From contig NC_045142.1 in the NCBI RefSeq assembly GCF_008831285.2, positions 25,743,876-25,807,875 on the forward strand: a stretch of DNA of 64,000 nt, written 5' to 3'. Position numbers and translations under genes: made by a program. Of the stretch, positions 1 through 64,000 are shown piece after piece (position 1 is the stretch's first letter; each line of letters starts with the position of its first letter). The stretch is from Nymphaea colorata. Lineage: Eukaryota > Streptophyta > Magnoliopsida > Nymphaeales > Nymphaeaceae. Below the pieces are notes generated by a model that was given only the letters and a program-made list of their open reading frames with translations, did no database searches and was not told the DNA's origin.

Positions 1-32
1 CATTTTCCCCGGAGTTCTAAGCTGCTGCTGTC

Positions 33-40
33 TATAAAAA
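33..40 (+). promoter_or_regulatory. TATA box of the FAHD1-type gene
   Basis: The sequence TATAAAAA sits about 105 bp before the ATG at 141. Transcription would start near 65 and give a leader of about 75 nt, which is normal for a plant gene. The box is seen directly; the transcription start is inferred from usual TATA spacing. Confidence 0.6.
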
Positions 41-140
41 GGACCCAACGAACGCACGTTTTTCAGCGACCTTTTTTTCCTTCTGGTAGATTTGATTAGA
101 TCAGACAGAAAGGAAGTTCAGCGGGTTGCGATTGGTGTCC

Positions 141-3100
141 ATGGCTTCAGTGGGCAACAAGATTTTGAGCCTGGGAACAAAAATTGTTGCTGTTGGCAGG
201 AACTACGCCGCCCATGCCAAAGAGCTCGGTGCTGCCCTGTCTGAGGTATGTGATCAGATTCAAAGCATCCCCATCTTCTCTTTATTCCTTCTTCCTTGGT
301 TATTCAGCTTGGTTTGGGAGACGAGGTTGAGATGTGATCTAGTCATTTCGAGTTCTCTTTTTGTGGATCTGAGTTTCTTCGAAGTAGCCCATTTTCGGCT
401 TGGAGGCTTTTCAGTGTGATCTTCTTGCTTCGTTGTACAAGACAACAGCGACTCGCTGGTTCAGAGACACATTATTTTCAAAGCTTCCTTGAGAAGTAAA
501 CAATAATGACAATTGTTAACCGCTCAGAAGTTTAAATGAGCAAGGAATTTGGTAGTTGAAACTGGTTATTAATACTGATAGAAGACAAACAGATTTAATG
601 GCATCCTAACCCTTTAATTCCCTTCTGTTTGTGTGTGTGCGCGAGCGTGCGGCATATGTATGTGTGTGTGTGTGTTTCTGTCTGCGTGAGAGAGAGAAAG
701 AGGGAGAGAGAGAGAGAGAGCAAGCTGATGCGACATTGCTCCGAGATTTTAGAAGATATAAAGCCAGTCAGCTGTTTGTTGTTCAAAAAACATGTGAAGG
801 ATGCTTTTTCTACTCATGCTTGTAAGTTGCAGGCCAAAATCAGCCTATGTTGCTGCTTTTTTCTGTGCTTTTAATGAATCTCTTTACTTGAATGGTTAAT
901 ATTCTTGAGAATCTCTTTACTTGAATGGTTAATGTTCTTGATGGCACTAGTTCTTTTACTTTCGATATGGGAAATGCATGAAAGTCAGATTTCAGTTGTC
1001 ATCATCATACGACAAGTGACGCCAATTTGAGATGTCAATTCCAAATCTTAGTTTCATGTAAATTCTTCAGGAACCAGTGTTGTTCTTGAAGCCTACTTCA
1101 TCTTATGTACAAAATGGTGGCACCATTGAGATTCCCCACTCTATGGAATCGTTGGTGTATGAGGCAGAGCTGGGAATTGTTGTTGGGAAGAAAGCTCGTG
1201 ATGTTCCCCAGAATTCAGCAATGGATTTTGTAGCAGGTAATTGTTCTGTATTAGCTTGTCCCTAGATCACGTTCAGTTAAGAAATCATATTATCTGTTAA
1301 ATCTTTGTATTATTATCCTCATGCTGTTCAATTTGTGCATGTCTATACCACATATTCTCTTTGGTTATATCTTTGTCGCATGTCACACACATAAATGTAC
1401 ATTCACTTGCTTCTTCATCATATTTGCTGAAGTATAAGTACTAATGTAGTGTTCATATCTTATATTTGGTATTCTTTTTTAATCTAATTTTCTCTTTCTA
1501 ATATGTTTTCCTTAGCTCCTCTCGTGGTATTTGGTCCCTTAAGATAGAGAACAAGGTGCACAAGGAATTTCCTTATGGTACTGATGTTTGAATCCAGGTT
1601 TCCAGTACAAGTAATGGCTTCAAGATATACATTCAAAAATATGTGTAAGAATTTTGGAGAAAGAAAATTATTCTGAACAGAACCGGCAACTAAAAACAGA
1701 CATCATTATCCCTTTTATTAGTGTAAGGAAATCATGAATATTGTTATGCTTGGACTTTGAAATTCCAACTAAACTAAGCTGGTGAACAATTTAAACTTGC
1801 ATAAGCTCTTCAAACCAGGCAACAAGAAAATCTGATTTCAGTCTTTTGCATCCAAAACTGCGTTACTGCAGGAATCTTTATTGAGGATTCTTTATCCGAC
1901 TGTTAACACTAATACAGTTTTAGCCTTGAATTATACTGAATTGTTGAGGAACCTGTTGCTTTTCCCCTGAAAAAGCTTTTGTTGTGCCGTAGCTCTCAGA
2001 GAAAGCTAGATGATCAGTAGAAAAGAATGATGGTAACAGTCATATGATGTCATTGGTTGCATGAAATATTGTGTTTGTTATTTTTTTTTTATCAGGTCAT
2101 AGAACTGAACGTCTAGTAGGTTACTATGAAAAGGGCCTCCTATTAGGAAAAATGCTCGTCACTTGAAACTGTATATATCTACCATTTTTCATACTATAGC
2201 AGCTATTGTGTCTGCTTGATTTTTTTACGTGTATCCAACATGATGAGATCTGCAGATCTCGATTGTTTGAGCCTGTATAATAAGGTTTTGTACTTAGTCC
2301 AATGCATTTTATGCCCAATGAGGTTATTGTTTGCAATTTGCAATCTGGAAAAAATTGTAAAATATGCTATTTGGTGTATAGTTAATTGCGTTGAACCCTT
2401 GAGCTAGCTATGCCTGCCTAAACTTTTCAGAGTTGACCTATTCTACGTAACATGATTATGACTATGTAGTATTTTTTAAACTTTCAGGCTATGCTCTTGG
2501 TTTAGACATGACAGCAAAAGAAATGCAGAATGCTGCTAAGGTATAACTTGAATAAATAATTTCAGTCTGGTTCTGCATCCATTTTTTCTTTTCTACCAAT
2601 TAGGCTTCATCTTTTATGGGCAGTTGTCTTGATACAGCAGTCCTGCTACACCTCCAAGGTGAAAATATGAGCAGGTCATTATACATTTCACTCTTAAAGG
2701 CTTCTTTGCATCATCGGTGGTCTCTTTGACCTGAATGTTTGGAACATGTCTTTAGATTTTTTCCTTCGTCTGATGCAGTATATTGTAGAATATTCAGTTA
2801 ACTGCTGTAGCAAAGAAAGAAGGAATTGTTTTAGGAATAGGACCCAAGCACTTGTACACATATGGAAGCATTTCGGAAGATCCAGATATGCTTGAGGACG
2901 TGCAACATGATAAATTTTTTATCGGTTTTTTTGCATATTTTATGGTGTCTCCCTTGTTTTGTTGGTCATCACATCTTCTATCTTCTTTGATCATGATAGA
3001 TCTTAATGATTGGAACAATATTTTTATCTACAGCTTCAATTTCTGCTGCTGCTTTTCAAGACATATTTACATTTGACTTATCTAACAGTTAGCAGTCTAC

Positions 3101-4009
3101 CTGTTTAACATCTCTAGTTTTGACTCTTTAGAGTGGACTTCTTGTATTTTATTTATTTTCCCATTTTCTTCGACAGGCTGCTGGTCTTCCGTGGACACTT
3201 TCCAAGGGGCAGGACACTTTTACTCCAATTGGGGACTTTGTAAGAACCCTAACTTTACTGCTTGTTCTCCATTTGTACGTTTTATTTCTTTTCTGTTGAG
3301 GATGGTCTTTTTCGACCTCTGCTTGGAGAATCTGTTAACTAATTAGTGTACTAGCAGACTAAAGCTGTCACTTTCTTAATCTTCTCTTTTTTTATGGTCT
3401 TGTTGTTAGACATCCAAGAAATGAAAATACATGGCAAAAGTTATTTCAATCTACTTTGCTTAAAAATCATTCTTCTCCTTGCAGGTACACAAATCAGCAG
3501 TAGCGGACCCTCACAATCTGGAACTTTGGTTAAAGGTCTAAAATCATGCTTAGAAGCATAGAAGTTTGCTCCCCGTCTTACATCTATGATGCTAATTGAT
3601 TTTCTCAGTTGGATGTAACTTATACTTCTGTAACATGGATTGATATGTTGCTGCTTGTCCAGGTCGATGATGTCCTCAAACAGAAGGGTTCAACCAAAGA
3701 TATGATCTTCAAGATCCCATATCTCGTAAGCCACATCAGTTCCTACATGACACTTTTTGAAGGAGATGTGATACTAACAGGTACGCGGAATATCTTGGAC
3801 AGGATGTTCCACGCATTCATCTTACCTTGTTACTCTAAATACTTGGAGCATCTTCCACAGCTAGAGACTGAAAACTTTCATATCTCTATGCAGGCACTCC
3901 GCAAGGAGCTGGTCCCGTGAAAGCAGGCCAGAAGATCAGTGCTGGTATTACAGGCTTGACTGACATTCATTTTGATGTTCAGAAGCGCGCGAAACCTATC
4001 AGCAGCTAA
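141..4009 (+). CDS. FAHD1: Acylpyruvase, FAHD1-type fumarylacetoacetate hydrolase family protein
   Basis: Complete seven-exon gene: 141-245, 1071-1236, 2488-2540, 3177-3239, 3485-3535, 3663-3780 and 3894-4009, giving 223 aa, close to the 224 aa of human FAHD1. All introns are GT-AG and every join stays in frame. Visible family motifs are [10 protein letters not shown] (19-28), the metal-binding acids in YEAELG (E66, E68) with D97 in [12 protein letters not shown] (118-125) and [10 protein letters not shown] (184-193). In the family these bind Mg2+ and act on acylpyruvates and oxaloacetate, usually in mitochondria. I see no strong presequence, so location is uncertain. The ATG at 141 is chosen because it follows a TATA box by a normal distance and begins the conserved fold; an in-frame TTG lies upstream. 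It converges with the protease gene on the other strand. Confidence 0.93.
625..720. repeat. Compound GT/GA microsatellite in intron 1 of the FAHD1 gene
   Basis: A GT-rich run with interruptions is followed by an (AG)n run. Short reading frames here are only the translation of the repeat. Confidence 0.9.
876..941. repeat. 33-bp tandem duplication in FAHD1 intron 1
   Basis: Two nearly identical 33-bp units lie side by side, starting at 876 and 909 and each opening with GAATCTCTTTACTTGAATGG. One base difference is visible. This is a recent local duplication inside the intron with no visible function. Confidence 0.85.
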
Positions 4010-4656
4010 AGAGAGATAAAATGATAAGACTAGAAAGCATGCTCTGCCTCCTGCAAAAGAGTGTTTCTCCTGTGTCACCTCTCTCTCTCGGCCTTTTTGC
4101 CATTTTTTGATAAATATTATTTCATCCGGCTCATTGAATGGTTCAATGATCTGGATTGTAGGGACTGAATGGGCTTTTCCTTCGTGTAGTTTCAGAATCA
4201 TGACTGAATTTTGAAATCTTTTAAGCTGCTCTCTGCAGATTATGTATGTCCTTTTTGTGTAACAAATAAGTGCAAGCTTATGCCAAGTTTGGTTCATCAA
4301 TCTCAGTGGGTAGAGTTTGCCTGAAACTGTGGTCTCAATTCTTGTCTATTTAAGACCCACATTTTGAGATGCAGAATTGCCATTATATTGTCATCTTTTT
4401 CATTATCACCATCTGCGGCCTTCCATTTCTACCAACCATTCATGCAAAAACATCATAACTGGTCTGCTGAGCCGATGTTTGAATAAATAATGTCACTGAT
4501 GCCAAAAAGATTTACCCAGCATAAATTTGGTATACCCATTATCCTTCCTTAAATGTGGTTAAGAGCGTAGAATAGAACATTGATTGTATTTGAAAAATCA
4601 GAAAACTTTGGTGCACATATCAACGTTTCTGTAAAAAGTGATGGAGAAAATAACGG

Positions 4657-7020
4657 TCAACAGCATTTCTGTATCCACGTCACCAAGACGGGGCTCCTTA
4701 CGGTGTGCCTACCGTCCCTCCAGGTGAGCGACCCCCATTCGTACTTGTATATACCGTCCGTGAAGTTCACGCACCGCGCCTCCACCCTCACCCGGTACCC
4801 CTTCTTCTCCTTCCTGCCCCCGAACACCAACTCCGTCGGCTCCACCACCACACTGGTACCCTTAGGCGGAACCACCTCCACGGCGTACCGCGAGCTACCT
4901 TCCGCCACGTTGGTCACGGTACGGACAAGCTCCACCGCCCCGAGCGACCCGTTCGCCTTCGGACCCTGGTCGAACTGGACCGCGATAGCGGGGTAGTTCA
5001 GGTCCGCCGGCCTCCCCTTCTTCTTCCCGGAACATGCCCCGCCTTTTCCTGTAATTACCCTTATCTCCTTCTCCGTGTAGTTCGAGTCGCACAGGAATTG
5101 CACGTAGTCCTCAGGTGATATGTCATACACGAGACCTGGATCCACAGCCCGCTCCGGGTTCACGTGCCCGGATCCAAAATCGAGGACGGTTGCCGGCTTT
5201 CGCGAGTTGGCATCGGCGATCGGCGACCCGGCGCGGTCCGTCGAGTAGGCCGTGGTCATCATTGCCGACCGGATTGCAGCCGGCGACCAGTCCGGGTGAG
5301 CCCCCTTGAGCAGGGCAGCGATGCCGGATACGTGCGGGCAGGACATGGAGGTGCCGGAGTAGATATTGAACTCTGTCCGGCGGGTATCGGACGAGAGTCC
5401 GCTGGGCCCCAACCCGTCGGGCCAGGCGGCCAGGATGCTGACTCCCGGCGCGATCAGGTCGGGCTTGAAGAGCTCGGGCACGCCGGCGACGGGCCCGCGC
5501 GCGGAGAAGGCCGCCACCATGGGCGCAGGCTGGGCGCCGACGTGGGTCCCGCGGAAGACGAGCCTAGCGGTCCCGTTGGGTTTGGTCATGGCGTAGAATC
5601 GGATCTCGAGGGACGCCCCCGACCCAACGGAGACCGTCGGTAGCAGGTACGGGTCCGGGATTGGCTCCTCCCCACCCTGGTAGTTCCCGTTCCCGATGAT
5701 CGCTCCGGCGCCGCCGGCCTTCCGCACGACCTCCGACTTCACGATCCGGTCGATGCCACCCCTTTCGCATATGACGATCTTCCCGGCCGCCTTTGCTGGG
5801 TCGAGCGTACCGTCCATGCAGAGCGGGGCCGTGAATTCCTTCCCGGCGGCCGCCACGTTCTTCGCGAGGACGATCGGGAACGATTGGTTCCCCGCTGTTC
5901 CGGGACCGCGGTAGAGGGACTCTCCGGGGAAAACCCGGCCGTCGCCGAGTATGACGTCCGCAGGGAAGTTGCGGTCCAGGGTACCAGCTCCGACGGTCGT
6001 GATCCATGGGGAGACGTTGTCGACGGTCATCGAGCCGGGGCCGTCGTTCCCGGCGGAGGCCGCAACGAAGACGCCGGCAGCCGTGGCCGCGAAGGAGCCG
6101 ATCGCGATCGGATCAGTGTCGAAGGGTAAGGCGTAGCCGCCTCCGACGGAGATGGAGATGACATCGACGCCGTCCCCCACGGCACGGTCGAAGGCCGCTA
6201 GGATGTCTGAGCGGTGGCACGAGGAGGCGCCCCAGCAGATCTTGTAAACAGCAATTCGCGACCTGGGCGCCATACCGGAGGCGACGCCTCCTGCGAGTCC
6301 GAGCAGTGATGCCCGCGAAACGCGCCTTCCGGCGGCTGTAGAAGCAGTGTGCGTGCCGTGGCCCATAGTGTCTCTGGGGGAGAGTACCTCTGATTCATTT
6401 ATCTTCCCGCGCTTTTCGGCCTGATAACCCGTCGGAAACATTCTGGCTCCAACCAGCTTTCGGTTACATGACGTCTTCGGGAAATCCTTTCCCTCCTCGC
6501 ACACTCCCTTCCATTTGGCGGGAACAGGGCCGAGACCTCGGTCGGAGAAGCTCCGCCTCTCCGGCCAGATGCCGGAGTCCAGGACGCCGATCACGATGTC
6601 GGACCCGTACCTCGAGAGCCCCAGAAGCCTGTCTGACCGAGGAACGAGGCCGAGGAACTCCGGGGAGCGCGTGGTGTGCAGCCGCATAACCCCGTCCGGA
6701 ATAACCTTGAGGACCGCCGGGTTCTTCCCCATCTCCTCCGCCTCCTCCGGCGTCATCCTCGCAGAGAACCCATGAAAAACCGTATCATACACATGCAGAA
6801 TTCCGGTGCCTTCTTCGTCCTCCGCCGCCACTTGCTCTGCGGGTTTCACGTTCCTGAGGGAGGACTGGTACCAGCGCTCGTGGGAGGCAAAGGCGGAGGG
6901 CTTAAGGTCGCTCTGGACTCTTACGATGAACGTTCTCTCGTCTCGACCACCGGCGGAGAGGACGGAACAGAGAGCAGAGAGGAAGAACCACGGGAACGTA
7001 GCCCACAAGGCGATCCCCAT
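4657..7020 (-). CDS. Subtilisin-like serine protease, SBT1 type, secreted
   Basis: Intronless gene for a 787-aa preproprotease, as is common for SBT1 members. Order of parts: signal peptide (about 1-25), I9 prodomain (about 28-115), S8 catalytic domain with an inserted PA domain (about 375-490), and a C-terminal Fn3-like domain (about 675-785). The catalytic set is complete: D148 in VLDSGIWPE, H221 in GHGTHT, oxyanion N325 in SAGNDGPG and S558 in GTSMSCPHVSG. The family cleaves extracellular or cell-wall proteins after autocatalytic removal of the prodomain. The ATG at 7020 is chosen because the frame extends upstream only to a GTG, which lies inside the TATA region, and because a hydrophobic signal sequence starts at this Met. 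GC content is much higher than in the flanks. SARGPVAGVPELFKPD departs slightly from the usual plant motif. The substrate cannot be told from sequence. Confidence 0.95.
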   Translation of the reverse strand: MGIALWATFPWFFLSALCSVLSAGGRDERTFIVRVQSDLKPSAFASHERWYQSSLRNVKPAEQVAAEDEEGTGILHVYDTVFHGFSARMTPEEAEEMGKNPAVLKVIPDGVMRLHTTRSPEFLGLVPRSDRLLGLSRYGSDIVIGVLDSGIWPERRSFSDRGLGPVPAKWKGVCEEGKDFPKTSCNRKLVGARMFPTGYQAEKRGKINESEVLSPRDTMGHGTHTASTAAGRRVSRASLLGLAGGVASGMAPRSRIAVYKICWGASSCHRSDILAAFDRAVGDGVDVISISVGGGYALPFDTDPIAIGSFAATAAGVFVAASAGNDGPGSMTVDNVSPWITTVGAGTLDRNFPADVILGDGRVFPGESLYRGPGTAGNQSFPIVLAKNVAAAGKEFTAPLCMDGTLDPAKAAGKIVICERGGIDRIVKSEVVRKAGGAGAIIGNGNYQGGEEPIPDPYLLPTVSVGSGASLEIRFYAMTKPNGTARLVFRGTHVGAQPAPMVAAFSARGPVAGVPELFKPDLIAPGVSILAAWPDGLGPSGLSSDTRRTEFNIYSGTSMSCPHVSGIAALLKGAHPDWSPAAIRSAMMTTAYSTDRAGSPIADANSRKPATVLDFGSGHVNPERAVDPGLVYDISPEDYVQFLCDSNYTEKEIRVITGKGGACSGKKKGRPADLNYPAIAVQFDQGPKANGSLGAVELVRTVTNVAEGSSRYAVEVVPPKGTSVVVEPTELVFGGRKEKKGYRVRVEARCVNFTDGIYKYEWGSLTWRDGRHTVRSPVLVTWIQKCC

Positions 7021-7108
7021 CTCCGAAATTCTCTCTCCCTCCGACTCCCGTCGGAAGAACCAGCAACTAACCGTTGTCGCCGTGAGAAGGGGCCTCCGGC
7101 GCACGGAA

Positions 7109-7115
7109 ATTTATA
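7109..7115 (-). promoter_or_regulatory. TATA box of the subtilase gene
   Basis: TATAAAT reads on the minus strand about 90 bp before the ATG at 7020. This predicts transcription from about 7080 and a leader of about 60 nt. It also rules out the upstream GTG at 7104 as a start codon. Confidence 0.65.
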
Positions 7116-7129
7116 GTCGACGTCGGGAA

Positions 7130-8150
7130 GCCAAATCGGGGAAGAAGACGAGTTCGAGGGAGTGAAGGTGCAGAGTGCAGACGGAAAGGGGAGCGGTGGG
7201 CAATGGCGGTGGGTAGCCGTTTTTTTCAAACTTGGGTCGAAGGGAGGGAGAGGGTCGGCTGAAAATCATGGCCGTCCGACACTCGTGCCAATGGCCTCCG
7301 TTGGCACGTGCCATGCTCTTTGGCGCCTTCCTAAACCTCCGTCAACGCCATTAATGGCGTCCCATAATGAGTCGGGTCGTGTCGGGTCGAGTTATTTTGG
7401 ATAATAAGTCTCCAACCCACAAAGGCGCCACATACGAATTTGTTTACGACCCAAAATGATCTTTCAACTACAAATTGATTTTCAAGTCGATGCTGTATTT
7501 CACTTTTTGTAATTCAAATTTGTTATTGTTATTATATCTGCACTAACAAAATCAAAATGAATTTGAAAAAAAAATATATGCTATTAGTTTTGAAAAAGAT
7601 GAGTGCAAGGTGGGAGTAGGTAGACAGTTACTTTTTATTTCTCGAATAGAGCAACATTTTATACTATGCACACCCAAAAACGCTATTATGAACTTTACAT
7701 AATGTTTTATGTTGAAAACCTAGAAAGGCTATGAAGCCAACGGGAGTTCCATATACAATAAATGTGGGATAATTTGGTAAAAATCTCGCTCCGGATTCCA
7801 AAATTGTTTGGATTTAAAGTGCAGCAATAAGTCGATTGATTAATGTTGCCATGCAAATTCAACATTAAATCTCAAACTGCTTGCCCTGTTACAGCTTGCG
7901 TTCACTTTGATTCAAGCAAAATATGAGAAAATAGGCCTTAGTTGTTTGTTGTGCAACAAAATGAAGGGAATTAGTTCTACATCTTTATCATAAGCCAGTT
8001 GAAACTTGAGATTATGGATTTTGATTGGTGAATAAGCAAAAAATGCTGTTATATTTATTTCATAAAATAGTATAAATGTAAACAAAAACAATTTTAAAAA
8101 GGAAGAAATTAAATTGTCTGGGACATATGGCTTCTCCACAGTGGATTTTT
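7130..8150. other. Intergenic, no gene seen
   Basis: Upstream flank of the subtilase gene. The first 250 bp are GC-rich promoter-proximal DNA; the rest is AT-rich with no conserved reading frame or recognisable repeat. Confidence 0.6.
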
Positions 8151-8159
8151 ACCTTATAA

Positions 8160-8325
8160 CGGAACGGAGCCAGAAATTTTTAGCTAAGAGACACACTAGA
8201 GCAGACCTTGACCTTGTATTGAATGGACAATTGACATGGACCCGAGTCCATTTCCTATTTAAAACCCATATGCCCATGTGGGGGCAAGCCGACCACACTG
8301 GTCCACATGTAGCTCCGCCACTTAT
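8160..8325. mobile_element. Possible miniature inverted-repeat element (GGAGCCAGAAATTT family)
   Basis: The left edge reads ACGGAGCCAGAAATTTTT and the right edge ends in GTAGCTCCGCCACTT, an imperfect inverted pair. A related segment lies at 61868-62053 in the opposite orientation, with GAGCTACTGG at one end and AATTTCTGGCTC at the other. Target-site duplications were not clear. Confidence 0.4.
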
Positions 8326-8455
8326 TTGATCTCATATCCTAAACTTGGTAAAAACGAAAGTGCTGCACTCCCTAATCCCTATCTTTTTGGCTGGACGGTG
8401 GGTTCGGTGTGGACAGACCAGACCCAATTGAAGTTATGGTCCGAACTCGGTGCGT

Positions 8456-8482
8456 GCTGGCTGGCTGGCTGGCTGGCTGGTT
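8456..8482. repeat. (GGCT)n simple repeat
   Basis: About six tandem GGCT tetranucleotides in otherwise non-coding DNA. Confidence 0.9.
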
Positions 8483-9263
8483 GGTGTTGTTTGTTGCTTT
8501 CGTCTTAAAAGAAAAACCAACTCCATGGACGTTTCTTACCAGGAATTCAATGCGGCCGGTTACATTTCCGGCCGCGCTTCTGAGTGTTCACATTGCAGCG
8601 ACCTGTTCATGCAAGAAATGAAGGATTTTCCGAGATGCGACAATTAGGCATTGGGGGTTCAATTTTCACAGTTTTCGTGGGACTAACTTTGCCATCGAAG
8701 AAGGAAATCAATGAGAAAATTGGATAATTTTTGTTTGTTTGAAAATCTGATGGGAGAAAGCTTTTCCCCGGTGTCGACATTTTTCGCAACTTTGCCGATT
8801 AACAAACAAAGTGGCATTTATTGGTGCTCGACATTTCGCTGCCAGCCTTTGGCAAAGAACAAAGCAGCTCCACCAGCAAACGCCCAAAGTAGCACAGCAA
8901 TGGGAATCAAACACACTCTAAATAAATGAAAGTTTTAACTTTTTTTGGCATTTTTATGAGCTGATTTTTTTTTTTTTTTAAGTAAAACGAATAAAATAAA
9001 GCAAAAAGAGATAACAAACAAAAAGAGCACCTAGAAAGCGACCGTCAAGCTAAAAATTGCATGTTTGATTGCACGGAAGATAATATTGATACTGACAGGC
9101 AGTAAAGTAAGATGGAAATAATAGACGCGTTATGTTGTCTAAAAGATCTTTTTCCTTTCACAATGCTTTTTGTAAAGATGTTACTATAAGTTGAGATTAA
9201 GCAGTTTTTTGTTAAATTATATTAATGGTGATTAACCTATATCCTTTAATATTGAACTCACTC

Positions 9264-9265
<2 letters not shown>

Positions 9266-9313
<48 letters not shown>
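9266..9313. repeat. (AT)n(AG)n compound microsatellite
   Basis: About 29 bp of alternating AT passes directly into about 20 bp of alternating GA. The same compound layout recurs at 48961 and 57627. Confidence 0.95.
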
Positions 9314-9870
9314 GAATGTCTGGAAAGTCTAGCTTGAGACACTTTGTTCATTCATTCAAACACCTAAGCTATTGTACAAGTTATGCGATTCATTCTCAAA
9401 GTTTCGAGTGTAGATATCATGAATTGCTTAGAAAAACAAATTGGATCCAAGTAATATTCGAACCATTGATTATTGAAGAACTTGAAAGCCACCTTCATGA
9501 ACTGAAGATCCAAATTTGTTTTGCCCATATCTTTTTCCCTCAAAGAGCCATGTTATTGGTCTTTCAGAAAGTGAGTTGCCGAAAAGATCCACTAAGCTTG
9601 GGCTATTTAAAGCTGAGAGACCCGTAATAGTTTTGGATCCAAACCCTAGAAAAGTACGTAGTAGAGGAGTTACATTTGTATTGGGCATCGAATCCGGTTG
9701 TCCGATTTGATCGTATTGGGCTAACAAGAAAAGTGGTTTCTTTCAACTTCAAGAAATGGAAATATGAGATCCAAAATAGTGGACTCAATAAAACGGTGAT
9801 CCAAAGTCCTAACGGGAAACGTATGAGATATAAGAGCGCTTATCTAAAGTTTCAAAAATAATATGACATT
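9314..9870. other. Unidentified segment with several short open frames
   Basis: This segment is less AT-rich than its surroundings and is open for 60-100 codons in several frames on both strands. No frame shows a family I recognise. It is bounded on the left by the microsatellite and fades into AT-rich DNA on the right. It could be a decayed transposon, an LTR fragment or an organelle-derived insert; nothing seen here decides between these. Confidence 0.3.
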
Positions 9871-9879
9871 AGGACAGCG

Positions 9880-11090
9880 AGATCTGAAAATATAATGAAC
9901 TACTATGAACGTTATATAAGAAATAAAGCAAAAAGTTACAGGAAATTTGTACATCTTGTCATAATATCCCAATAATGTGACAATAATGACATGAAAACTT
10001 TATTTATGCTTTTTTTTTAATTTTCATTTTTGAGCATCCCTTTTATTATAATTCTCAAAGAGTCATCTTTTATGGTTTAATTTTATAATAAGAGCTACAC
10101 TTTAGCTGAATTTTTTATGAAAACTGTCGCTAAGAACATGAGGGTTAACTTTAATTAACTTAGAAACGGAAAAAACCGTTAGCTGCAAATAAATTTATTG
10201 CATAAGAGAAAAGAAAGAAAAGTTAGCTGCAAATAATTTTATAAATTTTCACTAAATTATATTTTTATCGTTTTCGTAAGCAATTTTTTTTCATATTTGA
10301 CAGTTGTTAGTAGTTTATTGAAAACTGTAGCTTTTATTTAAAAAAATAAAAAAATGTTATTTAGAAAAAGAAAAAGCAAAACGAGCTCTGTAAAGAGTAA
10401 AGTCCTGGCTAAGGATGTTTATGTTTTATTTTGAAGATGTACATAAAAGCCTTTAATATTAAAAGAAATATATATATATATAGTAATGAAAGGTTGCATA
10501 CATAGGATAAGTCAGTTGTGGGCTGTGTGTGGGCAATTGCTCATACGGACTCCAAAAAAGTTTATTATATTTATATGCATATTTTCCAGCAAATTTTCTT
10601 ATTTACATACTGGTGCTCTTTCAAAACTTAAAGCTTTACACCTAATGCTCCTTAGTTAGAATTTTGTTATCTCCATCCTTCGTTCCATATGAATAAAAAC
10701 ATATGACCTTGTGTTTGGATACAGTATATTAAAATGTGTCTAAAACCATTTAATCTTATGAAAAAATATAAAATCAAGTAAGTTCAGGTGAATGAAGGAA
10801 TTATGACACGCTGCCAGAAAAAGAGAGCAGTGGAAGCCACTTTCTTTTTCTCTGTAGATCATATTTCCGGCATCAAGGAAAAGTGTTGTTTTTGGATTTT
10901 CTGAACTAAAATGTATTCAAATGTGTTTAATATTATGAAAAAAAATATAGAATTGAAGGTTTTTATTAAATGAAAAAGGATTATGATCCATTAAAAGGTT
11001 GTTTGGAATTTCCAGTAGCCGCTCGTCTCGTTTGCCCGCGCTTCAGTTCCCGCCTCTCTCTCTGTCTCTCTGTCAGTGTCTCTTTTGGAG
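9880..11090. other. Intergenic AT-rich DNA, no gene seen
   Basis: Very AT-rich with poly-A and poly-T runs and a short (AT)n at about 10470. No coding signal is visible. The last part approaches the promoter or leader of the peptidyl-tRNA hydrolase gene, but I cannot place its TATA box with confidence. Confidence 0.5.
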
Positions 11091-11527
11091 AACGATGGTC
11101 GTTGCCTGAAGACTAGGAGCTTCACAGGATGCTTAATGTACAGCTGACGTAATGTTCTTCTTGCTTATGAGTCCAAACCCTAGATGCTATCATCCATATT
11201 TCTGTGTTTGTTATCTACCAGTACATATGATTTATCTGATTATCTTATGGGGAGTCAATTCAAATGGGTTTTCAGCAGAATTATGATGACCCAAAAACTT
11301 GTTATAGTTCTATTGATCTTTTCTAGTTGATTCAGATTGCCGTCAATAATGTTTCTTTTTTCATGTATTTTATTTCTTATCGCCATTTTGCTTTTATCTT
11401 CATGGAAATTGAGGCGAGGATTAATGGAGAGCTGGAGAAGTGGTGCTTTACTGTTATCGTTTTGAGGGGCACCTGTTGATGGATCGTGTTCTTGGGTTGT
11501 AGATGCAAGGTTGGTACTGGTTTGGAA

Positions 11528-14500
11528 ATGCTGGGTCGCGCTGCGCGTCGATGGATTTCCACGTCATTCGCTGAGGGTCCCTTTGTCGAAGCGCCGAGGC
11601 CGTGGCTCTTCGTCGGCTTGGGAAATCCGGGACAGAAATTCCAAGGTACCAGACACAACGTGAGTGCAACTCTTTGACTTATATGTTGCATTGCATCTGT
11701 TGTTTTTGAAATCTTGATTGTAGATTGGATCTGAGATGAACATATATGTTGCGTTGCATCTGTTGGTATTGATAAGCATTGTTTTAAATGGTAGATTGGG
11801 TTTGAGATGAACATGTGTGTTGTATTGCATCTGTTCCTATTGTTAAGTCTTGTTTCGGATCGTAGGTTGGGTTTGAGATGATTGATGCTTTTGCTGAATC
11901 GGAAGGAATCTCCATGGACACGGTTCACTGTAAAGCCTTGTTTGGAAAAGGTTTGTCGTCCCTGTGGAAGGCATCTAGCGTTGCTGTTTTTAATTAATTC
12001 AATTGCCTGTTGTAGCAGCTTTGATAGAAATTCTTGGAATAATCGTTTTTTTTTATTTTGGAACTTTTCCAGGTCTTGTGGAAAATACACCAGTATTTCT
12101 GGCAAAGCCTCAGACCTATATGAATTTGAGCGGTGAATCAGTTAGTAATCAACGATTACCTTTGCGAAAATTCATTTTTCTATTTGCGCTTCTTATTGCC
12201 TTTGCCATTCTGTTTTATTTACATGCTCTCTGTTTTATTTACATGCTCTGGTTACCGTAATATGTTGCCACTGAGTTTTTTTTTTGTTTGAAGCACGTGT
12301 ATTATTTTGCATTTTATATAAAGTCTAAGATCAAGTTATCTATTGTTCTACATACCGAACAGAAATTGCGTTGATAGCCTTGTAAATATACTGATGCAAT
12401 ACATTGACAAGTAAATGAATGACCCTGGGGCCACTTACATTGCCAAGTAGCAGCATTAGGTAGCCTAATCAATGGCACTTGTTTTCTTATTAGGTTTTGC
12501 TGAAGTTTGATCTTAAGAGGGTCATAATAGGAAGAAGGTAAATCAGTCCTTATTATCAATCTGATACTTTGCCTGGAGTTATTACAAGGATGACTAACAT
12601 CCAATGATTCCGTTACAACTTTTGGGTCTGCCCAGTCCAGATTGTCCGCTATTCATGCAAAGACAATAAAGACATTGAAAAACATATTGGTTCTCGAATT
12701 TGAAAAAAGTGTAGCCAACTCCTTTATTGCTGCAGGAGAGGATGTTCATTGCTGACTTGTGCATGGAGTGGCGTCTTCCAAATATCATATGATGGATAAT
12801 GGTTTAGACATCGAGATCTTGTCAAAAAGACTTGTGGATGGTGTTAAGTCTTGTTCTTGCAAATTATAGTCCAGAATCCTACTAATTTGTTCCTTTTTTT
12901 CGTGTAATTTTCTGCAACAGAAACAGATGTTTCTTCTCCATCACTTTAGACTGGAAACATAGTAAGATACCTGTTAGTTAACTGCAGGTGTCTTTTTCTT
13001 GCATCCTCCACATGCATCCTTGTCTTCTGTTCATTGTTAATGCTTGGAAAGGCTTAAGAAAATGTTGAGAGCAATAAAAGAATGCTAACCATGCAGTAGT
13101 TCATTTACTCCCATTTTTTTCTCCAATTTAAGAAGTAAATACTTCACTGATTGAGCAGAGAATAATCATGCTTTAGTATGTTTTCTTGGATGGATAAGAT
13201 GTCTCAAATGTACTCTTTTGGGGACATCTCATCTCAAAATTACTTCCTAAATCAAACACGAAATTGAGTGTCTCTATCCCGATTCTCAAAATAGAGTGGA
13301 AACAATCATGACATAGGGGTGCGACTGTAGAGACAGTGTCTGAGACGTTCCTCCCACGACTGCATGTCTAAGATGGTGTCCTGACATGCTGTAATGGAGA
13401 CTCAAACACAACCTCAAAACCATTGGATTGGTATCTTTTTCATCCAATTTATACGTAACATCACTATCAGGAGAATTTTGTTTAGAATTTCTGCCATGGA
13501 TATTTAGTCAGATGTATGATCATTCGACATGCCTATTAGAAGGAAGTTCAAGAAATCCAATTTGTATAATCTTTTCATCTCTTCATATTTTCTGACTACA
13601 AGGATAAAGTGCATGCCTTGTAATTTAACAGGTTGAGAATCATCAGAAGGATTTTGTAGTCTTATAGGGTTAGATTGTGTAACAAAACTCTTTGCCGGTT
13701 AGTGTTTGGCACTTGGTGCCATGATTACAGTTGACCATTAGTGTGTTGATGTTCAAGGTTTCAAATGGACCGGACTGGCTAATGAATTTTTGTACTTCAG
13801 GTTGCTATCAAATACTGCTCCTGATTGACTTGCAGATGCCCTCTTATTTTGGTCTGTGTTAGTTGACTTTATTTGGGTTGGCTGGTATAATGTTTGGCTT
13901 GTGTGCTAGATTGATGAAGTGGGTGCACTTCTTACCAAAGGTTTTGAATTTTTTTATCTATATTTCTATCAAGTTGAGTTAAATGAATATTTTTCTAGTT
14001 GCAAAAAAGGGCTCATTTCATCTGATGAGAGCAACTTATAAGGCTAAGTTGACAGGGCATTAGAAATTCAGAAGTTCAAAATATATGAGAGGTAGTGTTT
14101 TCTTGCTTATTTGCTGGTGAGTTTTTTTTTTTTTTTTTTCTTTGCTGTACCATCTAACAGGGACTTTTCTAAATTCTAATGATTATCAATATAAGCTTTG
14201 TACTGATCTTATTCTATGTTTTGACATTGTATTGTATAATAGTTACTTCGTTATGCAATAGGAGGAATCAGTTAAGTCATTCCTAACAGAACCTTCTCCG
14301 AATAGGAATAGTTAATCTAAATTTTGATATTGCTGCTGATGCTAATCACTTTTTCTTATCAAAAGTTACTGTCAAAAAGCTAATCTATGTCTTTCTTGCT
14401 ACATTGACTGCAGAGTGGACCACTTGCAGCATACTATAAGTTACCTCTCAGTCGTGTCCTCCTGGTATGTTCTCTTTTTTTTTTTCATTGCACGTTTGAT

Positions 14501-16447
14501 TTTACTGGGAAATGAGATATGCTGAATCTCTGTGAACTCAAGTTGATCCCAAAGAATTTGGAAACAAGTGGTTCTTTGTGCTTGTTATGTTGTAACTTTG
14601 TCAGTGTTTTTCTTTGTTTTTTAATCAGGAGGATTTTTTTTTATTAGTATCTGATTCATCAACCAGCCTTTTACTATTCGTGGAGTAAACAGAGAGGAAA
14701 ACACCTGTGGCTGATGGTTTGCAGGGTCCGCTATTTTATTTCTTCAAGCCTTCTTCCAGATTTCTGAGCAATAATTTTTGTAACTATTAGATGCATTTAT
14801 ATGATGAAGGAAATGATGAGCATGAAAAGGGGAAGGATTTGAAATTATGGCTGAGTTCGATAAATTACTTTTATTGCGGTCTCTTGAGTTCACCTGAAGT
14901 TTTATTCTCTTTCACAGAAATCTTATTAAATATACTCATTCTTTTAACTAAATGTGGACTTGTTTATTGCTTATAGGCTTTTGATGATATGGACTTGCCA
15001 TGTGGAGTTCTTCGACTACAACCAAAAGGAGGACATGGAGGGCACAATGGGTATGAAATGCACAGGCTCTTGAACATCGCTACCACATTCCTCTTTGTTT
15101 ACTGGAAATGTGCATTTGTCATTTGTGTAAGTATAGATAATCGTTTCCATGTGAGAGACGGTTTCATCTTGGTTTGGGGTCTACAATGTCAAATCCCAAG
15201 TGTACTTGGAATGTTTTCATTTCAATCCTCATTTTGCATGAACTCACAACATTAAATTGTTGTACTAGAGCTGCACGAACTAAGACACTGAAACTCACAG
15301 GATGCATATGTGGCCTTTAACCTTATCCCCATTACTTGCATCATTTTCTTAAAAAAGCATCTACAGTGCGTTAGTATGGTTGCAACACGTGTCTGCAGTT
15401 TTTGCAACTAAACCTTATAGGATGAAGGATGCGGCCATGAAAATGGGGTGAGAAAGACTACAGTTGCTTTTCCACTTATGAAGGTCTAATATTCTCTGCT
15501 AAGATTTCACAAATTTACAGTCATTTGCCTCATTCAAATCCTTCAAACTATGAGACCTTCAGACATTTTTTTGTGGGAGTTACTGATATATTTTGCCAAT
15601 GTGTTAGGCTAAAGAGTGTTATATATCACTTTCGAGGGAACAGTGAGTTCGCACGCTTAAGAATCGGTAGTCCCTATTTTTTGTCCGTTCAATTATTACT
15701 GTTATCATTTTTGGAAGATCCTATTTCATGTTTGTGATATCTTGCTTTATGTTTCACATGCTGAAGGTATTGGAAGGCCACCAGGCCAGATGGACCCAAA
15801 GGCATTTTTGCTTCAGAAATTCAATGCAACAGCTAGGGAACGGGTAAGCACACTGTTGAAGGGTGTCACGGTCATATAATTTGTCCATAATCCTGTGAAC
15901 TGGCAACTATAGGTGTGGTATCTGTATTGGCCTGTGTAAACGACGGTGCATATTTTGATCTACTACAGAACAACTTATGAAACCACTTGCAGTTTTTACT
16001 TGTTTGAGCAAGTAGCCATTATAAAATATGAATTTCATTATCTATATAAAGTTAAAACTGGGGTTCTCACAAATGATATATCTTATGTTCCTGAATTCCC
16101 ATGTTGCTGCTGAATTGCTTGCTTTTTAAGTCATCATTTCGTACGTCTTTTTGCCGCTCATTTGTCTGACTTAGCATCCTCTGGTATGCAATAATTGTGG
16201 AAAGCTGCTTTCTTGTGGATATTCATGGTCGATGATCTTCTTTGTTCGGCTTGGACTTTCCCATTCTTTAACACGTTTGAGGCATCTTTTTCTCTGGTTT
16301 CCTTCTTTCTTATTGTTCAATTGTGGATAGATTGATGCGGCTTTGAAAGAAGGCGTGGAAGTATTGAGGCATCTTATCTCCAAGGGTTTGGCTGAAAGTT
16401 CAAGACGGTTCAACAATGAGCAAAAGTACAAGCACTGTAACTTGTGA
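11528..16447 (+). CDS. Peptidyl-tRNA hydrolase (Pth1 type), probably mitochondrial
   Basis: Complete eight-exon gene: 11528-11659, 11866-11950, 12073-12140, 14414-14464, 14977-15050, 15608-15666, 15767-15843 and 16331-16447; 220 aa, all joins in frame with GT-AG introns. The enzyme hydrolyses the ester bond of peptidyl-tRNAs released from stalled ribosomes. Conserved residues are N33 in GLGNPG, catalytic H43 in TRHNVGF, N90 in YMNLSG, D115 in FDDMDLP and N136 in GGHGGHNG. The first 24 residues are rich in Arg and Ser with no acidic residue before E16, fitting a mitochondrial presequence. The ATG at 11528 opens exon 1 in this frame. Intron 1 (206 bp) carries tandem copies of the exon 2 acceptor region, and intron 3 is long (about 2.3 kb). 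The gene converges with the aminotransferase gene; the stop codons are about 650 bp apart. Confidence 0.94.
11681..11883. repeat. Three tandem repeats covering intron 1 and the exon 2 acceptor of the Pth gene
   Basis: Three units start near 11681, 11744 and 11815. Each contains GCATCTGTT and later a TAG followed by a version of TTGGGTTTGAGATGA. The third TAG (11863-11865) is the acceptor that keeps exon 2 in frame. The two earlier TAGs end at 11723 and 11794, spaced exactly 71 bp apart. Intron and exon edge have therefore been duplicated together. Confidence 0.85.
12210..12249. repeat. 20-bp tandem duplication in Pth intron 3
   Basis: Two exact copies of CTGTTTTATTTACATGCTCT lie end to end. 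Confidence 0.95.
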
Positions 16448-17098
16448 GGACCATGACCATCTAAGTAGTTCGCAAAAATGATGTTGATATGATAATTTTG
16501 GTTTTTGAACAAGCAGCTGGGGCAAGTATATGCCGGCATCATCTCACATATAATTCATCTGTTAAAGGATCACAAGAAAGACATTGCAAGCTCAAATCAG
16601 CATCCCAAGAATGCCATATTGTCCCCGACAAAGCTCATATCATTCTTGAGGGGCTGGAAGTGGATGACGATGGTTGCCTTTTCTGCTGCACAACGCACAT
16701 TTTAAGTTGGTATTTGCTAATGCTGTAACTTACCTGCCCATATTTGAGATGGATAATGTAAACTAAAAAGTTGTTGGCATGGAAGGTTTTTGCTATTTGT
16801 TGTGAATTCTTTTGTCTCCCATAAATTGGCAAAAATATATCAGCAGTACTCTCAAAAAGCTTCTAACCTTACCGACAGAAACCCAAAATGGATATTCGAT
16901 ACCATGGTTTGCACTGAATTTAATATAATAACAAGATCATTATTTGAAATTGAGAACACAATTTCAGTGCATGTAATCATTGATCCCGTGCCACTGCCTG
17001 TGGATCAAACAACCCCTTGGTATACAAGTGTCTACTTCGTCGCGGTTACAATACAGGCAAAGAGAAGTTCTTAGCATGAAACACCTTTCAGAAAATGC

Positions 17099-20000
17099 CT
17101 AGTCCAGGTTCAAGCAACCCTCCTTGTTTACAAGTTCGTTCATTTTGCCAGCAGCTGCATCTAATGTAGCTTTGCTCTTACAAAAAGCAAATCTAACATA
17201 CCTCTTCTTGTAGCTGAGATCTCTTTGTGATTCCAACGACTCTTTCATTGATGAGGATTCGGAATGGGCACCATTGCAGATTCTAGATCCAGTATGGAAA
17301 AATCCACAACCAGGAACAGCTGCTACACCGGCCCTCATTATCAGTTTAGCCACAAACTCAACCTGGGTAAGAGCCAAATATTGTCAAGAGGAGCCAACTT
17401 AGTTCCTTAATCTTTTTAACACTACAGCCAGCAAAGTGAAAGAATCGATGTTCGTGTAAGACAGAATGAATCAGCATATACTTTATCATTGGACGTGCAG
17501 GGCTCATGGTTTATCAAGTTATATTTGAGATGGTACAGAGAAGGGAAAATCAGATTTCAAGAGCTCGGTCAAATCTGTCAATATTTCACCATCTTAGAAG
17601 AACTAGTAGCGAAAAACCATAAGGTTGCCAGAAAAAGATTGACCAATCAAATAAAAAATCACTTATTCTGGGCACTCACATCAGAAAGAACACAATTCTC
17701 AGGAAGCTCTGCAAAAATGAAAAAGGCACCCCGTGGCTTAAAGTGGACTTTGAATCCAACCTCGGCAAGCATCTTAACAGCATAGTCTCTTCTCTTTTGG
17801 TAGTCCTATAAAAAGAGAAAAAACAATATCTCAAGGACCGTAAGAACACAAATGTAGCACTTATTGGAAGCTAAGAGAACAGTTTTCTTTACAGCTCTTA
17901 AGGCCTCAAAAAATCCTGGAGGACTTCTAAAAGCCGTTAGGGCAGCCTCTTGAAATGGTGCAGGGGCTGAATCGGTAAGCTTGACGTGAATATTCTTTAT
18001 TGCAGAAGCAATGACTGCAGGAGCAATCGCCCAGCCAATCCTCCAACCTTGCAATCCAGCCTTTCCCACCAATTAGAAAGCAGCAGGGTACCAAAAAATG
18101 CAATGAAGATCAAGCTAAGAGCATAAATAACAATGATAACTAACAGATAAAGCCATGAAAACCTCTTACAACACAAACTAATCTTGCTGCTTTTCTTCTT
18201 TTAATCAATTCAATAAGAATAAATGCTCAACATTGGTTATCTGGCCAAATGAAACCTCGCCTTCCCGATTTAACAGCATTTTGCCATCACCATTACTACC
18301 GGACAGTAGTACTAAGAGCTTACTGTCCAGTAAATACTTCACAGACTCCTATGTTTAAGAGCCACCCCCGATATTTGTTGAGGTTACTAATTAAGCCTCA
18401 ACTCTATTCCTTGTGATATATCATATTACTAGATCACGTGAACTGTACACGAGGCTGAACTATTTCATCACTTTATGGCTTCATCAACTTGTTGATGTGT
18501 GTGTGAGAGAGAGAAAGAGAAAGCACTTGCCTGCATCCATATGAGTCTGCATGATTATTTGTTAGGAACAACAAAGATATGCATGTGTAACACTTTAGTG
18601 CTACTGAGATGATGCAAGTTCACAAGCCTTAGATCAAGTCAAAGAATTCAGAGTTACTCTTTTGAACATCCTCTACAATGGTCAGTATCTTGTGGGTACA
18701 TGACATGAGAAATGAATTTCGGATCAAGACTAGTTGATCATAACACACTCATCCAAGGTCCACTAGCAAGATGAATTTGTCCTTGCTCTAGATGGTTCAG
18801 CATCTGACTGGTTCTTTCATCTATGTCGACCGTGAAGGACATACAGCACAAATGCTTTGATCCTAAAGATGCCTCTTTGAAATCCAAAATCCAAATATGT
18901 TGATTCAGATTTTCTTTTCCTGAATTATACTACAGCCAACTATAGCCGACGATTTGCAATTGGATGAGCTAAAATTGCCTCCAACATCAGACAAGTTCAT
19001 TTTAATTCCCTTGACAAAATCTTATCCCATTTTATGTGATCTTTCAGTTAAATCTGTAAAACAATTTCAGGTAAGAGCCTGAGATGGTCAATATGTTTAA
19101 CATGTAACTGGTTAAAGAAAGATATGAAAGTAGGATAGAGCACGCACCTGTGACACTAAATGTTTTTGACAATGACGAAGTTATGATGGTTCGATTTTGC
19201 ATCCCTGGAAGTGTTGCAAGTGAAAAATGTTTTTCTGTGTCAAACGTTACATGCTCATAAACCTGCAACTAAAGAAACCTCTTTAAACACCACAGAGAAT
19301 GTATCATAAGAACCACAACTGAAAAAACAAATCTTCCAGGAAAATAACAAAATTAAGGAATGGAATAACAAAAAAATCCAAAGATTCAAAAACCAACTTG
19401 CAAAGATTGCCAAGTGAAATTTGTTGAAGTTACCACTAGTAGCTAGTCAAATTTGTCTGACCATAGAAATAATACAATAATGCATCATTATCATTCAATT
19501 AGGACTCAAAAGCTAATCAGTTTTCTCTTGAAGTACACCACATGCTGCTAAAGGTCTGTTTTATCATACAACTAAGCATCCCCATTCAATCTCTGCAGAA
19601 TTCAAATTTTAATGGAAAAAATTCCAAACAATCCACTGTCCTATTCAGAGCGAGAGGGAGAGAAAGAGAGAGTATTAAAATTGTCTTGTGCTCATCAGGG
19701 AAGAATTAAGGCAATGACAGGTAACTGCTGCGATAGTTTGCAAACATGGTAACTGAGATTGTGCAACACTACTCAATTGTTCAAAACTTCAAATAACCCA
19801 AAAGTAAGCCCAGTGGAAAATGGTATACATACTTCATCTGTTATTGCTAGACAATCCATATCACAGCAAGCACCAGCAATAGCAGTCATCTCATCTATGG
19901 TGAAAACCTTCCCTGTAGGATTATGCGGACTGAGAATTTATTATTAGATGAATATAAGAAAATATAGGCCCTCAAATTCAGGAACAAAAAGGATTCCAAC

Positions 20001-22881
20001 TTTAACATTATTATTCTTCCTAAGCCATGCAAGATAATAGTCAACTATACTTCACACTCTGAGAACCTGAAAGAAACTAACGGGGTCAGCATACACTGCA
20101 GATGACATAAATGAATCAAAAATTGGAAACATCATTGTCACCTAGTTGCTTAAAACGCCTCTACAGTATCTACCACATCTTACCACTAATGCTGTGAAAA
20201 AATTTCTATGTTTGAAGAATATGTGCAGCTCTGTGCTCTGATGATAACATAAGGCATAAACAGTGTGCGGTTTAGAAGTCTTGACAATATGATGATAAAT
20301 TCACCAAAGTAAACTGAGAATCATTAGACTTCAAAACAAACAGTAACTTTGGTTTTAACTTTTAAGTGTCAACAGTCAAATGAAAAGATGCTATCCAAGA
20401 TAAGCTGTCCATTCCTAGTCTTAGCAAAAGGCCACATAGAGTATTTCAATCAAAATTAGCAGCCTTTGAAACAGATTGCAGATATTATGGAGCATAACAA
20501 AATATGAATGGCATCTGGAGTCTAATAACGTAGGACTGATTTCAACAACAAAGGCAACACAAACAAATAGATCTATCATCAACAACAAAGAAAAAGCCAA
20601 CTTTCGAAAGTGCCAATAGCATCAATTATAACAAATCTGCAAGATTTATTATTATCTATTACAGTAACCTTACACTAACCTGTTTAAAACTACAGCTTTT
20701 GTGCGTGATGTGAATGATTCTCTGAATCTCTTTATGTCCAAAGTCCACATAGGGGGATCCAGTTCGACATAAATCTTGAAATAAATTTGTCAATATTAGT
20801 TCTCAGATATCGTCATAAAAATATACCCATCTTAATGAAAAAGTTGACACAGATTTTAACTTAACAAATCTAACCAAAAAAAAAAAAAGATCCAACTCAC
20901 AGGAACACCACCAGCCAGAGCTATGCAGGTTTCATAAGTTTCGTAAGCAGGATCAAACAACAATACCTCATCACCATGATTAATTGCTGCAAAACATGAA
21001 GCAATCATGCCAAGGAAGGTAAATATTTCCTAAAATAAAAAAGTGAAGGTGTTTTGTAAATTTAAAACTTAGAACATACTTGCAAATATTGTTGCTGCAA
21101 ATGCTTCTGTCTGGCCACAACAGATAGCAATATCAGTGAGAGGATCCGCATCGATGGAATGGATTTCTTTTGCTCTTCTAGCCACATAATTACATAATTC
21201 TTGGACATGCCTAGGAGTGAAAAAATGAACCAATAAAGAAAAAGACATGTTGACCCCAAACCATGATAATCGACATGCATATGTGGCTAGATAAACATCT
21301 GTAACCAAACTCAGTTACTACTCAGATCCATTCATTCACGATCATAACTGCCTTGGAATATCTCAAAACGTTTGGAAAGACAAGGCTTTCCTATTATGCC
21401 ATTCTGAAGACATAATCATCAACACATGATGAATATCACATGAGATTACATCTTTAAACCATAGCTATAAATGCCACACATATCTGCAGTTTCTCCACAT
21501 GTAGAGAAATCAAATTTTTGAACCTGATATTTTGCAAAAACTGGTAATACGGGAGAGACGTATGGTTTTTATTCTTTTCTCTTTTTTTTTTTTAAATTTA
21601 ACCTTCTTCGTGTTCATCATTTCTCTGCTTTACGCAAATGATACTATTCAATTATTCTTAAGATGGATAGTTACTGCTTCATATTTTTCTAATCTTTTCT
21701 TTGGTAAAACCTTCAAGCGTTTGATCCGGGAAACTTTTTAATATGGAACATGGAATCTTCCAAGGAATTTCATTGCGTAAATTCACCATATAAGATATCA
21801 CTGACATCAATTTGCGTAAAAGGATCATGAATTTTGAGTCAAATCAGCTGTTCGTGTATCCATGGTTTTAGCTGCAACATGACATATATAAGGTAGGGAC
21901 ATGAATCTATTACAAGACACGCTCGGTTTTTTGCCATGTAGTAGTACATCACCAGTCTCCGACGAACCATAAATGTAAAAGTGTCCCACAGTATCACAAG
22001 AATTATCCTGGTATTCCTTTTGTGCTACAGCAAAATCTCCGTACCAGAAGCATTTTTCTCTTTTTCAGGTTTTACTAGGTCTTTGCGCCTTATAGACAGA
22101 TCCTGATCATTGAATACTTTACTGCTAACCGGTATATACCAAAATAAGAAGCATGTAATGGGACATGCTAAAGCAACCAAATTACGTAACCAGAAGAAAA
22201 GTATGGAGGAGGTTAGTCTACAAAATTCAAAATTAAATAGAAGCTGACAATTGATCGTTCAGCTATCCAATATAGAGACTCTTAACCAAATTACGTCGAC
22301 AGAGACCTTCGAGAAATGGTGCATAATGTAGGAACACATGAGCACAAAGCATCTCTGACCATAACGCATACATAATTCTGCATGCGCCGCCCTAACCCAG
22401 CGAGAAGAATTTTGTTCGGAAACAGTCTTGTCCAAGTTGGCTTATTCAAAGTCACTAACGAGCAAGGAACCATTCGCTATCGATCTAAACGAACGGAAAA
22501 CAACTGTCTCGCTCTCCAAACTGCCAGTGAAAAATCAAGTAGCCTCAATCATAACACTCGATCAAGAACCGCAATACTATCACAAAAAGCAAAAGGAGAC
22601 CGGAGAATAACAGACCGATAATCGCAGAGAGCGCTCTACAACCATAAAGTACAGAAAACAAGAATGATCTCTATGATTCTCCGCTGAGAAGGTGCTCACC
22701 TGTACTGATTGTAGTCGGAGTTGATGGCATCGACGGCCGCCTGCTTCAATTCCGGCGGGGCGGGGAAATCCGGGAATCCCTCAGCGAGGTTGATGGCGTT
22801 CGATCGCTGGGCGAGGAGGGAGAGCTCCTGGATCGGCGAGGGCTTGAGAGCGAGGGCCGCCCTTGACAGCCTTCCCTCCAT
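17099..22881 (-). CDS. PLP-dependent class I/II aminotransferase, kynurenine/cysteine-conjugate lyase type
   Basis: Complete nine-exon gene on the minus strand: 22881-22700, 21210-21080, 20986-20901, 20774-20680, 19929-19833, 19262-19148, 18047-17893, 17805-17680 and 17362-17099; 416 aa, all joins in frame. Fold type I landmarks are GFPDFPAP (35-42), N168 in SPHNPTGK, D196 and Y199 in ITDEVYEH, the Schiff-base lysine K230 in SSLSKTFSVTGWRIGW, and the substrate-carboxylate arginine R386 in YVRFAF. The overall pattern matches plant proteins annotated as kynurenine-oxoglutarate transaminase-like or methionine-type aminotransferases; the amino donor cannot be read from sequence. There is no clear targeting peptide, so it is likely cytosolic. 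A Ser- and Lys-rich stretch (about 354-382) between the GFF and VRF motifs is longer than in animal kynurenine aminotransferases. Five of the eight introns exceed 500 bp. Confidence 0.93.
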
Positions 22882-22929
22882 CTCTGCCGCTCTTCTGGAT
22901 AACGGAGAGTTCGAATCCCGCCCCGCCTC

Positions 22930-22935
22930 TTATAC
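22930..22935 (-). promoter_or_regulatory. Possible TATA box of the aminotransferase gene
   Basis: TATAAG reads on the minus strand about 50 bp before the ATG at 22881, allowing only a short leader of about 20-25 nt. The match and spacing are plausible but not strong. Confidence 0.4.
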
Positions 22936-23070
22936 TTCGCGCGCTTGAAGTCAATTGTCGGGTATACCCACGAATCTTTCGCTATATGTCCGTTCCGGGT
23001 CACGGCTGGAGGAAATACTTCACACCCGATTTGATCCGCTTGGATCCCATTGGCAGATGAGAGTTGGTCT

Positions 23071-23413
23071 TAGGGAGGGCTGTTCAAAGAAGTCGAGCTA
23101 ACTCGAGTTTGACTCCGACTCGCTTAATAAACCTGACTTGAAATCGACAATCTAAACAAGTCGAGCTTGAGTTAGGTGGGTTCAGTAAACTTGGTTAAGC
23201 TCGACAAATAAAATACGTAAAATACATCTCATAAAATTATTCAAAAAAAAGAGATTGCTCAAATGGATATAAATGGTACTGAAAGGTTTCATGTTCAAGT
23301 CCATATCCATATGTTGTCTCTTCTTTTAAAAAATAAAATTCATTAAGCTTAATCGAGTTGAGCCCGAGTTCCTTTCAAGACACATGAACCTAACTGGCTC
23401 AGGAACAACCCTA
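23071..23413. mobile_element. hAT-like miniature element of the CTCGAG-rich family, with a nested insert
   Basis: The left end TAGGGAGGGCTGTTC and right end GAACAACCCTA are inverted. The 8-bp flanks GTTGGTCT and ATTGGCCT agree at 6 of 8 bases, fitting an old 8-bp target-site duplication. Inside are repeated AGTCGAGCT and ACTCGAG motifs. A SINE-like stretch at about 23245-23322 interrupts the element. Confidence 0.6.
23245..23322 (+). mobile_element. Possible tRNA-derived SINE head
   Basis: TTGCTCAAATGG resembles a pol III A box and GTTCAAGTCC a B box, about 40 bp apart. The bases GAAAGGTTTCA before the B box recur in the segment at 35213. The body is not recognisable as a known SINE. Confidence 0.35.
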
Positions 23414-23498
23414 ATTGGCCTCATCAAATTGGGATCTCATTTGGCAACTGCCGTGGGGTCGGGTTTGAGCCAGGCCCAACAGGACAGGATCTGTTGAT

Positions 23499-23503
<5 letters not shown>

Positions 23504-23562
<59 letters not shown>
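23504..23562. repeat. (AT)n microsatellite
   Basis: Almost 60 bp of uninterrupted alternating AT. The copy number in an assembly is unreliable for such a run. Confidence 0.97.
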
Positions 23563-23566
<4 letters not shown>

Positions 23567-24247
23567 TGCATCTAGAAAAACTTTTTCAGGGGGATAAAAA
23601 ATCATGATAAATTTAATACAAAATACCGTGCATTGTTTTTGAAGCAGAAGAAAATAAAACTCCCAAGAAAGAAAAGCTCCCTGTTTAATAAACATGAAGT
23701 CGAAAGTTTTGTATGTAAGTGATCCAAACTGGTAGTTTCTAGAAATCCTCGTAAATCAATTTGCGTAAGTCTAGTTATCAAACATTATGTTTACGAGAAT
23801 TTAAACTTTACATCATCCATCCAATTTTGGTCACCGCAAGATATGCAAATCCGATCTGCGTCATGATAAAAACAGTCTTTCAAGGTATCATCATAAGGCA
23901 TTAAGTGCGATGATGTCACATGTTCTTATAGAAAATGCCCACTTGAATAAGATATATTTAAAATCTTCAACTTTAAAAAAAGTCAAGGATTGAATAGTGG
24001 GATCAAATTTTTTTAACACACATTAATGGGGTTACCCTTCTTCTTTTGAATTAACAGTTTCAAAATATTAATGTACTAAAAAATCTTTTTTTTTTTCTAT
24101 TTAGGATTCATAAAGACCACACCTAGGTCGAAAGACTGTGTCACTCACTATATAGTATATGACTTTCAGGTTGCTAGATCTGCATTTCAGGCTTATGGCT
24201 AATTCTGCTTATAGGAATAAATCAAGAATGTCATTCTACTAATTACC

Positions 24248-24692
24248 GCTAGTTTAATTAGGGATGTCAACGAATGAGATTCGGATAGAATATATTCTTA
24301 ATTATATCTACTTTTTTGATATTCACATATTCAGTTCAAATTCAAATAAAGAAAAGTCATATCCAAATCTAAAATTCGATTTTACAATCCGAATCCGATT
24401 TTTATGTTTATATCTGAATCCGAATTTTGAACTGGATTTTATCAATTTTCAAAATTTAGTATCATTAGATACAAGATATTTGTCTAAAAATGAATCCGGT
24501 CTGAATCCACATGCGAATCCGATCGGATAATTATGTATATCTGAATCTGGTTGGATGTCATTTATTAAATCTGAATCCGATCCAATTACTTAATCAGATA
24601 TTAAATTTTCTTTCATATCTGATTTTTTCGGTACGGTTCAGTCGAATATCCTATTCAAATCAGATATATTGACATTCCTAAGCTCAACTAGC
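24248..24692. mobile_element. Miniature inverted-repeat element, GGGATGTCAA family, copy 1
   Basis: The left end GCTAGTTTAATTAGGGATGT and the right end, read on the other strand, GCTAGTTGAGCTTAGGAATG, make an imperfect terminal inverted repeat of about 24 bp that continues into GTCAA on both sides. The interior is rich in AATCCGAATCCGATTTT-type sequence. A second copy with the same order of internal blocks lies at 57053-57436. No coding capacity is seen, so it is non-autonomous. Confidence 0.7.
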
Positions 24693-25289
24693 TATATCAA
24701 AACTTTTGAATCCATAAGTAGCGATTTAAAATATTATTATAGAGCTAGGGATTGATGAGATACACCGACATAGAGTTTTTCTACTAAGTACAAGTGCTAC
24801 TTATCAGTTATTTACAAAAATAAAAGCTTGCTTGTATTTGTGATTTCAATTTCTCGTATGTATGAAGGAATATAAACAGATCGAATATATATATTTGTCA
24901 ACCCAAATTTTAAATTCATATGGACAATCTGATAAAGAAATTTGGATCAGGTTATTTATTAAAATATGGATTTATTAAAGGTCTGCAGACCTTATTCTGG
25001 CTGATTTTGTTATTCGATTTTTAATGAGACGAAGTTCAAATTTGAGTCTAACCCAAATCTAATTACATACAATTCAATCAATTGAAAAACTACTAGAGCT
25101 TAAACCATTTAGATCTCTGCATTAGGTGAGTGCGTATCAGCATTCTTCTAATACGTCAAGGGGGTTGCCATGACTTCATTAGAAGTTTTTTTTATAAGAG
25201 GCTGAATCAATCCATATGAGCCAATAATGGGCTGATTAAAAAAATATAAAAATATAAAAATATTTTTTAAAAGAAAATTGACACCAGCT

Positions 25290-25486
25290 GAGCAGGGGCA
25301 AAAGTAGAAATCTTTCCTGAGGGATGCCGAATTAAAGTTTTTATATTTTGATCTGGACCGAAATATCATTTTTTTAAAAATTTTTATGTAAGACAAATGA
25401 ATCTTTTTTTTTTAATTTTACAAGTAAATTTTTAATTTTTTTAGGTGGGTCGGGGTCCTTGCGAACGCTGCCCTGCCTCGACAGCT
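25290..25486. mobile_element. Degenerate copy of a dispersed GGGGC-GGCTC-ended repeat
   Basis: It shares the block AATTAAAGTTTT, then an AAAATTT-rich core, then GGTGGG with a GC-rich right end. The same blocks occur near 37630, 53225, 57890 and 62880. Edges here are uncertain. Confidence 0.4.
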
Positions 25487-25643
25487 GAGTGTGTAAGAAA
25501 CAGTAGTTGGACTGCACCTTGCTCATATTGCTCATATGTGTCGTTATGTTTTCATACTTTAAAATCTCAAATTGATTTTAAAAGAATTGAAAAAGAAGGA
25601 AAAAAGAAAGTATGCTTCAATCAATCTATGTATGGGTCTTTGT

Positions 25644-25679
25644 GATGCTACTTTTTTTCTCGTTCAAAAAAGTAGCATC
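25644..25679. repeat. Perfect 14-bp hairpin
   Basis: The arms GATGCTACTTTTTT and AAAAAAGTAGCATC are exact reverse complements separated by eight bases (TCTCGTTC). No gene adjoins it. It may be a foldback remnant. Confidence 0.9.
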
Positions 25680-26742
25680 CATGAGAATCAAACCAATTGT
25701 TGGCTCGACGAATTATGTTATGCCCCCATAAGACAGACAAGACAGACAATATGAGCTGATATGTGTAAAAAATTTTCAACTTCTTGTACCAAACAAAAAT
25801 CTAGATTTAAAAGGTCAATTCATTTGAATCAGATCTTTTGGGTTAAATCGAGATTTACAACGCTGGTACTTTAACTTTTGAGATTCTTGCTGCACGAGGG
25901 ACGATCGTATTTAAATAGTAGTCCTGCTTAAGGAAATTTCTTTCGGCTAAGAAAATAAAAAGAACTCATTGAACAGTATTTCAATGCATGGTCCTGAAAT
26001 TTTACAGTAAACTCTGATTCCAAACCCAAAGAATTTGTCTTTCCAACCATGAACGACAGACTGGTGTGCCTTTCCCTTTCCGCTGGCAAGCTGTGTATTT
26101 TAGATGGGAATGTTTGTTTTGCTTTCTCACTCCATCCAATCCGAAATAAGTTAAAAATTTGGGGAAAAATGATCGTCTGTCCCCATCATCGTTTAACAAT
26201 GGATTCATAATTTGGGCTTACAGTATTAGGTATTTGTATTATTTTGGAACAAGTCAAATAATAAACCAAGCATTAAATGAAATATTTTCGTCGGATAGCA
26301 AAACATTGAAAGGTACAGCTACGGAAATGAAGACGAAGTGTTTGGCAGATTACAAAAGTAGCTGTCGATATTCCACTTGCTCAGACAACACAAATGGCAA
26401 GCGGCCATGTCCATCTACCATCCCCACTTTCACTACTCTCTCTCTCCCCCTGCCGCTTTGGCCCCTCTTCTTGCTCTCACATGAACACCATGATTGATTC
26501 CCCGACGTGTCTTCTGTGGTGGTGCTGAGACAGAGACAGGGGAGGTGAAGGAAGGAAGATCACCACCAGGACATGGATTCCTTAATACTGGGAAGATCTC
26601 ATTTTCTCAAGTTTTCATTTGGGAGAACCCTCCAACTCCTCGGGTCACTTCCTATTGTCTAGGAACCACGGTTGATTCTTTATGCATTTGATGGTGGTAA
26701 TGATCTGGGCATTAGAGAGACAATAAACAAGCTGCTTCAGGA

Positions 26743-29700
26743 ATGGGCTCCATGACTGTTGGGGAGTCTGCAATTTCTGAGAACTCTTCACCCAAATTGA
26801 AGCCCGGGATTCGGATGAGTGTGGATTTGGTAGCGGCGGCCAGAAAGCATGTTTCATTTCTTAGAACAGTGCATCATTCTGCATCGCTGCATCAAACTGG
26901 TTTCCTGTCGCAGGCCATAAGAAGGTTTCTCCTCTTCTTCTTTGTTCAGTCAATATTGAGTCTCCATGCTTCGACTGTTAACATGGTATTCTGTTAACGA
27001 AGATGGAGTGGAGTTAAGTCGTTAACTGTTCCTTTCCTTTTTTTTTTTTTTATTTCAGGTATCATCAACTATGGATGCCTCTGTATGCCCAGATATCCGA
27101 TTCCTCCCCGCTGGTTCTTCCTCCTATGGATGTGCAGTACATTTGGTTCTGCCACACCTTGAATCCTGTACCGTTCTTCATAACCAGTTAGTATTCTCTT
27201 ATAGTCACAAAATTCTTGGATCCTTATGACGCTACGTCTTGCATAAATCCGTTTTCCAGGCGGCTTTCCGTCGGTATTGCATGTCGAGATTCTCGAAAGT
27301 GATCGAGAAACCAGCCATCTTTGATGATGAAAATGAAGAGTACGCCATGAAGAGATGCAGGGAGATATGGAAACAAAGGTACCCATCTGAGCCTATTGAT
27401 CCAAGAGACTGTCCAGAGGATCCTGCGGCTGCGGGGGATACTGACCTTCATGGGGTCGACTTGTTAGCTGTGGCGATAAAGCAATTGCGGTTCTATACGC
27501 TGGTTTCCGACCCATTCTGGGGGGAGAGTTCCTTCCTGGTATCTGCAAAGCACAGATACAGAGGATTTATCTATCTGCTGCAGAAGTTTCGGGATGGACA
27601 TTCTTTGTTGGTACCCACCATTGATATTCTTCTGATATGGATGACCCACCAGGTAGCTCAGAGACTCTTTTCTCGATTATAATGATTATGTAAAAATTGA
27701 CCGTTGATGGTGCTTCTCGGAATGTACAGAGTTTCCCGGCGAGTTATCACCGAGATGTTGGGGATATGGAAATGTTTGGAGATTGGGAGTGTATGAAAGA
27801 GGAAGACATGAAAGCCACGTGTAGACTATGGGAAGCTACGTTCGATCATCCATACGAGAGAGCAGGAGTGACTTTTGATAGGACCAGGTCGCCGGTTTAT
27901 TGGGAGGCATCAGCCGTAGACGTGAATCGTGGATTTAAATCTCTTGAACCGAGACTTGTCACGGAGGTAAAATACAAAGAAGAGATGAGAAAATCATTGG
28001 GTGTTTAGGTCGCCCGTTTATCCAAAAAACAAAATAATGCAAATGAATTATCACAACTTATCCAAAGATCAGGAGTTTTTATCTCCTTGAATGCATTTTT
28101 CCTCTCTCTCATTCTCAACCTGCAAGAAAAGATAAGACTTTTCTGTTGCATGCATAAAAGACATATACCTCTTGTCATTGAACAAGGTTATTGACTTCTC
28201 TTTCTGATAGTAGGCATCTTTAGTTCTTTTTTCTGATTTACTGGTCTCCTTGACTATGTCAAGTTTGCTGTGGTGTATATTGTGTAGTATCAAAACATGG
28301 TGATTGGTTTATTCTCAAGTCTTAAAAGGAAAAACAGAAAGGATCAGTTCACCTTGTTTTTCTTCTTTTTGGTTTGAGCAGGCTTGTATATTCATGAAGG
28401 GGAATGTAGAGGAAGGATGTGTTAAGAAGACCTTCTTGAGACTAAAAACCATCAGACGCCACAAAGAGTTCAGAATGGACAGGCATGTCTCTAGTATATT
28501 GAGATGCTCATCAGAGATGGCTTTTTGGCAAAAAGAGTGCCAGTTGTGGTGCGAACTAGGAACCAGGGGAATAGCTGTTGAACTACGAAGAAAGGGAAGG
28601 GGCTTTTTCCGATCAGAACTGGTGGAGGATATTGTCTTTTCGTGGAAGGAGGTGATGAGGGCACCATCTCTCACTGTTGGCCGAGTAATAACAGTAGTAG
28701 AAAAGGAGGGGAAAGCGAAGTTAAGAGTGGTGGTATCAATGACACCACCAGTTCAGGCACCATATCTTCTCAAGTGTGTACCTGACAGGGTCACGGACGA
28801 TGCTGGTGCAATGATTTCTGATGTTATTCTCCGGATGAACAAGTATCGGCCTCAAGAGGGTAGATGGTTGTCTCGAACAGTTCTTGATCACAGTGGGAAG
28901 GAATGCTTTGTTATAAGAATCAGGTAAAGCCAGTTTCGTTTAGGTCTGTGTGCGTGCGTGCGTGTGTGCGTGTGTGTGTGTGTGAGGCATGATAGTATTT
29001 TAAGCTGCTAATTTGGTAAGCATGGCCAATTTATTTGATGTGGAAACTACAGTATATGCTTATCAGTGTTAGATTGTTAGGTTCTCCGAGAAGTTTTAGG
29101 CGATATAGCATTCAAGGTGATGACCCAATCTGCTCAGAATATTGATTATGTTCAGTCTAACTGTTGTTATGCCAGTAGGCCGCCTGAAAGCCCGTGCAGA
29201 TCACTTCAGGACTAACATCGAAAGATCATGATGGCTTTTTTTGTTTTTCCCTTAATAAGAATGCCTCCAGAATCCTGTTAACTGCAGTATATGTACCGGT
29301 CTTCGTTTATATAGCTGCAGGAAACACATTTTTAAGTCAATCTGCCTCGTAAAGCCACGCTTCTTGTTACATGATCTTGCTACTTAGATGTACATCAAGT
29401 CACTGGCTTCTGTTTTAAGTTAGCTAATGCCATATCGTTCTAGGATGGCCCAAGGATTTTGGAGAAGAGGGGGAGAAAATCCAAAGCCTGTTAAATGGGA
29501 GGAACGAATCATCCAGGTGTGCGATGGTCCCTGGTCATATGTTGCTGACTCCATAGGGATTGCCCCAGGTAATTTCCATCTTTATACGGCTTTATCCACT
29601 TTAAACCTAAATGTCAATAACTAGACTTCAGCATGCTGAGATAAAGTAGTCATTTAATAAAAATGCTGACAGTCTTAATTTCAGTTAGACGGCTAAAATG

Positions 29701-30665
29701 TTATGTTCAATTTTGAATTTTCAGTTAATAATCACTAAAGTGGTTTGAGTATTATTAGTCTAGTGTCCAAAATGGAAGAATGTTCTAAAATTAGCCTAGT
29801 GCAGCTTCTTGATTAAAATTGACTATGGAGGCAATTCATTCACTTGGTGGCAACTGTGTTCCGTACAGATGGGCTGTTCTGATTTGGGGTAAAAGTTTAA
29901 CTTAAAATGTTGTGATTGCACTTGCAGAACGGATCGTGGGAACAGCCACACCTAAAGTAGATGTAAGAGAAGAAGTTTTACATGGCAATGGAGTTATATG
30001 GTCTCTGTCAACTGGTTATGAGTTGACCATACAATGGGCGCGAGGATTAGATTTCTCACTAGAAAACAACACTTCTGGTGAACATGTAAGTTTTTGGGTA
30101 ACCTGATTACTCCAACTGCATGAAAAGTTTTGTGATATGGAGAAAAGAAAGGCAATGCTTGCAGGTTAGACTACTGAAGGGGAGGAAGCTGCAGTATCAG
30201 GTAGCAGAACCGCATTTAGACAAGGATGACATTGAGGAGGGGTTCGTGACATTAGTTCGGTACTCATCAGATGACCCAGTTGGAAGAGCAACGGCTCTGT
30301 TGAATTGGAGATTCTTCACTGTCGAGTTCCTGCCAGAAGAAGATGCAGCTACTGTGTTGCTCGTATGCACAGCAATAGTTCGGACGGTTTCAGATGTAAA
30401 GGGAGAAGATGTGGGGAATTTGTTGGTGCGAAGGAGGCTGAAGCAAGCAAAAGCAGGAAGCAGAGACTGGGGATCTGTAGTACTTGGCCATGACACGTTT
30501 TCTCAATTGAAAGATGAGATTTCCTCAAATGTGCACCTTCAACCCTGGCACTGGAATCCCAAGGAGGTGATGTCATTGCCAGAGATGAGTTACAGTTTCC
30601 AAACTGGGTTTGGTCAGTCTTCAAATGCTGATGGTGGGGATCGATTATATCAAGGGGGGATATAG
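26743..30665 (+). CDS. DUF1399 (GRDP-like) protein without glycine-rich tail
   Basis: Eight exons: 26743-26924, 27059-27167, 27260-27652, 27730-27966, 28382-28923, 29444-29568, 29928-30085 and 30165-30665; 748 aa, all joins in frame. The N-terminal half has the DUF1399 pattern: YHQLWMPLYAQ and PPMDVQYIWFCHTLNP (about 61-97), an EIWKQRYP motif, then a second related block ending PTIDILLIWMTHQ (about 216-228). The C-terminal half (about 308-748) is the less characterised part shared with the shorter family members. There is no glycine-rich C-terminus and no RNA-binding motif such as longer GRDPs have, and the length fits the short type. Function in this subgroup is not established; longer GRDPs are linked to development and stress responses. 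Exon 2 must end at the weak donor GTACCG (27168), because reading on meets a stop within 8 codons. Confidence 0.88.
28945..28984. repeat. (GT)n/(GCGT)n microsatellite in intron 5 of the DUF1399 gene
   Basis: About 40 bp of GT-rich alternating sequence, just after the exon 5 donor at 28924. Confidence 0.9.
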
Positions 30666-30669
30666 AAAG

Positions 30670-31960
30670 AAGGGAAGATCTATATCAGGTTTTAGCAGGC
30701 TGTTCTGATGGAGAACCCTTGCTGCAGAAGATCTGTTGAAGCGGTTGTTCAGCCATGAAGATTTATGGCCTTTCTTCCTACAAAGAACGGGACAATCCAA
30801 CCTTCAAGTGATGTATATAAGGCCATTGCCTCAATGCGATAATCCATAGTTGCTGCAGGAATGAAGCCTATGCTTGTTGCTGAATGATTCTAATTATGAA
30901 ATATGGCCCCTCCCAGTGTTGATGTTTTTTCTGAAACCGAGTCAGATTAAATACAGAAGAACCTGTATGATTGAACACACACCTCATGCTGTATATTGGT
31001 ATCAGCCATAATCTGAGGCATTGAAAGTCTATATAAAGTACACTATCTGCATTGCTTTGAGATTCTTGAGGATCCAATTACCATGATGAACCGAGTATTC
31101 GAGTACATTTTTTCCCTTTGGTGATAATTTGGGACAAAAGATGAAAATTATTTCTGGAGATAGAACAATGAGTTTGATGTTTCTATTGATTCTAAAGGAA
31201 TGGAACTCTATTTATTATGATCTTTTATTCCTTCATAGAACTTATGACAGGATATATAAAAATAGTTGACAGTCACTACTGGCATTTATTGTTCTTTTAA
31301 TCCTTTGTTACATTGTCATTTAATAAAAGATGGGCACAGGGTTACTGCCATATACGTACATATGCATATAAATATATATAAGATAGGTTGACGGATACAC
31401 CGAAAACTTTTATGAATATGTGTCATGTATTATTAGGTGAAACTAAGAAAAAAGAGCAAACAATGGAAGCTTTCCAATCTTTCCAATTTTGAATGTGAAA
31501 CTTTGCTAGATATTGAGCAAAGCAAACCGATCTGATGTGATTGTTTTGCATCATCAATTTGTGGAGCATTGAGCAACCTGATTTGACAATCCACATTAAT
31601 GGAGGGGTGTATTCATGAGTAGACTGTCTTCTATGGATGGTTCGTGAGGTGATCCTCGTGATCGCTTTAGTCCATTTCTTCAATGCTGAGGCAATCTTGA
31701 TGTTGATTGATTGTTCCGGTTTTTTTCTCATCCATACTTTTTACTTTCTACCGCTTTTGGTCTGATTTCAAATCTATTTGGTCGGATTTGATAAAGAAAC
31801 TTAGGCTCAGTCATTGATCACTCCTTGAAAGTTCTCATGAAGTGTGTTCCTATTCAAAATTGCAGAGGTTTTCCTTTTTAGAATTATATGTAATGAAGTT
31901 AAAATTTGGTTTGGAAAGTTGTATTAGATATGAGTATGCAAAAAGATTAATTGGGGAAAG
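30670..31960. other. 3' flank of the DUF1399 gene and intergenic DNA, no gene seen
   Basis: The first few hundred bases are probably 3' UTR. No confident polyadenylation signal or further gene could be assigned. Confidence 0.5.
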
Positions 31961-31968
31961 TTGTACTC

Positions 31969-32281
31969 TAAGTTACATGGGTATGGGTACGACAACTTAA
32001 AAAAATGTAGGTATGAAAGTATGGTAGGATGTATGTATGTATGTATATATGCAAAATAACACAAAAAATTCAAAATGAAAGTAACATTTTAGCAAACAAG
32101 TAGTATGTTAATGAATAATAACTCTAAGAATATGATGAAAAGTAAGGTAAAATAAATTAAATCTAAGTAAAATTAAGCAGTTTGAATTTAAAGTTACCCG
32201 AGTGTGTCCAAGTACCTATTTTGAATATAGATACGGTAATATGGGATACATGAACCTTACTAAAGTACCCATGTGACTTAG
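31969..32281. mobile_element. Miniature inverted-repeat element, AAGTCACATGGGTA family, copy 1
   Basis: The left end TAAGTTACATGGGTA and the right end TACCCATGTGACTTA are inverted with one mismatch. The element is flanked on both sides by GTTGTACTC, a 9-bp direct repeat (31960-31968 and 32282-32290), as expected for a target-site duplication. Similar sequence beyond it (ATATGAGT, then AAAAAGATTAA) also occurs on both sides. The element is 313 bp and non-coding. Confidence 0.75.
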
Positions 32282-32299
32282 GTTGTACTCGATATGAGT

Positions 32300-33980
32300 T
32301 TGCCAAAAAGATTAACTAGGCATATCGTAGGAAAGGGATATCGTTACTCGATCTGATATTTATGTAAAACAGAATCTGATATAAGAATCAGGTGTCGCTT
32401 CAACCAAATGTGATCGGATTTTCGGTTCCAATTTCAATTTTTTTTTCATGTCAAATTGGTTGGAAGAAACAAACTTGTCCTTGCCCACATTAACACAGAC
32501 ATCCCTGGGAAAGTTTTATCCACAAATAACTTTTTCTGCGGTTGATTTCACGGTCGACATTGAAGCAAGGCATATTTTACGAGTTGGTAACTAATAAAGA
32601 AAATTGTCTTCATCATCATTATTATAGTGACCTTCAACACGCGAAAGAAGCTGGGCGGATCAAACTTGTACTGCCAACTGAGATTTTAAGTCGCATCGGG
32701 ACAAGAAGTCCCTCTGAGATATCCCCACACCCAGGTTACCGTTGCACCAAAAGGAATGCAGAAATCAAAGTATCAAAATAATTGCCCTTAAAACGAAAAT
32801 ATGTCATGTCAAGGAAAATTGTTAAATCATCGATTGGGATATCTGATATGGATTTCTTGAGAAAAGTCAGATGTGAAAAAATTTTAACATCCAATTAAGA
32901 AATCAGATAGATTTAAAAAGTGACATTCGGTGATTCGAACTCGAGTCCGGATCGGGTTTCAAATAAATGTTCTGTATTTAATCTTAATACCTTTAGAAAA
33001 TTGGTTTCGAATGCACAGTAATATGGTCCGGATTTAGTTTTGCATTTATATATATGCATTGGGGAATTTGTTTAATTGTCTAAGTATTGGTTGCCTAAAA
33101 AAAGTTAAAGTTAAAGTTTGATGTATTAATAATTCCTCCGAGCAAAAAATTTCTGACTCCACTATTGCAAATATGGGATCTTTCTATTTAACTGTTTGGA
33201 AAAAATATGTTCATCTATGTCATAGATCAGACAATTTTGGAGGATGTTTGACTACTTTGAATCTCAAATTCGAGGTGATATGAGATCTTGTGAATTGTTA
33301 CACTCGATTTTCATAAGATTTTACATTCTGCGTTTGAAAGATGCATAGCTTACGACATGGTTTTGTAATTCTTCATCTTCAAGCCATACATTTCATCAAT
33401 TAAATCCACGGTTTTCGTGCTTTGCTACAATCATGAATTTAAGATTGGTAATTGATATCATATTAAATAAAACCTTTTGATCTTATATCCCAAGCAATCA
33501 AAATTCTTTCTTAACAGGTATTTGATTGCCTCTATTCTCATATTTATAGATTTGATGCAGGATATTCCTTGTTGATGTCTCTAGTTTTAAATCCAACTCA
33601 AAAGAGAGTTTTGAATCAATACCAAATTAAGTTTTTCGGTGTTTTGGAATGTGGCACTTCACCCTTTAACTTGTGCATGGAAAGGCCATTAAATGTCCGG
33701 TCCAAAGTATGGTATAAATGTTTATTTATTCTCGCTTGAATCTGAAGAAGTAGACAGCGAAGAAATCAATCAGCTATATAATAAAAGGTGAAATATTCCA
33801 TTCGCATATGATCCCTGACAGGACAGCCCTACCAGACGGAATCAAACGATACCAAGCAAACGCCGCTCCGGTGATGATTCCCATCCCACACGAGATCTGT
33901 TGCATGCGATTGTCATCAACCTGTCATGCTGTTGTTGTTCTCTTCTTTTGAGCAACAAATTTTTGAGGGACATGCGTCAC
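32300..33980. other. Intergenic DNA with degenerate TCGGAT-type repeats, no gene seen
   Basis: AT-rich, with scattered TCCGGAT and ATCGGATTT fragments that look like decayed relatives of the GGGATGTCAA family. No coding signal. Confidence 0.45.
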
Positions 33981-33985
33981 CTGAG

Positions 33986-34135
33986 AACAACGGAAGTCGG
34001 ATCAGGACATCACTCCATTGCTATCTTCATCCAAGTAACGACGTTCGAGCGAGCAACAGAGGAAAAAGAAGTCTGATCAGGACGTCACTCCATTGAGATC
34101 TGCATCCAAGCGACGTCACTGAAGTGACGAACAGA
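33986..34135. repeat. Two tandem 75-bp units
   Basis: Each unit contains GATCAGGAC(A/G)TCACTCCATTG, CATCCAAG and CAACAGAGGA or GAACAGAGGA. The shared block recurs 75 bp apart (34000 and 34075). Confidence 0.8.
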
Positions 34136-34376
34136 GGACGCATCCCATGACAGTGCGGTTTTTCTGTGTGTGTGTGTTTTTTTTTCCACCGCCATGATCA
34201 CCCCCCTGGCTGAGAGCGATTGTAATACATAAAAGGGAAACGTGTTGTCGCGTGTTATTGGCTGGAACAAAGTTCGCCGGCGTTTTCACCGCAAAAACTT
34301 GACATGTAACTCCCGCCTTGTAGCGCTATAGAGGATGCATGTACAGCTGGAAGGAGACTGTCCTTTATGTTTTTTT

Positions 34377-34670
34377 TAATTTTTTTTAAAATTTACATAT
34401 AATTTTTTTAAAAATATTTTTTTGTATGGTCTAATATAATATGGTCTTTTTGGTCAAGATTCATACCTAAGATTGGAATCTGAGGGTAATATGGGCGGAC
34501 AGACCCAGATCTGGGTCAATTTGGACAATGTGGGTTTGGCTAGAAGAGGCCATGTTTCTTGAAACAAGTCGAATTAAAGTTTTGACACTAACTAATTGAA
34601 ATATGTTTTTTTTTAATTTTTTAAAATTTACATATAAATTTTTAAAAAATATTTTTTCTAAGGTAGGGAC
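34377..34670. repeat. Duplicated AT-rich block
   Basis: A block with TTTTAAAATTTACATATAA followed by an AAAAATATTTTTT run occurs twice, near 34380 and 34610. It resembles the core of the dispersed GGGGC-ended repeat described elsewhere in this window. Confidence 0.5.
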
Positions 34671-34799
34671 AGGGCCGCAGAGTGTAACCTATAGTAAATT
34701 GGACATTCTCATTCCCAAAGTGTTAAAAACAAATGTAGCTTATTGAAATGGAGAGTTGAAGTTAGTTTAGATATTATGGAAGAGTATTTCATAGGGACA

Positions 34800-35130
34800 G
34801 AGTTAAGATTTTTTTAGGGGTTTGCCAAACAGTTCAACTTTGGATTCAGGTAAGATCAAACTGAACTCGAATCTAAAAAATACGTTGCACAACTATTTCA
34901 TACAAAGACAGAGCTATGATTTTTTTGAGGGGCGGGCCAAACAGTCCAACCTCGGATTCGAATAGAGCCGAACTGAACTCGAATATAAAAAATACATTGC
35001 ACAACTATTCCACACAAGGGTAGAGCTAGGATTTTTCTTTCAGGGGCGAGCCAAAAAGTCCAACTTCGAGTCTGGATAGAACCAAACTAAACTCGCATCT
35101 AAAAAATATTGCACAACTAAAACTTTTTAA
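34800..35130. repeat. Three tandem units of about 111 bp
   Basis: Units begin at 34800, 34911 and 35023 with GAGTTAAGATT, GAGCTATGATT and GAGCTAGGATT. Each continues through GCCAAACAGT or GCCAAAAAGT, then CTGAACTCGA or a near match, and ends with TTGCACAACTA. The units differ by roughly a fifth of their bases, so the array is not recent. Confidence 0.85.
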
Positions 35131-35212
35131 TTTTTTCAATGTATTTTTTTTTTCAATTAGTTGGGGTAAGACCATGGTCTAGGGGCCCCCTCCCTCCACC
35201 CCTGATTCCAGG

Positions 35213-35290
35213 GTGGTGGCCTCAACGGAGCGCTAACACTCTTTACATCTAAGAAAGGTTTCAGGTTCAAAACCTATGATCATTGTCACG
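35213..35290 (+). mobile_element. Possible tRNA-derived SINE head
   Basis: GTGGCCTCAACGGAG resembles an A box and GGTTCAAAACC a B box, spaced about 40 bp apart. It shares GAAAGGTTTCA and the B-box region with the segment at 23245. Borders and tail are not clear. Confidence 0.35.
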
Positions 35291-35319
35291 TTTTCATGTG
35301 TTATTTTTTTAAGCTGCTG

Positions 35320-36060
35320 AAAATAACAAGTACAACTTGAAAAGGTGCACCCTAAGTTTATTTAAGACTCGAAATGAACCAAAATTGAAAACATAAAGAT
35401 AAGATCACAAGGGTTCCATGCCCAAATTGGTTTCCCTTAAACCAAATTAAAAATTAAATAAAAAAAAGAGCATTGCACATCTGAATTGAGAGCCAAATGT
35501 TTGACTCTACCTTTTCCTTTTATAGCCGTGGGCTCCAATTCACATTAAGTAATACATTTGGTCACATCTATTGACACAAATTTGTTGGTGCTTACCTTAC
35601 TTCAAACAGTACCGAGCTGCCTACCAGTCATTTTGTTTTGAGCGACCTACCAACCATTGGTGCCAAACACCCTAAGGACTAGGAGATAGCTAGCTAGTTT
35701 TTTAGTTTTTAATTTTTCTAAACATGGGTATCAAAATCAATTCTTGAGTTAAATTGCCCAATAATCACATTGAAAAATTGGATGAATTCAATCATACTTA
35801 GATTCGGATATACGTAAAAAAAAAAGTTTTATTATTTCATTTCTTAAGAAAAAGAAAACAAAAAGTTTAAAATTCATGAATAATTGAAAAAAATGAAAAG
35901 AAAATGTAGAAAAGGCGGCAAGTGGCTCTTAAAGAATCCGTCCTCGCCATAAGCGATACATAAATAAGCTGATTCTAAAAATATTTCCACTACAATAGCC
36001 CATTAACATAGAAAATTTCAACAAAGAAAGGAATAAATTCAAAAGTCAAGGTAGTGGAAG
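35320..36060. other. Intergenic AT-rich DNA, no gene seen
   Basis: No conserved frame, RNA gene or defined repeat was found here. Confidence 0.5.
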
Positions 36061-36070
36061 ATCTTGTGTT

Positions 36071-36119
36071 ATATATATATATATATATAGATATATATAT
36101 ATAGATATATATATATAGA
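36071..36119. repeat. (AT)n repeat with a regular AG interruption
   Basis: Alternating AT is broken by TAGATA at regular intervals, giving a 16-bp higher-order unit near 36090-36119. Confidence 0.9.
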
Positions 36120-36660
36120 CGTATATCTATGGGTTGGAAACTGTGGGCAGAGTATTCTTGTGATGCCAATCTCCTCGACCAGTCATTGTCCAGCGATCGA
36201 TGTCGCGGGGGAAAAAAATCTGCGACATCCTTTTTGCAGTTTTCTGCTTTTGGCGTGACGCCAAAAGGACGGCCACACGCGATTGTGAAGGTCAGAGAAA
36301 GGCGATGACATCTTTACAGTCCAAATTCCAGTGAGAAAAACTGATTCATCCGCTTCTGTCCCAAAATCCAAAACTGTTCGTCCGTCCAGTTGTATCTTTT
36401 TCCAAAACTTTTTACGTGGGAAGAGGCTCTTGGATGAACTCTGAAATTGGCTTAAACATTTTTTTAATGAAATGTAAAATTTTTTTTGGGTGAGCAAAAG
36501 GGTCAATCCCTCTACCCCAAGCAAATACCCTTCAACTTGTCGCGCCCTATCACCTTAAGACACAGTAACATAACACCCACATGAATCAAAATATAGACCT
36601 GACTTATACAAACTTTTAGCCTGACCAACTATACTATGTCCATTGAAGCAAATGAAATGT

Positions 36661-36715
36661 AATGCAATTACATCAAACATTAACTACAATTACATCAAAC
36701 ATGTAACTACAAATA
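36661..36715. repeat. Short tandem duplication
   Basis: AATTACATCAAACAT occurs twice, each time followed by TAACTACAA, about 24 bp apart. Confidence 0.8.
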
Positions 36716-37624
36716 TGAATCGAACACCTTTGTTTATTCTCTCATTATTAAATGTTCAAAGCACTTTTTCTAATATGAACCCTTTAAATATGGACTCATT
36801 GGCTTATAGGGCCCTTACTCTCTTAGACCATATTAGCTTCTGAACTCCGGGGTTTACTGGGTAAAAGTGAGAATGTAGCCTCTTTTCTCAGCGGTGAGTT
36901 TAATGAACTCCCGGTCACTCGTAAACAAAATAAGAAATAGGAAGACTTACACATCATGATTAACGAAGAGATGTCAATGACTCAATGGATTGCTTTTGGA
37001 TAAAATATCTGACCTGCTTCAATAAAGTTGGAAATAGAAACAAATTTGTCATATTAATGTCTACGAAATGACATTCAATTAATCATAAAATAAATAAATG
37101 CATGATTGGAACCCCTTGGGGTAGGGGCCATTTGGTGGCTGGCTGCCTGCTTCGAATTCTCGTGGCATCAACCTTTTATTTTGCAAAAGAAAGGTTACTG
37201 ACGTGCAAATTGAAGCATAGTAAGGAACAACAAACTCTGTACTTGGGGGCTAAGGGGTTGAGTGGAGACTTTGGCCTTTTACTATGTGGTGGGAAACCTC
37301 ATTCATTGAAATGCCCGATTGAATCATTTGGATTTGATATCGGATTCTATTTTATGTAAATAACCTGTATAATTAATATTCATAAATTTAGAAACTCAAT
37401 TTTTTGACATGTGCCGTTCACATTTGATTATATATTTAAAAGTCAGATTCTAATTTGGATATGAATTTAGAAGTCATATTCAGTTTCATATTACTGATTT
37501 AAAATATAATTAAGATGTGATACACATTTTTTGTTCATTTGTATCCAAATTCCAATATCTGAACATCCGATGGATCGGATATGGTAAATGTTACAAAAAT
37601 ACATGCCCAGAACGATGTGGGTCG

Positions 37625-37745
37625 AAATATTATTTTTCAAAATTTATATATATAACATGTGATTTTTTAAAAAAAATTATATGTAATTTTAAAAAAAAAT
37701 TGAGGTGGGGCTAATGCCCATGCTGGCCCTACCTTGGCTCTACCT
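37625..37745. mobile_element. Copy of the dispersed GGGGC-GGCTC-ended repeat
   Basis: An AAAATTT/TTTTAAAAA core leads to GAGGTGGGGCTAATGCCCATG and ends CCTTGGCTCTACC, as in the copies near 53225 and 57890. The left edge is uncertain. Confidence 0.5.
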
Positions 37746-38933
37746 TTAAAAATGATAAAAGTAAGCCTTTGCAAGCTAAGAGTGGGTGTTGGGCCAGGGG
37801 TCCATTGGACTTTCAATCCCCGGCCCGGCCCAAGAAAATGGCATTGGGCTGGACCTGAAATTGTTTTAAATTAATTTTAATTATAATTTTATATATTTTT
37901 CTTTATAAATACACATATATGTACATTAATTAAAAAAATAAATCAGGTCTAGGTAGTAAAAATGAGGCCCAAGCCAACGAAATGAGATCCTTCCGTTTGT
38001 TTGTTCAGATGTTCAGCATTTACTTGAGATCCTTACAGTGAGCGAGGGAGAACCCCACTACCTGAATGAGAGGCCGAAACCTTTCTATTTCCTTCTTACC
38101 TCCAGAATTTAGAGCTGCATTGTGATCTGAGTATAGTTACACTCTTCAACTTAGAGTTAGCGCACCGAGCATATGGTTCCGAGTGTTTGTTTGCAAATCC
38201 CAAAAATGTGAGATTTGAAGACGTCTCAAATGACAATGTCTCTAAAAATATATAGATATAATTTTTTCAAAACAATATTAAAATTAATTTAATAACTAGA
38301 AGCAATCCGATCCATTGACAACCCTAAACTTAGAGAATGCTTCATTAATTCAAATTTAGAATCCATGGGTCGGACATGGCATAAGATCCATAGTAACGTT
38401 CAGAGTTCATCAAACTAAGAACTTTAACTTGGATCGAAGATCCAGAATTGAGATCTTTATTTTACTTTTTTACATTGAGAAAATGTATGATCTTAAATTC
38501 ATAAACCTCAAGTATCTTAGATAAGAAAATATGAGCTTATGCAAATGAGACCCATGAGCGCCACTACTTACATCTCGGTTTGTATTCTCACCATGCTGAG
38601 AACAGAACTCGGACTAGTTCGATTAGTGCATCCCAGATCTCGTGAACGGAACACGGGCGTACCGTCCTCCCACACGCTTTAAATATGTCCAGGATGGCGT
38701 ACAAAGGCACATTACAGAACGTTTGTGGCTGAACACGCGGAACGGCAAAAGGGGGACACTCCATTACAAATGAACGTGAAACGTGATCTGGACCGCTCAC
38801 TCTGCGTTGTTGAGCTTCTTTATCAGATTCGACAGAACTAGTTCAGAGTCACATTAGTATATAATCCAATAAATTCTAGCTCATATAATATATATATATA
38901 CGACGAGGGTGCCCGCCGACAGTCTTTTTAAGT

Positions 38934-39430
38934 TAGAGATAAACACGAGTTGAGTGGAGCACTAATTCAGCCAATTCGAGCTCGCCTGGACTAATGAAAC
39001 ATCAACCTCGAGTTTGTTTGAGTTTCAGAATAGTGAACAGAAGCAGCTCAAGGTCAACTCGATAGTTACGTGTTGAACTCGAGCTCAACTCAATTAAGGT
39101 TGGACAAACTCGTTTGAATATATGAACTATTACCTTGCCATAAAACGAGCTCCACTCGATTAAGGCTCAACAAACTTTAATGAGCTTTTGTAAAAACTTA
39201 CATAATTAATTAACATCAATATATCAGTTTTTAATTAAAAAAACAAATCGGATATTTAAAAAATTGCAACACATCGTTTTGGAGCCAAGTCGAGCTTCAA
39301 CCGTTGAATTCAAACTCAACTCGATTATTTGAATGAGACAACTCATAAACTAGAATTTGACTCGTTAAACAAATGACTCGACTCAAACTCGTTCATAAAT
39401 TGAGCTTTAACGCGACTAATTATTTACCCT
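38934..39430. mobile_element. hAT-like miniature element of the GAGCTC/CTCGAG family, reversed copy
   Basis: The ends TAGAGATAAACACGAG and TAATTATTTACCCTTA match the inverted ends of the element at 45314 imperfectly. Inside are CAACTCGATT and TTAAGGCTCAACAAACT blocks in the opposite orientation to that copy. No clean target duplication is left. Confidence 0.6.
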
Positions 39431-39545
39431 TACCCTAAGCTCTCTGCTTTGTATATGGGTTCCAATTCGAGTGGGATTTAATATTTATAATTGAAGTCAC
39501 ATTCGAAACCCGATCCAACATTTATACGATAATCAGATTGGATCT

Positions 39546-40060
39546 CTATATAAAGGTTGGGCTCAGATTGAATTCTCAGACTGGAATTGGATCTTCAAAG
39601 ATTTCACCAGATCTTCCATCACCCCAACCCAACCCTGACTGATCACACACGCTCTCTCCCTCCCTCTTGTCTTGGGGCTGAAGAAAGGGTCACATGAAAG
39701 GGGGGGATGGAGGTGCAAAGGAGGACGTGGTTTTGGAGGGAAGCCAGCGGGCGGCGACCCACAGGAAGGAAGGAGGGGGAAGGTGGCCCGCTCCCCACGT
39801 CACCACGTCTTTATGACTGGAAGACTCAACGACGGGAGGAGGCGGCATGGGCCAGTGGGGGCCGCCCCTTAACTTGTAACCAAAGTTTTTTTAAAAAACA
39901 TTCAAATATATCCGACCTCGATTCACGCAACGCGGCCGCCCACACTTGCCCGGATCAAATAAAATTCATCCGTATCGGCCCTTGCACCGATACGTGCTTT
40001 TCGTTTTCCCGGGCTCCGTTTGCTTTAGTGGGAAAATTTTTCCGCCGGAAAGAATCTTGA
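39546..40060 (+). other. GC-rich island behind a TATA-like box, with a 117-codon frame
   Basis: TATATAAAGG at 39546 is followed, after about 160 bp, by an ATG-initiated frame (39707-40060, 117 codons) in a GC-rich block surrounded by AT-rich repeats. The predicted peptide is rich in Arg and Gly and matches no family I recognise. It could be a small expressed gene, a non-coding RNA locus, a retroelement promoter or chance. Confidence in coding is low. Confidence 0.3.
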
Positions 40061-42006
40061 AGCTCAAAAGGAATTAATTATACTAGAGAAATATTTATCT
40101 GCTTTATTCCTATGATCGCTCCATAACCTCTACGAAGAAATCAGTTTCCTATTCAGTGTAGGTTGGTCATTCGCGAGTTTGGAAGCCCTCAACCCAACGA
40201 ATATTTTCACAGAAAGCAATCGAGGGATTCCATTAATAACTGGCTGTTTCGATTCATTGGAACAACTTGATGAATTTAACGATATAACTAGGAAAGACGT
40301 TTCAAATACCACACATGAGTCACCGGGCATGCTAGTTTGATGTATCCCATTTGATATCTTCATATCCGAGAATCAACAGATTCAACTCCGCATTGAGCTC
40401 GTTCGAGTAGTATGGACTCATTCTTTGTCAAATAGAAACGATCCGATGCCCAAATTAAAGCGCAATGCAGGCTTTTAACCTGCACAAACGCAGCCTTGGA
40501 ACCTTAGAACAAAAGAACGGAGCGGTTTCTGCTCTCACTTAAAGCGATGCGGAATGACTCCAAATCACCAGAACATCAAATAATTATCAATATTAATACT
40601 TATCTATGAATGCATGTTATTGTTGTTGTTGTTAACATCAGTTTCTTCAAGGATTGGAGTTGTTATCTGCTAATAAAGCTGATTGATAGTATTAATAGAA
40701 CCTCTAAAGCCACTACCCGCCCTCATTGTCCTAGCATGTGTGAACTTTCCCAAGAATCCGACGCCACTGGGATTTGAAGCAGCAACAAGGCACAAGCCAC
40801 CTACCGGCGACCGAACCAACCAACGGGGTGTACCAAACCCCCATAGGCGTTAGGTTAAACTAAAGAAACCCTAAACTAAAAAACAAGGCTTCGTTGTGCC
40901 ACCAAAAGTATAGCATATTTATATTTATATGCTTTTGTTTTATATGAAAATGGCAACACCCACAGGAATTCTCTCCTCTCTTTCATTGGTGCCGCTTGTT
41001 TTCCTCATACATTACACTTGTTAGGGAAAATTTGATATTCTCTTGGCAGACAGATATTTGTGAAACAAACAGCGGCTTGGGAAGAAACAAGGGGCTCCCA
41101 ACACTTGGCCAGTGAGTTGGCATTGAGGATTCGAGTCAAAAGGGGAGGTGAAGAGGTTGAAGGGATTCATTTCCCTCTGTGGCATCTCTATAAGATTTTG
41201 TTGGGAGAAAAATCTGATAAAAGATCGTCAGAGTTTGGTAGCCGGAAAGTTTTAAGAATTTATTGCGCGAAAACATGATTTCGGATGTGAAAACTCGATC
41301 ATAGCTTTTCCAACCAAACGCGAAACTGGACTTTCATTGATCGAAAAAAAGTTTATCTAACAAAATTAAGAAGAAGAAATCACTTTTTCCCATACATTGT
41401 TTAGTAACAGAATATCAGATATTTGTGAGATCCTTCCTCAAAAAGCACAAGTTTAGCAAGTTTTAGGAGGCAACCTTATGGGTGATTGACCCTGGAAAAA
41501 CCGTATCGGACGATTCGCCATTGACGTTCCGGTTAAATGGCAGAAGAAAACCGGATGCTACCATCAACCAAGATCACGATTTCCCTATCGTTTTAGCAAA
41601 ACTAGAGATCTCAAACGTTCAGAGTTTGGAGCTTGGGTAGTTTCATTTCTTCTTCTTTCCAACTCTTTCTTTTTTTTTTTTTTTACAGTTTGTACAGATT
41701 CTCAAGGGACGATTGAAACGAAAAGAGGATATTTACACCGTCTTTAGAGAGAGAAAGATAAAGAGAGTTAAGAACTTGAGAAATGTAAAGCAAAGGGAGC
41801 AAAGTTTGCATTGAACCAAAGAAAGGAACAGCCTAACGACGCACTAAGAGAAATGGAAGACCTAGGAAAATCAGGAACTTGTTCGGGACAAGATCCCGAA
41901 CTGTCCGGAAACTATTCACAAAAAATCGAAAACGGCGCAAGGCAGATGGACTGAAAAGGAGGGGACGGGAGATTGCCGGTTCGTTTCTTTCGGTCGATGG
42001 GTGGGA

Positions 42007-42928
42007 TCACATCGGCGAAGCCGTGACGGCGGAGGAGGAGGAGCAGCTGACGGGGACGTCGTCGAAGCTCCAGAGCTCCATGGAGGTGGTCACCGGCGCG
42101 TCCTGAGCGGGGGGCGGCGCCGGCTGTTCGTACGCCGCGTCGAACCCCTGAAGAAACTCGATGTAGGTGTCGTAGGCGCAGAGCTCCTCAGCCAGCTTCA
42201 TCGCGCTTTTCTTGTCCTCCTCCCCCCAGCGGCAGGCTTCTCTGGCGGAATCTCGGCTGCTGCTGCTGCTGCGGCGGCCGGGGTGGCGGTGGCCTGCGGC
42301 TGGTGGTGAAACGCCGGGACAACAGAGTCGAAGCCGAGGAAGACCGGGGCTTCCTGGCGGAACTGGTGGCGGTGGGCCGCCGCCAAGGGTGGGCGAGGGG
42401 CGGAGATCTCGCTGGGGAAGTTGACCTTGGCCTTGCTGCCCCTGATCTTGCGAGCCTCGGCGTCGTAGGCGCGGGCAGCCTCCTCAGCGGTGTTGAACGT
42501 CCCCAGCCACACCCTCACGCCCTTCCTTGGGTCGCGGATCTCCGCCGCCCACTTCCCCCACGGCCTCTGTCGTATCCCCCTGTAGAGGTTCTTCCTCTTC
42601 CGCTTCGGCTTCGGGTCCTCCTCTTCCTCCTCGCGCTCCTCTGTTTCATTTTCACAACACCACCACACACTCTCAGAAGGAACAAAGAAAAAAGGGAGTA
42701 GCAGGAAAATGGCACAGATCGCAGAGGGAAAATGAGAAGAAGGGTTTCGTAGTCGTTACCAGAGGAGAGTCGGCGCTTGGAGAGGACAGGGAAGGGCTTG
42801 ACGGCATCGTCGGCTTTTTCTCCGGCAGTGGTATTGGTGAAGAGGTCCGGCCATTTGTCGGGGATGGCAGCGGTGCCCTTCGCTTGGCTTTGTCGTATAA
42901 GGTCGAAGATGATCGCTCCTCCGCACAT
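42007..42928 (-). pseudogene. Group VII ERF transcription factor, frameshifted copy
   Basis: Two exons: 42928-42760 and 42640 onwards, separated by a 119-bp GT-AG intron. The product starts [11 protein letters not shown]. Met-Cys at the start is the N-degron of group VII ERFs: after Met removal, Cys2 is oxidised by plant cysteine oxidases and the protein is degraded through the Arg/N-degron pathway when oxygen is present. A basic KPKRKRK stretch (67-73) precedes an intact AP2/ERF DNA-binding domain (about 75-132). An Ala tract follows. At a run of six C on the plus strand (42222-42227) the frame shifts, and translation ends at 42198 after 203 aa. The conserved C-terminal region, with the [13 protein letters not shown] motif, continues in another frame to 42007, as it does in frame in the copy at 50245-51153. 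This is either a real disabling mutation or a homopolymer error. Confidence 0.85.
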
Positions 42929-43151
42929 TCTCGTTCAGCTTTCCTTTTCTTCTTCCAACGACAGAGGGTAGACCCCCAAGCAACGGATCTTCTCACGCAG
43001 AACTTCAGATGATGAGAGAGAGATGAAAGAGTTGATGAGATGGTAGCAAGATATGAAGAGAAAGAGACGTCTTCTTCTTCTTTTGTGCTCTCGGGCTCTG
43101 GTTTAAGACTTTTTTTTTTTCCAACCAGAGTTGAAATGACAGGGAAGGGCA

Positions 43152-43159
43152 TATTTATA
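43152..43159 (-). promoter_or_regulatory. TATA box of the left ERF gene
   Basis: TATAAATA on the minus strand, about 225-230 bp before the ATG at 42928. No ATG occurs on the sense strand between the expected start site (about 43125) and 42928, so the MCGG start is the first available. Confidence 0.65.
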
Positions 43160-44214
43160 GACTCAAGGATTCCCTTTGCGACTGACTTCTTTTTTTTTTT
43201 TCCTTTTTTGGAGATCGATTTGCTTTTGTGGGGCGATATTTAGAGGTGCTTAGCTGCTTGATATTTTTAAGTTGACGAATGTTATGTACGTTTCTGTCGA
43301 CATGGAATGAGAAGTATGATAAATTTCTCAATTAAGCAAACTACAGGTCTTAACTTAAAGATGTTAGAGAAAATCTGATTTGACATTAGAGAGAAGAGAG
43401 TCTTAGACTCATTGAATTTTGACTCCTGATAATCTTAGATCAACCAAGATCAAGGTAATCAAATTGTTTATTGAATAGTATCGATCAAGGTTGAAAGCAG
43501 AGATATCGTCACACCTGAATCCGAATGTGACTCTACATTCGAATCTGAATTGCATTACTATGTATATTTTCTCCAAAATGTATAGATATTAGGTACTGAA
43601 TCTAAATCCAAATCAATGTATATTTAAAACCAAATTCCAATACGATGGGATGTTATTTTAAAAACATAATAAAAAGGTGATTAAAACAAGAAAACTTTTA
43701 TAAAATTTTGTAATAATTAAATATTGATATGTGGTATTCTGGAATCTGCACAATTGTTTGCTTGTTCACAAATATCTATTTGGCACATTTAACGATTCAA
43801 GTTCGAGTTTTAGAGTGGTCACTCTCACGTATATGTGAAAACTCAGGGAAACAGAAGAATGGCAGCTTCAAATATCACTAGAGTAGTGGGGTTCCCTCCA
43901 CGATAAAGTTTTTTTATTTCAAGACTTGTTTTCGCGGGCTTTTCATTTACTAGTCCAATCGTTTTATCTCCTTCTTAGTAGCTAGAAACGTGGCAGATGG
44001 AGCAAGATAGATTGATTTTGAATGACAACTTAAAAAATGATGTTTTGTGAAAAATAAAGGTTTTTAACTAATTTTTGAAAACAGTTTGTTCTTTTGAGTG
44101 ATAGGAAAAGAACTAGGCTTTCAGTCTTGGATTACTAAAATCAGTTGATATAATTAAGTTTTGACCTAGTTTTAATGTCAACCAAACACCTATTTAAACT
44201 ATAGTTTCAAAATT

Positions 44215-44290
44215 TTAACAAGGGCCGAAATATAATTTTCTAACATTTTTATAAGTTTTGAGGGGAGGCGATGGCCCCTCCTGACTCTCT
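44215..44290. mobile_element. Partial copy of the dispersed GGGGC-GGCTC-ended repeat
   Basis: An AAGGGCCGAAATATAATTTT core and a right end GAGGGGAGGCGATGGCCCCT are visible. The edges are eroded. Confidence 0.35.
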
Positions 44291-44670
44291 TTAATGTGGG
44301 GACCCAGTGTAAGCAAACGTCGCATTCTATCACTATGAAAAAGATGATTTAAGAACTTTAGTTTATGGTCAAAACCTCATATTTGAAGTTGAAAAAGAAG
44401 AGAGGGGTTTGACCTTAAATCTGCAAATCTCATGTTATCAATTATCTTAAATCACCTCAGACATCATATCCAATGAAACCTCCTCAGATATCATATCATA
44501 TCAGCTGCTATCAAACACACACACTGAAGTATTCAGCAATGGCAGAAGATCAAAGCAACACTGCTGGAAAGTGACAATTGGTAATTGGAGTTGTAGCAAA
44601 AGGACTTATTGTCTCACACGACAAACTAATGTCTTAGAGGTTCCGGTCTACCCAAATAAAATAACAAGGA

Positions 44671-44672
<2 letters not shown>

Positions 44673-44738
<66 letters not shown>
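44673..44738. repeat. (AT)n microsatellite
   Basis: About 66 bp of alternating AT followed by a short GA run. Reading frames through it encode only Ile-Tyr repeats. Confidence 0.97.
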
Positions 44739-44743
<5 letters not shown>

Positions 44744-45313
44744 GAGAGAGATAGAGAGAGACTCATACAACCCTCTACCAAATATAGGGCAAGTGTACGG
44801 CTCTTGAATGTCAAAGGCCAAACTGCTTCAAAAAAGACAGGCATGAGGAAAAAAAAAGATTTAAGGAATAACATTTGATTGGGTTTAGTTTTAAATAAAT
44901 ATTCAATTAGGTTCTTATCCCATTTTAAACAAATATACTATATCCAAAATCCACATATTTTCAAAGTCAAATTTAAACATATCGATGATGCCGATTAGAT
45001 TCAGTTTCAAATTTGAACAGTCACTTTGGCATTAGGACTTGCATTCGGAAGTTGCATTCAGGTCAGATTCAAATTGTGAATTTAAAAAGTCGGATTTGGA
45101 TGTGGTACATATTTTTCTTCCTTCACATTCCAATCTAAATCTGAATGTATGATAATCCCATTAAATTGAATAAAAAGGAGGATGCATCCGGTTCAAATCC
45201 TATCCGTCACATCCCTATTCTGTATAAAAACTGCATCCTAGACATTCCTAATGAACCCTCACCTCTCAATAAGGTCCAAACGATGGAGGGCTTTGTGAGT
45301 GGACCCTCTCCTC

Positions 45314-45737
45314 TAGGGGTGAACAACGAGCTCAACTCGTTAAAGTTTGACTCGTGAATGAGTGAGTTTGAGTCGAGCATTTGTTTAACCAGTTGAGCTC
45401 GAGTTCATGAGTCACTCGTTCAAATAATCGAATTGAATTCGAGCTCAACACGAAACTAATCGAATTTGTCAAGCCTTAATCAAGTCGATATATTCATATG
45501 AGTTTACGAGTTTGTCAAGTCTTAATTGACTCGAGCTCGAGCTCAACACGTAATGATGAATATTAATTCTATTCAAATGAGTTTGTCGAGCTTTAATCGA
45601 GTTCGAGCTCAACACATAATTGCCAAGTCGAGGTCGAGTTGCTTTCGTCGAGCAATTCTCGAGCTTGAGCCGAGTCGAGCCGAGCTCGAGCTCGAGCTGA
45701 CTGAACTGGAGCTCAACTCTGCTCGTGTTTACCCCTA
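45314..45737. mobile_element. hAT-like miniature element, GAGCTC/CTCGAG family, best-preserved copy
   Basis: The 424-bp element begins TAGGGGTGAACA and ends TGTTTACCCCTA, inverted with one mismatch. The 8 bp on each side are identical: CTCTCCTC at 45306-45313 and at 45738-45745. An exact 8-bp target-site duplication with terminal inverted repeats is the signature of hAT elements. The interior contains many GAGCTCGAGCTC and TCGAGTCGAG blocks and no transposase, so it depends on an enzyme encoded elsewhere. Confidence 0.85.
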
Positions 45738-46614
45738 CTCTCCTCTCTTATGGTCTGTTTCGTAAATAGAATAATGTATAGCTATTGAATGAGTATGTCT
45801 CAAAAATGATGTAGATTCATGAAAAAAATTAAAAAATGTTATTATATGAATTTATCTCAACTTTTGGAATGGATTTATGAACATATTTATCAAACAATTA
45901 CATTTGCAAACTAAGAAAGACTTCATGATTATGAGGGGACTGCAAGAGGCGACAGTATCTCATCACTTTCTTCCAAAAACCAGATCAAAAAGGCGGCCAT
46001 TAAAACGGGGTAGCTCGCTTGCAATTGCATTTAACTTGGCAGGAGCACGTGCATTGGCCCCCACAATCAGGAGCTCTCTCTCTCTCTACACATTTGGGAT
46101 GCCAGTTTTCATTGGTGTTGGAATAGTCCCGCTATGCATGAGCCATGTTGCCTCTGCTTTTATCCTCTTTTCTTTCGCTTCTCATTTCTTTCTTTTTTCT
46201 CTCTAGAATGATCCACGGGAAACTGTTGGCGCACATCGAATGGGCACGAACCCAGCTGAAGGAAAACCGAACCTACTTCCTTAGCCCGACACATTTCGCG
46301 ACGACTCGCTTCGGTTTGGAGCATGGCTCTCCTTTTTCAAACGTAGTTGGTGGTTTCAAATCGTTCTTCACTTGCATCTATTGCTCTAATTGCTATTTAC
46401 TTGATTCACGAACTTTATCAACTTAAATGTTAATCATTAAATTACTTGAAAGGATGCCCAATTCTAATTTTTTTCACCTTGCCTTTACTCAATATATTAA
46501 TAACATATTATCATCACCACATATGGTTTCCTACTTCAACATAAACTATTAAACTATTGAAGTATAGCAAATGAATATTTGACCCCTTGTGACACTATCG
46601 GGTTACGTACCGGG

Positions 46615-47053
46615 TAGGCTTGGACACGAGCCGAGTCGAGCCCGACACAAGAAACTTGCTTGGCTCTAACTCGAGTTGCGCTCCTTGCTCCTTATAACAA
46701 GCTCGAACTCGACTAGACTACACAAAATCGAACTCAAACTCGACTCGCTTAATCCATTTAACTCGTTTTGTAAGCATTAACTCATGTAACTCGTTTAACT
46801 TGTGTAACCGTTTAACTTGTGTAACTTTTGAAAATTTGTTCCTACCTTGAAAATTAAAACTGGTTAACCTGTTTTGGCAGTATTATATAGAGTATTAATT
46901 TGTAAGTCGAGTCAAGTATAAATGAGTCGAATTCTTGAAACTCGAACTCGACTTGTTTATCATTTCGAGTAACTTTGTAAGTCGAACATGAGCTGAGTTT
47001 TTTCAAGCAATTTTGAAGCAAGCCCGAGTTGACTCAGCTTGTTGTGCAGCCCT
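46615..47053. mobile_element. Related miniature element ending TTGTGC(A/G)GCCCTA
   Basis: The left end TAGGCTTGGACACGAG and right end TTGTGCAGCCCTA enclose CTCGAACTCGACT-type sequence. The layout matches the element at 58974-59509, making these two a sister group of the GAGCTC family. Target duplications are not preserved. Confidence 0.6.
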
Positions 47054-47280
47054 AATTGAAGGTTGACATTCATGGAAATTATTGAATTAAGGACTGACCT
47101 TGCATCAATCGCTAGTTCGACCAGCTTCACCAAACTCCTTGAAGCCATAGACACTCACTCCTACAAAAAAGCCAAAACCAACATTGTTACTAGAAGAACC
47201 CTAAAGCAAATACATTTGCTTCATTTGTGGGCTCTGGACTGCTATAACTTTCAATTATCTTTAAAATTTTTTGAATGTTT

Positions 47281-47335
47281 TCATTTTAATAACTTCATGC
47301 ATAACTTTATATATATATATATATATTTTGACTGA
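47281..47335. repeat. Short (AT)n run
   Basis: About 20 bp of alternating AT at 47309-47328. Confidence 0.8.
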
Positions 47336-47545
47336 TTCGTAACCAATTTAGCTGATTCGGCAGATTGCTCTACCAATTTAGCTTCCAAATAGTTAAGTCA
47401 TCCCCAACATGCCATAGCCGCTTTCAAAGGCTTTAATTATTGATACTTCAAACCAAGAAACAGCAATGCACTATTTAACTTGCTGGAGGAAGAGGAAAGG
47501 GGAAGGGGGTCCCTGCTAGGGTAATATTAGTGTACCCACTGTTTG

Positions 47546-47840
47546 TAGGGGTGAACAACGAGCTCGACTCATTAAAGCTCGGCTCATGAATGAGTTCAAG
47601 CTGAGTCATTTGCTTAACGAGTCGAGCTCAAGTTCATGAGTCAATTCGTTCAAATAATCGAGTTGAATTCGAGCTCAACACGTAATGATGAATATCAATT
47701 CTAGTCAAACGAGTTTGTCGAGCTTTAATCGAGTCGTGTTCAAGTTCAACACGTAACTGTCGAGTCGAGCTCGAGGTTTCACTAATCGAGTCATGCTCGA
47801 GCTGACTGAGCTCGACTTGGCTCGGCTCGTTTTCACCCAG
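47546..47840. mobile_element. hAT-like miniature element, GAGCTC/CTCGAG family, 3'-eroded copy
   Basis: The left end TAGGGGTGAACAACGAGCTC is the same as in the copy at 45314. The right end is worn to GTTTTCACCCA. The flanks ACTGTTTG (47538-47545) and TCTGTTTG (47841-47848) agree at 7 of 8 bases, supporting the borders. Confidence 0.75.
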
Positions 47841-48420
47841 TCTGTTTGGAACACTGAGAACAAGTCTTTATTATATATCAAAAGAAGATCTAACGGTGTC
47901 GATTTCTTCATTTTGACCCCATAGTTCACAAGAATCACAACCCTTTTGAGAGTCTCCATTTGCAAGCAAGTAAAATTTTATGGGTCCATGAGAACATCAT
48001 GTTTGAGAGGTTCGAGCTTTAATCGAGTTCTAGCTCAACACATAACTATGAATATCAATTCTATTCAAAGGAGTTTGTTGAGCCTTAATCGAGTTGAGCT
48101 CGAGCTCAATATGTAATTGCCGAATCGAGCTCGAGCTGCTTCTGTCGAGCCATTCTCGAGCTTGAGTCGAGTCGATTTCGAGGTTTTAAGCTTGAGCTGA
48201 TTGAACTCGAGCTCGAATTGACTCGGGTTCACCAAGTCTGTTTTGGAACCCTGAGAACAAGTGTTTATTATATAGCAAGAGAAGATCTAACTGTTTCGAT
48301 TTCTTCGTTTCGAGCCCACAGTTCACAAGAATCACAACCTTTTTTAGAGTCTCCATTTGCAAGCAAGCAAGTAAAATTTTATGGGTCCAAGAGAACTGCA
48401 TTTTCGAGACGTGCTCCAAA
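47665..48420. repeat. Tandem duplication of a unit of about 360-400 bp joining half a transposon to unique DNA
   Basis: Unit 1 (about 47665-47995) and unit 2 (about 48025-48420) share, in order, AATATCAATTCTA, TTTAATCGAG or similar, AGTCTGTTT, GAGAACAAGT, TTTATTATATA, AGAAGATCTAAC, CACAAGAATCACAACC, GTCTCCATTTGCAAGCAAG and AAAATTTTATGGGTCCA. The offset grows from 360 to about 400 bp through small indels. The second half of each unit is not transposon sequence. The minus-strand frames in the two units are similar to each other but match no protein I know. Confidence 0.85.
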
Positions 48421-48795
48421 AAAATCAGACCGCTTTTCACGGACTCGTGCCTCTGATCTCCCATCGATAGTGGATCCGATTCGGATAAAGAACTAAACTT
48501 AAAAGCCTTGTCTCTTGAAATTTGTGTCATGTTGTTGGAGTTTAGTCGCCGGTGATTCATGGAGCACACTTCTTTAAAAGACCTTTTTCTCTTTCAAATT
48601 AATTTATTCTTTTTAAAATCTTACGACGGGGAAGGTTCGGTTCATTTAGACCTCGCGGCACACTGGATTCGTAAAAACTAGCGTCCGGATAATAAAAGGC
48701 ACGGCCCCCACCTTAACTGATACATTTGGATTCGGACAAGCTTGGCGGTCGAGGACCCTCATCATCATTATTGCTTTATTTATTTATCTGCACTC

Positions 48796-48827
48796 TAATA
48801 ATAATAATAATATTATTATTATTATTT
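48796..48827. repeat. (AAT)n(ATT)n palindrome
   Basis: About five AAT units run directly into about five ATT units, forming a near-perfect self-complementary stretch of about 30 bp. Confidence 0.9.
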
Positions 48828-48963
48828 ACTGCTTGTTAAATTTAACAAAAATAATCAGATAGCGAAAGTATCGCTCATGTAGAACAACAGTCTTTTCTTT
48901 TGCTTAAAGCTTTTTTTGCTTTTTCATTGTACTTTAACTTGTCTTTTACTTTCATACCTGCCA

Positions 48964-48968
48964 CTCTT

Positions 48969-49029
<61 letters not shown>

Positions 49030-49030
49030 C
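48964..49030. repeat. (TC)n(TA)n compound microsatellite
   Basis: About 26 bp of alternating CT is followed by about 40 bp of TA with one CA interruption. Confidence 0.95.
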
Positions 49031-49039
49031 CAGAGGGAG

Positions 49040-50200
49040 AAAGGTGTTACAGGTTACACGTATGTAAATAGAATAGACTTCCACATGGGAATTTAAGCTT
49101 AGTAAAGTCCAATTTCAGGAAATCATCCATTAAACCTCTGAAAACAACATAAAAACAAATCATAACTATATTAGTACAGTTAGTAACTATTAATACATTT
49201 AAATTTCATTTTTAACATTGAAAAATAATATCTTTTAAATGCTCTGAAATATTAAGAAAAATACCAAGATCTTTGAACACTAACATTTGTTACATTTACC
49301 GGGTAAGTAACACAAACCAATCAATTTACAGTTGTCACGTTGAAAATATCTGGCCACTTTTATTTATCATATTGGTACGAGCTTAAGTTAGTAACAACTT
49401 AGAGCCAATGGTCGTCTTCATATTAATTGAGCAAGTTTTCAGTGCTTCCACATGAATTTCAGATGTTCATAATTTGCTAGCTCCTTCGAAATGAATATTC
49501 TATTTTTTAACTTTGCCAAGGCAGGCCTCCATCAGTTTATGAGCTGCAATTTTCAGCCAAAGAATTTTTAGCTTCTTCCAATTTGAAGTGATTAAAATCT
49601 CAAGAAACAAACTTGGTTAAAACATAAATACAAGATGATCATTTATCTTTTCAACTACCAGATCATAGTAGAACGACAATCACAGAGAAACTTCTGCAAA
49701 CAGATTTTATTATATTATCGACAAGGTGACCTCTGTTCTAGGTCCGAACTCTTGGTAGCATGCCCGGGCTCTGAAGAAAATTTCCGACGACGATCACGGA
49801 AACATGATCTTCTTCTCATTCATGCAAAATTAACCACGCACAATTTGCTGTTCTTAAATTTTCTACTGCTTTTGCTTGATCGAGAGAGGGACGGGGAGAA
49901 AATGAGTAAAGAATTCATAGCTCAACGAAATCCAACCAGTCGAATGAAACAACACCAAGAGAAATTAAAACAGCACAGAGCAGAAGCTCATGTCCCACAG
50001 AGAGAGGGAGAGAGAGAGAGAACCTAATGGCGCTCTGGATGATGACTATGGTTCTTACAATCAGATCAATGGTTTTATTCCTGAAACGTATGAATAAAAT
50101 AACATCTTATTCTCCTAAGAAAACATTATTATTTATTTGTTCTAACCTACCATTTACTTTGCTTTGCTACATGTTGGTGGGGAGAGGGAGAGAGGGGGAG
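49040..50200. other. Intergenic DNA 3' of the right ERF gene, no gene seen
   Basis: AT-rich, with a short GA-rich stretch at about 50000-50020 and another near 50176-50205 just past the ERF gene. No coding signal. Confidence 0.5.
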
Positions 50201-50244
50201 AGAGAGATCGTCGTCGTCGAAGGACAGACACTACTCCGGCGGGA

Positions 50245-51153
50245 TCACATTGGGAGCGTCGACGAGCAGCTGACAGGGACGTCGTCGAAGCTCCAGAGCT
50301 CCATGGAGGTGGCGACGGCGGTCTCCTGGGCTGGTGGCGGCGCTGGCTGCTCGTACCCGGCGTCGAAACCCTGCAGGAATTCTATGTAGTTGTCGTAGGC
50401 GCGGAGCTGCTCGGCTAGCCGCATTGCGCTCTTCTTCTTATCGTCCTCCACGGCAATCGCAGGCTTCTCCGGCGGCAGATAAAAGGCTGCCTGGCGGTGG
50501 TGGTGATAGTCCGCTGCAGCCGCATCGAAGCCGAGAGAGCCCGGAACTTCCTGGCGGAACTGGTGAAGGTGGTGGACAGCGGCAGCGGAGGAAGGGCGGG
50601 GAGAAGGGATCTCGTTGGGGAAATTAACCTTGGCCTTGCTGCCTCTGATCTTGCGAGCCTCGGCGTCGTAGGCGCGGGCAGCCTCCTCGGCAGTGTTGAA
50701 CGTCCCCAGCCAGACCCTCACACCCTTCCTCGGGTCGCGGATCTCCGCCGCCCACTTCCCCCAAGGCCTCTGCCTTATCCCTCTGTAGAGGTTCTTCCTC
50801 TGCCGCTTCGGCTTCCGCTCCTCCTCTTCGTCGTCCTCCCACTCCTCTGTTTCACATCAAACACCACCACGTACTTTCTCAAGAAAAAGGAGGAGGAAAT
50901 GTGGAAAGAGGAATGAAGAAAACAACAGAGGGATACAGAGATAAGCGGGGATGAAGGATTAAAGGAAGAAGGGGTCCGCACCTGAGGCGAGTCGACGCTT
51001 GGGGACGGCATCAGTGAAAGACTCGACTGAGTTGGAGCATTTCTCGGTGGCGGTGGCGTTCGTGAAGACGTCCGGCCATTTGTCCGGGATGGCGGCGGTG
51101 CCCTTCGCTTGGCTTTGCCGTATCAGATCGAAGATGATCGCTCCCCCGCACAT
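50245..51153 (-). CDS. Group VII ERF transcription factor, intact
   Basis: Two exons, 51153-50982 and 50846-50245, with a 135-bp GT-AG intron; 257 aa. The N-terminus [13 protein letters not shown] carries Cys2, the oxygen-dependent degron residue of group VII ERFs, which drive genes for low-oxygen survival when they escape turnover. An acidic stretch (about 58-67) and a basic KPKRQRK motif (69-75, likely nuclear signal) precede the AP2/ERF domain (77-134). The domain has [17 protein letters not shown] and the Ala and Asp typical of ERFs that bind GCC-box DNA. The C-terminus has a Leu/Tyr-rich segment ([13 protein letters not shown]) and [13 protein letters not shown], likely activation motifs. 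The first 28 residues match the left copy exactly. It has its own TATA box and lies 8.2 kb from the left copy in the same orientation, so the pair is a tandem duplication. Confidence 0.95.
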
Positions 51154-51382
51154 CTTCTTTCACTCTATGGCCTTTTCCTCCCTCGTCCTTATCTTTCTTC
51201 TTGTGGGGAGTCGCTCTTCAGAGAGAAGAAGAGATTTTTCCACACGTAGAGAAGATCAAACCCGAGGGCAAAGAGAAAAATGGAAGCCCCCCTCTGCTAG
51301 AAGAGAGAGAGCTTTTGCTGCTTTCCTTATCCCCTTCTCTTTCTTTAACCTTTTTACGGAGAATGGAGCAGGAAGGAACTGC

Positions 51383-51390
51383 TATTTATA
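51383..51390 (-). promoter_or_regulatory. TATA box of the right ERF gene
   Basis: TATAAATA on the minus strand, about 235 bp before the ATG at 51153. Motif and spacing match the left copy, so the core promoter was duplicated with the gene. Confidence 0.65.
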
Positions 51391-51499
51391 GGCTTAACTT
51401 GAGTGCAGCCTCCCTGTCTGGGGTTGAAACTATTTTCCCAGGGAAGTTTCTTCGTTGGCAGCTGAGTTTTCAGATTCCATTGCTCTTTTCTTAATTTTT

Positions 51500-53220
51500 T
51501 ATCCTCTGCCCTTGAAAAAATTTAAGCTTCCTTTTCTGTTGAACACGAGTCGGAAAGAAGAATAAATCTTTCTGCTATGCGTGGTATTTAATTCACACAG
51601 CCACGAGAAATATCTGTTTCCTCTGCTGCCTGAAACTCCTCAGAATTCTCAGCTCCTTCAAACAACTTTGGTTACGTTATTGATCAATCGACATAATGGC
51701 TCACTTTGATAAGGAAAAACAAAAGATAACTTCTGTTTGGAACCAAATCTGAATCTAACTTTCAATTTCACATTGGAATCTGAATTCAATTTTAAATACT
51801 CAATTGAATCCGACCTATATGATATGTTAAAAACTGACTATCAACACGAGTATATATTAAACATACGATATTTACTTATAAAAGCAAGAAGATGGCATTA
51901 AAGACTTCGATCGAAAACTAATAACTTTTACTTCTATATGAAGTGATTGAAAAGAAATGTTCTTCCTTGAGTGCGGATGAGGGCCTCAATATAAGACGGA
52001 GATGGAGTGTTTCATTCACAGGGTGTACTGATCTGATGTTCATGTGACATGGGGCTCACCCGCCTACCTAATTTTAGCTGTATCCCTTCGTTGAAAAGTA
52101 GCTAGACAGCATAATTCATGAGCAAAACTTGCCGTAACAACTAATAAAAAAAATAGTCATTCAAAGGTTTTCATGTTCGCGTAATTTATTGAGAAGCAAT
52201 GAACTTTTGTATAGTTCCTTTGATCATGTGTGTTCAAGCAACTTGGGATCTAATTTACACATACAGCATTGAGTGTATCGCGCAATTACAGATGGTTCCT
52301 GAAACATTGTTTTATTTAACGAAATTCCCGATAAATCATCAAAGGTTTACAAATAAGGAAAAAAATTATAACTTAATAAGAAAATGTGAAGTAACAAGTT
52401 ATTTTCCTAGTTTCTTTGTGCAAAATATTAAAATCTTTTGTGAAAGTTCTATGTTGTTGATAGTTTCTATGATGAACAGAGACAATTTCTCATACGGGCA
52501 CCAATTTATGTTATTTATGTGGAAGTTCACACGGATAACCTTGTTACATATTGGTGCCTTCAAATCTAAGATTTCATATATTTGTACCCATTGATTATAA
52601 ATTTTTAGCTTCTGGCACTAACGAGGCGTGTGGCTGGCCTATGACTCGACCATTTATTCATCATGTATTTTATTTACAAGTAAATTGTTGGTTTTGATCA
52701 TATATCTTAAACATCTTATTCAATATCAGTTCAATAATCAAAGCGTCACAGGGAATGAGCAAAATGGTAAGATGATGATGTATTTGGGAATGCAATGGTG
52801 TAAAGTTGAATGTTCTACATTAAATTTTAAATCCGTCATTCCATTGCTTAAGCTTTCTCTTTGTATATATCCTTGTAAAGATTTGCATCTAAGTTTTTAA
52901 CTTTTCATTTAAAAATTTGCGGCTAAGATTTGTTAAATGTGTGAAGCACTAGCTTAAATTTGAACTCAAGCTCATTAACAAGTCGAGTTTAAGTTCCAGG
53001 AGCTCCGACTAAATTAAAATTGAGTATGCTCATTCACAGGAGGGGTTGTTTAATGAATCGAGCCAGAGACAGATCCTAAAAGATGCTCATTGAAAAATAA
53101 AGAAATTTTAAGAGACTGGTATGAGCAATGCCTATATCAGTTCGACATGGACTCAAGTGTTAGCTTGTCATCGAGCTTGCGTCAAGCTAAAGTATTGTTG
53201 AGCTCAAGTGCAATTAAGTT
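51500..53220. other. Intergenic DNA, no supported gene
   Basis: Upstream flank of the right ERF. A 131-codon frame (52199-52594) and a 90-codon frame (52628-52900) are open but AT-biased, without motifs or a promoter, and are judged non-coding. Eroded CTCGAG-family fragments appear near 52965-53010. Confidence 0.45.
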
Positions 53221-53224
53221 TAGG

Positions 53225-53420
53225 AGGCGAGCCAAGGTAAGGCCCACATGGGCCCTGGGCCAACCTCAATCTTTTTTTTTTTTAAATTTGTATGTAAATT
53301 TTAAAAAATTCACTTGTTCTATATAAAAATTTTGAAAAATGATATTTCGTCCTTAGTCAAAATGTAGAAGTTTTAATTTGGTCTGCTTCATGAAAAATTG
53401 TTCGCTCTACCCCTAGTTAC
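53225..53420. mobile_element. Copy of the dispersed GGGGC-GGCTC-ended repeat
   Basis: AGGCGAGCCAAGGTAAGGCC at the left, a TTTTAAATTTGTATGTAAATT core, then AAAATTTTGAAAAATGATATT, and a right part near GCTCTACCCCTAG. The inverted ends (GGCGAGCC and GCTCTACCCC) are worn. Confidence 0.5.
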
Positions 53421-53549
53421 ATTGCATTGTTTTTCTTCACCAATATAAGTTGTCACTGATCATTGGGATAAGATCATCCCCAGCAGTATGACATTTGAAT
53501 CCATCAAATGTCATGCTAAAGCAAGAAATTGGATGACGAATTCACAAGT

Positions 53550-53660
53550 TTAAACGAGTCGAGCTCGAACTCAGACAATCGAGTTGTAACTCAAACTCGA
53601 TGGTCGACTCGAGTTCGAGTTTGAACAAGCTCGAGTTTAAGTTCAAACCAAGCAATATAT
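53550..53660. mobile_element. Fragment of the GAGCTC/CTCGAG family
   Basis: Contains CGAGTCGAGCTCGAACTC and TCGACTCGAGTTCGAG blocks, without recognisable ends. Confidence 0.55.
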
Positions 53661-53669
53661 GAGGGAAGC

Positions 53670-56140
53670 GCCAACACTTAATGCACAAGCACACGAACGT
53701 GTGTAGAGGCATGCTTAGCTTGTGCCAGTGCCATGCATATCCTGTGAAAAGGGGATGTTTATCTACAAGGACGTCGTATTGTAAAGAAAACTGTTGGCTA
53801 CCGAGTCGGTGGGCGCGAGACCAAGGTCAGACTAAGCCACCTCTCGACCTGACTCGATTCTTTTCGAAGATCGAGGGAGCTGACCGACTCCATTGATTTG
53901 GTGGCCGGAGGACTTGAACATGAACATGAACATGGGTTCGGTTCTTGATGTTTGACGGAAGCAGTAAGGGCACGCCCCCTTTCCTTTCCCAGCAGGTTCA
54001 TCAGCCTCTCTCGCTTTCCATCTCATAGTCTTTGTGTCAACACGGCGATTCAAATCAAACGCTTGACTAGTTTTATGGGCGGCCGCAAAGCTCGTACACT
54101 TAAGTCATATTTGAAGGAAATCCTTGACCCGGACGGCCGAGGTCCGATGAAGATCGTCAACTTTTTTTTGTTTCTTCGGCCGCAAAGTTCTCATCCTTTC
54201 AACTTTGAAGAACAGAGCAAGTCAAATACACAAATCATTTAAAAATTAGATATCTTTACTTTCTCATGCCATAAAATTCAATCAACACATGAAATGTTCA
54301 TTTCATTTCTATTTTTCGTGTATTTTAAGCATCTTCATAAAGTCATATTGATAAGAGAAAAGCGACTTAGTGAAAGACATCTATATATAAATACCAAAAA
54401 AGTAGTTACCATATTTTTTGTATATTAAATTGAATAAGAATAATATGAGCCGTCGATATTTTAAGTAGATTAGATGGTGGACATTAGACCAAGTTGTATT
54501 TCCAAAAGACAAAATTACCTTTATTAATTAAGGAAATTGATTTGCTTCTTTCCATAAGGGGAATTTATGTTATTTGGAAATACAATTTGCTTTTCTATTA
54601 ACTTAGTTTATACCATATTTACAAATAACGTTTCAAGTCTAAATGGTAAGGTTTTTCTTGAGTATAATATAGCGATCTTGAAAAAAATAAAAAAAGACTA
54701 AAAATGAAGGAAAAATAAAACAAGTGAGAAACTAATAACACAAACATCAAAAGATAAGTAAATTTGAAACAAATAAAAAAGTAAAAAAATTGAAAAAAAC
54801 GTGAAAAATGCATTAAAAACAAGTTTTTTCATTTTAAACATTTTTTTTAGTTTTAAACGGCAATTTAATTTATCATGTTTTTTTAAAAAACATGTTTTTT
54901 TGTGACTATGGTTATTGAATTTTTAATTATATATATATATATATATGTTGATGACTTTTATGTTGTTGCTAATGATGAGCGGTGCATGTGCTTCATGCTT
55001 ATTCATTTTAAATGGGCAGGAAAAAGTTGGTAGAGTAATGAAATGAAATGTGTGGGTGGGGAGGAGTTGGTGAATGAATGATTCTTCGGGCTTTCTTCTT
55101 CAACCTCAGGAGCACGCCGGAAATGGAATCCTCCAAAACCAGTGTCTCCTCTTCACTGGAACCGTGGGCCCAGATCTTGGAAGCGCAACCATTAATATTA
55201 TCAGCAAACCGACTTTCTATCGCATTGTCCTCATCCTCATGTCAGTCTCTTCTTTCTTACCAACAGAGGGTTGCTACTAATACAATGCATGATATATATA
55301 TATATATTTTAGAACAAGTCCAAATTGAAAGGTTGATAGTTTTTAAATTAACGAGGAAGATTGCATCTCTACGCAGTGAAAACAAAATGGTTAAAGTAAC
55401 TTGTGGAATTCAATAGGCCACATCTTGTTTCTTTACATGAAGTTTTTTTTTTTTTTTACTGAGTATCATCCTGGGCAGAAGTTAAGGATGCAAATATTTC
55501 TCGTTCGGACAATTTTAAGTACATGAAAAATTGGACACAGTCAAATTCAGCACAGCCACAAAAGAGAAAAAAAAAATCAAAATCAGGGTGCACCAGATGA
55601 ACTATAATTAATTAGAAACTAAGTTATAATAATGAAAACTTGTCTATGCACACATTAATTGGCAAAAATTAATGTTTATAAATAAAACTAACTTAAAGGG
55701 TACATTTAAATCAGCTCATGGTGCTACTAAACCTGCCCTTGACCACATAGTCATGGCCCCATGCAGCATTAGAGTTTTGGTTCCACAAAGGCGTCAATGG
55801 TTTGGATATAGTCTCATATTCGATTCCGTATTATATACAATTTTCATTGACTAGATTAGTTGCCAAATTTGAATTTTGTATTGTTCTATTGAAAACATTT
55901 TCAAATTATTTAATTTTTTCTTGTTGAGTATCAAATGGGGAATTAAAAAATAATCATGAAGTTTTTCTCCTTTTAAATACATCTGAATCCAAATTTGTCT
56001 CCAAGATCTCTTTAATATGATCATTAATTTGAACCTGATCCACTTTATAATTATTGCATGCCCACCTTGGGAACTAAGGAACATAATGTTACTGTTGCCA
56101 AACGCTCCTCCCCAATTGTTCTGCATTGTTCAAGCGCCCC
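53670..56140. other. Intergenic DNA, no supported gene
   Basis: Mostly AT-rich, with a short (AT)n at about 54930 and a more balanced block at 55078-55270 that is open in several frames. No family was recognised. Confidence 0.4.
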
Positions 56141-56154
56141 CGAAAAGTTGCACC

Positions 56155-56326
56155 AGAGGCGGAGCCAGGGGGCACGGCACGCATGGGTCGTAGCCCTAGC
56201 TTAATTTAAAAAAAAAAAATACTTGTCCAATATTAAAATTTTGAAAAATGATAATTTGGCCCGTGTCAAAATTTAGAAACTTTAATTCGGCACCAGTCAA
56301 TGAAAAATTTCAGGATCCGCCCCTAG
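56155..56326. mobile_element. 172-bp miniature element with target duplication, GGGGCGGAGCC family
   Basis: The left end AGAGGCGGAGCC and right end GGATCCGCCCCTAG are inverted. GTTGCACC stands on both sides (56147-56154 and 56327-56334), a target-site duplication of 8 bp, or 9 if the next A is counted. The core AAAATTTTGAAAAATGATAA is shared with the copies near 53225, 57890 and 62880, so this copy defines the edges of that family. Confidence 0.75.
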
Positions 56327-57052
56327 GTTGCACCAATATATGGCTTTCGATAATAGAGGCAAGGAGGCAACTCTCGTGCTATATTTAGTTTTTAGATCTA
56401 AGATCCAATGTTATCAAACATGTGCACCCCTAATCGGACCCAAGTACCAAGTGTTGGGACCATAGCAGAAACTAGAGGACGTTTATTGTCAATGATAAAA
56501 CTCTTCCATTCTAGGAGACCAATGGTTTTGTCATACCAGCTAGAGCAATGGCTACGTTTTGAACCCTTCCTACGCGTTTACTTACACAACTTCAAGAGGT
56601 TTGGCGTAGCTGGTCGAACTAGCAGTTGGCATGATGCTAGGTACTGATTTGACTTGTGTGGGCGTCGAACTGACCGAAGCAGGTATACGTCTAGAAGGTT
56701 TTATGCCGCCGGGCGAACGACAAAGACACTCTTTTGATCCTTACATTATTCAAAAGATGTGTATACCTACTGAGAATGTGGATGATCCTTAAGCTGTGTT
56801 TGGCTTCTCTTGCGTGGTCTAACCTTTCATTCTCGAGTTCCTTAGATTGAAGATTAGACCTTTCTTTTTCTGATCTTAGATCAGGTCCTGGTCGGAGCCA
56901 AGGGGGGCATGCTTAGTCGACCATGAAAAATTCTGAGAGACCTGCACTGCTACGATCCAAGAAGTCCTTTTTCCTTTTGACATCACACACCAAGTGATAG
57001 TGATGGAAAGCACAACCATACACCTTTCCACACCAAGTAAGAGTGATGGTAG

Positions 57053-57436
57053 TTAGGGATGTCAAGGATTGGATTCGGATATATTCTTAATCATGTTTGT
57101 TTTTTCGGATATTCATGTATTTGAATTCGAATTTGAATAAAAAAGTTATATCCAAATCCGAATCTGAAATCTGATTTTACAATCCGAATCCGATTTTTAT
57201 ATGTTTATCTAAATGCCAATCTGAATTTCAAACAGATTTGGCCAATTTTCAAAATTTAATGGCATTAAATGAAGATGTTTGTTTGTCTAAAAATGAATCT
57301 GATTCGAATCCGTATCTCAATCTGATCAAATATTTATATATATCCGAATCTGAATCCGATCCGATTTCTTAATCAGAATTGTCAAACAGATCGGTTCACT
57401 TGGTTATCCGATTCAAATCGGATATATTGACATCCA
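57053..57436. mobile_element. Miniature inverted-repeat element, GGGATGTCAA family, copy 2
   Basis: It begins TTAGGGATGTCAAGG and ends TTGACATCCA. Internal blocks CAATCCGAATCCGATTTTTA, CAATTTTCAAAATTTA and TCTAAAAATGAATC occur in the same order as in the copy at 24248-24692. Confidence 0.75.
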
Positions 57437-57472
57437 TATAGGTATCACAACGGCATATAGGTATCACAACGG
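57434..57472. repeat. 20-bp tandem duplication at the edge of the GGGATGTCAA element
   Basis: CATATAGGTATCACAACGG is present twice in direct succession. Confidence 0.9.
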
Positions 57473-57621
57473 GTTGGCTTGGGTAGCATGTTATAGCCAA
57501 GTCCTCACTTTAAATCTTGGAAGGTCCTATCTTCATGGTATTGATGAATGTTGAGCTTAAGATTAAGGGTGACATTGTGGTGGTTATGTGTCCTGCTCTT
57601 CTCCCTCCCTCTTCCCCCCCA

Positions 57622-57626
<5 letters not shown>

Positions 57627-57693
<67 letters not shown>

Positions 57694-57694
57694 G

Positions 57695-57726
<32 letters not shown>
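57627..57726. repeat. (TC)n(TA)n compound microsatellite
   Basis: About 26 bp of alternating CT leads into about 70 bp of TA with regular TG interruptions. Confidence 0.95.
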
Positions 57727-57824
57727 AGAAACATGTTGGATCAAATGTATTCTCATCTTTGTCTCCTTGTAATTGGTCAATTTCAAAGATGGGAGGGGAC
57801 ATAGAAAACCAAGACTAATGTAAC

Positions 57825-57827
<3 letters not shown>

Positions 57828-57882
<55 letters not shown>
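57828..57882. repeat. (CT)n microsatellite
   Basis: About 54 bp of pure CT, only about 100 bp beyond the previous microsatellite. Confidence 0.97.
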
Positions 57883-57883
<1 letters not shown>

Positions 57884-57885
57884 AA

Positions 57886-58069
57886 TGGGTAGAGCCATAA
57901 ATTTTCCATGAGAGAGACTGAATTAAAGTTTTCTAAATTTTGACAAGATCCAAAATATCAAATTTTAGAATTTTTTATATAGGACAAATGAAATTTTGTA
58001 AAATTTACATGTAATTTTTTTTTTCAGGTGGTGCCAGGGCCCATGCGGACCCCCCTTGGCTCAGCCCTT
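57886..58069. mobile_element. Copy of the GGGGCGGAGCC family
   Basis: GGGTAGAGCCATAAATTTTC at the left and CCCTTGGCTCAGCCC at the right are inverted with mismatches. The interior has AATTAAAGTTTTCTAAATTTTG and TGTAAAATTTACATG blocks. Confidence 0.6.
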
Positions 58070-58079
58070 GGGTATATAT

Positions 58080-58965
58080 ATGGGATACACGTCGATTTCG
58101 TGAAGTGGGACAGTGTGTTGAGTTTGGAAGATATTTTTTCGTCGAACGTTGATGAGGATGATGGTTTAAGTTGAAACTGAGGAGTACATGTAATGTTCTT
58201 CATGCATGTTGGGGAACCTTTTAAGATTATTCAAAGATTTGTTATGTTTTTTCTTGGTTTTGGAATACGAAAGCAATACGTTTTCAATTGTTTGGAATGA
58301 AATAGCAAGACTGGACAAACTGGCGCGAATGGATCCAAGTTTTGACAACATCAACAACAAGAGACTAAGATGAGTGAAAGGATTAGGAACCAGAAGAAGA
58401 AAAGGATGTTAGGAATTAGACATGTTTAATGGAGGTCTGACTCAAGAATGAAACAAGCAATATGACACATAAGTCTTCTGAGTGCTGAAAAAATCATATT
58501 ATGGAAATCAGATCAGCTAATATTGGAATTGCAATAGGAAAAAAAAAAAATCAAGCTAAACTAAGAATCAATAGAAGTACAATTGTATAAATTGAAGACC
58601 TAGGTGTTGTTCGTGCCATTAAATTATGGTGGTTATAAGCATTTAATTGAATCTCTGTATATATAGTTACAAATCAATCTCATTGAATGAAGTACAATTA
58701 TGCAAAACTGTTTGAAATTACTAGTTAGAGTAAATTGCCAAATGCCTCCTAATTCCACCATTGATTTCATTTGAAAGGGAACCCAAATTTTGGTTTCGGT
58801 ATTCTTTCACTGGATTGCACTAACTATCTATTTTCCAAATAGTTTGCCTCTTTCATTTGAAGATAAAAGGAGACTATCGTAGCTTAGAACAGCACTATCT
58901 AAGGCATAACGTAAAATCCGTAGAGCTTTCATTATCTGTTCTTTCCTGAACAAACAACAATAGAA
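58080..58965. other. Intergenic DNA, no gene seen
   Basis: No conserved frame, RNA gene or defined repeat was found. Confidence 0.5.
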
Positions 58966-58973
58966 GTAGGGAC

Positions 58974-59509
58974 TAGGGATGTACATTGAGTCAAGTCAAC
59001 TTGGGGTCGACTTTAACTCAGCCTGTGTAAACTTACTTGAGCTCAACTTGTTTATTAAAATGGTTCAACCTCGAGCTTGAGTCAAAGCTCAAGTTATAAA
59101 TGAGTTGAGTTCAATTTACATGAGTTTATCTTGTTTATTAAATGGGTCAAGTTCGAGCTTGAGTCCAACTCAAGTTACAAACTAGTTGAGTTTAATTTAC
59201 ATGAGTTCAACTTGTTTATTAAATGAGTCAAGCTCGAGCTTCAGTCAAAACTCAAGTTATAAACGAGTTGAGTTTAAGTTATGAGAGAGGGCAGAGGACC
59301 GAGAGGTGAGGGTAGTGACCTTTCTTACGGGCGTGAAATGAAGCACTCAGTTATAATTTCTTGAAACTCGAACTCAACTCTTTTATCATTTCGGGTATCT
59401 TTGTAAGCTTGAACTCGGCTCGTTTATAAACGAGTCAAGCACAAGCATAGTTTTTTTTTTAGCGAGTTCGAGTCGAGCACAAATTGATTCATCTTATTGT
59501 GCGGCCCTA
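58974..59509. mobile_element. Miniature element ending TTGTGC(A/G)GCCCTA, longer copy
   Basis: It begins TAGGGATGTACA and ends TTGTGCGGCCCTA. Internally, a unit with GAGTTCAACTTGTTTATTAA or a close variant and TCAAGCTCGAGCTT recurs three times, so the element grew by internal duplication. Confidence 0.65.
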
Positions 59510-59779
59510 GAGATTGCCCCTTTTCTTGAAGTAGAGAGTGTCGTTTAAGCGCATGTATGACTGTAGGTGCATTTCACTTGAGAATAGCATGTTTAAATTT
59601 ATATAAATGTTTAAAACTAAAAGTTGAACATCACGATACGATATGAAATGTCTGGTCCTGGTCGTTGAAAGGGACCTTAATTAGTTAACGTATATGCAAA
59701 GTTCATATCAGTTAGAGAAAAAGCTTGATCTTCTACATTCGACTGCGTATCTAACATGTATTTCATTTTCACTCACTCT

Positions 59780-59810
59780 CTCTCTCTCTCTCTATGTATA
59801 TATATATAAA
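59780..59810. repeat. (TC)n(TA)n compound microsatellite
   Basis: A short version of the same compound repeat as at 48964 and 57627. Confidence 0.85.
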
Positions 59811-59830
59811 ACTGATTAATCGATTATAGC

Positions 59831-60098
59831 TATGTCACACGAATACTTGGGTTTGGCCCACGTATCCGTATCTATACTTCGATACCTGAATCCCGATACC
59901 GATACTCCTTGGATACGTCTGGATCGGGCCTGGGTCAAACCCGATCCGAACCCGTTAAAGAAAACCCGATTTCATTTTATCATTTGATAATATAAAATTA
60001 GTCGTATCCGCGTATCCTAAAAAATTAAAAATTACTGTATTTGTACTCGTATTTTCGTACCCATACCCATATCGTACCAGTATCCGTGTGACTTAAAC
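59831..60098. mobile_element. Miniature inverted-repeat element, AAGTCACACGGATA family, copy 2
   Basis: The left part ATGTCACACGAATACT and right part AGTATCCGTGTGACTTA are inverted with one mismatch in the core. The flanks ATTATAGC (59823-59830) and ATTATAGT (60099-60106) agree at 7 of 8 bases. The ends match those of the element at 31969, and the interior is rich in GATACC and CCCGAT blocks. Confidence 0.75.
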
Positions 60099-60697
60099 AT
60101 TATAGTAGATGATGAAAAATTAAATAAATATCACAAAAATAGTTGCCATACCTTATGGTCCATTATATAACAACTGTTGACGGTACTTTTAGTAACAATT
60201 ATATTGTTTTTAATAATATATTCACCTGTAGATATCATATCGGGTATTAGATCGTGTGAGCATGGGATCGAATCAAAATCTCAATATACAAGAGAGATCC
60301 AATTAGGTCAGATTTTGGTAAACGGTGGACCCGAATGTGGACGGAATCCCTTCAAATCTGGATAGACTAGTGTGATAGAGAATGCAACAAAATTCTCGGG
60401 TCAGAGTCCTAAATTGACTCTCAAAATATATGATAAGCCCGAAACTACGACCCTCCCGACTCTCTTGACCAATCGTTCCGCAACTGGTGATGAGCGATAA
60501 ATTATTAATTTATGCCGTGAAATTGACTTTTGAAAGCGTGGCCGGTGCAAGTGGGAAATATTTTCGCTACGTGACATTAATTCAGAGCCGAGCCAGGAAC
60601 AGTAGAATAATAAAGAAACAAAATTCTCATTTGAGGTTCTTCCTTTTAGACATAATTTCAAAGGGCATCCTCGTTTATCATATTTTTGTGCTACTTT

Positions 60698-60990
60698 TAG
60701 GGATGAACACAAGTCAAGTTCAGTCAGCTCGAGCTCGACTCGACTAATGAAACGACTTGGCTCGAGCTCGATAATAGCTCAATGAAAGCAGCTCGAACTC
60801 GCGTCAGTAGTTACGTATTGAGCTCGAGCTTGACTTGATTAAGGCTTAACAAACTCGTTTGGATATAATTGATATTCATGGTTACGTGTTGAGCTCGAGC
60901 TCGACTTGGTAGTTACGTGTTGAACTCGAACTCAACTCGATTATTTAAACAAGTCGACTCATGAACTCAAACACGACTTGTTAAGCAAAT
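60698..60990. mobile_element. Truncated GAGCTC/CTCGAG family element
   Basis: It begins TAGGGATGAACACAAGTCAA and runs through AGCTCGAGCTCGACTCGACT and GTTACGTGTTGAGCTCGAGC blocks, then stops without the inverted right end. Confidence 0.7.
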
Positions 60991-60999
60991 GACTAGTTG

Positions 61000-61860
61000 T
61001 TTTTTTGTGTCTTGTGAATGCAAACTTTGCCAATAAGGGCTTTAATATTATTCCTAACAATATGATACTTGTTGGCCAATACAAGCTTATACGCACTAAG
61101 ATTGATAATGCTGCTCTTTTATTTTTCATTTAATAGGAAATGACCTGTTATCATGTTCGTTCGTTCCTAGCTTAATTCCATAACTAAAGTTGAAAGAAAA
61201 TGGTCAAAAAGTGAGATATAATTCATGCTATAAAAAAAAAATATAAGAAGTGTAGTAGAGCGAGAGGCTCATATTTTAAAGATGTCGAAAAAGTAATCCT
61301 CTAAAAGGAAAATTTAGAGAAAAAGTTGGGTTGGAAAGTGAAAGACGAAAAGAATAGGGGGGCTTACCTACCCTGACACTATCAGAGTTATAAAAAGAAA
61401 GCGGGAGTCGTCATCGGTGACGAAAACATGAGCGGCGGAAGTCAGCAGGGTCGTCATGTCATCGGCATTATCATATAGCCAAGGTGGAATCTCTAATCAT
61501 GCCAAGTCAAGAGTCCCAACATGATCACCATTCTTTACTTTTTTTTTTTTTTTGTTTAAAGAAAAAATCTAAAAAGAACTCCAACATATGGTTAGGTCGA
61601 TTATGTTTTGGAATACATGTTTCTAAAAACCATATTTATAAAACAATGTGTTTTAGTTTAGAAAATATAATGTGATTATACTCTAAGTTAAGATTGTTTG
61701 ATTTAAGAACATTTATAACTATGTTTCAAGAAATAAGAAAGCACAGTTTTGAAACAAGAACATTGCATTTCCAAAACACAATGTTCCTCTTTTTGAATCA
61801 AACAAGAGAGTTTCTGCATCACTCAATCAAACATGTGTTTTAAGAACATGAGTTCGGAGA
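61000..61860. other. Intergenic AT-rich DNA, no gene seen
   Basis: Nothing coding or structurally distinctive was found beyond a poly-T run at about 61538-61551. Confidence 0.5.
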
Positions 61861-61867
61861 AAACCAA

Positions 61868-62053
61868 TAGCGGAGCTACTGGTGTGGACCACTGCACACA
61901 CTAGCCTTTAAAATCTTTCGTTGTTTCTGAGCTGGTCTTGAGTCCAGCCACATGTGGCGCTCACATTAGATGAGTGCCCATAAGCAATCTTCCTACTAAG
62001 GTAGAGACTGGTCGGTGCTCTTTAATGAAAAATTTCTGGCTCAACCACTAGAG
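61868..62053. mobile_element. Possible miniature inverted-repeat element, related to 8160-8325
   Basis: AGCGGAGCTACTGGTGTGGA at one end and AAATTTCTGGCTCAACCACT at the other form an imperfect inverted pair. Order and motifs mirror the copy at 8160 in reverse. Confidence 0.4.
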
Positions 62054-62869
62054 AAACAATCTTCAAACTTCTTCTCCTAAGAGCAAGCTTTCATCACTAA
62101 GATGTGAAAAGCGCTAATTCCCTGGCAATCATATTTGTATTTCTCACTTGCTTAACACAAAGATGAGACTCATTTGAATCATATCTTTAAGTAGTTAAAA
62201 AATCGCAATATTTTCGCCCTAAATTCCAATCCATTTACGTTTACTCTTTAAAAGTAATCAAAACGCACGCGACATGTGCTTGAGGAGTTCATCGAACTTC
62301 ATATAATATTGATGAGTTATATATGGCAAGATTAATCATACTAATTACATATATGATCAATGATTGAGCCTAGCATGAGCAGCTAGCTTTATGAACTTTT
62401 TTCTGGAAGATCTTTTTCGAAATTTTATTACACAATATATTGTAATCGAAATAGTAACTAACAACTTAATATATGTGCATGGAAAAATTAATTAGATCCT
62501 ACAATTCCATGCATGAAAGACATTATAAGTAACTCTGATAAAATGCCAGTGAAAGAGCATTTAAGTGTGTCGAGTAATATGTGCCAAAGGGGCTCTCTCT
62601 CGGACCCCGAGATTTAAAAAAATAAAGTTTTATGTGTTCTGTTTTCTAAGAAATTTAGTTTGATCCATGTAAAGATATCGTGACTTTGCTGTGCAAGAAA
62701 TTTTTGGAATACTTCTTTAATTATCATCGTTTGGCAAAAAAAAAAAATTCCTCGCTCCACCCCTGCATTTAAAGAGATAAGATTCTTCTTTAAATCGTCC
62801 CAATAATCCATGGCTAAAATCTTGAGTATTAAAATCATGACGAATAGAAACCCTATAGGTTGTGAGAAG

Positions 62870-63015
62870 GAGTCGAGGCAAGGGGGGCCGACATGGGCCA
62901 TGGCACTCCTTAGATTTTTTAGGAATTCAAAATTTTAATTTAACTTATACGAAAATTTTGAAAAATTATGTCTCGGCCATTATTAAAGTTTTGAAACTAT
63001 AGTTCGCCCCCTACA
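62870..63015. mobile_element. Degenerate copy of the GGGGCGGAGCC family
   Basis: The core CAAAATTTTAATTTAACTTA, AAAATTTTGAAAAATTATG and TTAAAGTTTTGAAACTATAG blocks are present, with a worn right end TTCGCCCCCT. Confidence 0.5.
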
Positions 63016-63029
63016 ACTATGGCCTCGAA

Positions 63030-63838
63030 AGGCATATCGGCTCCTTCTACTTTTCCGAGTCGACGACAGAGATAATCTAATCGAGTTCTTTAATCTCAAT
63101 GTGTCAGATTATTGACTTTGGAAGAAGAAACACCAACTTATATCCGTAAAATTAGGAAGAAGTGGAGAATTAAGTAATGGAAGCACCCAAGCAACTTGTT
63201 CATCTTATGGATACGTGGACCCATGTTCTCTCAATTTGCTCCTCAAATACAACCTCGATCTGTCCCATTATACCAATAATGGTAGACTCAAATATTAAAT
63301 ACGCATCCAAATTTGGAAACTCTGGACCATCTTGAAAATTCCTTTTCATTTTTTGGATCTGCAAGCTAGTGTTAGGTAAACCTCTCTACTGGATTTAATG
63401 AGAGACGAACCCTAAGTCTTTGAAGATATATGAGTCCCTAATAAAATAGTTGAAAATGATTGAATTTTTCAGCTTTTTTTCGTTTAAACTCTAGAGATAT
63501 TTTGAGCTCTTTACATTAAAGAATGAATACATGATGCAAGATAAAATAACGTAAAGATAGAGAAAGTGAGAAAAGATTGCTTCGGTGTTCCTTCTAGTTG
63601 CATAAGATCCAAAGAGACAGCTAGCGAGTCTTTTATGTTATTGCGATGGAACATCATGGAGGCCCACATCGAACCGATTGCAAGTGGCTGCCAGTGTTCA
63701 AGCAAACAGTTACGTGTCCAGTAAGAAACTGCGGTATCAAGGGTTAGCTGATGATGACAATGAATGATGATGATGGTGATGTGAATGTCGACTTAAATCT
63801 ACCTAATTATCCTTTCATCAAAACTCTCAAACCTACTC

Positions 63839-63840
<2 letters not shown>
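63030..63840. other. Intergenic DNA, no gene seen
   Basis: No coding signal. A GATGATGATGG-type run near 63750 is the only simple-sequence feature before the next microsatellite. Confidence 0.5.

Positions 63841-63883
<43 letters not shown>
63841..63883. repeat. (AT)n microsatellite
   Basis: About 42 bp of alternating AT immediately before a transposon fragment. Confidence 0.97.
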
Positions 63884-63886
<3 letters not shown>

Positions 63887-63889
63887 AAG

Positions 63890-64000
63890 AGTTAAGAGTC
63901 AAGCTCGAGCTCAACACATAACTGTTGCGTCGTCGAGCTATTCTCAAGTTTGAGCCAAACTCGAGCTAACTGAAGGCTCGTGTTCACACATAATTACTGA
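63890..64000. mobile_element. GAGCTC/CTCGAG family fragment near the window end
   Basis: AAGCTCGAGCTCAACACATAA and later GGCTCGTGTTCACACA match the right half of the element at 45314. The left end is missing and it begins beside the AT microsatellite. Confidence 0.7.

What the first reader, a model, noticed from the sequence alone, without database searches (positions are those of the whole stretch)
42007..51153. Tandem pair of oxygen-sensing group VII ERF genes
Two same-strand ERF genes 8.2 kb apart both begin Met-Cys-Gly-Gly-Ala-Ile, share their first 28 residues, the intron position, the AP2 domain and a C-terminal motif ending in [13 protein letters not shown]. Group VII ERFs are the plant oxygen sensors, and local amplification of such genes in rice (the SUB1 locus) underlies flooding tolerance. 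The identical N-terminus beside diverged middle regions suggests strong selection on the degron.
Basis: partly seen in the sequence, partly recalled or inferred. Interest (0 to 1): 0.7.

Follow-up and report, generated by a model that had tools for sequence, protein, structure and literature searches.

The report
Oxygen-sensor gene cluster in water lily
A plant that is very probably a water lily carries a doubled flooding-response (oxygen-sensing) gene, one copy of which reads as broken in this assembly, next to a third such gene; the kind is known and the arrangement here is interesting but not revolutionary.

Summary
The pair is real, on the minus strand. G2 (51153..50245) is an intact group VII ERF; G1 (42928..42007) has the same start, intron position and AP2 domain. 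That tail is still constrained (Ka/Ks 0.12), so the shift is an assembly error or very recent.

The genome (407.8 Mb, 783 contigs) fits Nymphaea colorata. I found six ERF-VII-type genes. G1 and G2 are sisters; one counterpart sits on C10. A third ERF-VII (RAP2.3-like) starts 15.4 kb beyond G2's start, just outside the window, and also has a C10 counterpart, in a collinear RPL18-FAH-ERF-ERF block. So an older neighbouring pair of two ERF-VII types was probably copied with the block, and one member later doubled (Ks about 0.5). The C10 counterpart of the third gene starts Met-Arg-Glu-Gly: the oxygen-sensing cysteine is gone.

ERF-VII expansion and Met-Cys loss are already described in other aquatic plants. 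New member of a known kind.

The parts
50245..51153 (-). G2: intact ERF-VII gene, 257 aa; exon 1 51153-50982, exon 2 50846-50245; [11 protein letters not shown] start, AP2 domain, tail [20 protein letters not shown]
   Evidence: Pfam AP2 50.3 bits
50847..50981 (-). G2 intron, 135 nt, GT-AG, phase 1
42198..42928 (-). G1: ERF-VII reading frame as assembled, 203 aa; exon 1 42928-42760, exon 2 from 42640; premature stop at 42198
42641..42759 (-). G1 intron, 119 nt, GT-AG, phase 1
42222..42227 (-). six-G run where G1 loses the frame seen in G2 and in the C10 gene
42007..42222 (-). G1 C-terminal piece ([14 protein letters not shown]...[13 protein letters not shown]...SPM*), out of frame with the rest
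   Evidence: Ka 0.116, Ks 0.974 against G2's tail
43152..43159 (-). TATAAATA sequence 231 bases before the G1 start
51383..51390 (-). TATAAATA sequence 237 bases before the G2 start

Best explanation
The window holds two tandem copies (G1, G2) of a short, HRE2-like group VII ERF in a plant that is very probably a water lily. They are part of a three-gene ERF-VII cluster whose third member, RAP2.3-like, lies just outside the window. Shown from sequence: gene structures, sisterhood of G1 and G2, a collinear block on C10, Cys2 encoded in five of the six family members found and absent in the sixth. Inferred: an ancestral neighbouring pair (HRE2-like + RAP2.3-like) was copied by the Nymphaeales genome duplication, and the C5 HRE2-like copy then doubled. 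G2, and G1 if intact, should work as known ERF-VIIs: Met removed, Cys2 oxidised by PCO in air, arginylated by ATE1, degraded; stable in hypoxia, then activating acclimation genes through the AP2 domain and the C-terminal LWSFDD motif. In G1 the degron and AP2 domain are kept; if the frameshift is real, it makes a truncated factor without the C-terminal motif, possibly a competitor. Most likely the shift is an assembly error or a very recent change.
For: Gene models; AP2 by Pfam; tree; Ka/Ks; genome-wide AP2 and protein searches with six top-ranking loci; N-terminal pattern search; third gene and its C10 counterpart; RPL18, FAH-hydrolase-family gene and both ERFs in the same order on C5 and C10; PCO_ADO and ATE_C families present. 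PMC7015852 passages: 409 Mb, 2n=28, 804 scaffolds, WGD Ks about 0.9. PMC5376641 passages: PCOs act on CGGAI and CGGAIISDFI peptides.
Against: No expression, protein-stability or oxygen data. Ser8 and Phe10 of the tested peptide are Phe and Leu in both copies. Ks of G2 against its C10 counterpart is 1.47 (bootstrap 95% 1.04-2.34), above the WGD peak of 0.9; the other two values are 1.07 (0.76-1.61) and 0.83 (0.65-1.11). G1/G2 Ks varies by region, from 0.36 (AP2) to 0.97 (tail, 0.55-1.85), so the order tandem-after-WGD is likely, not certain. One weak match between the blocks is out of order. The E3 ligase search (PF02207) did not complete. The species is inferred.
Confidence: 0.85

Rival explanations
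1. G1 is a true pseudogene or a truncated regulator: the six-G frameshift is real, and the protein keeps the oxygen degron and DNA-binding domain but lacks the C-terminal motif, so it may compete with G2.
For: The assembled sequence has the shift and an in-frame stop. The published N. colorata assembly was polished with Arrow and Illumina/Pilon (PMC7015852 passages), which lowers the chance of a leftover homopolymer error, if this is that assembly.
Against: The out-of-frame tail is still under constraint (Ka/Ks 0.12), with 3 G1-only against 5 G2-only changes. Splice sites and the rest of the frame are intact. The shift lies in a homopolymer.
Confidence: 0.3
2. The identical 28-residue start reflects gene conversion between the copies and not selection.
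For: Conversion between close tandem copies is known in general (recalled). Ks is lower in the first 28 codons and AP2 (0.42, 0.36) than in the tail (0.97).
Against: The first 28 codons carry 6 synonymous differences, close to the level of the whole part before the shift (Ks 0.42 vs 0.51). The AP2 region is also the lowest against the C10 gene (0.49 for G2, 0.69 for G1), pointing to constraint on the DNA there.
Confidence: 0.1
3. The two genes are not a later tandem pair but two old ERF-VII lineages side by side.
For: The wider cluster does contain two lineages (G1/G2 and the third gene).
Against: G1 and G2 are sisters (97/94), with Ks 0.51 (0.37-0.72) against 1.07-1.47 to the C10 gene.
Confidence: 0.03

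Closest known systems
Arabidopsis group VII ERFs (HRE2, RAP2.3, RAP2.12)
   Same: Met-Cys-Gly-Gly start, one AP2 domain with the same core, C-terminal LW-type motif (compared with recalled Arabidopsis sequences)
   Different: G1/G2 have Phe at position 8 and Leu at 10 and lie in a cluster; an early phase-1 intron is shared by the six genes here, not checked in Arabidopsis
Rice SUB1A/B/C locus
   Same: Local cluster of ERF-VII genes (recalled)
   Different: SUB1 genes are described as orthologs of HRE1 (PMC6399210 section 24); no SUB1 sequence was compared here, and no tolerance phenotype is known
[quoted passage not shown]
   Same: Other aquatic lineages with extra ERF-VIIs, some lacking Met-Cys (PMC6399210 section 24; expansion also PMC7615686 passages)
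   Different: Six genes found here, a modest number, consistent with one block duplication plus one tandem copy in an early-diverging angiosperm

Membership tests
Group VII ERF | Met-Cys-Gly-Gly N-terminus | tested here: met
   G1, G2, C10a, C11 and C5c have it; C10b does not (MREGPVV, no in-frame Met upstream before a stop)
Group VII ERF | Single AP2 domain of ERF type | tested here: met
   G2 Pfam AP2 50.3 bits over cut-off 33.3, one stretch; both window copies over cut-off in the genome search
Group VII ERF | Groups with ERF-VIIs and not with other ERF groups in a tree | tested here: inconclusive
   12-row tree: G1+G2+C10a 100/99, deeper forks open; Arabidopsis references recalled
Group VII ERF | C-terminal LWSFDD-type motif in frame (G2) | tested here: met
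   ELWSFDD in frame in G2
Group VII ERF | C-terminal LWSFDD-type motif in frame (G1 as assembled) | tested here: not met
   motif encoded but out of frame after the six-G run; so G1 is filed as an ERF-VII gene whose protein, as assembled, is truncated
Group VII ERF | Oxygen-dependent turnover through Cys2 | not testable with these tools
   Only the presence of PCO_ADO and ATE_C genes was tested: present; E3 search unanswered
SUB1-type locus | Orthology to rice SUB1 / HRE1 | not tested
   No SUB1 sequence at hand; recalled HRE1 did not join G1/G2 with support
Nymphaeales WGD duplicate block | Collinear genes on another chromosome | tested here: met
   Four gene families in the same order and orientation on C5 and C10, within 84 kb of C5 and 110 kb of C10
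Nymphaeales WGD duplicate block | Ks near the published peak of about 0.9 | tested here: inconclusive
   0.83 (0.65-1.11), 1.07 (0.76-1.61) and 1.47 (1.04-2.34) for the three comparisons; peak from PMC7015852 passages

The most novel reading that the evidence does not exclude
An HRE2-like and a RAP2.3-like ERF-VII lay side by side in the ancestor of water lilies, perhaps of all flowering plants, as one linked oxygen-response locus. In the aquatic lineage it was copied, one arm doubled its sensor gene, and the other arm freed a copy from oxygen control by losing Cys2, giving oxygen-gated and oxygen-independent forms of the same factor.
Probability: 0.35. Interest if true: 0.55.

Novelty: new member of a known kind. 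Interest (0 to 1): 0.38.

Why it matters
It adds an early-diverging aquatic angiosperm to the lineages whose oxygen-sensing transcription factors were amplified, and gives a natural pair of duplicates, one with and one without the sensing cysteine, in which loss of oxygen control can be tested. If the two ERF-VII types prove to be neighbours in Amborella or other angiosperms too, the cluster would show how the family's ancestral members arose.

Tried and rejected
Other Met-Cys starts: the N-terminal pattern gave 13 places, 4 of them ERF-VII genes; it missed the third C5 gene because Ser at position 5 was not in the pattern. The other 9 places were set aside because no AP2 match or 31 lies beside them; they were not read. 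The two next best AP2 matches after the six (C8:13732732, C10:17774016) were read and show no Met-Cys start; they look like group X (recalled). Promoters: no match to the hypoxia-responsive promoter element, with a consensus recalled from memory and up to one mismatch, in 1.5 kb before either start. Solved structures: 9 sequences at E up to 1, of which 5 are AP2-domain proteins and 4 chance-level matches. Literature: ten searches. The four that paired Nymphaea or water lily with ERF, group VII, ERFVII or hypoxia terms listed 20 of 44, 0, 3 and 2 papers, none with a title on ERF-VII in Nymphaea; in the N. minuta genome paper 12 of 15 places were shown, those on ERF concern ERF1 or references (PMC13254204). 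Subscription journals are not covered. (DNA alignment of first exons) started the C10b row too late and was not used.
Full report
What is there. Both genes lie on the minus strand. G2 runs from its ATG at 51153 to its stop at 50245 (257 aa) with a 135-nt phase-1 intron at 50847-50981. G1 starts at 42928 with a 119-nt intron at 42641-42759. Both begin [28 protein letters not shown], carry the same AP2 domain and have TATAAATA 231 and 237 bases before the start. Blastn similarity between the two copies covers the gene body of G1, 42937-42038, and not the flanks.

As assembled, G1 exon 2 runs into a stop at 42198 (203 aa...[12 protein letters not shown]). The expected tail, including [13 protein letters not shown], sits in another frame at 42222..42007, beginning with the last G of a run of six (42222-42227). 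The genome-wide tblastn returned the two parts as separate overlapping pieces. The tail is still constrained: Ka 0.116, Ks 0.974 against G2 over 66 codons, with 3 G1-only and 5 G2-only residues when the C10 gene is the reference. I read this as an assembly error or a very recent change and cannot tell which.

Where it is. The window is C5:25743876-25807875 of a genome of 407,766,735 bases in 783 contigs. Nymphaea colorata is published as 409 Mb, 804 scaffolds, 2n = 28 (PMC7015852, passages read). The match makes it very probable, but no tool gave a name.

The family in this genome. The AP2 profile gave 94 matches and G2 as query 106. The six best loci are G2, C10a (C10:23634305), G1, C11 (C11:13546103), C10b (C10:23655513) and C5c (C5:25810448). 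The next two (63% identity) were read and do not start Met-Cys. Lower-ranking matches were not read, so six is what I found by rank, not a proof of completeness. C5c starts MCGGSIVSDY. Its counterpart C10b starts MREGPVVTDY, with a stop 30 bases upstream in frame and no Met between, an intact phase-1 intron and frame, and an early end after LWCFD. An unseen upstream exon or a sequence error is not excluded.

History. C5 and C10 share, in the same order and orientation, RPL18 (window about -7.9 to -4.9 kb), a fumarylacetoacetate-hydrolase-family gene (0.1-4.0 kb), the HRE2-like ERF and the RAP2.3-like ERF. The subtilase (4657-7104) and the GRDP gene (27239-30665) gave no match in the C10 stretches searched (110 kb in two pieces), and one weak match (C5 window 68.1 kb to C10:23583842, E 4e-5) is out of order; a further AP2 gene at C10:23551 kb also matched the ERFs. 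Ks is 0.83 for C5c/C10b (bootstrap 0.65-1.11), 1.07 (0.76-1.61) for G1 before the shift and 1.47 (1.04-2.34) for G2 against C10a; the published WGD peak is about 0.9, so the dates agree for two of three and are high for G2. G1/G2 Ks is 0.51 (0.37-0.72) before the shift and 0.97 (0.55-1.85) in the tail, so the tandem copy is probably, not certainly, later. The tree gives G1+G2 97/94, with C10a 100/99, and C5c+C10b 100/99, joined by recalled RAP2.3 at 88/88 with a long-branch warning; the other deep forks are open.

Selection on the start. In the first 28 codons G1 and G2 differ by 6 synonymous and 0 non-synonymous changes. Given 40 amino-acid differences among the 124 aligned codons outside AP2 and before the shift, none in the first 28 has P about 3e-6; over all 184 codons it is 5e-4. 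Against C10a, 16 of 28 positions agree. So the whole stretch has been constrained since the tandem copy, but over longer time only the Met-Cys core, Asp9, Ile11 and an AAIP..W motif last.

Mechanism. PCOs act on CGGAI and CGGAIISDFI peptides and so enable ATE1 arginylation (PMC5376641, passages). G1 and G2 keep CGGAII; position 8 is Phe and 10 Leu. PCO_ADO matches lie at nine chromosomal places (C1, C2, C3 twice, C6, C8, C9, C10, C14) and on three small contigs with stops, 21 exon-wise matches in all. ATE_C has two matches, one uninterrupted on C5. The E3 step was not tested. Oxygen-gated turnover of G2 is therefore inferred from family knowledge.

Novelty. ERF-VII numbers of 17 in seagrasses, 7 in duckweed and 7 in lotus, from 4 in the angiosperm ancestor, are reported, with six seagrass homologs and one further homolog (called duckweed there) lacking the MC motif (PMC6399210 section 24); seagrass expansion is also in PMC7615686 (passages). 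The water lily case, with a mixed-lineage cluster and a counterpart without Cys2, I did not find described within the searches listed, which cover open-access papers only.

Noticed in passing
G000:C5:25810448 (L027), 2.6 kb past the window end: Third ERF-VII gene on the same strand, MCGGSIVSDYMRSNDG..., RAP2.3-like by comparison with a recalled sequence.
   Followed up: yes
G000:C10:23655513 (L025): Its duplicate on C10 begins MREGPVVTDYV: Cys2 of the oxygen degron is gone, and the protein ends early after LWCFD.
   Followed up: partly
G000:C557:11854-12327 (L038) and C113:11224-11661 (L039); also C571, C293: Four small unplaced contigs carry ATE_C or PCO_ADO matches with in-frame TAA/TAG but no TGA. 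Two of the four were read and are open under table 6 (244 and 255 aa), which suggests contaminant DNA from a ciliate or another organism that reads TAA/TAG as Gln.
   Followed up: partly
window 4657-7104 (-) and 27239-30665 (+): Subtilase in one open frame (Peptidase_S8, PA, fn3_6, Inhibitor_I9) and a glycine-rich-domain-protein gene (GRDP-like, GRDP_C).
   Followed up: no
window 45533-45643, 47665-48370: Short diverged direct repeats (111 and 129 nt units) between the two ERF genes.
   Followed up: no
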